Positions 1 to 35,544 of a stretch of DNA of 35,544 nucleotides are shown here, in pieces. How positions within the stretch are numbered: position 1 is the stretch's first letter; each line of letters opens with the position of its first letter. Made by a program: the position numbers and the translations under genes. The stretch is from a virus, in the IMG/VR virus record IMGVR_UViG_3300005468_000042, positions 1 to 35,544 of that record, one strand, 5' to 3'. The notes beneath the pieces were generated by a model that searched no databases, was not told the DNA's origin, and worked only from the letters and a program-made list of their open reading frames with translations.

Positions 1-64
1 CACCATAGGCGTCGGTGGTCTGCCCCCGCAGGATCGTCACCAGGGTGTTCATCGTGACCGACAC
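1..64 (-). CDS. Head-closure-like protein, N-terminal fragment
   Basis: Only the first 21 codons are in the window; the gene continues past position 1. The proposed start is GTG at 64, with AAGGAGGG just upstream. An in-frame ATG at 52 is the alternative but lies farther from the ribosome-binding site. The visible residues (NTLVTILRG, then DAYG) resemble the N-terminus of head-closure/stopper proteins, which often begin with a TVLRG-like strand and a DAYG turn. The position directly after the connector gene fits a head-to-tail joining role. The assignment rests on a short fragment and on gene order. Confidence 0.5.
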   Translation of the reverse strand, partial: MSVTMNTLVTILRGQTTDAYG

Positions 65-73
65 GGGCCCTCC

Positions 74-511
74 TTAGACGTGTAGGGGGGTCCAGACGAA
101 TTCATCGTCGCGAATGGCTGAGTCGCGGTTGCCCCGGTCCGACCGGACCGCCCGGGGGGCCTTGATCCGCAGCGGCTGCAGCTTCCAGGACAGCCGGTCG
201 ATGCAGCGCTTCGCCAGGGGTGCCAGCAAGTGGGCGTTGACATGCGCATACTGGGCCGACAGCCCGTCCTGGCTGACCCCCTGCACGTCCATCGAGGTAA
301 CCGCGTCCGGGTGGTCCTCCAGCCAGACCGCCTGGAACGAGACCGCCTGGGCCAGCCTGGTCAGGTTCCGGCTGGAGATCAGGTCCTCGTCACTGGCCTC
401 TTCGGTGGTGCCCGAGAAGATCTCGACGATCACCTGGGCCAGCAGCAAGTTACCTGGGCTGGGCTCGGGCAGCCCCAACCCGGCGATATACTCCATATCG
501 GCCCAGGCCAT
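74..511 (-). CDS. Head-tail connector/adaptor protein (probable)
   Basis: This 145-residue protein starts at ATG 511, overlapping the TAA of the SAP-domain gene (TAATG), so the two are translationally coupled. It begins MAWADMEYIAGLG and is largely helical. Its size and its position after the capsid and SAP genes and before a head-closure-like gene match gp6/gp15-type connectors that bind the portal ring. No catalytic motif is visible. The function is inferred from gene order and general sequence character, not from a diagnostic motif. Confidence 0.55.
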   Translation of the reverse strand: MAWADMEYIAGLGLPEPSPGNLLLAQVIVEIFSGTTEEASDEDLISSRNLTRLAQAVSFQAVWLEDHPDAVTSMDVQGVSQDGLSAQYAHVNAHLLAPLAKRCIDRLSWKLQPLRIKAPRAVRSDRGNRDSAIRDDEFVWTPLHV

Positions 512-1089
512 TACTGCCTCGCCGAGATCTCGTAAACCGCCAGCAACTGTCCGTCTTCTGCCCTGGTGAACCCGACCCGGCGGCCCGCATAGGGTGCGCC
601 CCGGGTGCGGTAGCCCAGCTCCCGGGCGTTCTGGTGGGTCAACGTCAGGTACCACATGTGGTCCTCGTCGCTGACCTGTTCGCTGTCTACGGGGAACACC
701 GCGTGGTAGGCACCACGGGGGTTGCGGTACCCGGGAGCGGGTGGGGCATCGTCACCCGCCCCCGGAGCCTCGTCGTCCTCGTCATCCTCGTCGTCCTGGT
801 CGTAACCCTCGTAGTCGAACGGCGGACCGGACATCCCAGTGACCTGGATGGTCCCGTTGTCCATCGCATGCTGGGCCAGGTCGGGGTCCAGCGGGACCTG
901 TAGCCCGTCCGGGTCGTCGGGCTCGATCGGGCTGTCCGGGTCGCCCAGGGGCTGCTCTGCCACCCCGCGAAGTTCCCACGCGGCCAGCCGGGAGATCAGG
1001 TCTTGTTTGGTGCCCGAGACGGGCAGCCCACGGTCCCGACACATCTGCTGGAGTGTCGGCTTGTCCTGATCTGCCCAGTCGTCGCTCAT
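511..1089 (-). CDS. SAP-domain protein with acidic linker
   Basis: This 192-residue protein starts at ATG 1089 behind a strong GAGGAGG site. Residues about 10-35 (PTLQQMCRDRGLPVSG, then KQDLISRL) form a SAP motif, a helix-extension-helix that usually binds DNA. A very acidic stretch follows (YDQDDEDDEDDE, around residue 100), then a compact C-terminal domain. SAP domains are common in actinophage head-module proteins near the capsid gene. It could contact packaged DNA or serve as a head accessory protein. It has its own promoter directly upstream (1110-1139). Confidence 0.7.
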   Translation of the reverse strand: MSDDWADQDKPTLQQMCRDRGLPVSGTKQDLISRLAAWELRGVAEQPLGDPDSPIEPDDPDGLQVPLDPDLAQHAMDNGTIQVTGMSGPPFDYEGYDQDDEDDEDDEAPGAGDDAPPAPGYRNPRGAYHAVFPVDSEQVSDEDHMWYLTLTHQNARELGYRTRGAPYAGRRVGFTRAEDGQLLAVYEISARQ

Positions 1090-1109
1090 GATGCCTCCTC
1101 GTGACCCCG

Positions 1110-1139
1110 AGTGTAGCACGTGCTCAGTCGATGTGGCAG
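1110..1139 (-). promoter_or_regulatory. Promoter for the SAP/connector genes
   Basis: Read on the minus strand: CTGCCA, 18-bp spacer, TACACT, with TGC directly before the -10 (extended -10, GTGCTACACT). The spacer contains the palindrome GCACGTGC. The SAP gene starts 21 bases downstream of the -10. The same extended -10 occurs before the tRNA-like gene at 5040. Confidence 0.55.
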
Positions 1140-2350
1140 GTTGCGCGCAACGCTCCAACCACGGCCGTACCTCGTGTCGGCCCCACCGGTGCCCGACCAC
1201 CAACCGGCCCGAGCACCGCAAAAATGCCCGGGGTAATCACCTCGGGGGTGCCGGTCACCCCAAACCCTACAGCCGAGTCGGTTTCCAGAGCTTTGTTGAT
1301 CCCGAGGCTCTTGGCGAACCCCCGGGCCAGATCGGCCTGGCTGGCGACCCCCAGAGCGCGAGTCTTGACCCGGGTGAGAGCCACGGCCGTGTCGGCCTGG
1401 CTGGCGATACCGACCGATCGGGTTTTGATCCTCGACAGCGCTGGCGCGGTGTCGGACTCACCGGCGATCCCGACGGCGCGGGTCTTGACCCGCCCCAGCG
1501 TCTGCGCGATATCGGTCTGGCTGGCTATGCCCAGCGATCGGGTTTTGATCCGCCCGAGGGTCTGCGAGGTATCCGTCTCGGCTGCGACCCCGACGCTGCG
1601 GGTGTGCCTACGCCCGAACGTCTGGGCAGTGTCCACCTCGGTAGCGATGCCCAGCGCGCGAGTGTGTCGGCGTCCGAACGTCCCGGCGGTGTCAGTCTCG
1701 GTGGCGGTATTGGCTGCCGCGCTCTGCCCGCCGGTGATCGTGAACGTGATCGTCAACATGTACCGGTCGGACACGTTGCCGGTCCAGGAGACCGACGGCG
1801 ACTCGGCGGCTGTGCCGACCGGCTGTTTGTAGCCGACATAGTTGGCGACGCCGGTACTGCCAGTGCCCTGGGTGGTCGCCGTCTGGCCGGTGTAGCTGTT
1901 CGCCCAGACCGGCGAGGAGGGGACCGCACCGAGGCTGTGTAGCGCGGCGAAGGCGAGGATCAGCTCAGTGCTGGCGGTCAGTGTGCCGGTCGTGTGCGAG
2001 GGGGAGCTGGTCCCGGCTACACCGTCGACACCGCTGTTCGCGGTGTTGTCCTTGGCATTTAAACTGCCCCAGCGCAGCCAGGACACGGCGGTGTTGTGGT
2101 CGCCGCTGGTGGTGATGGTGACGTTCTGGGTCTCGCCCCCGACCGCTTTACGGGTGTAGACATACGCGCCTTGGGAGTTGACCCGGCTGACGTCGAGGGA
2201 GAATCCCGAGGGTGTGGTGACGACAGTGTCCGAATTGACACACAGCACGTCGGTCTGCCCGACGCTCGGGGCCGAGCCGAGGTCGATTACGTGGCCCGCG
2301 TTCCCGTCAGCGAAAGCGTAGGTGTTGCTACCAATCAGTGTGACGGGCAT
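1124..2350 (-). CDS. Repeat-bearing structural protein (head decoration or fibre candidate)
   Basis: The protein has 408 residues and starts at ATG 2350. Residues 1-210 are rich in Thr, Ser, Gly and Val, look like a beta-sandwich, and have no signal peptide. Residues 217-336 are six near-identical 20-residue repeats on the pattern TETDTAxTFGRRHTRALGIA, followed by a degenerate seventh copy (337-356) and a tail ending in ATCHID. The repeats alternate a short acidic part with a basic GR(R/I/V)(H/K)TR part, so they may stack or bind a charged surface. It lies downstream of the capsid gene. A decoration, fibre or internal head protein are all possible. Repeat number could vary between related phages by slippage. 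Confidence 0.6.
   Translation of the reverse strand: MPVTLIGSNTYAFADGNAGHVIDLGSAPSVGQTDVLCVNSDTVVTTPSGFSLDVSRVNSQGAYVYTRKAVGGETQNVTITTSGDHNTAVSWLRWGSLNAKDNTANSGVDGVAGTSSPSHTTGTLTASTELILAFAALHSLGAVPSSPVWANSYTGQTATTQGTGSTGVANYVGYKQPVGTAAESPSVSWTGNVSDRYMLTITFTITGGQSAAANTATETDTAGTFGRRHTRALGIATEVDTAQTFGRRHTRSVGVAAETDTSQTLGRIKTRSLGIASQTDIAQTLGRVKTRAVGIAGESDTAPALSRIKTRSVGIASQADTAVALTRVKTRALGVASQADLARGFAKSLGINKALETDSAVGFGVTGTPEVITPGIFAVLGPVGGRAPVGPTRGTAVVGALRATCHID
1343..1702 (-). repeat. Six 60-bp tandem repeats inside the structural gene
   Basis: Six in-frame 60-bp units encode residues 217-336, and a degenerate seventh extends to about 1283. The units differ mostly at wobble positions while the GR..TR..GIA core is kept, so the repeats appear to be under protein-level selection. 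Confidence 0.85.
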
Positions 2351-2362
2351 GACGGGCCCCGG

Positions 2363-2827
2363 TTAGCTAGCGCGATAGAACACGTTCACCGTGGCGGTGA
2401 TGTCCGACCCGTCTGGCGTGATCGCGAAGTCGTGTTGGGTGGCCGGGATGGTGTTGGAGTCGGTGCCGGCGGTAGTGTCCGAGTCGTAACCGATCACCAG
2501 GTCGGTCCAGGCGGTGCCCGAACCTACGGCCGTCCAGGTCTGATCGGCGATGTCGACATCCACCCGGTCGTTGGTGTCGTCGATCGTGACGGTCATGCCG
2601 GACGCGTCGGTGATGGTCTTTCGGGCATACCCAGAGTTGGTGACCTCGGCGGTGTTGCTGTCGGCCTCGATCGCTGCGAAGGTATCCAGGTCGCGCAAGA
2701 CCGCGTCGGTCGCCGAGGTGTTGATCGCCTCGACGATGAACGCGCTGTTGGTCGGGGAGTTGGCGTTGATCTGGTCGGCCCAGCCGGCCACCTTGCCCTT
2801 GGCCTGGTTGTAGACGAAATCAGCCAT
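2363..2827 (-). CDS. Phage structural protein, unknown function
   Basis: This 154-residue protein starts at ATG 2827, 8 bases inside the end of the upstream gene. It begins MADFVYNQAKGKVAGWADQI and continues with beta-rich Thr/Asp-rich sequence. Similar short proteins that open with a KGK/NQAKG segment occur between capsid and tail genes of actinophages. The close packing in the head operon supports a virion role. I do not recognise a specific family. Confidence 0.65.
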   Translation of the reverse strand: MADFVYNQAKGKVAGWADQINANSPTNSAFIVEAINTSATDAVLRDLDTFAAIEADSNTAEVTNSGYARKTITDASGMTVTIDDTNDRVDVDIADQTWTAVGSGTAWTDLVIGYDSDTTAGTDSNTIPATQHDFAITPDGSDITATVNVFYRAS

Positions 2828-3371
2828 TGTCTACCTCGTCGTCCGGCTCGAAAGTGTCGGGGTATTCGGCCAGTGTCAGCCGGTAGAACCAGTCGACACG
2901 GGTGGCCCCGGCCGCGTAGGCCTCGTCGGTGACTGGGACGTCGTCGCCGTCCACCGCATACTTGTCCGGCTGATGGGTCACGTCGTAGACGAACTCACCG
3001 TCGAGGGTGTGGAACACCAACCGGTCGGCGTGGGTGAACGTATGGATAGCCGAAGCGGGCTCGTCGGCGGGACCGGCGGGACGCCCGACCGCCCGCACGT
3101 TGACCCGCTCGATCCAGCCCTCGACCACCCCCCGGTCGACCCAGCCGGTGGGGACGCTGCACTCGGAGGGCGGGTCGAGCAGCTCTACCCCCAACAACGG
3201 CCAGGGCTCATGAGCATCGCCGGGGGTGTCCGGGTTGACCAGCTTGACCCTGCCGGTCTCGGCCTGCACCACGGTCCCGTCGGTAAGGATGACCGGCGTC
3301 AGGACCGGTACCCGCAGGCGTTCACCCGAGCTTCGGTCGGCCACCTTCCGGACCTGCATCATTCCAAACAT
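2820..3371 (-). CDS. Hypothetical head-module protein
   Basis: This 183-residue protein starts at ATG 3371, 10 bases after the preceding TAA, with GGGGAG in the gap. The composition is mixed: many Val and Asp residues, a Pro-rich middle and an acidic end (EPDDEVDNG). There is no signal peptide, membrane segment or catalytic motif. Its stop overlaps the next start by 8 bases, so it belongs to the same transcript as its neighbours. No family recognised. Confidence 0.65.
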   Translation of the reverse strand: MFGMMQVRKVADRSSGERLRVPVLTPVILTDGTVVQAETGRVKLVNPDTPGDAHEPWPLLGVELLDPPSECSVPTGWVDRGVVEGWIERVNVRAVGRPAGPADEPASAIHTFTHADRLVFHTLDGEFVYDVTHQPDKYAVDGDDVPVTDEAYAAGATRVDWFYRLTLAEYPDTFEPDDEVDNG

Positions 3372-3381
3372 CGCGCTCCCC

Positions 3382-3729
3382 TTACGAGGTGACCTGTAGG
3401 GTGAACCGGGCTTTACCTCGGGCTACCCGGATCGACCTGGTCCCGTTGGTGATCTTCAAGTCGTAAACACCTGATCGCCAGGTCATCGCGGCGGTCAGGG
3501 TGTCGGAGATGATGGCGGTGACCACCGAACTGGCGGTGTCGATCGTCACGGTGGCGGTCGCCAGCAGTTGGGCGGTAGCGGCCTGGCTGGCCCGGATCTG
3601 CATCGTCCCGGTGTAGCCGGTCAGATCGGCCGGGGTGAAACTCTGCCCGTCTTCGGTGTTCAGACAGCCGATCGCCAGCTCGAAGGTAGCCCCCTGCTCG
3701 ACCTCGATGTCCAGCTCGATTGCGGTCAC
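3382..3729 (-). CDS. Small beta-rich head-module protein
   Basis: The protein has 115 residues. The start is GTG 3729, chosen because GGAGG lies just upstream and the reading frame follows the post-capsid terminator. The sequence alternates short hydrophobic strands with Thr/Ala turns (for example GTMQIRAS, ARFTLQV), like an immunoglobulin-like phage fold. It opens a four-gene block running to 1124. Decoration and head-fibre base roles are both possible, but the sequence alone does not decide. Confidence 0.6.
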   Translation of the reverse strand: MTAIELDIEVEQGATFELAIGCLNTEDGQSFTPADLTGYTGTMQIRASQAATAQLLATATVTIDTASSVVTAIISDTLTAAMTWRSGVYDLKITNGTRSIRVARGKARFTLQVTS

Positions 3730-3753
3730 TGGGCCTCCAGTCCTGGGTACCCG

Positions 3754-3793
3754 AACAGCCGACGACGGGGCGGGCGGACCGTCGTCGGCTGTT
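3754..3793 (-). terminator. Terminator hairpin after the major capsid gene
   Basis: A perfect 15-bp inverted repeat (AACAGCCGACGACGG and its complement) encloses a 10-nt loop. It lies 24 bases beyond the capsid stop and 25 bases before the next start. There is no U-tract, as with the other terminators here. It would separate abundant capsid mRNA from downstream genes. Confidence 0.8.
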
Positions 3794-3816
3794 TCTCCGG
3801 GAGGGGCGGGAGGTGG

Positions 3817-4869
3817 TTAGTCGGTGATCCGTTCGAGCACCGCCGCAGCGGCCTCGTGGGTGAGCTGGAACGCCCGGCGGGTACGGAACTTGATCGCGTA
3901 GTCGTCGGTGTCGTCCTGCGCCCGCGCGTCGTCGGTCAGCGTCTCCGGGCCGGACCGGTCACCCCGGGCCAGGAACCGCTGGTTGGCGTAGATCAGCAGG
4001 TCGTTGCCGGTCGGGCTGCCCGCGTTGGTGGCGGAGGTCTTGCAGCCGCGCGACCAAGCGACCGGGGTGTTGAACAGCATGTCCGGGGTGCCGTTGCCAG
4101 GCAGGTTCACGCCGTCGGTGAAGATCGGGCGGCCCTGGGCGTCGCGACACTGCCGCAGCGCGTCGCGGTAGCCCGGGTGGGCGATCACGAGCATGTCCGG
4201 CTGGGACCAGTACTTGCCGGTCTCGACCTTCTTGAACGTCGCGGAGAGCTTCTCGTAGAGGCTCGTGCCGTCCGGGGTCGTGAGCAGCCCCGGGAAGTCG
4301 TCGTCCCAGGTCAGGTAGTTGGCGTCGGCGGTGTAGCCGGTGGACGCGTTCGTGGTCCGGATCCGCTTGTACAGCGACGTGAACGGGACCGTGGTGCCGT
4401 TCTCGGTGCCGGTGACCGCCAGGCAGGCATTGTCGAACACGTCGGCGTACTCGATCGCCCAGTCCAGCGCCTTGGTGCCGATCACGTCCATGCGGGTGCT
4501 GGCATCGGCGAGGTCGTCCTCGTCGATCTTGACCCGGGCGATGAACCGGCGGGCGGTGAGGGTGATCTCGTCGTTGGCGTTGGTGTCGTCGACGTAGGTG
4601 GTGCCGGCCGAGACCGAGACGCCCGCCGAGCGGGGAATGCTCTTGGTCTTGGACCGCATCAGGTACCGACGGCCATACTGCTCGATCACCGACTCGCGCC
4701 GGACCCGCTGCACGACGTTGGAGTCGTACTCGATCGGGATCCAGGAGGCGATGCTGACCGCCGCACCACCGCTGACCGCGTAGATCGGGTCGCCGTGGCT
4801 GTTGAAGCCGAGAAGTTCGATACCGAGCGGGCTACCGTTTTCGAGATGCTCGGGCACGAGCAACTTCAT
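3817..4869 (-). CDS. Major capsid protein
   Basis: This 350-residue protein starts at ATG 4869 behind AAGGAG. An upstream in-frame ATG at 4917 would add 16 poorly coding residues and lacks a site. The sequence fits an HK97-type fold: an early region around SGGAAVSIASWIPIEY, a helical spine region with SLYEKLSATFKKVETG, a phage-capsid-like LVIAHPGYRDALR segment, and a C-terminal beta region (DDYAIKFRTRRAFQLTHEAAAAVLE). It directly follows the scaffold gene, is flanked by its own promoter and a terminator, and shares a leader hairpin with the scaffold gene. Length is normal for the family. Confidence 0.85.
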   Translation of the reverse strand: MKLLVPEHLENGSPLGIELLGFNSHGDPIYAVSGGAAVSIASWIPIEYDSNVVQRVRRESVIEQYGRRYLMRSKTKSIPRSAGVSVSAGTTYVDDTNANDEITLTARRFIARVKIDEDDLADASTRMDVIGTKALDWAIEYADVFDNACLAVTGTENGTTVPFTSLYKRIRTTNASTGYTADANYLTWDDDFPGLLTTPDGTSLYEKLSATFKKVETGKYWSQPDMLVIAHPGYRDALRQCRDAQGRPIFTDGVNLPGNGTPDMLFNTPVAWSRGCKTSATNAGSPTGNDLLIYANQRFLARGDRSGPETLTDDARAQDDTDDYAIKFRTRRAFQLTHEAAAAVLERITD

Positions 4870-4911
4870 GGGGGGTCTCCTTACCCAGGAAGGCAGAATC
4901 GTCAGATGTCT

Positions 4912-4952
4912 GCCCATCTCGGGCGCCAGGAGCTTGCTTGCCCATCCCGGGC
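4912..4952 (-). promoter_or_regulatory. Two leader hairpins with GRGAT loops before the capsid gene
   Basis: Two copies of the same short inverted repeat lie in the capsid leader. On the minus strand they read GCCC-GGGAT-GGGC (4940-4952) and GCCC-GAGAT-GGGC (4912-4924). The scaffold leader has an identical copy at 6221-6233. The TerS leader has a compensated copy (GGGC-GGGAT-GCCC) at 18323-18335. Confidence 0.5.
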
Positions 4953-4979
4953 GGAAAGACCCCTACTCGTGTGACCTCG

Positions 4980-5009
4980 ATTGTAACATCGCAGCCCAGT
5001 GCGTGCCAA
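4980..5009 (-). promoter_or_regulatory. Strong promoter for the major capsid gene
   Basis: Read on the minus strand: TTGGCA, 18-bp spacer, TACAAT, among the best consensus matches in the window. It would give a leader of about 105 nt carrying the two GRGAT hairpins. A dedicated promoter fits the need for far more capsid than scaffold or portal protein. Confidence 0.75.
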
Positions 5010-5019
5010 ATGGTCACTA

Positions 5020-5028
5020 TGCTACACT
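5020..5028 (+). promoter_or_regulatory. Extended -10 promoter for the plus-strand tRNA
   Basis: TGCTACACT (TGn plus TACACT) ends 11 bases before the tRNA acceptor. There is no convincing -35 hexamer. The same extended -10 occurs on the minus strand at 1110-1115, which supports a real element. Confidence 0.4.
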
Positions 5029-5039
5029 GCTTGTCCAAT

Positions 5040-5108
5040 GCGGATGTAGTGGAGTAGTACCACGCCAGACTCATAATCTGGAGACGCCGTGCAAATCGGA
5101 CATCCGCT
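5040..5108 (+). tRNA. tRNA with CAU anticodon (Met or Ile), short T-arm
   Basis: It lies on the plus strand, opposite to the flanking genes. Acceptor GCGGATG pairs perfectly with CATCCGC. The D-stem is GTGG/CCAC with loop AGTAGTA. The anticodon stem is CCAGA/TCTGG with loop CTCATAA, giving CAU at 5072-5074. The T-arm is abnormal: CCG/CGG around TGCAAAT with a flanking G-A mismatch, where five pairs and TTCRA would be normal. The D-loop lacks the usual GG. No CCA is encoded. It could be a divergent phage tRNA, a decoy, or a decaying gene. Confidence 0.6.
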
Positions 5109-5216
5109 ACGCTTAATGGTCCCCCAGGCTGGTGAGATCGTGATGGGGACCGTGGCCTCGCCATTGCTCAGCGCACCCCAGGCGAGGGAGGTCGGGTGCA
5201 TAGGCCAGCCACAGTT
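5109..5216. other. Spacer with no recognised feature
   Basis: These 108 bases lie between the plus-strand tRNA and the scaffold terminator. Minus-strand frames cross it, but none has a ribosome-binding site and all run through the tRNA. I see no promoter match or repeat. Confidence 0.5.
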
Positions 5217-5250
5217 CGGCCCCCTCGCGTTCTCCCGTGCGAGGGGGCCG
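5217..5250 (-). terminator. Terminator hairpin after the scaffold gene
   Basis: A perfect 12-bp inverted repeat (CGGCCCCCTCGC and its complement) with a 10-nt loop starts 9 bases past the scaffold stop. There is no U-tract. It isolates scaffold transcription from the separately promoted capsid gene. Confidence 0.75.
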
Positions 5251-5259
5251 ATCCGTTTC

Positions 5260-6198
5260 TCAGCCGAGCTGGCGGTTGACCTTGTCCAGCCAATTCTGGG
5301 GTTTACCGTCCTGCCGGCCCCGGTCTCCGGCGTCGATGTCCCGGGCGCCAGTGCGGCGGCGGCGATGGCTGGCCAGTTCGTCGCTCTGCTCCGGCGCCCG
5401 GCGCTTGCGGAACAACGCGGGGAAGCTCTTCTTGACCCGCTCGATCTGCTCTTCGAGGCCGACCAGCTCGGCTGTCTCGGTCCCGTCGCCGAAGTCGACC
5501 TCGATCTCATCCAGGTCGAGTAGGCGCATCGCCAACCCGAAGTCTTTGCTGGCCCAGCCGGCATCCATGAACGCCGCTTTGGCCGCGCTGGCGACCAGCG
5601 CGGGCTTGTAGCGGGCTTCAGCCTCGGCTGATGCCTTGTCGGCTGCCCGTTGTACCGCCAGGGCCTGGCGGGCCTTGTCCTGGGCAGTGCTGGTCTTGGT
5701 GGGGGTTGTGGGGGTGGCCGGCGGGGTGTTCGTCTCGGCTTCACCCTCGGCGGGGTCGGGCTCGTCGGTCAGTTTCTGCCCCGAGGTCGGGTCGATCCCG
5801 TGTTGGGCCAGAAACTCCCCCAGGTCGGTGATGTTCAACCGCTTCAGGGTCTTGTCGGCGTGCCGGAGCCTGGCGTTCTGCCCGTTGTTGCGCTTCAGCG
5901 CCTCCCGCAGCTTCTCCCAGTCGCTGCGGCTCGGCGGGATCCACTCGTCGTCGACGTCTTCTGGGTCGTCGTCGGGCTCGTCCTCGTCCGGGTCGGCCTG
6001 GCGTGCCTTCCTGCGGGTCTTGGTCTGCGGTGGCTCGTCGGGTTCGTCGTCGTCCGCGTCGTCACCACCGCCGCCGCTGTCGGCGAACGGGTCTCCGTCG
6101 TCGTCGCTGTCGTCGATCACCCAGTCGGCCCCGCCCTGGGCCAACCAGATCGGTCCCCAACTCGCCTTACCAAGCAGCATCGGCTGCAGTTCGGTCAT
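5260..6198 (-). CDS. Capsid scaffolding protein
   Basis: This 312-residue protein starts at ATG 6198. The N-terminal third is extremely acidic (Asp/Glu runs, residues about 28-90). A Pro/Thr linker follows, then a long charged helical segment (about 170-270: DKARQALAVQRAADKASAEAEARYK, split here for length) and a basic tail with RKRR and HRRRR near the C-terminus. An acidic helical protein with a basic capsid-binding tail immediately before the major capsid gene is the classic scaffold layout. No protease motif is visible. It has its own promoter (6249-6278) and terminator. Confidence 0.8.
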   Translation of the reverse strand: MTELQPMLLGKASWGPIWLAQGGADWVIDDSDDDGDPFADSGGGGDDADDDEPDEPPQTKTRRKARQADPDEDEPDDDPEDVDDEWIPPSRSDWEKLREALKRNNGQNARLRHADKTLKRLNITDLGEFLAQHGIDPTSGQKLTDEPDPAEGEAETNTPPATPTTPTKTSTAQDKARQALAVQRAADKASAEAEARYKPALVASAAKAAFMDAGWASKDFGLAMRLLDLDEIEVDFGDGTETAELVGLEEQIERVKKSFPALFRKRRAPEQSDELASHRRRRTGARDIDAGDRGRQDGKPQNWLDKVNRQLG

Positions 6199-6220
6199 CT
6201 CGACCCGCTCCTGTCCTCAC

Positions 6221-6233
6221 GCCCATCCCGGGC
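6221..6233 (-). promoter_or_regulatory. GGGAT-loop hairpin in the scaffold leader
   Basis: The minus strand reads GCCC-GGGAT-GGGC, identical to the capsid-leader copy at 4940-4952. It lies between the promoter and the scaffold start. Confidence 0.5.
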
Positions 6234-6248
6234 AACCACGTGAGGTAA

Positions 6249-6278
6249 ACGATACAGGATGTGCGGACCGTCCGACAA
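6249..6278 (-). promoter_or_regulatory. Promoter for the scaffold gene
   Basis: Read on the minus strand: TTGTCG, 18-bp spacer, TATCGT preceded by TG. It begins just past the stop of the preceding gene (6282) and gives a leader of about 45 nt. Confidence 0.5.
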
Positions 6279-6281
6279 GCC

Positions 6282-6512
6282 TCAGTCGATGCCGTTGGCT
6301 CGCTGGTACCGCTCGATCAGCGCGGCCAGCCGGCGGTTCAGTTGATCATCGACCTGCGGCGGAGCCGATACGTCCGCGTGGTGTTCGTTGTAGTCCGACC
6401 TATCACCATGTGGATGCGAGTCGGACAGGTCAACCGACACCCGGTCAGCCACCCGGTCCATATGCTCGGCGTGCAACCGCGCTGCCTCGGCCAGCATCTG
6501 CTCTGCGTTCAT
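6282..6512 (-). CDS. Small acidic/His-rich head-module protein
   Basis: This 76-residue protein starts at ATG 6512, overlapping the TGA of the GNAT-like gene (ATGA). An upstream ATG at 6602 lies inside that gene and is not used in this reading. It begins MNAEQMLAEAARLHAEHMDR, a likely amphipathic helix. A Ser/Asp/His-rich middle follows, then a second helix (LNRRLAALIERYQRANG). No family recognised. Coupling to the upstream gene suggests a partner or chaperone of head proteins. Confidence 0.6.
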   Translation of the reverse strand: MNAEQMLAEAARLHAEHMDRVADRVSVDLSDSHPHGDRSDYNEHHADVSAPPQVDDQLNRRLAALIERYQRANGID

Positions 6513-7393
6513 AGCTTCTTGACTCCCGTCCAGGACGAGCCGAGCATCAACTGCTTGCCGGGCCACGTCTGCGCTCCTTCGGTCCACCCGGCCATCGCCC
6601 ATTCGAGGGGTGTGGGGGCGGTGCCCTTGTCCCAGTTCTGTCGGGTACTGCGGGCGATCAGTTTAGCGATCGCCGGGTCGCTGGCGTGTGGTTCGAGCCT
6701 GGCCCGGTTACGGATCAGCAGCTTCAGAGTGTCGAAGTCGTAAAAGTCGTACCCCTGCTTGGCCCAGGCATACCCGCCGACGTCGATGTTCGCTTCGAGG
6801 TGGATCTCGCTGATTCCGTTGGCCCGATACAGGTCCTCCATGTGCTGGTTCCACCGGCTGGCGAACCCACCCCCGCGTAGACGTTTATCTTTGATCTCCA
6901 TCAGCTCGTGGAGTGCGAGCGCGGTCTTGCCATCGGGGCTGGCGATGAACGACCTCTTCGCTTTGCCGACCCGCCGGCCGTTCTTATCCAGGATCTCGAA
7001 CTTGACCCGGAATCCCGCGTCTCCCCCTTGACGCAGCCAGATCCCGCCCTCGACCATCGGCCGGGCGCGCAGCCCGGTCTTCTCGTCGTGGAACGCCCCG
7101 TGGGTGGCGAAGTAAGCATGGAGCTGGTCGGTGGGTTTCGGACCGCCGAGGCGCCTGACCTTCAGATCACCCGATTGGACCAGTGAGGCGATGCTGTCGT
7201 GGTTGCCTGGCAGGTCACCAGGTCGGGGTTTATGTCGGTTGACCTCGGGTGCGGCTGCTCGGCTGACCTTCCCCAGCCACCCCCGCTCGGCCCGCTCCGA
7301 ATCGGTCAGTTTGCGGAACCGACCTCGGGCATCGCGGGGGTGGGATTTCTCGAACAGCGGGTCCTTGACCGGGTGGCCTTTCTTAGTTCTCAA
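6509..7393 (-). CDS. GNAT-like head-associated protein with HPRDxxGRF motif
   Basis: The protein has 294 residues. The start is TTG 7393: it overlaps the MuF stop (TTGA) and has GGAGG at good distance, whereas upstream ATGs lie deep inside MuF. Residues 18-26 are HPRDARGRF, a motif shared with two other head-module proteins. Residues 145-220 look like a GNAT fold: strand KRSFIASPDG, helix ALALHELMEIKDKRL, then an RGGGFA acetyl-CoA-type loop (173-178), helix WNQHMEDLYRANG, and IHLEANIDVGGYAWAKQGYD. The acetyltransferase call is from pattern only. It may be an internal head protein delivered with the DNA, since it sits beside MuF and the ADP-ribosyltransferase gene. Confidence 0.6.
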   Translation of the reverse strand: MRTKKGHPVKDPLFEKSHPRDARGRFRKLTDSERAERGWLGKVSRAAAPEVNRHKPRPGDLPGNHDSIASLVQSGDLKVRRLGGPKPTDQLHAYFATHGAFHDEKTGLRARPMVEGGIWLRQGGDAGFRVKFEILDKNGRRVGKAKRSFIASPDGKTALALHELMEIKDKRLRGGGFASRWNQHMEDLYRANGISEIHLEANIDVGGYAWAKQGYDFYDFDTLKLLIRNRARLEPHASDPAIAKLIARSTRQNWDKGTAPTPLEWAMAGWTEGAQTWPGKQLMLGSSWTGVKKL

Positions 7394-8343
7394 CGCGGCC
7401 TCCGGCGGTCGATAAAGCGGCGGTTGGCCAGCGCCGTGCGGGACCGGCGGATCACAGTCTTGTTCAGCAACAGATCGGCCCGATCCAGCAAGCGGTCGGC
7501 GGCCCGCAGCCGAGCCGGCTCGCTGGCCTTGGCCCAGCCAAGTGCGACCGTCCGCTGGGCCTCGCGTTTGAGCGCGGCGGGCAGCTCGGTGTCGCCCACA
7601 CCTAATTCGCTGCCGGCCCAGGGTTGGGTGCGGCAGCGGCAGTTCGGGTGTAGCGGCGGGTGCCACACCGGGTCGTTCCCGACCGGGTGGTCCCCGTAGG
7701 TCAACCCGCCCAAGAACGGCTGTCCCGCCTGGGCGACCTCACCAGCGTAGGCCAGGCAGTGTAGGCAAGCGTCCCGCTCGGCGATCCAGATCCGGGGCAG
7801 CCCGTGACGTTCCGAGACCGCCGCCGCCCCCTCCGCGATCGCTCGATTCGCCACCCAGGCCGCTGTGCGCTCCGCACGTGTTACCGAGGCCCTCACTGCT
7901 GCCAGCACAGCCTGTAGCTGGTCGAAGGTCTGCAGGGGGGCGGTCCGGACCAGCAACCGAGCGACCTTGATGTCCTCACGTAGCCGGCTGCCCAACTCGT
8001 TCAGCTCTCGGCGAAGCTCGGGGCTGCGCCGGACCCGGGTACGGGTCAGGGGCTGTCCGATCGCGGTCAACCCGGACCACATACCGAAAGTCAGCCCGTC
8101 CCGCACCACCCGCAGCAGGACCCGCCGTAGCGGCCCCAACCGGACCATCCGGTCGACCCGGCTGGTCAGCATGGTCCGCAGGGTCTGCTGGGCGAACTCG
8201 GGCAGCGGGTTGCCGGGCGCCCCGGCGACCGCCAGGTAGACCAGCAGCGCGTCGGACGTGATCGAGTCGGACTCGGCCCGCGCGGCACCCGCCGCGTCGG
8301 CCCGAGCCCGAGCTTCGAAGTCCTGTAGCTGCTGTTCATCCAT
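7390..8343 (-). CDS. MuF-like minor head protein
   Basis: This 317-residue protein starts at ATG 8343, overlapping the upstream stop by one base (TGATG). A long helical N-terminal half precedes the diagnostic phage Mu F-like motif: Cys193 and Cys196 (DACLHC), a GQPF segment, then HPNCRC at 232-237. Proteins of this family sit at or near the portal inside the head and are needed for DNA ejection or head maturation. The usual gene order portal, MuF, scaffold, capsid is kept, with effector-like genes inserted. A basic Arg-rich C-terminus (RRFIDRRRPR) follows. Confidence 0.8.
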   Translation of the reverse strand: MDEQQLQDFEARARADAAGAARAESDSITSDALLVYLAVAGAPGNPLPEFAQQTLRTMLTSRVDRMVRLGPLRRVLLRVVRDGLTFGMWSGLTAIGQPLTRTRVRRSPELRRELNELGSRLREDIKVARLLVRTAPLQTFDQLQAVLAAVRASVTRAERTAAWVANRAIAEGAAAVSERHGLPRIWIAERDACLHCLAYAGEVAQAGQPFLGGLTYGDHPVGNDPVWHPPLHPNCRCRTQPWAGSELGVGDTELPAALKREAQRTVALGWAKASEPARLRAADRLLDRADLLLNKTVIRRSRTALANRRFIDRRRPR

Positions 8344-8555
8344 CAGACCGTGACCACCACTCCGCCGACCACCTGGTACTGCTGGTCGTGGGTGCGCTGC
8401 TCCAGTTCGATGATCAGTTCCTGGGTCTGCGGCGACAGCTCGTCGAAAGTGTCGGCCTGTTGCAGCCCCTGCACGATCTGGTCACGCTCGTCGGGCATCA
8501 CCAACGCGGCCCCAGCAAACGCGGCAGCCGCTCGTCTCTCCAGCTCCGGCTTCAT
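8343..8555 (-). CDS. Small helical protein between the ADP-ribosyltransferase and MuF genes
   Basis: This 70-residue protein starts at ATG 8555, overlapping the preceding TGA (ATGA), and its own stop overlaps the MuF ATG. The N-terminus is Ala-rich and helical (ERRAAAAFAGAALVMPDERD), followed by acidic helices and a short hydrophobic end (YQVVGGVVVTV). There is no signal or membrane helix of adequate length. Its place between a putative toxin domain and MuF would suit a chaperone or immunity-like partner, but that is speculation. Confidence 0.6.
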   Translation of the reverse strand: MKPELERRAAAAFAGAALVMPDERDQIVQGLQQADTFDELSPQTQELIIELEQRTHDQQYQVVGGVVVTV

Positions 8556-10030
8556 GGCTTCCGATCTCCCTCTTCCATCATCATCACCTCGCGGTTCAAG
8601 ATGACGTACTGTTCGGCGTTCAGTTCTCGGCGTTTGCCGTCGATGGTGACCTTCGCACCGTCACTACGACCAGCAGGTACCCGGATCACTTCATAGCCAC
8701 GCATCGCTGCCCAGCGGCCTGGGTCGGCGGCAAACCCCCAGATCAGCGCCTGGGTGGTACCCAGCCGGGCCTGTTCGAGCTGCCAAGCACGCTGCTGCCG
8801 GATCAACTCGTCGTATTCGATGATCTTGGCGTCCGGTTTGAGCGCGGCCCGGGTATAGGCTCCCCCCCGAGGGGATTCGGCGTAGACCTTGGCGGCCCGT
8901 TCATCGACTGAGAAGTACAGGCCATTGCCGTAGATGCCCTGCCCGAGACCCGCCTCCGGGTCGTGCCGGGTCTCGGCGAGGACCTCTTCGCCGGTCTTGG
9001 GGGGTACGACCCCCGCCGGGCTGGACCCCATCGCGTCGTAACGGAAGCCCTTATTTGCTTTGACGCCCCGCCAGATCTCGATCCAGCCCGAGTCGATCTT
9101 GTCCTGGACCTGTCCGGCGGTACCAACCTGGGGGGTTTTCCAACCCCGCATCTTGGCCATCTCGGTGAGACCGCCGTCGATCGGGGTGGTGGAGAACCGG
9201 ACCATCTCGGTTTCGAGCTTCCCACCCAGGCTTGGCACGTCATATGGTGTCTTGCCGGGCGGGACGTGGTATAGATCCAGCACGGTCGGGGCGAGGTCGT
9301 CGGTCTCGCTGACGACGCTGTTCGTAACCGCACGGGTGGCTGCTGCGGGCAGCGCGTCGGCCACTCTCTTCCCCACCCAGTCAGTGGCTCCCGAGAAATA
9401 ACCCACGTTGGCCACCTCGGCGGGGGTGATCCCCTCACCGCGCAGCAACTTCCCCTGTAGCTCCGACACTTGCAGGTAGTCGGCTGGTTTCAGGTTGGTG
9501 GCTCGCAGCGCGTCCAGTGCGTCCTGGGCCGCTTGGGTGTTGGTGAACTCGCGGGGTCGCAGGTCCGGCTGCTCCAGTTCGGCCAGGAACTCCAGCGCGG
9601 TGGGTACGTCGATCTTGGCCTGGGCCAGTTCGAGCGAGATCCGGTTGACTTGGTTGGCCTTCCCCTCGTTACCTTCACGGAGCAGCCTACGGTACTGCCG
9701 CGATAGTTTCGTCTGTAGCTGGGTCGGGGTCGGGACGGCCCGTGTGGTCCGGGGGGCGGTGCCCTTGGGCTTCGCCTTGGGTTTCGTGACCGATTTGACT
9801 CCGCCGGGGACCACCCGCTCGGCCAGCTTGAGAGCATCTTCGGCCGAATAGAGCCCCGTGGTCAGCTCGCCCGCGATCATGTTGATCCGGTCGGCCTCGT
9901 CTTTGTTGCCCTCCCGAGTCAGTTTCACCCACAGCTTGGTGAGCGCATCCTGGGCGTCGCTCTTGGCTTTAGCCGGGTTGACCCCCGCCGTCTCGGGGGC
10001 CCCGGCGGGGGCCCCCTGCGGGGTCAGGCT
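8552..10030 (-). CDS. ADP-ribosyltransferase domain, made by -1 frameshift from the 780-aa gene
   Basis: This open frame (492 codons from 10030) continues the upstream gene after a -1 shift. Numbering from the first GTG (9928), residues 1-120 hold two similar helical segments (TKLxxxxxxLxREGN..A..xNRI). Residues 280-450 match an ADP-ribosyltransferase: Arg287 in IEIWRGV, an STS-like GNGLYFS (334-340), a helix AAKVYAES, and Glu439 in NAEQYVILNRE. The first helical repeat begins upstream of GTG 9928, and no ATG, GTG or TTG with a ribosome-binding site precedes it, so independent initiation is unlikely. A 1271-residue fusion is inferred. T4 Alt is a known precedent for an injected ADP-ribosyltransferase. 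Confidence 0.7.
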   Translation of the reverse strand, partial: SLTPQGAPAGAPETAGVNPAKAKSDAQDALTKLWVKLTREGNKDEADRINMIAGELTTGLYSAEDALKLAERVVPGGVKSVTKPKAKPKGTAPRTTRAVPTPTQLQTKLSRQYRRLLREGNEGKANQVNRISLELAQAKIDVPTALEFLAELEQPDLRPREFTNTQAAQDALDALRATNLKPADYLQVSELQGKLLRGEGITPAEVANVGYFSGATDWVGKRVADALPAAATRAVTNSVVSETDDLAPTVLDLYHVPPGKTPYDVPSLGGKLETEMVRFSTTPIDGGLTEMAKMRGWKTPQVGTAGQVQDKIDSGWIEIWRGVKANKGFRYDAMGSSPAGVVPPKTGEEVLAETRHDPEAGLGQGIYGNGLYFSVDERAAKVYAESPRGGAYTRAALKPDAKIIEYDELIRQQRAWQLEQARLGTTQALIWGFAADPGRWAAMRGYEVIRVPAGRSDGAKVTIDGKRRELNAEQYVILNREVMMMEEGDRKP

Positions 10031-10036
10031 TTTCCC
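9984..10036 (-). promoter_or_regulatory. Programmed -1 ribosomal frameshift signal
   Basis: On the minus strand the heptamer G GGA AAA (10036-10030) lies in the zero frame, two codons before the TGA of the 780-aa gene. Six bases later a long stem begins: CCCCGC pairs with GCGGGG, enclosing a perfect 9-bp stem GGGGGCCCC/GGGGCCCCC (9995-10016) with loop CGCC. Slippery site, spacer and structure all match the -1 class. The -1 frame is open for 492 codons. Confidence 0.75.
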
Positions 10037-12366
10037 TGGGCTCGGTCCCTCTCGACCCGCATCTCACGCTGGAACTCGTCTGGGGTCATCAGGCCCTTCA
10101 GCCAGTTGTCCAGCAACTTCTGGGCCCGCGCCTGTACCGTCGGGTCGGGGTGCCCCAGCAGGTCGGAATACTCCTTCTGGGCGATATCGCGTTGAATCGC
10201 CTGCTGAGTCAGCTTCCCAAGGGCTCCAGACATGTCGTTGGCGGAGATCTCCGCCCCTGCGGAGCGGGCGTTCTGCTCACGGCGACGCTCCCGAGCGGCA
10301 TCGACCTCGGCTTTGGAGGGCATCCTCTCCAACGCCTGGGCGGCGGTGTAGCCGGTGCCCCTCTCCCGGGAGGTGGTACCGCCCTTGACGGTGGCCTCCC
10401 ACTCGGCGGATTGGCGGAACCCGGATGCGATCCGTGAACCGGGGGCCTTGACCGCCGACGTCCGGGTCACCTTCTGTAGGGTCCCGATCTCGTTGCCGTC
10501 CGCGTCGAACAGGGTGTACATCTTGTCACCCTTGTAGTCGGTCGTGCCCGCGTCGCGGATCTGGATCCCCTCGGGGGTGCCCTTGATCGTGATCTTCTTG
10601 CCAGGCAGGACCACCCCGGTGGACGGCTTCGGGCGGATGTGGGCTGCGACGTCTGCGGCGGGTGGTGTGGCCTGATCCACCAGCTCGTACTTGAAGTCGA
10701 TCCCCGAGCCGGTGTTGCGGACCAGCCCCCGCCGTTCCAGAGCCTGCAACACCACCCGCTCTTGGGGAGATACCGTCGCGAACCGCCTGCTGTTGCTGTT
10801 CAGACGGTAGGACAGCCCCCCGTTTTTGCGGATCCGGTCCAGTGTGCTCTGCATGGCCGGGGTAAGGTCCTGGGGCTTCTGGGTCTTGGCTTCGGCGGTC
10901 ACGCCGTTGCGGACAGCATCGACCACGGCAGCCCGGGTGCGGGCCACCCCGAGGTGATCGGCGAGCTGCCCGACCAGTTCAGGGTCCGCGTTGCGCAAGA
11001 CCGTCGCGGCGTCCTTCTTGGTGTTGGCCTGCCAGACCTGGTCACGCAGGGGGCGCAGCGCCGGGGGAGTCTCATCCGTGATCGTGCCACCCCGGAAGGG
11101 GCGATCCGGCGTCGCGGTCTGACGGCTCAGGAAATCCCCGGTCGATTCACTTTCGGTGCGTCCCGCGAGTGCGAGCCGGCGACCGCTGTCGGCCTGGTCC
11201 GGTGGGGCGGTGCGACGACGGATCTGCTCAGCTTCGATCTGCGCGACATCGGCCCGGTTGTTGGGGGTGTCTTCGCCACGCTGGTCGATCATGTCGGCCA
11301 GCTCTTGATCGGTGCGCCGATCAAGATTCTTCAGCGGGACCCGCTGGGTAGCCGTGCGGGTGGGGACGGTGGTGGCCATCCCCCCATTCAACCCTGTTGC
11401 ACGTCCTGTGTCAAGTCCTGTGTCAGGCGCCTTGGCGATCCAGCCTTTTGAAGCCGAGCCACCCCAGGTGGTGATCCGATCCCCGGTCTCCGGGTCGACC
11501 AGGCGGTAGAAGCCGGTCCCCTCGACCCGGGCCAGGCGGCCTTCTGCGTTCGGACCGCTGCGGTCACCCCCGTGATACATGACCAGGTCGCCCGGCTTGA
11601 CCCCCGCGCTCTTGAACGTCCCCCACTGCGGGGCATCCCGAGGCGGTGCGACCCTCGCACCTGCCTTAGCGCTCATCCGCTCCAGGAAGCTGTCGGTCGA
11701 CTCGACCGGCAACCGACCCGCCTGGGCCAGTCGGCGGTTACGTTCGGTCTCGGTCAGTGCGGCGGCGGCAGGGGCCGGACGATCCAGCCCGAAATCGGAG
11801 CGCTCAAAACTGCGAACCGCCGACTGGGCCTTGACCAGCGGCCCGTTCGACAGGGTCGTGCTGGGCATCGTGGCCACATCCTGGCCCATCCGCCCAAGCT
11901 CCTTGCGGGCCTCTTCGGCGGAGGTGTCGCCCGACTGGACCCGCTCGGCCAGGCTGTCGAGCTTGCCCGCGAGTCGGTCCTTGTACCGGACCTCGGCCGA
12001 TGCCCCCGGTCCGGGCCGGGTCTTCGGACGGTAGGCGTCCGCTGCGGCCTGGATCGCCCGACCCATCTCCCGGCGGGGGTTGGCGGCCCCCCCAGGAGGA
12101 GGTGGAGCCGGCTTCGGAAACCGCGCCTTGGCCTGGGCCGACATCCCCGAGATGTCGAGTAGACTGCCGCCACCGGTCTGGAGGCGACCGCCCAGACGTG
12201 GGTCCGTGCGCTCCCCCTGGAACGTCCGCTCACCCGCCGAAGTGTCCCCGAAGCTGGCCTCGAATTGCTTCGACACCCGGGCCAGCCAGTTGCTACCGCC
12301 CTTCCGGGCGAACTTGCCGTCGTTGGCCCGGGGGTGGTCCCGCTCCCGCCAGATCCTTTTTGCCAT
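10024..12366 (-). CDS. Large head-associated protein, zero-frame product (780 aa)
   Basis: It starts at ATG 12366, 4 bases after the portal stop, with GGAGG upstream. Residues 11-19 (HPRANDGKF) match the HPRDxxGRF motif of two other head proteins, followed by WLARVSKQF. A Pro-rich stretch (86-92) and charged helices follow. Residues 211-230 and 396-415 are copies of one another (RRLAxAGR..ESTxxFLxR). About 260-305 is a small beta domain (GDLVMYHGG, FYRLVDPETGDRI). About 525-575 resembles a winged helix. The C-terminus is helical and ends QGKA at the frameshift site. The position after portal suggests an internal or portal-bound head protein. No enzymatic motif is seen in this part. Confidence 0.7.
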   Translation of the reverse strand: MAKRIWRERDHPRANDGKFARKGGSNWLARVSKQFEASFGDTSAGERTFQGERTDPRLGGRLQTGGGSLLDISGMSAQAKARFPKPAPPPPGGAANPRREMGRAIQAAADAYRPKTRPGPGASAEVRYKDRLAGKLDSLAERVQSGDTSAEEARKELGRMGQDVATMPSTTLSNGPLVKAQSAVRSFERSDFGLDRPAPAAAALTETERNRRLAQAGRLPVESTDSFLERMSAKAGARVAPPRDAPQWGTFKSAGVKPGDLVMYHGGDRSGPNAEGRLARVEGTGFYRLVDPETGDRITTWGGSASKGWIAKAPDTGLDTGRATGLNGGMATTVPTRTATQRVPLKNLDRRTDQELADMIDQRGEDTPNNRADVAQIEAEQIRRRTAPPDQADSGRRLALAGRTESESTGDFLSRQTATPDRPFRGGTITDETPPALRPLRDQVWQANTKKDAATVLRNADPELVGQLADHLGVARTRAAVVDAVRNGVTAEAKTQKPQDLTPAMQSTLDRIRKNGGLSYRLNSNSRRFATVSPQERVVLQALERRGLVRNTGSGIDFKYELVDQATPPAADVAAHIRPKPSTGVVLPGKKITIKGTPEGIQIRDAGTTDYKGDKMYTLFDADGNEIGTLQKVTRTSAVKAPGSRIASGFRQSAEWEATVKGGTTSRERGTGYTAAQALERMPSKAEVDAARERRREQNARSAGAEISANDMSGALGKLTQQAIQRDIAQKEYSDLLGHPDPTVQARAQKLLDNWLKGLMTPDEFQREMRVERDRAQGKA
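11386..11414 (-). promoter_or_regulatory. Possible internal promoter within the 780-aa gene
   Basis: Read on the minus strand: TTGACA, 17-bp spacer, TTGAAT, just upstream of in-frame Met330 (ATG 11379) that is preceded by GGGGGG. The -35 lies in a 12-bp tandem repeat encoding DTGLDTG. The -10 lacks the second-position A, so it is weak. Confidence 0.25.
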
Positions 12367-12369
12367 CCC

Positions 12370-14340
12370 TTACCTCCGAGCCGATTGGCGGTCGCGTGGG
12401 TTGTTGCGCCCCGGCGGTCCACCATTCGGACCGGGAGGCTGGTTGCGGTTGGCAGGCCCGCCCTGCCCGAACATCTCCTTGGCCCGGTCGGCTGCCTCCT
12501 GGGCCATCTGGCGTTGGTGGTCCTGGCTGGCCTGCTGGGTCTGGGTCGCGTGGTCCAACTGGGTCTGCTGCATCCCCGTCTGGTGCTCCTGCTGGGTCTG
12601 TAGCACCTGCTGCTGGACCTGGGTCGGGTCCATAAAAGTGCCCTTGGGTAGGTTGATCTCGGTGCCCTCCAGGGTGAGCCCGAGCATCCGGGACACCACC
12701 TCCTGGACTTGTTCCTTCGACGCGGCGCCCAATGCGATGCCCGCCCCGAGGGTCTGCACCGCCGTGCCAATCTGGTTCAGCAGCATGATCCGGCGGGCCA
12801 GGTCCGCCCCGTTCGCGTCCTTGACCCATTCCTGGACTTGCTCGGCCGGGTAGCCGGTCTCGGTCAGCGCCACCTCGGCGGGGACACCCGTGTTGATCTT
12901 GGCTTGCACGACACCCCAGCCGTCCGCGTCGTCGACCACCATCAGTGGGGCCCACTGCAGGTCGATCCGGACATCCTCGTAACCGAGCAGCCACATGGCG
13001 AACTCGAACACGTCCCGCCAGGTCGCCTCGTACCGGTCCTGCCGGTCCTCACATTTGGCGATCAGGGGGGCTTCCAGGGCTCGCAGCGCGGACCCGGCGG
13101 GGGTGTCGCCGCTGTCTTTGCTGAAGTGGTGTTGGGGTGTGTCGGTCAGCTCCGCCATGGCCTTGACATACCGGTCGTACGGGCTCAGGAAGATGTCGGG
13201 CTGGGCCGGCTGGTACTCCCCGGTCGAGGCACCCCACAGTTTCCAGATCGAGCCCGGTTCGGCGGACATGCCCGAGTCGCCGAGTTCGCTCTCGGGGTCT
13301 TCCGCGTCGTCGTCCGGGTGGATCGGGTCGTCCGAGTTGGAGGTCGGGTCATCCTTGGTTGGGTCGACCATCAGATAACGCTGCGGGAAGCTCTGGAACT
13401 CGATCGCCGCCCCGTGGGTCTGGACCAGCTTGTTGATCATGTCCTGCGGACCGTAGGCCCCGAGGTGCTCCGGGTTGCCGTAGGGCCGGTCATTGCGGAA
13501 ATGGAACACCGGGACCCGCCCGTACGGGTTGTCCATCTCTTCCAGCAACGCCCAGGCGGCAGGGTCCTTGGTGTCCTTCTCCCCGTCGGAGACCCACTTC
13601 TCGATCCGGTCCTCGTAGTACAGGTTGACCCGGTGTCGCTCTTTGCCGCCCCGCTTGACCGGCCAAGACTTGATCACGTAGGCGATTTTGAGCGGATCCT
13701 CGTCGTCGTAGATCGCCCGCATCTGCGACGCGTTGTTGACCCGGATATCGACCCCGACTACGGTGCCCAGCGTCGGGGCCTGTGCCTGGGCCTCGTCGGC
13801 CAGGTCCTGCTCGGTGTAGTTTTCCTCGTCGTCGGGTTCCTCGTCATATTCGGCCCGGTCGGGTTCTTCGGTGATCGGCCAGACCAGGATGTAGGCGTCC
13901 CCGTGGGTCGACACGTTCTTGTGCAGGGCCTTGGATTCCGCGTCCAGTTCGTTGTCTTCCCACAGCCTGTGCAGGGCGACGTTCTGGGCTTTGAGGGCGG
14001 ACTCGCGGTTGGCGTCGCCCTGTTGGTCCTGCAGGTCTCGTTCGTCTTCGGGTGGGACGGCGACCACCGCTTCGATCTGCAGCCGGTTGGCTACGGTGTC
14101 GACTGGGATCTTGGCATAGTTGAACTGGTGGATCTCGTCGGAGCTGGAGCGGGCCAACATCCGGCGGATCTTGTCGGATGCGTAGACCTCCTCGACGCTA
14201 CCGCCGTAGTATGCGTCGGCCTGCAGGTAGATCTCCCGGGCCTCGCACAGCTCGGCGTAGCCGTGGGTCAGGTCAGCGGTATCCGATTCGAACAGGTCGA
14301 CCGGTCCGAGCGGACTGTCCGGTACGAACGGACTGGTCAT
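12370..14340 (-). CDS. Portal protein
   Basis: This 656-residue protein starts at ATG 14340. The N-terminal half has the SPP1 gp6-like portal pattern: an Asp/Glu-rich opening, a YYGG segment, then INKLVQTHGAAIEFQSFPQRY in the body. The helical stem part includes SALRALEAPLIAKCEDRQDRY (about 400-420) and a WRDVFEFAMWLLGYEDV helix. The C-terminal 100 residues are a Gln-rich coiled coil (QVQQQVLQTQQEHQTGMQQ) ending in a Pro/Asn/Arg tail. It forms the dodecameric DNA channel at one head vertex and docks the terminase. It sits downstream of the terminase genes and a dedicated promoter. Length is larger than usual because of the Q-rich tail. Confidence 0.85.
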   Translation of the reverse strand: MTSPFVPDSPLGPVDLFESDTADLTHGYAELCEAREIYLQADAYYGGSVEEVYASDKIRRMLARSSSDEIHQFNYAKIPVDTVANRLQIEAVVAVPPEDERDLQDQQGDANRESALKAQNVALHRLWEDNELDAESKALHKNVSTHGDAYILVWPITEEPDRAEYDEEPDDEENYTEQDLADEAQAQAPTLGTVVGVDIRVNNASQMRAIYDDEDPLKIAYVIKSWPVKRGGKERHRVNLYYEDRIEKWVSDGEKDTKDPAAWALLEEMDNPYGRVPVFHFRNDRPYGNPEHLGAYGPQDMINKLVQTHGAAIEFQSFPQRYLMVDPTKDDPTSNSDDPIHPDDDAEDPESELGDSGMSAEPGSIWKLWGASTGEYQPAQPDIFLSPYDRYVKAMAELTDTPQHHFSKDSGDTPAGSALRALEAPLIAKCEDRQDRYEATWRDVFEFAMWLLGYEDVRIDLQWAPLMVVDDADGWGVVQAKINTGVPAEVALTETGYPAEQVQEWVKDANGADLARRIMLLNQIGTAVQTLGAGIALGAASKEQVQEVVSRMLGLTLEGTEINLPKGTFMDPTQVQQQVLQTQQEHQTGMQQTQLDHATQTQQASQDHQRQMAQEAADRAKEMFGQGGPANRNQPPGPNGGPPGRNNPRDRQSARR

Positions 14341-14362
14341 TAAACCCCCAAGGTACGGTAGT

Positions 14363-14385
14363 GCCGGTGGGCTGTGCCCACCGGC
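14363..14385 (-). promoter_or_regulatory. Hairpin at the 5' end of the portal mRNA
   Basis: A perfect 10-bp inverted repeat GCCGGTGGGC/GCCCACCGGC with a 3-nt loop starts at the predicted transcription start. It may stabilise the mRNA 5' end, or terminate transcription from the preceding gene. Confidence 0.6.
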
Positions 14386-14393
14386 CCACTTGA

Positions 14394-14424
14394 AGTGTAC
14401 CGCCTCGACCTACCGCTTGTCACT
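14394..14424 (-). promoter_or_regulatory. Promoter for the portal operon
   Basis: Read on the minus strand: GTGACA, 18-bp spacer, TACACT. It overlaps the end of the preceding basic-protein gene (stop at 14420). The predicted start lies at the hairpin 14363-14385. Confidence 0.6.
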
Positions 14425-14917
14425 TGCTGCGGAAACGACCGCGCTTGTCCCGGGGGTGTAGCCGGTTGAAGACACTGCGGGCGCCGGACTTCGACTTGCC
14501 CCCCGAAGAGACGAACACCGCACGCCGCTTGCTGCTGCGGCTGCCGCCACCGGTGTTGACCCCGCCGAGCACCGAACGGGAGTGCAGCCCGGACTTGCGC
14601 CGGGTGGTCAGGTCCTTCTGGCGGCTGCGCGAGACGTGGCCCAGGGCTCGCTGTCCCGCACGGCGCGACACGCTCTCCTTGTTGGGGAACCGGGTCGCCT
14701 CGCCCCGGGTGGCAGCCCGCTGGCTGGTCGCCTTGACCCTGGTCCCTCGGGGGGTGAACAGGGCGGAAGGACCCGCCGACCTACCGCTGGCGTTGCGCCG
14801 TCGACCGGTAGTGGTCACGATGTCGGCGGTCTGGCGTGCCGCCGCCCCTCTGCGCAGGTTCGCGTTGTTGATATTGGTGGCTCGCTGCTTGGTGCGGTTA
14901 CTCGTACGCCGCGCCAT
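14420..14917 (-). CDS. Highly basic protein ending in HPRDxxGRF
   Basis: This 165-residue protein starts at ATG 14917 behind AAGGAGAGGG. Arg and Lys are spread along its whole length with very few acidic residues, and Gly/Ser-rich stretches suggest disorder. The C-terminus is RLHPRDKRGRFRSK (motif 154-162), matching motifs in the 780-aa and GNAT-like proteins. Such composition suggests nucleic-acid binding or an internal head protein. Homology was not assessable. It is bounded by the leaderless gene upstream and the portal promoter downstream. Confidence 0.65.
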   Translation of the reverse strand: MARRTSNRTKQRATNINNANLRRGAAARQTADIVTTTGRRRNASGRSAGPSALFTPRGTRVKATSQRAATRGEATRFPNKESVSRRAGQRALGHVSRSRQKDLTTRRKSGLHSRSVLGGVNTGGGSRSSKRRAVFVSSGGKSKSGARSVFNRLHPRDKRGRFRSK

Positions 14918-14935
14918 CCCTCTCCTTCCCCTACC

Positions 14936-15142
14936 TCAACGCCGCTTCTTGCGACCCATTCCGTACTTGCGCTTGACCGCCGCCCGGACCTTGCGCTTCT
15001 CGGCGGCGGTGCCGTGCATGCCCACCAGGCCGAGCGCCACCCCGGCCCGCTTGCGGGTGTTGATCGGATACTTGCGCTTACCCGGGATCGCGAAGTTGCT
15101 GGTCTTGATCCGCTTGCGCGCCCGAGCGGTCAACCTGGCCAT
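14936..15142 (-). CDS. Small basic DUF6582-like phage protein, probably leaderless
   Basis: This 68-residue protein starts at ATG 15142. It begins MARLTARARKRIKTSNFAIP, then GKRKYPINTRKRAGVALGL, GTAAEKRKVRAAVKRKYG and a basic tail. This order (AR.AR., FA.PG...YPI, HGT..EK..V..AVK..Y) is the DUF6582-like pattern common in actinophage head modules. Function is unknown. A TATACT -10 ends 6 bases before the ATG, so transcription should start at the initiation codon. No ribosome-binding site is present, which agrees with leaderless translation. Confidence 0.75.
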   Translation of the reverse strand: MARLTARARKRIKTSNFAIPGKRKYPINTRKRAGVALGLVGMHGTAAEKRKVRAAVKRKYGMGRKKRR

Positions 15143-15148
15143 GTGGCC

Positions 15149-15177
15149 AGTATAGCATCCGCCCCACCAGGTCAGAA
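15149..15177 (-). promoter_or_regulatory. Promoter giving a leaderless mRNA
   Basis: Read on the minus strand: TTCTGA, 17-bp spacer, TGCTATACT (extended -10). The start codon lies 7 bases after the -10, the distance at which transcription normally begins. Confidence 0.6.
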
Positions 15178-15372
15178 CTTGTCGGAGGCGAAGATCCCGA
15201 CCTTCTCGCCGGCTTCTGCGGGCAGACCAGCGACCACCAGGGGGGCCCAGGAGCCCCGACGACCCATTGGGCGGATCGACACCAGGTACTCGCCCCGGCC
15301 GTGTTCGGCCTGCTCCTGTAGTCGCGCGATCAGCTGGTTGACGGTCAGGGGACCAGTGGGTTCGTACGACAT
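15172..15372 (-). CDS. Small hypothetical protein
   Basis: This 66-residue protein starts at ATG 15372 with GGAGG upstream. An earlier in-frame start at 15423 has no site. It begins MSYEPTGPLTVNQLIARLQE, then EYLVSIRPMGRR and VGIFASDKF. The N-terminal TVNQLIARLQEQAEHG looks like a single amphipathic helix followed by a small beta sheet. No family recognised. It has its own promoter overlapping the end of the glycosyltransferase gene. Confidence 0.65.
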   Translation of the reverse strand: MSYEPTGPLTVNQLIARLQEQAEHGRGEYLVSIRPMGRRGSWAPLVVAGLPAEAGEKVGIFASDKF

Positions 15373-15425
15373 CGGGTGCCTCCGTGGTGGCCAGGGGGGC
15401 CGGACAGCCCAGCCCCCACCCATCT

Positions 15426-15454
15426 ATCACATCATGTGGCACGCGCTGTGTCAA
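15426..15454 (-). promoter_or_regulatory. Promoter downstream of the glycosyltransferase gene
   Basis: Read on the minus strand: TTGACA, 17-bp spacer, TGTGAT. The -35 lies inside the last codons of the glycosyltransferase gene. The next start codon is about 47 bases past the predicted transcription start. Confidence 0.55.
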
Positions 15455-16070
15455 GAGGCATGGTCTGTCTGGCGTCACCCCGGGTCGGCAACCCCTGGGT
15501 GTTACCCCGGTGACAGTGCCAGACCCAGGTTTTCTCCGGCAGGTGCTCGAACCGCGCACCGGCATCTAGCAGTCGCAGCCAGGTACCCCACTCGTCGCAG
15601 GCCGACCGGCCCGGGGCCAGCTCCAGGTCGTCCTTGAAGCCCCCGACGGATAGCAGTAACCGGGTCTTGACCAACACCGTCACGGCGATGAAGTTACCCC
15701 TACGCAGGGCTTCCGAGTGGAACGGCCGGCGAAACCGGTTGGCCCAGATGTCGAACGCCCCGATCTTGTCGTACCACGGGTAGACCAGGTCCGCCCCGGT
15801 CCGGGTGGCATGTTCAACCAACAGCCCGAGGTGGTCCGGGCGCAGGACATCGTCCGAGTCGAGCAGGGCGACCCACTCGGTGTTCGCGGCCACCACCCCC
15901 CGGTTGCGGTTCTTGGCCGAACCGTGACGTTGCAGGTCATTCATTACCAGCAGCTCGTCGGGCTGTCGGGTCTGGCGGGTGACCGACTCCAAGGCCCGTT
16001 TGAGCAGGCCGTTCGAGTAGCGGGCCGGGTGGGCCGGGATGACCACCGCAACGGTGGGGCGTGGCTTCAT
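15432..16070 (-). CDS. Family 2 glycosyltransferase (GT-A fold)
   Basis: This 212-residue protein starts at ATG 16070, overlapping the TerL stop (ATGA). It shows GT2 features in order: N-terminal strand VAVVIPAHPARYSNGLLKRALESV, donor-side NDLQRHGSAKNRNRGV, and the metal-binding DSDD motif at 71-74 in EWVALLDSDDVLRPDH. A later acceptor-side region (SACDEWGTWLRLLDAGARF) follows. There is no membrane anchor. It would transfer a sugar from an NDP-sugar. The acceptor could be a virion protein, modified DNA or a host envelope glycan. Co-transcription with terminase favours a late, virion-related role, but this is inference. Confidence 0.75.
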   Translation of the reverse strand: MKPRPTVAVVIPAHPARYSNGLLKRALESVTRQTRQPDELLVMNDLQRHGSAKNRNRGVVAANTEWVALLDSDDVLRPDHLGLLVEHATRTGADLVYPWYDKIGAFDIWANRFRRPFHSEALRRGNFIAVTVLVKTRLLLSVGGFKDDLELAPGRSACDEWGTWLRLLDAGARFEHLPEKTWVWHCHRGNTQGLPTRGDARQTMPLDTARAT

Positions 16071-17788
16071 CGCATCTTCTCTATCTTGCCGGATTTGTCT
16101 TTTTTCGGTGGGGCCAGCAATCGGATGACACCAGTCCCGACCGCGTCCACCACGTCGTCGTGGGTGAGCTTCGGGAACCCGGTCATCTGGTCTTCGAGCT
16201 TCGACAGCCGCTTGCGGTGCAACACCCGGTTGCGCTGGTAGTAGTCCAACGCACGGGCCATCCGGACCTCTTTCGGCTCTTCCGAGGTGAACATCTTGAA
16301 CGGGACCGGTAGGTCGCCCATGACCTCCAGCCACAGGTCTCCGCCCTGGTTGTTCTCCAGGATCACCATGTAGATCTCCGGGAACCTGGCCAGCAGCCCC
16401 AACAGATGGTTCTTCAGCGGGGTCCCGGTGAGCCGGACCTCCTCGGCGTGAACCACCTCGACCCGCGACAGGCGGGTCGGTTTTTCCGCCCCACCATCGA
16501 CCAGTTCCTGTTTGAACAGCCGCAGAGACAGCTCGTCGGCGGGGCCCCAGTCCTTGTTGCCGGGCCTGCCGGTGCCGGGGGCGTAGGCCAGGATCGCGAT
16601 CCCACAGGGGTCGGATTTGACCCCCTGGGTGACCGGCGGGTCGACCACCATATATACCCGGGTGATGTTGGGCAGCCGGCCATAGACGATGTCGTCCTGG
16701 TTCCAATATGGCCCGCTGTCGGCCCGGGGGTTGTTGGCCATGTTTTTCTGGTAGGAGCGGGTGTGCTCGATCGACTCCAGATATCCGACTGTCCACTTCG
16801 CCGGCCAGATACTGCGGCGGGTCCCGTCGGGCTGCTCGATCAGCGGGTCGTAGTGGTGTGGGGCGATCTTCTCCTCGTCGATCCAGGTGTTCTCGTCGGC
16901 CCCCTCCTCACCCCGGGCTTTCTTGACCAGCTGGTGATTGATACTGTTGGGCCGGGTGACGGTCCCGACGATCACCACCCGGGCCCGTTCGTTCAACGGG
17001 AAGATCGCGTCGATCAGGGTGCGCAGGCGTTTCTCGACCATCGCCGCGCTGTAGAGGGCCTCGTCTTTCTCGATGTCGTCGCAGATCAACACGTCGGGTC
17101 GGCGGTCTCCGACCTTCATGCCGAGGCTGGCGGTGTTGGCACCCCGGGCGGCGAACACAAACCCCGACTTGGACTGGAACATCCCGACGTTATCGGCTAC
17201 CGTCTTGCCGGTCGGTTTGCGGATCGGGGCACACAGGTCGGGGAAGTCCCGGCGCAGCAGCCGGTTGTGCTGGGCCTCGGTCCGGAAGGTCTGCAGGTGC
17301 ATCTCAGACTGGGTACCCGAGTCAGCAAAAGCAGCCACGAATTTGACGTGCCCGTGCGCCCCGGCCCAGATCGGGATGATGGTAAACCACCAGGTCGATT
17401 TCCCGCAGGCCCGTGGGGCGGCGAACGAGTGACGCCACTCGCGGGGTTCGAGGCGGACCTTGACCCACCCTCGGGCCAACCGCGCCCACTCGAAATGCGG
17501 ATCGGCGAAGGTCAACCGACCGCCGGTGTCCTCGCTGACCAGGTGGTGCCGCAGATAAACCACCGCGAACAGCAACGGGTCGAGCCGGGTCAGTAGCTGC
17601 CGGTCGGCCCGGGACAGCCGCTGCCGGCGGCTGTTGAGCAGCCGGATCTTGTGCTCGTTGACCAGCAGCCACTGGTTGACGTCGAAGTTCGAGGCGTTGG
17701 CTCGGGGGTCGTAGGGATCCCAGATCCGCTGCACTACCCCCAGGGGGCTGACCTGCGCCGTAGCTGGCCGCTGCGGCGCGATGGTCAC
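16067..17788 (-). CDS. terL: Terminase large subunit
   Basis: This 573-residue protein starts at GTG 17788, overlapping the TerS stop (GTGA). The ATPase has Walker A APRACGKST at 124-132, Walker B VLICDD at 233-238, and a coupling motif near VIVGTV. The nuclease region has Asp residues in MVVDPP, an acidic HAEEV segment, and DDVVDAVG near the C-terminus, matching RNase H-like packaging nucleases. The enzyme cuts concatemers and pumps DNA through the portal. Length and motif order are normal. Confidence 0.92.
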   Translation of the reverse strand: MTIAPQRPATAQVSPLGVVQRIWDPYDPRANASNFDVNQWLLVNEHKIRLLNSRRQRLSRADRQLLTRLDPLLFAVVYLRHHLVSEDTGGRLTFADPHFEWARLARGWVKVRLEPREWRHSFAAPRACGKSTWWFTIIPIWAGAHGHVKFVAAFADSGTQSEMHLQTFRTEAQHNRLLRRDFPDLCAPIRKPTGKTVADNVGMFQSKSGFVFAARGANTASLGMKVGDRRPDVLICDDIEKDEALYSAAMVEKRLRTLIDAIFPLNERARVVIVGTVTRPNSINHQLVKKARGEEGADENTWIDEEKIAPHHYDPLIEQPDGTRRSIWPAKWTVGYLESIEHTRSYQKNMANNPRADSGPYWNQDDIVYGRLPNITRVYMVVDPPVTQGVKSDPCGIAILAYAPGTGRPGNKDWGPADELSLRLFKQELVDGGAEKPTRLSRVEVVHAEEVRLTGTPLKNHLLGLLARFPEIYMVILENNQGGDLWLEVMGDLPVPFKMFTSEEPKEVRMARALDYYQRNRVLHRKRLSKLEDQMTGFPKLTHDDVVDAVGTGVIRLLAPPKKDKSGKIEKMR

Positions 17789-18303
17789 GGGGTTTCGCCT
17801 CGCAACAGCTTGGCCTCCTGCGCCGCGACCTCGGCCCGCGCGACGTTGAGCATGTCCTGCAGCTCCAGGTCAGTCTGATCGGTCTCGTTGATATTGGCAT
17901 CAACCCGGACCGGGGCGTTCAGACCATATAGGTTGGCGCGCCGCTCAGAGATCCTGATGGCCGCGTTGATGGCCTTGTCGTCACCCCGGTCGATCCGGGG
18001 CTTCAGCTTGACCAGGTAGTTGTCCAGCCGGATCGACTCCAGAGCCCGCAACCGACCAATCTCCGGCGCGATGATCGCTTCGAGAGCAGCATCGACCCAG
18101 GTGTGGATGGTGTTCTCGGACCGGTCCAGGGCCCGCGCGATACCCGCGTAGCTGTAGCCGTCGGCCTTCATCCGGATGGCCTGGATCCGCAGGTCGATCG
18201 GGGCACCCTTGGGTACGGGTGGGGGTAGTTCGCCCCGCTCGGCCTGGTCTGCCAACCGGCGCACCCGCGCCAGGACCTGCTCGGTGGTCTCGCTTCGCGC
18301 CAT
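17785..18303 (-). CDS. terS: Terminase small subunit (probable)
   Basis: This 172-residue protein starts at ATG 18303 behind AAGGAG. An upstream in-frame ATG at 18420 lies in the promoter region and is rejected. Residues about 45-75 contain a helix-turn-helix (DLRIQAIRMKADGYSYAGIA, then LDRSENTIHTWV), as in small terminases that recognise the packaging site. A helical oligomerisation segment follows. The stop overlaps the TerL start. The call rests on the HTH, the size and coupling to TerL. Confidence 0.8.
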   Translation of the reverse strand: MARSETTEQVLARVRRLADQAERGELPPPVPKGAPIDLRIQAIRMKADGYSYAGIARALDRSENTIHTWVDAALEAIIAPEIGRLRALESIRLDNYLVKLKPRIDRGDDKAINAAIRISERRANLYGLNAPVRVDANINETDQTDLELQDMLNVARAEVAAQEAKLLRGETP

Positions 18304-18322
18304 CTCGGCTCCTTGCCTACCT

Positions 18323-18335
18323 GGGCATCCCGCCC
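18323..18335 (-). promoter_or_regulatory. GGGAT-loop hairpin in the TerS leader
   Basis: The minus strand reads GGGC-GGGAT-GCCC. The loop equals that of the scaffold and capsid leader hairpins, but both stem arms are swapped, a compensatory change that keeps pairing. Confidence 0.5.
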
Positions 18336-18341
18336 GCCCCG

Positions 18342-18378
18342 ATTTTAGCTGACCGATGCCGGGACCACCAAGGTGGTC
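18342..18378 (-). promoter_or_regulatory. Terminase promoter with operator-like palindrome
   Basis: Read on the minus strand: TTGGTG, 18-bp spacer, TAAAAT. The -35 lies inside the inverted repeat GACCACC-AA-GGTGGTC (18363-18378), a plausible repressor or activator site. Confidence 0.5.
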
Positions 18379-18400
18379 AGCAGACGTCGTGCCACAGGGC

Positions 18401-18430
18401 TTGTCACAGAACGTGTTCACATGTTACGAT
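18401..18430 (+). promoter_or_regulatory. Rightward promoter for the two-gene plus-strand operon
   Basis: TTGTCA, 18-bp spacer, TACGAT, about 50 bases upstream of the GTG at 18482. It is divergent from the terminase promoter and shares the palindromic region between them. Confidence 0.6.
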
Positions 18431-18481
18431 GGTTGTGTCAGGCACCCCCGCCCCGGGGGGCCCGCCACCACAGGAGGCAAC

Positions 18482-19099
18482 GTGACCATCCAGGATGTCA
18501 CCGGCTACACCCCCTGCCGCGACGCTCGGGCGCTGAAAGACCACGCCCCCCACCAGTGGTATGGCAACCTGGTCGGTGGCCAGACGCCCCAGCACCACCG
18601 CTGCATCGGCTGGCCCCTCACCGCCCACCAACCCGCCGAGATCCCCGGCATCCGGGCCCGCACTATGGACACCCTGCTGGACGACCTGGAGCGACACGCC
18701 TGCGCCGAGGGCATGTCCACCGCGACCGACGACATCGCCGCGCGACACTCCGAGGTCCGGGCGATCCGGGCCGAGATCGACCGCCGGCTGGCCCAGGACA
18801 ACCCCGTTCCGGATGCCCACTTCACCAGCACCCCGCCGACCGACACCACCCCGCCCGAGCCGGGCGACCGCTACACCTGGGCCGGGATCCCCGGTCTGAT
18901 CATCGAGATGGAACGCCCCGACGGCGGCCCGAACCTGACCGCGATCAACCCATGGTCCGGCGCGACCGTCACCCTGTTCGACGCGTTCCGGAACGAGCGC
19001 GGGGAGGCGGTCCCGTTCGCGGAGAGCCTGCGCCAGCTCGGGCAGGCGATCCAGCAAGTGGCCGACGAGGGCGGCTGGCACCGCCCGAGCCACCGGTGA
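18482..19099 (+). CDS. Hypothetical protein of the rightward operon
   Basis: This 205-residue protein starts at GTG 18482, chosen for the strong AGGAGG 5 bases upstream. The frame stays open further upstream, but that part overlaps the promoter. It begins VTIQDVTGYTPCRDARALK, with HAPHQWYGN and HHRCIG early. A long helical segment (TMDTLLDDLERHACAEGMS to RAEIDRRLAQ) follows, then a Pro/Thr linker and a beta-rich end (LIIEMERPDGGPNLTAINPW). Several early His and Cys residues could bind metal. No family recognised. It is one of only two protein genes here on the plus strand. Confidence 0.65.
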   Translation: MTIQDVTGYTPCRDARALKDHAPHQWYGNLVGGQTPQHHRCIGWPLTAHQPAEIPGIRARTMDTLLDDLERHACAEGMSTATDDIAARHSEVRAIRAEIDRRLAQDNPVPDAHFTSTPPTDTTPPEPGDRYTWAGIPGLIIEMERPDGGPNLTAINPWSGATVTLFDAFRNERGEAVPFAESLRQLGQAIQQVADEGGWHRPSHR

Positions 19100-19314
19100 C
19101 CACCCGCAGGCCCCTGGTGTTACCACTGGGGGCCACCCTCCTGACAGCCGACGAGGCGGTCCAGGCGGTCGTGACCAACGACCACCCGGAGGCGGTCCTG
19201 GGTAGTGTCCAGATGGACGCGGGGCTGGTTACGCTGCTGCGCTCCGGCCAGGTCCTCGCCGTGCGGCTCGCTGACGGCCGTCTGGGGTTCGCCCTGGCCC
19301 CACCCCCCAACTGA
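19096..19314 (+). CDS. Small hypothetical protein, second gene of the rightward operon
   Basis: This 72-residue protein starts at GTG 19096, overlapping the upstream TGA (GTGA), the junction type used all over this genome. It begins VTTRRPLVLPLGATLLTADE, then AVQAVVTNDHPEAVLG and ADGRLGFALAPPPN. It is compact, mixed alpha/beta, with no signal peptide. Function unknown. A strong terminator follows 12 bases after the stop. Confidence 0.65.
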   Translation: MTTRRPLVLPLGATLLTADEAVQAVVTNDHPEAVLGSVQMDAGLVTLLRSGQVLAVRLADGRLGFALAPPPN

Positions 19315-19326
19315 CCCACCAGATAC

Positions 19327-19362
19327 AGCGAGGCCCCCCGTGATGTCACGGGGGGCCTCGCT
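19327..19362. terminator. Bidirectional terminator between convergent genes
   Basis: A perfect 17-bp inverted repeat (AGCGAGGCCCCCCGTGA and its complement) has only 2 bases between the arms. It lies between the rightward operon and the convergent LPxTG gene and can serve both strands. Confidence 0.85.
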
Positions 19363-19379
19363 GCTAGCATCCACGCCCA

Positions 19380-19515
19380 GCCACACCGTGCGGTCGCTTG
19401 CCCCGCCGAGCCTCCACCTTGCCTTACGGTGCCGGGCCTCGCCATGTCTTGCGGTACCAGACCTCTCCTCGGCCTGCCGAAGCTAAACCATACCCGCCCT
19501 TGTCGAGCCGGGCCG
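19380..19515. repeat. Pentamer tract, block 1
   Basis: Plus-strand sequence falls into 5-bp units of consensus NNRCC (for example GTGCC GGGCC TCGCC ATGTC). The units are degenerate but stay largely in register. The block fills the spacer between the terminator and the LPxTG gene stop. Confidence 0.65.
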
Positions 19516-19519
19516 AACC

Positions 19520-20389
19520 TCAGCTCTCGAACTGGACCCGGTCGCGGCGACGGCGCGCCAGCGCCAACCCACCGATACCGGCCCCGATCAGGACCAGACC
19601 GCCGAGCGCGATCAGCGGCACCGGAGCACCCGTAACGGGCAGACTCGGAGTGCCGCCGGTAGTCACAGCACCGGCGGTGCTGGTCTGAGATGTCGAGGGG
19701 GACGGCGACGGCGACGGGCTGCGGGTCGGACATACCCGGCCTCGGATGTCGCCCGCCTTCGCGTCCTGCCCGTCGTTGTTGAACGAGCCGTCGATCCACT
19801 GTTCGACCCAGCCGCTCTTGACGATCTTGTCCACGCAGGTCTGATAGACCCAGGAGTACATGTTGATCGAGCTGCCGCCGAACCCATCCTTCCACAGCAG
19901 TTTCAACCAGTCGCCGGTGCTGGTCGGCTCGGACCCGTTGAAGGTCTTGCCGTCCAGCGCGCTGGGGTCCCAGGCGATCCAGTCGTGCGGGGCGGTGAAC
20001 TTGGCGAAGGTGGCCGCTCCGAGCACCGCACCGTGGACCCCGCCGGCCAGGCTCGCGCCATTGTTGGGGGACCCGTGGGTACCCGCCTGGGTGACGAAAG
20101 TCCCCGTGTCGGTCAGCTTGGCCGTGTACGACCAGGTGTCGATCGCGACCTTCTCGGTCTGCAGGGCAGCCGGCGGTTGGACGCACACCTGCACCGTGCG
20201 GGTGACGGTATCCAGGGCCCAGACGTCGGGGGTGCCGTGTCCGTGGTCGGGGCGGTTCACCAGGTGGCTGGTGACGGTCTTGCAGTCGGGTGGGGGGGTC
20301 GCTCCGGCCACGGTCGGGCAGGCCAGAGCTGCCCCGGCCAGCCCGAGAGTCAGGGCCAGCGCGGACGCCAGCCGTTTGATCGGTCCCAT
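19520..20389 (-). CDS. Secreted LPxTG cell-wall-anchored protein
   Basis: This 289-residue protein starts at ATG 20389 behind AAGGAGG. Residues 1-30 are a Sec signal peptide (KR, then a hydrophobic Leu/Ala core, cleavage near AGA-T). Residues 31-220 form an extracellular domain with four Cys after the signal peptide (36, 69, 185, 220), probably disulfide-bonded, and a GSPNNGASLAGGVHG segment. A Ser/Pro stalk (224-236) precedes the sorting signal LPVTG (250-254), a hydrophobic helix and an RRRR tail. Host sortase would couple it to peptidoglycan. Surface display suggests receptor masking, superinfection exclusion or lysogenic conversion. The ectodomain family is not recognised. A TACGAT -10 lies at 20431-20436 without a clear -35. 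Confidence 0.85.
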   Translation of the reverse strand: MGPIKRLASALALTLGLAGAALACPTVAGATPPPDCKTVTSHLVNRPDHGHGTPDVWALDTVTRTVQVCVQPPAALQTEKVAIDTWSYTAKLTDTGTFVTQAGTHGSPNNGASLAGGVHGAVLGAATFAKFTAPHDWIAWDPSALDGKTFNGSEPTSTGDWLKLLWKDGFGGSSINMYSWVYQTCVDKIVKSGWVEQWIDGSFNNDGQDAKAGDIRGRVCPTRSPSPSPSPSTSQTSTAGAVTTGGTPSLPVTGAPVPLIALGGLVLIGAGIGGLALARRRRDRVQFES

Positions 20390-20454
20390 TTTGGTGGTTC
20401 CTCCTTATTGTGGGGTATCGATAGATCGAGATCGTACCATCTGTGCTGGTCGGC

Positions 20455-21061
20455 GGGCGTACCCTGCCCAGCCAAGACGTGCCACACCTTGTCTCGCCGA
20501 GCGCTGACCACAGCTAGCCGGGCCAAACCGAGCCCCGACAAGGCCCGCCCCGTCCCTCGCCATGACACGCCTAACCATGCCACGCCTTGGCTTCCCATCC
20601 CGGATCCCGCCTGGCCCTGTCTTACCAAACCCCGCCATACCTTACCTTGACCCGCCTCGGGGTACCCAACCTCCCACCTCTTCGTACCCCCCAGCCGAGC
20701 CTTGCCCATCCTGACCGGACCATGGCTTGCCACACCTCGCACTGCCACGACTCGCCCATCCGCTACCCACCCTGGCTCGCCGGACCCAACCTCGCCCCAT
20801 CTTGCCGCGACACGTCGAACCCCACCCCCACCTGGCCAGGTCATATCTTGGCTTGACACGCCGAACCCCGGCACTCCACCCACCATCCCGCCGGGGTGCC
20901 CTGCCTGGCCACACCCATCCATAGACTGACCCGCCGTGACTTACCAAATCCGAACCGTGACACACCGAGCCTAGCCTGGTCTTACCTTACCCAGGCGCTT
21001 GCTTACCACACCTTACAACGCCCAGCCGTGGCGCGGCCTGTCATGCCGCGCCCCGCCCAGC
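20455..21061. repeat. Pentamer tract, block 2 (largest)
   Basis: About 600 bases without a plausible gene. From 20692 to 20836 there are 29 unbroken pentamers of form NNRCC: position 5 is C in 28 of 29, position 4 is C in 20 of 29, position 3 is a purine in 25 of 29, while positions 1-2 are free. The register slips occasionally elsewhere in the block. The minus strand reads GGYNN. Confidence 0.8.
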
Positions 21062-21217
21062 CTAGTAGGTGCCCGCCTCGGCGCGTTCCTTGAGCAGCTT
21101 CTCGAACTGTTCCAGGCGCCACGCCCAGGAGTCTTCACCGGCCTCGACCCACTCGCGCATCCGCTGCACGGCGTACTCGATCTGCTCGGTGGTCATCTCG
21201 TGAGGTGAACTGCACAT
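21062..21217 (-). CDS. Small 51-aa protein embedded in the pentamer tract
   Basis: It starts at ATG 21217 with AAGGAG 8 bases upstream and ends in TAG. The sequence begins MCSSPHEMTTEQIEYAVQRM and continues with REWVEAGEDSWAWRLEQFEK, then LLKERAEAGTY. It is an amphipathic helical hairpin with many Glu residues. Coding potential is clear against the pentamer sequence on both sides. Residue 8 (Met) is an alternative start. No family recognised; a regulatory or protein-binding role is possible. Confidence 0.7.
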   Translation of the reverse strand: MCSSPHEMTTEQIEYAVQRMREWVEAGEDSWAWRLEQFEKLLKERAEAGTY

Positions 21218-21239
21218 CGGTCACTCTCCTTCCGTCGGT

Positions 21240-21616
21240 GGGACCCCCCGCGAGTCCCACACCGCTCCATGCCGAACCTCGGCACTGCTCGCCTCTACCC
21301 AACCCGGTCCTCAACAGGCCAGGGCCCAACCATACCTCGCCCGTCCTAGCCAGACCTAGACTCACATCGCCCGACCCAGCCTGCGCTTGCCAGACCAACT
21401 CACCTGCCACGCCATGTCTTACCTTGCCGGGCCGAGCCGGGTCTTGGCAAGGCTTGTCACGCTCACACCCAGCCGGTCCAGACCACGGCACGCCCCGTTT
21501 GGTGAGCCGGCGGGTTTCGAGGCCCGCCAGCCCTCTTTCGTCTCCGAACCTTGCCGGGCCGAAGCCAGCCCCGGCCCGCCTTGCCGAGTCTCGGCCCGCC
21601 GTGCCAAGTCCCCTGG
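21240..21616. repeat. Pentamer tract, block 3
   Basis: About 375 bases between the 51-aa and 239-aa genes, again mostly NNRCC units (for example CTGCC ACGCC ATGTC TTACC near 21400) with a few register shifts. No gene, promoter or hairpin clearly stands out in it. Confidence 0.7.
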
Positions 21617-22336
21617 TCAGCCCTCCTGGATGGAGAAACCTACGGTGGTGAACCGCCCGAACGTCGGACGGAAGTCACCCAACCCGATCAGCCGGCCCGC
21701 GTCGAACAGCACACCCTGCAGCAGAGTCGGCGAGACATACTCGGGCAGGTTGACCATCAACTGGAACTCGGCCACCCAGCCCGCGTTGAACGCCGGACGC
21801 TGGCGGGTCACGGCGCTCCGCTGGACCATCACCCGGCGGGCGTCCAGATAGTCCCAGTCGTTGGAGCCCATGTCAGCCAGCTCGGTCAGCGAGATGATCG
21901 CCGCCTTGAACAGGTCGAACGCGGACTTACGCGGGGAGCGCGGGTCCTGGCGGAATTTCGCGGCGGTGCACAGGCTCATCCGCAGGTACTCGCCCGGCAG
22001 GCCGATGTTGCCGGGGATCTTCTCGTTGTCGCTGTGCAGCCGGTACACGTAGGACTGGATGTCGTCGGTCTTCTTGGCCGCGCTACCCTTGGCCGCTGCC
22101 GCCTTCTCGGCGACCGCCTCGTTGCTCCAACGGTGGAACAACAGCGCCGAAGTCCCCTCGATCTTGATGTTCGCGATATAGGGGGCGGCGGCGATGATCG
22201 CGTTCTCAGCGTCGTTGGTCGGCTCGCCCAGGGTCTCCAGACCCTTGGTCTGGGTACGCCCGTTTGCGGTGGTGCTCGTGGTGGTCACTGCTCTCCTCTG
22301 GGGGGTCGTGGTCCTGGCCCTGCCTCGGCTAGCCAT
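21617..22336 (-). CDS. Conserved-looking phage protein, unknown function
   Basis: This 239-residue protein starts at ATG 22336 with AAGGA upstream. The N-terminal 45 residues are a Thr/Arg-rich disordered tail. The globular part begins IANIKIEGTSALLFHRWSNE, then AAKGSAAKKTDD, an IGLPGEYLRMSLCTAAKFRQ segment, RSPRKSAFDLFKAAI, and a C-terminal LFDAGRLIGLGDFRPTFGRF. I have an impression of similar unannotated phage proteins, but cannot name a function. It is monocistronic, flanked on both sides by pentamer tract, and next to the RNA cluster. Confidence 0.75.
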   Translation of the reverse strand: MASRGRARTTTPQRRAVTTTSTTANGRTQTKGLETLGEPTNDAENAIIAAAPYIANIKIEGTSALLFHRWSNEAVAEKAAAAKGSAAKKTDDIQSYVYRLHSDNEKIPGNIGLPGEYLRMSLCTAAKFRQDPRSPRKSAFDLFKAAIISLTELADMGSNDWDYLDARRVMVQRSAVTRQRPAFNAGWVAEFQLMVNLPEYVSPTLLQGVLFDAGRLIGLGDFRPTFGRFTTVGFSIQEG

Positions 22337-22339
22337 GTC

Positions 22340-22470
22340 GGTCCTTACCGATGGGTAGCCGTACCCGGCCTTGTCTCGCCTAGCCCGTCCTGACCAGCGC
22401 CACGGCTGACCATTCCAAGCCTTTCCGCACCCAGCCCAGGCATGCCACGTTCAACTCTCTGCCTGACCTG
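22340..22470. repeat. Pentamer tract, block 4
   Basis: About 130 bases between the 239-aa gene and the RNA cluster with the same 5-bp periodicity (for example CTCGC CTAGC CCGTC CTGAC). This is the last block; the periodicity stops at the tRNA-like genes. Confidence 0.6.
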
Positions 22471-22473
22471 AGT

Positions 22474-22536
22474 AGCGACCTGGGGCGGATTCGAACCGCC
22501 ATCCCACACACCTCACACTCGGCTATCGTGGTCGCT
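22474..22536 (-). tRNA. Short tRNA-like RNA lacking a full anticodon/D region
   Basis: The 3' side has a canonical T-arm GGCGG-TTCGAAT-CCGCC. Then three bases and GGTCGCT pair perfectly (7 bp) with AGCGACC at the 5' end. Only 27 bases lie between the acceptor and the T-arm, against about 41 normally, so a D-arm and an anticodon arm cannot both form. A 5' end farther upstream is possible: GACCTGA near 22600 pairs 6 of 7 with CCAGGTC. No anticodon assigned. Confidence 0.4.
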
Positions 22537-22666
22537 CTGCCACATCCCGGTTGCCCATCAGGACCCTATCCCGCCGAGATGCTGAACTACTTCAGGTCTA
22601 CCGCCCTTACTCAAGGGGCGGCAGTCGCCCTGGGACCGGCGAGTGCACCGGCCCCGCGCGACGCGT

Positions 22667-22795
22667 GGGGTAGCCGGGTATCGAACCCGGTCCAGCTACG
22701 TGGCCCACCTCCCGGTTGTCTCGATCAGGGTGGAGACAACGCGCTTTGGGAGTCATTGAAGGCTCGGTCGCCTGCTCGCCTTGGCATACTACCCC
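22667..22795 (-). tRNA. Long tRNA-like RNA (129 nt) with internal insertion
   Basis: Acceptor GGGGTAG pairs perfectly with CTACCCC, followed by A. TA at positions 8-9, a D-like arm TGCC/GGCG, and a T-arm CCGGG-TTCGATA-CCCGG are present. The middle is about 50 bases too long and holds a perfect 8-bp hairpin GTTGTCTC/GAGACAAC inside a CTCCC/GGGAG stem. A CTTCAAT loop is visible, but its stem is poor, so no anticodon is assigned. Confidence 0.5.
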
Positions 22796-22880
22796 GGGCG
22801 GGAGTGTGTGATACTGCTCGCGTGGTAGATCGGCCCCCTCGATGGAGGCAAGGTGTTGAGCTTGATCGCACACCCCCGAG

Positions 22881-22983
22881 TGGAGCGGACGGGACTCGAA
22901 CCCGCACCCCTGCAGCTCTGCCTAGGGACTACTGGGCTCACCCGACCGGTCCGGGTCTGCCCACCCCATTGAGTTACCGCCCC
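22881..22983 (-). tRNA. tRNA-like RNA (103 nt) with an extra hairpin
   Basis: Acceptor GGGGCGG pairs with CCGCTCC (one G-U), discriminator A. TA at 8-9 and T-arm GCGGG-TTCGAGT-CCCGT are normal. About 30 extra bases form a nested hairpin TGGGC-AG-ACCCG-GACCGGT-CGGGT-GA-GCCCA. No standard anticodon arm with U33 can be drawn. It starts 5 bases after the amber tRNA. Confidence 0.5.
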
Positions 22984-22988
22984 ATCGA

Positions 22989-23060
22989 GAGTCGGGTGGG
23001 AGTCGAACCCACAACGACGGGTCTTTAGAGGACCGCGCTCTACCATTGAGCTACCGACTC
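22989..23060 (-). tRNA. tRNA with CUA anticodon (amber suppressor)
   Basis: This 72-nt molecule has a perfect acceptor GAGTCGG/CCGACTC, TA, D-arm GCTC-AATGGTA-GAGC and T-arm GTGGG-TTCGACT-CCCAC. The anticodon loop is CTCTAAA closed by GGTC/GACC, so the anticodon is CUA, which reads UAG. The outermost anticodon-stem pair is C-C. CCA is not encoded. An Arg UCU reading would require shifting the loop by one base and breaking the stem. Amino-acid identity is unknown. Confidence 0.75.
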
Positions 23061-23258
23061 ACAGAGGCGGCGATGTAGCGGGCACCGCCGCCCCCTCTCT
23101 TCCCCACTCCCCAGCCGACCCTCGTCAACTGGAGTTTGGCGCTAGCGGACCACCTGCGTCCCGGCACTGGTCCCCGTACTAGACTTCCGCGCTCCCGGAA
23201 CTCCCCAAATCGCGCGACACCCCATGTCACTCTACCCTGTGGACTTGTCAAGTTACCA
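23061..23258. other. Non-coding leader of the RNA cluster
   Basis: It shows no convincing gene. It contains a second minus-strand TTGACA (23246-23251) without a -10 at the right distance, and a weak acceptor-like pairing GGAGTT/AACTCC (23131-23204) without a proper T-loop. Confidence 0.4.
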
Positions 23259-23324
23259 GGCGCGGCGGGGGTCATTCGGGGGGTCGGATGACGGGTCGGG
23301 GCTGCTGCCCCATCCCGCCGCGCC
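23259..23324 (-). other. Large GC stem structure in the leader of the RNA cluster
   Basis: An 11-bp inverted repeat (GGCGCGGCGGG at 23259-23269, complement at 23314-23324) encloses 44 bases. Within these, GGGGC-AGCA-GCCCC and a GTCAT/ATGAC stem can also form. It lies between the operon end and the tRNAs. It may terminate the 12-gene operon or act as a processing or attenuation structure. Confidence 0.5.
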
Positions 23325-23333
23325 ATGGACACC

Positions 23334-23363
23334 AGTAGATCAGTCGGCCACATCTGGTGTCAA
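23334..23363 (-). promoter_or_regulatory. Promoter for the RNA cluster
   Basis: Read on the minus strand: TTGACA, 18-bp spacer, TCTACT. The -35 lies in the last codons of the JAMM gene and the -10 just past its stop. It is oriented toward the tRNA genes. Confidence 0.5.
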
Positions 23364-23804
23364 GTGCTGTGTCGGAAGCACCTCGATGGGCTCGGGGACC
23401 ACCTGGTGGAACGCCACCGGACGCCAGGCCCGCACATAGAACCCGAGGTCTCCTGACCCGCTCGCAGCCGCCGAGATCGCCCGCTCCACCGCCACCACCA
23501 CCTGGATCGGAGAAGGCCACCCGAGCATCGCCAGATCCGTCGGTGACAGCTCCGGCAGTCCGAACGGGTGAGAGTGGTAGACCCCGATCGGCTCCAGGTC
23601 CTGCTGGTCCAGCCGGGAATACAGCGACAGCTGCTCCCGGGTGTTGAACCGGTAGGTCGTCAACGGGTTGATCGCGATGTTGAGCATCGGGTGTACCGCG
23701 ACTACCGAGCCGTGCCGGCCGATCAGCACCCCACACGCCTCGCTCGGGGCATCGGTCAGGCAGTGCTGCAAGACCTCATCCAGGTGTGCGCGGCGGATCC
23801 TCAC
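23340..23804 (-). CDS. JAMM/MPN metalloprotease
   Basis: This 154-residue protein starts at GTG 23804, overlapping the previous TGA (GTGA). It has the full JAMM zinc motif: Glu22 in SEACGVLIGR, His77 and His79 in YHSHP, then Ser87 and Asp90 (HxHP-x6-SxxD). This is a stand-alone JAB domain, close in size to the actinobacterial Mec+ type that cleaves CysO conjugates; others remove ubiquitin-like proteins. It is not fused to an NlpC/P60 domain as in tail-tip proteins. It is the last gene of the operon. Its substrate is unknown. Reversal of a host ubiquitin-like defence conjugation is an attractive guess. Confidence 0.8.
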   Translation of the reverse strand: MRIRRAHLDEVLQHCLTDAPSEACGVLIGRHGSVVAVHPMLNIAINPLTTYRFNTREQLSLYSRLDQQDLEPIGVYHSHPFGLPELSPTDLAMLGWPSPIQVVVAVERAISAAASGSGDLGFYVRAWRPVAFHQVVPEPIEVLPTQHLTPDVAD

Positions 23805-24142
23805 TGCTGGTGTCGGCCCGGCTCGTCGTCGGGCAGCGCCTGGGCGTCCAAGCTGAACACCCTCGTGATGGCATCGGCCAGCCGGCTCGGCACCACCGGA
23901 CCGGTGTTGTCCTCGACCCCAGTGACCAGGAACACCCCGGCCAGTGCGACCACCGCCAGGGTCGAGGCCGACCCCCGCAGGTGTTCGATGTGGTCGACCA
24001 GCTTCGGACCGCCGAGCGGACCGGTGTTGGTCTGGACCGTATCGCCCAGCCGGTGGGCCCGCTCGGCGTCGTCGGCCCAACGCATCCGCTGTAGGGCCTC
24101 GGTCAGCAGATCCATCGGGTTTACCGGTACGTCGATCTTCAT
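23801..24142 (-). CDS. Small protein with one hydrophobic segment
   Basis: This 113-residue protein starts at ATG 24142, overlapping the HTH gene stop (ATGA). It begins MKIDVPVNPMDLLTEALQRM, then helical charged sequence, a hydrophobic stretch TLAVVALAGVFLVTG (about 61-75) that may cross the membrane, and an acidic end. The N-terminal half resembles small actinophage membrane-associated proteins, but I cannot name a family. It immediately precedes the JAMM gene. Confidence 0.65.
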   Translation of the reverse strand: MKIDVPVNPMDLLTEALQRMRWADDAERAHRLGDTVQTNTGPLGGPKLVDHIEHLRGSASTLAVVALAGVFLVTGVEDNTGPVVPSRLADAITRVFSLDAQALPDDEPGRHQQ

Positions 24143-24498
24143 GTCATCCTTTCGGGGTCGTCGATCAGGGCCTGCACGATCTTGGCCCAGGTGTCGTTGC
24201 GCAGCAACGGGGTGCGGCGGTCCGCCTTGTACATGGCGACCGCCGAAGAGGAGATCCCCAACATCTGCCCCGCCTGTTTGTTGCCGTGCCGGGCTGCCAG
24301 CTCGACCAGCACCTCCAAGATGGTCCCCCAGCAACGGAAGGTCCCGATCTTCAATGCCGGAGCCGGGTCGCCGAGGTTGAACTCCTCCCCGTCTGGCCAT
24401 TCCAGCAGGAACCACCTGCGGGTACCGCTACTGATATACAGGTAGCGGGTCCGTGCGTACCGGCGGTCGAGGTTGCGTGGGCTGCGCTCGTCGGTCAT
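24139..24498 (-). CDS. Putative HTH DNA-binding protein
   Basis: This 119-residue protein starts at ATG 24498, overlapping the upstream TGA. The N-terminal half is beta-rich (RYLYISSGTRRWFLLEWPDG). Residues about 65-100 read LAARHGNKQAGQMLGISSSA followed by VAMYKADRRTP, which fits a Cro/C1-type helix-turn-helix (QAGQMLGISSSAVAMY). It may regulate phage promoters; the GGGACAG array or the terminase palindrome are candidate targets, but nothing here links them. Confidence 0.65.
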   Translation of the reverse strand: MTDERSPRNLDRRYARTRYLYISSGTRRWFLLEWPDGEEFNLGDPAPALKIGTFRCWGTILEVLVELAARHGNKQAGQMLGISSSAVAMYKADRRTPLLRNDTWAKIVQALIDDPERMT

Positions 24499-25214
24499 GG
24501 CCGGGCGAACTTGGACAGGAACCGGCGCAGCACCGAGCTGCCCGAGTCGACGAGTTCGTCGGGCTCGTTGTTGTGGATCGGCCCCACCGGCAGCCGGACA
24601 AGCTCCGGCTGTTTGTGGGGGTCCTGGTAGATCTCCCCGTCGCGGCGGAGCCACTCCTGCGCCTCGTGGGTCTCCACCCGCAGGACCTCGGCCAGCAGCC
24701 ACTCGGCAAACAGCTCTGACCTCCCGTATAGGTGCTCCGGGATGGTTATCTGGGCGGCGATCGAGATCACCGGCGGATGGGTGGTGCTCCCCCATTCGGG
24801 GCGGGGACGCCAGCGGGCATCCGGGACCCGGGCTTTGATTCTCAGGATCAGCCCCTGGAACGGCCCACCCGGGATGAGCCTGAACTCGAAGTTCGGCTTG
24901 TAGGTGAACCTGGCCAGCTCCTGCTCGAACCAGTGGTACTGGACCCAGGTATCCGGCGCCACCGCCGGGTTGATATTGACACCTTCCAGCATCAGTTGCC
25001 CCGCCTTCAGACCTTCCGTCACCATCGCGTTGATCCTTAGCCGCCAATCCGACTCCCCGTCGTCGGCCATATACCCCGCCTCGGTCCACCCGGGGCCTCC
25101 GATCGGGGTCCCGACCGGGCCGGTCAGCAGCCGACCCCCCTTGACCCGGATGACCGGGGGTTTGCACTCGGTGCGCTCGAAATCGTCCGGCACCTCGAAC
25201 CTGCTATCGGTCAT
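24495..25214 (-). CDS. Hypothetical protein, 239 aa
   Basis: It starts at ATG 25214, overlapping the previous TGA (ATGA). Mixed alpha/beta, no signal peptide. It contains VIRVKGGRLLTGP, WRLRINAMVTEGLKAGQLML, FEFRLIPGGPFQGLILRIKA, a helical region AEWLLAEVLRVETHEAQEWL, and a C-terminal SVLRRFLSKFARP. No catalytic motif recognised. The operon context (nucleotide and RNA metabolism genes) suggests an early or middle function. Confidence 0.65.
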   Translation of the reverse strand: MTDSRFEVPDDFERTECKPPVIRVKGGRLLTGPVGTPIGGPGWTEAGYMADDGESDWRLRINAMVTEGLKAGQLMLEGVNINPAVAPDTWVQYHWFEQELARFTYKPNFEFRLIPGGPFQGLILRIKARVPDARWRPRPEWGSTTHPPVISIAAQITIPEHLYGRSELFAEWLLAEVLRVETHEAQEWLRRDGEIYQDPHKQPELVRLPVGPIHNNEPDELVDSGSSVLRRFLSKFARP

Positions 25215-25792
25215 AGGTCCAACCTCCTGATCATCGCCTCCATCTGCCCGGTCACTTCACCCCAGGTCGGGTAGTCCGGGCGGATCGCGTAGTACGGCTC
25301 CGGCACCTCGGCGTGGATCACCTGTAGACCCTGGAACACCGACACCGACGGGCCGACCGCCAGCGGCAACACCCACACGATCTTCGGTGGGGGGAACATC
25401 TGGCTTCGCATCTGTTCGATCACCGCCGCGTGCCAGCGGGTCTCGTGCTCGACCATCTCCAGGTCGTGCCGGCGACCCCAGTTCTGCTGTTTCGGACCCC
25501 TCCAGACATATCGCCACAGGTCGCGGGTCCGACCCTCCTGCCAGTCGTAGTGGTGGTCCCAGTTGGTGGCCAGGTCGTCGGGTTCGGGGCCGGACTCCAG
25601 CCAGATCCGGGCGTTGATGTCCCACAGCGGCAGTACGTGGATCATCTGGTTGACCGGACGCACCCAACCGGGCTGGACCGGATGTGCCGGGTAGGTCTTG
25701 GCCTGCCCGTGCCACGGTCCGCCTTCGAACCCGAACCACGCTTCGCCGGGTGGTGGTTTCTGTCTGCGGGTATCCCATTTGAAGGTGGTCAT
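25211..25792 (-). CDS. Hypothetical Trp-rich protein, 193 aa
   Basis: It starts at ATG 25792, one base after the previous TGA, a spacing consistent with re-initiation. An upstream start at 25870 lies within the preceding gene. It begins MTTFKWDTRRQKPPPGEAWF, with GGPWHGQAKTYP and a WDHHYDWQEGRTRDLWRYVW stretch containing many Trp and His residues, then IVWVLPLAVGPSVSVFQGLQ. Cytoplasmic. No family recognised. Confidence 0.65.
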   Translation of the reverse strand: MTTFKWDTRRQKPPPGEAWFGFEGGPWHGQAKTYPAHPVQPGWVRPVNQMIHVLPLWDINARIWLESGPEPDDLATNWDHHYDWQEGRTRDLWRYVWRGPKQQNWGRRHDLEMVEHETRWHAAVIEQMRSQMFPPPKIVWVLPLAVGPSVSVFQGLQVIHAEVPEPYYAIRPDYPTWGEVTGQMEAMIRRLDL

Positions 25793-25793
25793 C

Positions 25794-25982
25794 TCAAGCT
25801 CCGTATTCGTCGCAGGTCGCCGCGTGGGCTTGGGACAGGATATCCAGGGCCTCCTCCGCCGGGACCCCAAGGTCGATCAACCGCCCAGCCAACGCGACAT
25901 AGGTGTCCTCGTTGTGGGGGTCCCACCACCCGACCGGCCCAGTCCATTCGACGATCCGCCTGCGCAGCTCTGTGTTGTCCAT
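25794..25982 (-). CDS. Small hypothetical protein, 62 aa
   Basis: It starts at ATG 25982, sharing one base with the TAA of the 41-aa gene (TAATG). It begins MDNTELRRRIVEWTGPVGWW, then DPHNEDTYVALAGRLIDLG and EEALDILSQAHAATCDEYGA. Largely helical. The coupling and the good coding character support it. No family recognised. Confidence 0.65.
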   Translation of the reverse strand: MDNTELRRRIVEWTGPVGWWDPHNEDTYVALAGRLIDLGVPAEEALDILSQAHAATCDEYGA

Positions 25983-26107
25983 TATCGTCGCCTCCAGCCG
26001 GTCACGACCGAGCGGTACCCGTCCGGCTCGGGCACCGAGAACCCACACCCGGGTCGTTCGCACTCGATCCGGCGGCCCCGGTTGATCAGCCGGTGGGCGC
26101 AGGTCAT
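25982..26107 (-). CDS. 41-aa Cys-containing mini-protein
   Basis: It starts at ATG 26107, overlapping the previous TGA (ATGA), and ends in TAA overlapping the next ATG. It begins MTCAHRLINRGRRIECERPG and continues CGFSVPEPDGYRSVVTGWRR. Cys3, His5, Cys16 and Cys21 could bind one zinc ion. The double overlap is the main evidence that it is translated. Confidence 0.6.
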   Translation of the reverse strand: MTCAHRLINRGRRIECERPGCGFSVPEPDGYRSVVTGWRRR

Positions 26108-26334
26108 TGCAGGTAGTCCGGCCTGGACAGTGGGGCGTACTGTTCGACCGCCATCCCACCGAGGATCACCGCGTTCGGGGTGAAGATCGCATAGCCGAGG
26201 TCGGGGCCGGTCTGGGTTTCGCGCAGTGACACCTGTGCCCCGCCGGGTACCGCCTGTGCGGCCACCACCGGCGCCTCGAACCGGACGTTCTTGACGAACG
26301 GGCCCAACATGTGGACCACCACCGCGTGGTTCAC
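26104..26334 (-). CDS. Small beta-rich hypothetical protein, 76 aa
   Basis: The start is GTG 26334, overlapping the exonuclease stop (GTGA); an upstream TTG at 26349 is less likely. It begins VNHAVVVHMLGPFVKNVRFE, then APVVAAQAVPGGAQVSLRE and AVILGGMAVEQYAPLSRP. It looks like a small beta-barrel or sheet, without a signal peptide. Function unknown. It does not end in Gly-Gly, so it is not an obvious ubiquitin-like partner for the JAMM protein. Confidence 0.6.
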   Translation of the reverse strand: MNHAVVVHMLGPFVKNVRFEAPVVAAQAVPGGAQVSLRETQTGPDLGYAIFTPNAVILGGMAVEQYAPLSRPDYLQ

Positions 26335-27164
26335 CAGCCTCGCCTCCAACCACAGTCCGGGCAGATCACCTGGTAATCGTGCGACCTACCCTTCCCCGGA
26401 GGGTCTGTCACTCCGTGGCCCATCGGGAGCACGCAGACCCGTCCGTCGCCCTCCTCGTCGCCACAGATCTGGATTGGCTCCGGCTCCGGCTCCGGTACCC
26501 CGAACCCGAAGTCGAGCGACCGCTCGACCAGCCGGCCGTCGGGTAGCCTCGACGGCATCCCCCCGCTCTGGTTGATCTGGTGGGTTCGCAGGTACTCCCA
26601 TTGCTCCCGGTGCCGCAGGGCATCCCGCAGGGCGTGATGGGGCGGGTCGATGATCTCGGTCGGGATCGCGTCGATGCTCACCCCGAGGTGTCCACCAAAC
26701 TGTCTCAGGTCGTGGGTGAACCACGGGGCCCAGTCGGGTTTGTTGGTCATCTTGCCCCAACACAGCTGCATCAGCGCTACATGGTCGTAGGCGCCGCAGT
26801 CGGCCCACAGCTGCAGCTCCTGGTCATCCTGGCTGGCCTGCTGTAGGAACTGCCGGACCGCGTTGCGGACCATCCGGCGGGGCATGACCTCGTTGCTGGT
26901 ATCGTCCAGGTGGAAGCTGTGGCCCGCCACATCGACCATCGGCCTGCCCCGGCTATCTTTACGCAGCGGCAACAGCGGGACCACGTTGGTCATCAGCCAG
27001 TGCTGGTGGGCGATCCGCTCATAGGGCCCGTCCTCGGCCACACCGATCTCAATCTCTTCGAGCACCCCATGGAAGGTGTGGCCCACCTCGTCGACCAGCC
27101 CAACCGAGATCGGCTGGAGGTTTGACCCGTCCTCCCAGAACTCGAAGTCGTAGAACACCCTCAT
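26331..27164 (-). CDS. Rv2179c-like DEDDh 3'-5' exoribonuclease with Cys-rich tail
   Basis: This 277-residue protein starts at ATG 27164, overlapping the PurB stop (ATGA). The N-terminus MRVFYDFEFWEDG has the first metal ligands (Asp6, Glu8) in the context typical of Mycobacterium Rv2179c (RNase AS). GAYDHVAL supplies Asp127, and HALRDA (177-182) supplies the His and Asp of the DEDDh set. RNase AS removes 3' adenylate from RNA. The phage protein has about 80 extra C-terminal residues with an acidic EPEPEPE linker and Cys/His positions (ICGDEEGDGRVC, ICPDCGW) that may bind zinc. It could process phage tRNAs or degrade host RNA. Confidence 0.8.
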   Translation of the reverse strand: MRVFYDFEFWEDGSNLQPISVGLVDEVGHTFHGVLEEIEIGVAEDGPYERIAHQHWLMTNVVPLLPLRKDSRGRPMVDVAGHSFHLDDTSNEVMPRRMVRNAVRQFLQQASQDDQELQLWADCGAYDHVALMQLCWGKMTNKPDWAPWFTHDLRQFGGHLGVSIDAIPTEIIDPPHHALRDALRHREQWEYLRTHQINQSGGMPSRLPDGRLVERSLDFGFGVPEPEPEPIQICGDEEGDGRVCVLPMGHGVTDPPGKGRSHDYQVICPDCGWRRGW

Positions 27165-28582
27165 AGCAGCTGCCCCACATCCCACGGGATACCGACCGCC
27201 CCGGCCATAGCCAGCTCGTACCGGACCCGCTCGATCTGATCCCGAGCCAACCCGACCTGCCGGTCCTCCCGGATGATCTGCAGGATCTCATCCTGGCTGA
27301 GCGCCGGGAACTGCTGACTCACCGACGCAGCCAACCCGAACCGGTCCGCCCCGTGTTTCTCGACCGCCTCCCGCAGCACCTCGTGGCCGCGCTCCCGGGG
27401 GATCCCGAGCTTCACCAGCTGGGCCAGGATCCGCCCGGTCGCCATCGGCATCTGATAGGCGACTCGTTCGACTTTGTGGGCCTGCTCGTCGATCTGCAGG
27501 ACTGACAGCAGGTACTGGAAGTTGCGCATGACCGCGTCGGCGGCGAGCATCGCCCCGGGCAGGGCCACCCGGCGGGTGACCGAGTCCGACACGTCGCCCT
27601 CGTTCCAGGTCGGTCCGAGGTTGTCGATCATCGCCCGGTAGCCTTTCAGGACCGCCCGCAGCCCATGGATCCGCTCCGCGTACCGCATGTTGCGCTTGTG
27701 CGGCATCGCCGAGGACCCGACCTGCCCCGGGGTCTGCCCCTCCCAGCACAGATCGTTGCCGGCCATCAGCCGCAGGGTGACGCACAGGTCCGCGATCGGG
27801 GCGGTCGAAGAGTCCAGGTACTGGATCAGTTCGAGGTCCTGGTAGCGGGGGCTGGTCTGGCCGGTCACCCAGGTGTCGATCTGGTCGCCAGCTTCAAACT
27901 GGGCCCGGATCGTGTCGACCCCGAAGATCTCCGTCAGGTCGGCTGCGTTACCGACCGCCCCCATGAACCCCCGGGTCCGGAAGTTGATCGTGTTGCCGCG
28001 TAGCATCTGAGATACGCAGCGGGCGAACCGGCTGGCCAGCAGGATCGGCTGAGCCGGCACGTTGTGGGTCCGCCCGGGGACCACGATCTCGAAAGTCCGG
28101 TCGATCCAGGTGTCCAGGCTGGATAGGATCGCCCGCTCCCTGGACCTGAACAGGTCGAACGCGGTGAACATGATCCCGTGGACGGCGTTCTCCGTGACAT
28201 CGCTGGAGGTCAACCCGAGGTGCAGCTTGCCCCGACTGCCGGCGAGCGCGTCGAACACCTCCAGGTGGGCTTTCAGGTCATGCCGGGTGCGCTGCTCGGT
28301 GTCTTCGATCTTGCGCAGGTAATCCCCGTAGAAGGTGGCGTCCAGCCATTCTTCGCGGTTGCTCTGGCCCTGCATCCGGGCTTTCAACCCGGCCAGTAGC
28401 CGCTCGTGGATCGTCTCGTGGGCCTCGACATCTTCGGCGCTGATCAGCTCGGGCGAGTGGGTCGCCTGGGCTTTCATCACCTCCATCCAGATGGTGCGTT
28501 GGCAGGCCAGCATCGAGTCGTGACTCAGGACCGAGACCATCTCGGGGCTGGCATAACGGCGGGTGTCGGTGAGAGGGATCAT
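27161..28582 (-). CDS. purB: Adenylosuccinate lyase
   Basis: This 473-residue protein starts at ATG 28582, overlapping the previous TGA (ATGA). Fumarase/aspartase-superfamily signatures are intact: TSSDVTEN (125-132), GRTHNVPAQP with catalytic His173, and the flexible loop GSSAMPHKRN (289-298). PurB removes fumarate from SAICAR and adenylosuccinate in purine synthesis. In phages with 2-aminoadenine DNA the same reaction completes dZMP synthesis after PurZ, normally using the host lyase. No purZ-like gene lies in this window. Codon use and GC match the neighbours. A full-length, apparently active enzyme. Confidence 0.92.
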   Translation of the reverse strand: MIPLTDTRRYASPEMVSVLSHDSMLACQRTIWMEVMKAQATHSPELISAEDVEAHETIHERLLAGLKARMQGQSNREEWLDATFYGDYLRKIEDTEQRTRHDLKAHLEVFDALAGSRGKLHLGLTSSDVTENAVHGIMFTAFDLFRSRERAILSSLDTWIDRTFEIVVPGRTHNVPAQPILLASRFARCVSQMLRGNTINFRTRGFMGAVGNAADLTEIFGVDTIRAQFEAGDQIDTWVTGQTSPRYQDLELIQYLDSSTAPIADLCVTLRLMAGNDLCWEGQTPGQVGSSAMPHKRNMRYAERIHGLRAVLKGYRAMIDNLGPTWNEGDVSDSVTRRVALPGAMLAADAVMRNFQYLLSVLQIDEQAHKVERVAYQMPMATGRILAQLVKLGIPRERGHEVLREAVEKHGADRFGLAASVSQQFPALSQDEILQIIREDRQVGLARDQIERVRYELAMAGAVGIPWDVGQLL

Positions 28583-28770
28583 CGCGGGTCCCACTTCCGG
28601 CCGTGCGGCAGATTCAGGCTGACCGTGGCCCGCAGTCGCAGCCAGGTCACCCCGACCCGTACGGTCTGGGATTGGTCGCCCTGGAACTTCTCCCGATAGG
28701 CGTCGACGGTGGGAGCTAGGCCCCCGGAGTTGTCTTGCCAGATCTGCAGCAGGGTACTGAGCCGGCTCAT
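28579..28770 (-). CDS. Small hypothetical protein, 63 aa
   Basis: It starts at ATG 28770, overlapping the upstream TGA, and its own stop overlaps the PurB start. It begins MSRLSTLLQIWQDNSGGLAP, then DAYREKFQGDQSQTVRVGV and LRLRATVSLNLPHGRKWDPR. One N-terminal helix and a beta hairpin are likely. No family recognised. The context suggests co-expression with purine metabolism. Confidence 0.65.
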   Translation of the reverse strand: MSRLSTLLQIWQDNSGGLAPTVDAYREKFQGDQSQTVRVGVTWLRLRATVSLNLPHGRKWDPR

Positions 28771-29087
28771 CGGCTCCCCCCGGTGACGATGCAATTGCCG
28801 TTCAACCAGGAATACCCCCGGTCGAGGCACTCGTGCACGACCTTGGTGTGTTCCTGCTCGATCTTCAGGTTGTTGGCCTGGCCGCGCAGGACCCCGTAGA
28901 CGATCCCAGCCATGACCCCGAACACGACCAGCAAGATAGCAACCCCGGCCAGGACTCCCTGCCACCACTCACGGCGGTCGTTACGGTCCCGGGCCTGGAT
29001 CCGCAGTCGTTCGGTCTCCTGCTCCCGGGCATGTCTCTGGTCTTCGACGTATGGATCTCGGAACTCGGGCTGTTCGGTGTCGCCCAT
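28767..29087 (-). CDS. Single-span membrane protein, 106 aa
   Basis: It starts at ATG 29087 behind AGGGGAAA; an in-frame GTG at 29123 lacks a site. The N-terminal 50 residues are charged and helical (EQETERLRIQARDRNDRREW). A transmembrane helix (about 42-64: GVLAGVAILLVVFGVMAGIV) and a short outer part with two Cys follow (HECLDRGYSWLNGNCIV). The topology is probably N-in. It is the first gene of the 12-gene operon, with a strong promoter. It could anchor or regulate later products, or act at the host membrane. Confidence 0.7.
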   Translation of the reverse strand: MGDTEQPEFRDPYVEDQRHAREQETERLRIQARDRNDRREWWQGVLAGVAILLVVFGVMAGIVYGVLRGQANNLKIEQEHTKVVHECLDRGYSWLNGNCIVTGGSR

Positions 29088-29107
29088 CGTTTCCCCTCTA
29101 TGTGGTG

Positions 29108-29138
29108 GCGGGTCCGGGGCCACTCCCCCCGGACCCGC
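29108..29138 (-). promoter_or_regulatory. 12-bp hairpin at the 5' end of the operon mRNA
   Basis: Perfect stem GCGGGTCCGGGG with its complement and a 7-nt loop, starting at the predicted transcription start of the promoter at 29144-29172. The portal mRNA has the same arrangement at 14363-14385. Confidence 0.6.
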
Positions 29139-29143
29139 ATCCT

Positions 29144-29172
29144 ACCCTAGCACTGAGTGTGTCGGGTGTCTA
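29144..29172 (-). promoter_or_regulatory. Strong promoter of the 12-gene operon
   Basis: Read on the minus strand: TAGACA, 17-bp spacer, TAGGGT. The spacer end GACACACnCnGTGC and the -10 are nearly the same as in the promoter at 30658-30686, suggesting a shared phage promoter type. The -35 overlaps the stop codon of the preceding gene. Confidence 0.7.
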
Positions 29173-29364
29173 GTCGAGCAGCTCGTGCACCCCATAGAGC
29201 AAGGCGATGAAGCTGGTCACCCAGAACGACACCCAGAAACAGGCCCAGTAGTGCGGCGGGTGCAGCCCCAACTCGGGGGCCATGATCCGCCCGACGATGT
29301 ACATGATCGCCCCGAACGCCAGGTCGACCCCCAGCCAGACGGCGATCCCGATCAGGAGTGCCAT
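29170..29364 (-). CDS. Small two-span membrane protein, 64 aa
   Basis: It starts at ATG 29364, overlapping the upstream TGA (ATGA), and ends in TAG. It begins MALLIGIAVWLGVDLAFGAI and has a second hydrophobic segment YWACFWVSFWVTSFIALLYG. Two transmembrane helices with a short loop and almost no soluble part give a holin-like size and topology. But it lies in an SPFH-protein operon, away from any lysis gene seen here, so lysis function is not supported. Confidence 0.65.
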   Translation of the reverse strand: MALLIGIAVWLGVDLAFGAIMYIVGRIMAPELGLHPPHYWACFWVSFWVTSFIALLYGVHELLD

Positions 29365-29678
29365 CAGGTGCTCGACTCGGGGATCACCGGTGGGGCCTGG
29401 TTCTCGCCCCACTCCGACCCGGGGATCGGGCCCGCGTCCCGCCTCTGCTGACGGATCGCGTCCTGCCGGGCCTGCCACTCCTGGCGCTGCTTGGCGTCCT
29501 CGGCGAGGGACCGCACCGCTGCGTCCGACCTGATCTGCTCGATCTGCAGCTGATGGGCCATCTGCTGCTGCCGACGCTTCTCCAGGTATTCGAAGATCAT
29601 CGGCAGCCCGGTGAAGATGAATATCACCAGCAAGAAGACCAGCGCCCCGACGACATAGGAGACCGTGCTGCTCATCAC
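29364..29678 (-). CDS. Membrane-anchored coiled-coil protein, 104 aa
   Basis: The start is GTG 29678 or the adjacent ATG 29675; both overlap the stop of the SPFH gene. An N-terminal transmembrane helix (VSYVVGALVFLLVIFIFTGL) is followed by a long Gln/Glu/Arg-rich coiled coil (EKRRQQQMAHQLQIEQI to QEWQARQDAIRQQRRD) and a Pro-rich end. The layout suggests a partner that oligomerises with the SPFH protein at the membrane. Confidence 0.7.
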   Translation of the reverse strand: MMSSTVSYVVGALVFLLVIFIFTGLPMIFEYLEKRRQQQMAHQLQIEQIRSDAAVRSLAEDAKQRQEWQARQDAIRQQRRDAGPIPGSEWGENQAPPVIPESST

Positions 29679-30616
29679 TTCGCCCCGACGATCACCGGGG
29701 TTCCGGCCCCGCCGCAGATGTTGGTGCCGGCGGGCAGGTTCTTGAGCTGGTCGGACGCGGCCAGGTCGCGGATCAGCGTCAGGCAGTCCTTACCCGACTG
29801 GACAGCTCGGACGTTGGACGCTTCCGCGTCCTTCTTGGCGGTCTCGACGTTCTGCCCGGCAATCCGGGTCCGGGCGACCGCCTCGGCGTACTGGCGCAGG
29901 ATCCCCTCGGTCTTGTCGTCGTAGTGCACGTTGGTTGCCTGCACGTTGACCAGTTCGATTCCCCGGGCGGCCAGCAGCGGGGTGAGCTTCGCGGTGATCC
30001 GCTTGCTCCATTCCTCCAGCGACACGTACGGGTTGTCGGCGTCCTTGCCGTCGGCGGACTTCAGGTTCGAGAAGGGGTCGTAGCCGTCGAACGCCGCGTT
30101 GACCGCACCGAGGGTGGTCGGCGACACGTAGTCGTGCCGCATGTCGTCGAACCCACGGTACTGCTTCCACAGGCCCTCGATCTTGGCCTGGTCGCTCTTG
30201 GCGTCGCCGCCGACCACCCAGGTGATGGTGGCGTCGACGTATGCCTGGGACTGGTTGCCGAGCCGGACGGTGACGGTCGGCTCGTTGACCCAGTTGTCCC
30301 GGTCGTCTCTGCCGTCACCGGCGAACCGCAGGGTCTGGTTGCGGGTGGTCCATTCCTCGGTGTTGGACCACGGGCTGATCCAGTGGAACCCAGAGTCGAG
30401 GGTGCCCGCGTAGCGTCCGCCGGAGGTCTGGATGGCCATCGACCGGGCATCGACCACGGTCATGCTCATAGCGAGCAAGGCGATCCCGGGAACCACGATC
30501 AGTGCCGCCCCGGTGCCGAGCATGCCGCCGTTGCCTCGGGCGAATCCGGCCAGGCCCGTTCCGAGGCCGATCGCGATCAACGCGATCAGGAAGATAGTGA
30601 GCAGGATCAATCCCAT
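29675..30616 (-). CDS. SPFH/Band 7 (prohibitin-like) membrane protein
   Basis: This 313-residue protein starts at ATG 30616 behind AAGGAG; upstream in-frame starts overlap the promoter. Two hydrophobic helices (about 2-24 and 32-52) are followed by a Band 7 domain: GTLDSGFHWISPWSNTEEW, NQTLRFAG, VTVRLGNQSQAYVDATITWVV, and a long helix LLAARGIELVNVQATNVHYD with EAVARTRIAGQNVETAKKDAE. SPFH proteins oligomerise into membrane cages or microdomains and control proteases or membrane integrity. Phage-borne copies are known, but their role is unsettled. It is first in a three-gene membrane operon. Confidence 0.82.
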   Translation of the reverse strand: MGLILLTIFLIALIAIGLGTGLAGFARGNGGMLGTGAALIVVPGIALLAMSMTVVDARSMAIQTSGGRYAGTLDSGFHWISPWSNTEEWTTRNQTLRFAGDGRDDRDNWVNEPTVTVRLGNQSQAYVDATITWVVGGDAKSDQAKIEGLWKQYRGFDDMRHDYVSPTTLGAVNAAFDGYDPFSNLKSADGKDADNPYVSLEEWSKRITAKLTPLLAARGIELVNVQATNVHYDDKTEGILRQYAEAVARTRIAGQNVETAKKDAEASNVRAVQSGKDCLTLIRDLAASDQLKNLPAGTNICGGAGTPVIVGAK

Positions 30617-30657
30617 CCGGGACTCCTTCGATTGGGGGTTGTCTATCTCGATCACCC

Positions 30658-30686
30658 ACCGTAGCACAGTGTGTGTCACGTGCCAA
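30658..30686 (-). promoter_or_regulatory. Promoter of the SPFH operon
   Basis: Read on the minus strand: TTGGCA, 17-bp spacer, TACGGT, with GTGC before the -10. About 35 bases upstream of the SPFH ribosome-binding site. Near-identical spacer end to the promoter at 29144-29172. Confidence 0.7.
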
Positions 30687-30726
30687 GCAGGAGTGGTCTG
30701 GCCCACACAACTACACGGAGTAACTA

Positions 30727-31518
30727 CTACTTTGTAATTCCATAGCCGGCCACCAGGCGTGGTGCCGACCGCAGCACAGCGGGTGCCCACCCCCACACCA
30801 GGTGTGTGCCGACCCGGCGGAGGGCCAGCAGCGGGGTACCCCGCTCGACATCCCGGATCTGGCCCGGGTCCAGGTGTTGCCCGAGCTTCGGGTGCAGCAT
30901 GCTGAACACGGAGCTTGACACGCAGTTGACGTGGCAGTCCGGGCAGTGCTGCCCGCCCTGGCGGGTGCCGTCGAACGGCGTCGGGCATTGACAAGTCAGC
31001 TCGGCGGGCGTCCAGCGGCGCTCGTAGGGCCCGAGCCGCCCCGAGGCTGGGGTATCCCCAGCCCGAGCATGGGGCGCTGTGGTATCTGGTGACGCGACGG
31101 AGCCACTCGAAGCCCCGGGTGGGTCACTTAGGACCCCCGGAACCGACGGAAACGTCACGGAGGCCATCTCTGGGGCTCCCGGGGTGGCCCCCAGGCCGAG
31201 CATGGCAACGGCGGCCTGCCCGCCCCGGGCCACCAGGCCCTTCAGCCACAGCTCGTAGGTCCATTTGGCACAGCACGTGTCGGGCAGTAGACCGGGCGGT
31301 CTGGGATGGGCATGACAGGGGCAGCTACGCCAGCCGCCACACCGAGTGCGCCCCGGGAATTGGCACCGGCAGGGATATGGTTCCTCGGTGCTCACCACCC
31401 GACCGAGCTGCTCCGTGGCAGCAAGCCACGTGCCAACTGGTGCGGCAACTGCTGGGGCAGGCGGAGGGATCTGTGGAGTAGCACGGCCCGTGCCACGCCG
31501 TTTGACACCAGGTTTCAT
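30727..31518 (-). CDS. Cysteine-rich putative zinc-binding protein
   Basis: This 263-residue protein starts at ATG 31518 with GAGG close upstream and ends in tandem TAG TAG. Two Cys clusters stand out: residues about 49-83 (YPCRCQF, RCGG, SCPCHAH, TCC) and about 175-200 (LTCQCP, HCPDCHVNC). The stretch between them is low-complexity Pro/Ser/Thr/Gly. The C-terminal 60 residues (MLHPKLGQHLDPGQIRDVER) are ordered. Zinc-finger-like nucleic-acid binding is possible. It directly follows the iteron array, so it may act on it; this is a guess. Confidence 0.55.
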   Translation of the reverse strand: MKPGVKRRGTGRATPQIPPPAPAVAAPVGTWLAATEQLGRVVSTEEPYPCRCQFPGRTRCGGWRSCPCHAHPRPPGLLPDTCCAKWTYELWLKGLVARGGQAAVAMLGLGATPGAPEMASVTFPSVPGVLSDPPGASSGSVASPDTTAPHARAGDTPASGRLGPYERRWTPAELTCQCPTPFDGTRQGGQHCPDCHVNCVSSSVFSMLHPKLGQHLDPGQIRDVERGTPLLALRRVGTHLVWGWAPAVLRSAPRLVAGYGITK

Positions 31519-31554
31519 TGATCCTCATCTATCGGGACGGAGTGCCCACTCCAT

Positions 31555-31597
31555 CTGTCCCGGCCCCACTATCTACTATAGTGGGGGCCCGGGACAG
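31555..31597. other. Long hairpin at the array end with iteron arms
   Basis: The left arm CTGTCCCGG-CCCCACTAT pairs with the right arm of the same content plus two extra bases; the loop is CTACT. Both arms end in the array motif (CTGTCCC/GGGACAG). On the minus strand it also contains TATAGT, a possible -10 for the Cys-rich gene. Confidence 0.7.
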
Positions 31598-31623
31598 GTG
31601 TAGTTGCGGGGGCACTGTGGCAC

Positions 31624-31761
31624 CTGTCCCGACCGGCTTCGGGACAGCTCGGGACAGATTCGGGACAGAATCGGGACAGGTCTGGGACAGATAATGGGAC
31701 AGTTGTAGTCGAGTACTCACTTGCGCAATTACTCTCTGCTGTCGGGACGACACGGGGACAG
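31624..31761. repeat. GGGACAG iteron array with two palindromes (origin/operator candidate)
   Basis: Direct copies of GGGACAG start at 31641, 31651, 31662, 31673, 31684, 31696 and 31755, and an inverted copy lies at 31624-31630. The six central copies are spaced 10-12 bp, one helical turn. Two perfect 8-bp palindromes follow: GAGTACTC (31711-31718) and TTGCGCAA (31721-31728). Between the helicase operon and the next gene, this looks like iterons of a replication origin or a regulator-binding array. Confidence 0.7.
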
Positions 31762-31776
31762 GTATCCTAGGAAGTT

Positions 31777-32145
31777 TTACTCAGTAAGTATGCTAGCGCC
31801 CGGTCCGTCTCCGGGCCCCTCGTCGGGCTCTTCGGGCCCCGTAGTGGCCCTCCACCGGCGCAGATTGATGGCGTCCTGGATGGTCTGGGTGCGGCAGCCC
31901 ATGCCCGCCTCCCGCAGGGCTCGGATGACCAGCGGGCGCCCCCAGTTGAGCGGGATCCCCACCAGATCCAGCCACCGTGCCAACTGCTGTGCCGAGGAGA
32001 ACCGCCCGGGGCGCTGCCCGCTCTGGCCTCTCCCGGACCCTCCGGGGACCCAGCCGAGGCCGTCGCAGGTGGGGCAGATCTGCCGGCGGACCTGCCCTAC
32101 CGATTCGTCCTCGGGTCGACTTCGATAATCCCGGACTGCTCCCAT
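31777..32145 (-). CDS. Small CxxC protein following the helicase
   Basis: This 122-residue protein starts at ATG 32145, overlapping the helicase gene end by 49 bases; no later start exists before the conserved-looking core. Residues 24-33 (CPTCDGLGWV) resemble one DnaJ-type zinc repeat. The C-terminal half (SAQQLARWLDLVGIPLNWGR, then LREAGMGCRTQTIQDAINLR) looks like a helical DNA-binding domain. The end is Pro/Glu/Gly-rich. It could help load the helicase or bind the adjacent iterons. The function is not known. Confidence 0.65.
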   Translation of the reverse strand: MGAVRDYRSRPEDESVGQVRRQICPTCDGLGWVPGGSGRGQSGQRPGRFSSAQQLARWLDLVGIPLNWGRPLVIRALREAGMGCRTQTIQDAINLRRWRATTGPEEPDEGPGDGPGASILTE

Positions 32146-33353
32146 TGGTCGTCCACCCCTTCCGTCTCCAGGTGTTCGCCTGCCTGTCGCATCCGGACCA
32201 CCTCGGCCAGGGTCTCGTTCCGGACCGACCTGCCGATGCTCTGCAGGTACTGCTGGGCCCGGTTGCGTCCGGCATTTGCTGGTAGACCACCGAGGTCCAG
32301 CAGTCGGGCCAGTTCGACCTGCTGCAGCCATTGCTGGGTCTCGACCTGGCTGGGCGGTTCGGCGATCGTGTGGGCGGTGGTACCGAGTTCGTCTGGTCGT
32401 CCGTGCCGCCGGATGGTCAGGCTGCCCTGCCCGAGTCCGGTCCGGGTTTTGGTCCGGCGCAGGACGAACAGGCTCCGGTCGTGTCCCGGCGCTTGGGTCA
32501 TGGCCCATTCCTGGTCTACATCTTGGCTTTTCGCGGAGGATCCTCGGCTGCCCCGGGCGGTGTCTTTGCCGTAGTGGTCCAACCGCACGACCGCTACTCC
32601 GAGTGACCGCAGCGGTAGGAGGGTGAGCCGGTATAGCTGCAGCCAGGTGTCGGCGTCGTTTTCCCCTCCGGCGATCATCCGGGAGATCGTGTCGAGGAAC
32701 AACACCTCCGGCTGGGTTTCTTGGACCCAGGCCAGGAGGCTGCTCGCACCGATCGGGGTGTCCAACGGCCCGAATCTCGGGTAGGACGCGTACCGCAGAT
32801 TCTCCAACATCGCGGGCTTGTCGAACCCGGTGGTCCGGCAGCGTTTCTGGATCTCCGCCTGGGGGTTCTCCAGGTCGACATAGCCGACCCGGATCGGGGC
32901 GGTCGGTCCGCTGTTCAGGAACGCCATCCCGTTGGCGAGCCGGCAGGCCCATTCCCAGGCCAGCAGGCTTTTGCCGACCCCGCCGGACCCGATCAGGCTG
33001 ATCTGTTCGCCTGGCCCCAGCAGCGGCTCGGTGATCCATGGGGTGGCCCCGAAGTCGGTGGACAGCAGTGTGTCCCAGTCCAGGTAGGGCGGCGGTGGCG
33101 GACCTTGGTGTAGTTGTTCCGCTTTCGCCTGCTCGATCTGCTGTTGGGCCAGCTCGCGGGCTTCCAGGGTCAGCCGGTGCTGTTCGGCCAGTTGCCGCAG
33201 CCGGGCCTGCCGGGCCTGTTGTTGTGCCGCCTCGGCCTGTGCGGGGTCGCCCGGCTGGTCGTCGGGCCAGTCGGTGATGCCCTGGTCGGGTCGGTCCGGG
33301 AGGGTTCCGGGTGGTGGGGGGACCGGCTCGTCCGGATCCCAGAATGCGGTCAC
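32097..33353 (-). CDS. RecA/RepA-type ATPase, probable replicative helicase
   Basis: This 418-residue protein starts at GTG 33353, overlapping the primase stop (GTGA), and ends in TAG. A Pro-rich and coiled N-terminal region (1-90) precedes an AAA_25/RepA-like core: Walker A GSGGVGKS at 122-129, GYVDLENP around 158-164, Walker B LFLD at 218-221, then VVRLDHYGKD and RTKTRTGLGQ. The C-terminal 90 residues contain a helical, HTH-like segment. Proteins of this type work as hexameric helicases beside primase-polymerases in phages and plasmids. Confidence 0.82.
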   Translation of the reverse strand: MTAFWDPDEPVPPPPGTLPDRPDQGITDWPDDQPGDPAQAEAAQQQARQARLRQLAEQHRLTLEARELAQQQIEQAKAEQLHQGPPPPPYLDWDTLLSTDFGATPWITEPLLGPGEQISLIGSGGVGKSLLAWEWACRLANGMAFLNSGPTAPIRVGYVDLENPQAEIQKRCRTTGFDKPAMLENLRYASYPRFGPLDTPIGASSLLAWVQETQPEVLFLDTISRMIAGGENDADTWLQLYRLTLLPLRSLGVAVVRLDHYGKDTARGSRGSSAKSQDVDQEWAMTQAPGHDRSLFVLRRTKTRTGLGQGSLTIRRHGRPDELGTTAHTIAEPPSQVETQQWLQQVELARLLDLGGLPANAGRNRAQQYLQSIGRSVRNETLAEVVRMRQAGEHLETEGVDDQWEQSGIIEVDPRTNR

Positions 33354-34213
33354 CGGTCCCCCGGGGCTTGTAGGATCTGGGTGCGGACGGCGCTGTTGAC
33401 GGTCCGTCGGGCTTCGTGTTCGCCGCCGCCGACGGTCTGGGCTCCGGCGTCGATCAGCCGTTCCAGGTCGCTGCGGGTCGCTCCTTGCTCGACCATCCGG
33501 CAGGCGGCCCAGTGCAGGGCGGAGTTGCGGTTGCCCTGGGTCTGGTCGGTGACGAACCCGATCAGCCCGTCGAAGGTCGGCGGCCCATACCGTAGGGTCC
33601 GTTCGACCTGGCTGAGCGCCGGTTGCAGCCGGGGCGGGTCCAGGTAGGTCCGGATCGCCGCCCAGTCGACCTGGTTGTCGTGTAGGGCGGCTTTCTCGAT
33701 CTGGTACCGGTGCCCGCCGACGACACTGGGTGGGGCGACTACGTATCCTCCGGCGCCCCGGAAGTCGATCCCGTCTTTCTTACGGGTCGAGTTGCCCTGG
33801 CTGGTCCCTTCATAGTAGATGTGCCACCCGCCGGATGCGGTCCGGACCCGCATGGTCGATTGGGGGATCAGCCCGGCATCGCCGAGCCTGCGCCAGGTGG
33901 CCAGCCCGGGGGCTCCTGCTTTCACGTCAACGTCGACAACGTCCGGTCCGGGGTACCCGGTGGCGATCCCGATGTTGGCTTGCGGTTGCCGGGTCCACCA
34001 CAGGGTGATCACCGCCGGGTCGGTGGTGGCGTCCAGCACTCCGTGCCCGTATCGGCCGCATCCGCCCCGACAGGTGCGGCGTTGCTGGCTACCTCGGGGG
34101 TGGGGGCTGTGGTACAGCGGGACTTTCCCGCCGGGTGCCAATGGGAAAACCGGCCAGCCCAGTAGGGCATAGCCGGCAGCTTCATGTCCGAGATCGGGGG
34201 TCTGATCTGTCAT
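33350..34213 (-). CDS. Bifunctional DNA primase/polymerase (Prim-Pol)
   Basis: This 287-residue protein starts at ATG 34213 with AAAGGAA upstream. It matches the archaeo-eukaryotic-type Prim-Pol domain: HEAAGYALLGWPVFPLAPGGKVP at the N-terminus (given as HEAAGYALLG then WPVFPLAPGGK), a Cys/Gly-rich zinc-like insertion (CRGGCGRYGHG), metal-binding DVDVKAG (92-98), SGGWHIYY (about 127-134), and DFRGAGGYVVAPPS. A short helical C-terminal domain follows (NSALHWAACRMVEQG). It synthesises primers for the coupled helicase. The neighbouring iterons fit a replication module. Confidence 0.87.
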   Translation of the reverse strand: MTDQTPDLGHEAAGYALLGWPVFPLAPGGKVPLYHSPHPRGSQQRRTCRGGCGRYGHGVLDATTDPAVITLWWTRQPQANIGIATGYPGPDVVDVDVKAGAPGLATWRRLGDAGLIPQSTMRVRTASGGWHIYYEGTSQGNSTRKKDGIDFRGAGGYVVAPPSVVGGHRYQIEKAALHDNQVDWAAIRTYLDPPRLQPALSQVERTLRYGPPTFDGLIGFVTDQTQGNRNSALHWAACRMVEQGATRSDLERLIDAGAQTVGGGEHEARRTVNSAVRTQILQAPGDR

Positions 34214-34395
34214 CCTGGCTATTCCTTTGTGCGTGCTGGGCCCGCTCGCGCGGGTGTTTGTGTGATGCTCGCCTTCCCGTGGGGGGTTGTTTACTCTATC
34301 TGGCCGGGGTGCCGGCTGGTGGTGCGATGTGTGTGCTGCTACACTGGTATCGGGGTTCGACTGGTCTTGCGCTTTCCGTGCTGCTGACCGAAGCT
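34214..34395. other. Leader region of the primase operon
   Basis: This is 182 bases without a gene. A minus-strand TAGAGT (34293-34298) could be a -10 but lacks a good -35. A short CCCGC-TCGC-GCGGG hairpin lies near 34240. Nothing stronger is visible. Confidence 0.4.
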
Positions 34396-34433
34396 CGGGG
34401 TCCCGGCGGCTGTGGTGGCCCGCCGGGACCCCG
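34396..34433 (-). terminator. Terminator after the dUTPase operon
   Basis: Perfect 14-bp stem CGGGGTCCCGGCGG with its complement, 10-nt loop, 5 bases after the stop of the 64-aa gene. No U-tract. Confidence 0.8.
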
Positions 34434-34437
34434 ACGC

Positions 34438-34632
34438 TTATCTGACCTTGGACAGCCAGACTTCTACCTCGTCAGCGTCGAAGCTGTCCCCGTCGGGCAG
34501 GTACAACCGCGTTGTCGGGGGCAGCGTGTAGGTGAGTTGGCTGGTGTCGTCTCTGGTCACCCGGATCTGGAACCGTGCTTCGGGGTGGCCCTCATGGACG
34601 ATCCGGATCTCGGCTTGTAGTTGGTTACTCAT
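34438..34632 (-). CDS. Small hypothetical protein, 64 aa
   Basis: It starts at ATG 34632, overlapping the dUTPase stop (ATGA). It begins MSNQLQAEIRIVHEGHPEAR, then FQIRVTRDDTSQLTYTLPPT and a FDADEVEVWLSKVR end. Compact and beta-rich. Coupled to the nucleotide enzyme, so possibly a partner or regulator. No family recognised. Confidence 0.65.
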   Translation of the reverse strand: MSNQLQAEIRIVHEGHPEARFQIRVTRDDTSQLTYTLPPTTRLYLPDGDSFDADEVEVWLSKVR

Positions 34633-35543
34633 CCGGTACTTCCGATCGTGCCCGTTCCGGTGCTGCCGACCATGCCGGTCCCGGTACTTCCGAACCCGCG
34701 CAGCCCCCGGGGGTGGTCGGGTACGTCGGTGACCGAGACGATCCGGTGGGGCATCGCCGGCAGCAGGATCGCCTGGGCGAGCCGGTCGCCGTCGCCGATC
34801 CGGACCGGTTCGGTCCCGAGGTTCCAGATCCCGGTCAGTAGCGGACCCCGCCAGCCGCAGTCGATCACCGCGACTGGGACGTGCAGCCCGAGCCGGCGCA
34901 GGGTGGAGCTTCGCCCGGTGATCATCAGCCAGGTCTGTTCGGGCAGGTGAACCCCCCGGACCTGGCTGGGCAGGTCCTTGAACTCGCCCGGTCCGATCGT
35001 ATGGTCCCCGACGACGGTCAGGTCGAACCCGGCATCGTCGGGGTACGCCTTGTCGGGTAGGCGCTGTTCGGGGTCGACCACCACCGACACCAGATGCCCG
35101 ATATCGACCTGGTGGGGCCGGGCGTGGGTGTCGAGGGCCTCGATGACGGTCTTCTTGACCTCGCTGGGGTCTTGGACGGTGTAGACCATCGAGTTGCCGG
35201 CCAGGACCTGGGAGCGGATCTCGGTCAACACCACGGCAGGGATCCCGAGCATCCGGGTACCATATTCGATCTCGGCGGGTACCCCGATGGTGGGGACACC
35301 GGCGGGCAGGCAGGCCAGGATCAGGTCGGCCCGCCGCAGCGCGTACCGGTTGATCCGTTCGATCCGGGTGTCCGGATCGGTTGCGCGGAACGCGGTCGAG
35401 GGCCGGTAGATGGTGCAGACCTGGGAGGTCTCGGCGATGGCGTGTCGCCACTGGTGCCGCCAGGCTTCGAGGTTCAGCCCGAGGTGGTTCTCGGCCTGGT
35501 CGATGGGTTCGGCCGCGTACGCGAGGGGGTTGGGGTTACCCAC
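34629..35543 (-). CDS. dut: Nucleoside deoxyribosyltransferase-like domain fused to dUTPase
   Basis: At least 304 residues. The GTG at 35543 lies at the window edge, so a slightly earlier start is possible, though the first beta strand (LAYAAEPIDQ) begins at residue 8. Residues 8-125 resemble the nucleoside 2-deoxyribosyltransferase/DNPH1 fold: INRYALRRADLILACLPAG, then GVPAEIEYGTRMLGIPAVVL. Residues 148-288 are a trimeric dUTPase with all five motifs: DAGFDL 170-175, GRSS 210-213, VIDCGWRG 226-233, GDGDRLAQ 250-257, RGLRGFGSTG 279-288. The motif 5 end is then repeated twice (VGSTG, IGSTG). dUTPase hydrolyses dUTP to dUMP; the fused domain may act on nucleoside monophosphates. Confidence 0.85.
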   Translation of the reverse strand: MGNPNPLAYAAEPIDQAENHLGLNLEAWRHQWRHAIAETSQVCTIYRPSTAFRATDPDTRIERINRYALRRADLILACLPAGVPTIGVPAEIEYGTRMLGIPAVVLTEIRSQVLAGNSMVYTVQDPSEVKKTVIEALDTHARPHQVDIGHLVSVVVDPEQRLPDKAYPDDAGFDLTVVGDHTIGPGEFKDLPSQVRGVHLPEQTWLMITGRSSTLRRLGLHVPVAVIDCGWRGPLLTGIWNLGTEPVRIGDGDRLAQAILLPAMPHRIVSVTDVPDHPRGLRGFGSTGTGMVGSTGTGTIGSTG

Positions 35544-35544
35544 G

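What the first reader, a model, noticed from the sequence alone, without database searches (positions are those of the whole stretch)
19380..22470. About 1.2 kb of degenerate pentamers with strict 5-bp periodicity
Every spacer between 19.4 and 22.5 kb (four blocks, interrupted only by three genes) is built of 5-bp units of plus-strand form NNRCC (minus GGYNN). In 20692-20836, 29 consecutive units have C at position 5 in 28 cases, purine at position 3 in 25, C at position 4 in 20, with positions 1-2 free. It is not a simple microsatellite because two of the five positions vary freely. It is not coding, because the period is 5. The minus strand has GG every 5 bases (GGN3), which could form two-tetrad G-quadruplexes, or present one contact per half helical turn to a filament-forming protein. 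No feature type that I know explains it.
Basis: seen in the sequence. Interest (0 to 1): 0.85.

Follow-up and report, generated by a model that had tools for sequence, protein, structure and literature searches.

The report
Phage VIPR guide-RNA locus, long arrays
The strange 5-letter rhythm is the guide-RNA part of a VIPR system, a recently described CRISPR-like weapon that phages use against rival phages; here it sits beside its partner protein in an actinobacterial-type phage, with an unusually large set of guides whose targets are not yet known.

Summary
Five tracts (243 units, 1,198 bp) carry a 5-bp period that reads GGYNN on the minus strand, far beyond shuffled DNA. They are the guide-RNA (vrRNA) arrays of a VIPR system (Viral Interference Programmable Repeat; bioRxiv 2026.04.26.720920, PMC13142463). 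The gene between the arrays (21617-22288, minus, 223 aa) is a Vipr protein: its family profile finds the solved SUSP1 Vipr (PDB 36pp) at E = 4e-51, and its predicted fold (pLDDT 92) matches CRISPR Csm3/Cas7 RAMP subunits. Found by protein alone, 110 of 114 relatives have GGYNN arrays on the same strand beside the gene. Within this material I tested the published decoding rule (NN pairs, one skipped base): strong natural targets number 58 with a 1-base skip against 1, 1 and 0 with 0, 2 and 3 bases. Several fall in genes of other VIPR phages, among them vipr itself. For the window's own guides no convincing target was found, and small RNAs and binding are untested. The system is a new member of a known kind, notable for very long gapless arrays: up to 122 units, against 9-16 per vrRNA in the paper.

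The parts
22313..22446 (-). vrRNA array D, upstream of vipr: 27 GGYNN units
   Evidence: GGYNN HMM, LLR 48.6
21617..22288 (-). vipr: RAMP-like Vipr protein, 223 aa, GTG start with AGAGGAG at 22293-22299 (an ORF extended to ATG 22336 would overlap array D)
   Evidence: Profile hit to PDB 36pp_D 'SUSP1 Vipr protein' E 4.4e-51; phmmer 2.9e-8; fold match to Csm3/Cas7
21544..21610 (-). vrRNA array C1, directly after the vipr stop codon: 14 units
   Evidence: LLR 24.1
21504..21533 (-). hairpin GGGCUGGCGGG-CCUCGAAA-CCCGCCGGCUC after C1, candidate vrRNA 3' tail
   Evidence: RNA folding; role inferred, no covariation test made
21257..21494 (-). vrRNA array C2: 49 units with several phase breaks
   Evidence: LLR 84.2
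21238..21260 (-). hairpin GUGGGACUC-GCGGG-GGGUCCCAC at the end of C2, candidate tail
   Evidence: RNA folding; role inferred
21062..21217 (-). 51-aa ORF between arrays; no family, no relative near other vipr genes
20458..21062 (-). vrRNA array B, starts at the stop codon of the 51-aa ORF: 122 units with phase breaks
   Evidence: LLR 212
19520..20389 (-). 289-aa secreted, LPVTG-anchored cell-wall protein inserted between arrays B and A; relation to VIPR unknown
   Evidence: sequence features (signal peptide, LPVTG, TM helix, basic tail) read directly; no Pfam, PHROG or PADLOC match
19371..19524 (-). vrRNA array A, starts at the stop codon of the 289-aa ORF: 31 units
   Evidence: LLR 49.1
19325..19364 (-). 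18-bp hairpin closing the array region, probable transcription terminator
   Evidence: inverted repeat I2, folding; no U-run, role inferred

Best explanation
This is a VIPR locus. Minus-strand transcripts of the five tracts are guide RNAs (vrRNAs) made of alternating GGY and NN. Copies of the 223-aa Vipr protein line up along the RNA, about one per GGY/NN unit. The NN dinucleotides pair with double-stranded DNA that has one unpaired base between dinucleotides (NNxNNx...), so a guide typically reads codon positions 1-2 and ignores the wobble base. Binding represses genes of competing phages. Shown here: the arrays, the Vipr homology and fold, the gene-array linkage in relatives, and the 1-base-skip code in natural targets of related systems. 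Inferred: expression, processing, protein stoichiometry, DNA binding and repression by this locus, and that its long arrays hold several guides. Its own targets are unknown.
For: Vipr: the 47-member profile finds PDB 36pp_D 'SUSP1 Vipr protein' at E 4.4e-51; the single sequence finds it at 2.9e-8 and phage phiSUSP1 at 4e-5; conserved G-loop region GLGDFRPTFGRF; AF2 pLDDT 92, VIA-align Z up to 12.7 to type VII and type III Csm3/Cas7 chains. Arrays: GGYNN on the gene's strand. Positive control: the same detector finds one tract upstream and three downstream of the SUSP1 vipr, as the paper reports (PMC13142463). Linkage: 110 of 114 relatives found by protein alone carry arrays, covering 6.9% of bases near vipr against 0.087% elsewhere. 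Conversely, of 120 contigs found by the DNA pattern alone, 88 encode a Vipr ORF by profile (partly circular, as some profile members come from these loci), about half by a single-sequence tblastn, and in 87 of 88 the best array is on the gene's strand. Code: matches scoring 22 or more number 1, 58, 1, 0 for skips of 0, 1, 2, 3 bases; NN falls on codon positions 1-2 in the readable examples.
Against: No convincing target for the window's own guides: local scan, four exact scans of IMG/VR, 396 actinobacterial genomes. Array lengths (14-122 units) mostly exceed the 9-16 repeats published per vrRNA, and a conserved tail was not found inside the long arrays (hairpins no more frequent than in unit-shuffled arrays). 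No recognised vap gene. The 58 hits include families of related guides and targets, so the number of independent cases is about ten.
Confidence: 0.95

Rival explanations
1. Decayed or drifting pentanucleotide microsatellite with no function.
For: Strict period 5; some related arrays are low-complexity, e.g. L046 with 23% distinct units, so slippage or unit duplication may help arrays grow.
Against: Three positions are kept and two vary freely; no six-unit word repeats in the window; same-strand linkage to vipr across 110 of 114 loci; NN words decode to real targets only at a 1-base skip.
Confidence: 0.02
2. A structural DNA element: two-tetrad G-quadruplexes or a binding array for a DNA filament protein.
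For: GG every 5 bases on one strand.
Against: About 29% of units lack the second G, while the Y position, irrelevant to a quadruplex, is kept in 89%; the adjacent protein is an RNA-binding-type RAMP homologous to Vipr; the strand matches transcription of vipr.
Confidence: 0.02
3. A VIPR relic: the protein is intact but the long arrays are no longer processed into working guides.
For: No target found for the window; no conserved tail found inside the long arrays; second G only 71%, Y only 89%.
Against: Related long arrays contain target-matching stretches, e.g. L225 units 1-13 of a 101-unit array; vipr is intact with all residues invariant in its clade; phase is kept over more than 100 units.
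Confidence: 0.08

Closest known systems
VIPR of Escherichia phage phiSUSP1 (type II; PMC13142463; PDB 36pp)
   Same: Homologous Vipr (28% identity in the alignment, profile E 4.4e-51), GGY/NN arrays up- and downstream of vipr on the same strand.
   Different: SUSP1 has four discrete vrRNAs of about 7-16 detected units with a conserved structured tail and a vap gene; here five tracts of 14-122 units, two ORFs between them, no recognised vap, high-GC actinophage-like genome.
VIPR types with staggered arrays of overlapping vrRNAs (PMC13142463, fig. S18)
   Same: Arrays longer than a single vrRNA.
   Different: Type criteria are in a supplement that I could not read, so neither identity nor difference can be stated.
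CRISPR-Cas class 1 RAMPs (Csm3/Cas7)
   Same: RRM fold with G-loop; expected to oligomerise along a guide RNA (fold match).
   Different: No CRISPR array found, no cas genes among the proteins tested; gapped rather than contiguous guide; single small RAMP.
Vipr of Phage DSL-LC04 (OR003939, annotated 'helix-turn-helix transcriptional regulator')
   Same: 53% identical Vipr with GGYNN arrays just upstream.
   Different: Arrays upstream only within the stretch scanned; followed by a lysine-rich histone-like ORF.

Membership tests
VIPR system (PMC13142463) | Vipr protein: single RRM-core RAMP with G-loop and thumb, ~20 kDa, homologous to SUSP1 Vipr | tested here: met
   Profile E 4.4e-51 to 36pp_D; fold match to Csm3/Cas7, pLDDT 92; 223 aa. 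The thumb was not examined on its own.
VIPR system (PMC13142463) | Alternating GGY/NN tandem repeats flanking vipr | tested here: met
   Five tracts, 243 units, all on the vipr strand
VIPR system (PMC13142463) | vrRNA of 9-16 repeats followed by a conserved structured 3' tail | tested here: inconclusive
   C1 has 14 units then a hairpin; the other tracts have 27, 31, 49 and 122 units; internal hairpins not above unit shuffles
VIPR system (PMC13142463) | NN dinucleotides match DNA targets with a 1-base skip | tested here: inconclusive
   Met across the related VIPR loci (58 vs 1/1/0), but no convincing target for this window's guides
VIPR system (PMC13142463) | Encoded mainly by phages or proviruses | tested here: met
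   IMG/VR record with TerL (phrog_38), SPP1-type portal, small-terminase-like HTH protein and Prim-Pol
VIPR system (PMC13142463) | Accessory vap gene | tested here: inconclusive
VIPR system (PMC13142463) | vrRNA expression, co-purification with Vipr, DNA binding, transcriptional repression | not testable with these tools
   Needs infected cells or recombinant protein
VIPR types I-VII | Type by Vipr phylogeny, vrRNA architecture and vap gene | not testable with these tools
CRISPR-Cas | Direct repeats with unique spacers, and cas genes | tested here: not met
   No repeat-spacer array among the direct repeats of 19300-22520; ten window proteins, Vipr and its neighbours included, match no Cas model in PADLOC

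The most novel reading that the evidence does not exclude
The long gapless arrays are composite: one transcript of up to ~120 units carries many overlapping or adjacent guides without a dedicated tail for each, so a single phage holds roughly 15-20 guides against many rivals. Because the skipped base falls on the wobble position, such guides address conserved protein motifs (the vipr RPAxxAGW motif, a helicase Walker A) and so hit whole families of competitors, including other VIPR phages.
Probability: 0.35. Interest if true: 0.65.

Novelty: new member of a known kind. Interest (0 to 1): 0.5.

Why it matters
VIPR was described only in 2026 and is proposed as an ancestor of CRISPR. This locus was picked out from raw sequence alone. 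It leads to a large clade (34 loci in bacterial genomes, 361 in IMG/VR) with same-strand arrays, and public data from these loci reproduce the 1-base-skip code without experiment. The window carries the largest diverse guide set among the loci I examined, once L094, whose total is inflated by overlapping calls on both strands, is set aside. That makes it a good test case for how long arrays are cut into guides.

Tried and rejected
Hammerhead ribozymes or other known RNAs in the arrays: none in Rfam at gathering or relaxed thresholds. Hairpin tails inside arrays: not above unit-shuffled controls. Targets of the window's guides: local scans, four 9-unit exact scans of IMG/VR (none; three), and a 12-unit pattern with up to 3 mismatches in 396 actinobacterial genomes (two hits, both at 3 mismatches, one hit for the reversed control, so chance level). 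One of the three hits, L274 (GC 43%), matches all 11 units of an in-phase run of array C2 (22 of 22 bases; run limits coincide with phase breaks). The extension beyond the 9-unit pattern has a probability of about 0.017, and the match is not in the wobble frame of the likely gene, so I treat it as probably chance. The idea that MiniFlayer-type satellite phages, whose portals are related, are the targets: no match in MiniFlayer or Mulchroom. A reversed-sequence control for the detector was discarded because reversal keeps the period. Single-sequence Vipr scan of GTDB genomes found nothing; the alignment scan found 34 loci. Among 396 actinobacterial genomes only the starting one had a close Vipr.

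Full report
1. The observation. Period-5 power is confined to the spacers between 19.37 and 22.45 kb, and the genes between them show period 3. An HMM trained on the blocks recovers NNRCC on the plus strand, with a gain of 277 nats and only ~2% phase slips. A fixed GGYNN detector finds five minus-strand tracts: D 22313-22446 (27 units), C1 21544-21610 (14), C2 21257-21494 (49), B 20458-21062 (122), A 19371-19524 (31). Together they hold 243 units in 1,198 bp. Shuffled windows give almost nothing. Read as GGYNN, the tracts have G 96%, G 71%, Y 89%, with both N positions spread over all four bases, and no six-unit NN word occurs twice.

2. The link to a gene. Relatives of the protein at 21617-22336 in viral contigs carried period-5 tracts right beside the gene in three of four cases. 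In the other direction, viral contigs fetched only by the DNA pattern (RCCNN)n turned out to encode relatives of the same protein next to the tract (about half of 120 by plain tblastn, 88 by profile, partly circular because members of the profile come from these loci). Terminase relatives, fetched independently of both, carry it in 1 of 20. The unbiased test is: of 114 loci found by protein alone, 110 have GGYNN arrays on the gene's strand within -1.5/+2.5 kb, covering 6.9% of bases there against 0.087% elsewhere.

3. Identity. [quoted passage not shown]). It describes VIPR: a phage-encoded ancestral RAMP protein, Vipr, with vrRNAs of alternating GGY/NN that bind DNA through NN pairs with one skipped base. 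The window's protein hits phage phiSUSP1, and its 47-member profile hits the solved 'SUSP1 Vipr protein' (36pp_D) at E 4.4e-51. The AF2 model (pLDDT 92) matches Csm3/Cas7 RAMPs, Z up to 12.7, Foldseek E 3e-6. As a positive control my detector finds one array upstream and three downstream of the SUSP1 vipr, as the paper reports from small-RNA sequencing.

4. Anatomy. Along the minus strand: array D - vipr (GTG 22288, AGAGGAG upstream) - C1 - hairpin - C2 - hairpin - 51-aa ORF - array B - 289-aa LPVTG cell-wall protein - array A - 18-bp hairpin. Arrays C1, B and A start at or just after the stop codon of the ORF before them. The genome is a 35.5-kb IMG/VR contig with TerL, an SPP1-type portal and Prim-Pol. 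Its portal is closest to Streptomyces phages and their satellites, and an LPXTG protein fits a Gram-positive host. The host is therefore probably an actinobacterium (inference).

5. Does the code hold in this family? I decoded all arrays in the fetched loci (13,483 units) and scanned 2.7 Mb with arrays masked. Matches scoring 22 or more: skip 0, 1; skip 1, 58; skip 2, 1; skip 3, 0. Scoring 25 or more: 0, 19, 0, 0. Many hits are related guides or related targets; I count about ten independent cases. Examples: L156 to L248, 28 of 30 bases; L161/L167 to the Walker A motif VIPTGGGKTPVM of a phage helicase-like gene in L263, L244, L046 and L094; and L225, whose array encodes the vipr motif RPA-x-x-AGW and matches the vipr genes of L187 (24/26), L200/L202/L211 and L094 (19/20 each). 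The window's own vipr (21799, minus) matches eight consecutive units of the L225 guide, 16 of 16 bases; eight-unit matches occur by chance in this data set, so this alone proves nothing. In these examples the skipped base is the wobble base, as the paper found for SUSP1. The L225 guide lies in units 1-13 of a 101-unit array and the L161 guide in units 10-21 of 25, which suggests that long arrays hold several guides.

6. What is not shown. I found no convincing target for the window's guides. Expression, processing and binding are untested. Internal hairpins are no more frequent than in unit-shuffled arrays, so how long arrays are cut into guides stays open.

7. Verdict. Membership in VIPR is secure by protein homology, fold, array motif, strand and position. 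The finding is a new member of a known kind, with a larger guide set than any other diverse locus examined here (L094 scores higher only because overlapping calls on both strands inflate it).

Noticed in passing
L225:3119-3200 and window 21776-21811 (-): A guide in the 101-unit array of L225 matches the conserved RPAxxAGW codons of vipr in at least five other VIPR phages; the window's vipr carries an 8-unit, 16/16 match. Suggests VIPR-against-VIPR targeting.
   Followed up: partly
L161:6991, L167:6983 against L263:7436, L244:3466, L046:7721, L094:6935: Guides that read the Walker A motif of a phage helicase-like gene (VIPTGGGKTPVM), wobble base skipped.
   Followed up: partly
window 22987-23060 (-): ARAGORN calls a tRNA with anticodon CTA (labelled Pyl), which would be an amber suppressor.
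   Followed up: no
window 22480-22985 (-): Two or three further tRNA-like stretches (T-arm GGTTCGAATCC and GGTTCGAGTCC) that ARAGORN does not call; array D starts right after one of them.
   Followed up: no
window 31638-31692: About five tandem 11-bp units TTCGGGACAGA in an apparently non-coding stretch, possibly an origin or regulator site.
   Followed up: no
window 19520-20389 (-): Phage-encoded secreted protein with an LPVTG sortase signal, between two guide arrays.
   Followed up: partly
window 27161-28594 and 29675-30994 (-): Adenylosuccinate-lyase-like enzyme and a Band_7/SPFH protein in a phage genome.
   Followed up: no
OR003939.1 22429-23046: Vipr homolog annotated as 'helix-turn-helix transcriptional regulator' in Phage DSL-LC04; the annotation is probably wrong.
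   Followed up: yes
L171:8323-8388 (-): Type II hammerhead ribozyme near a VIPR locus in a Phycisphaerales MAG, opposite strand to vipr.
   Followed up: no
L003:11700 to L004:1870: A VIPR array next to terL in one phage matches, 20/22 bases, the terL region of a related phage; below a safe threshold.
   Followed up: partly
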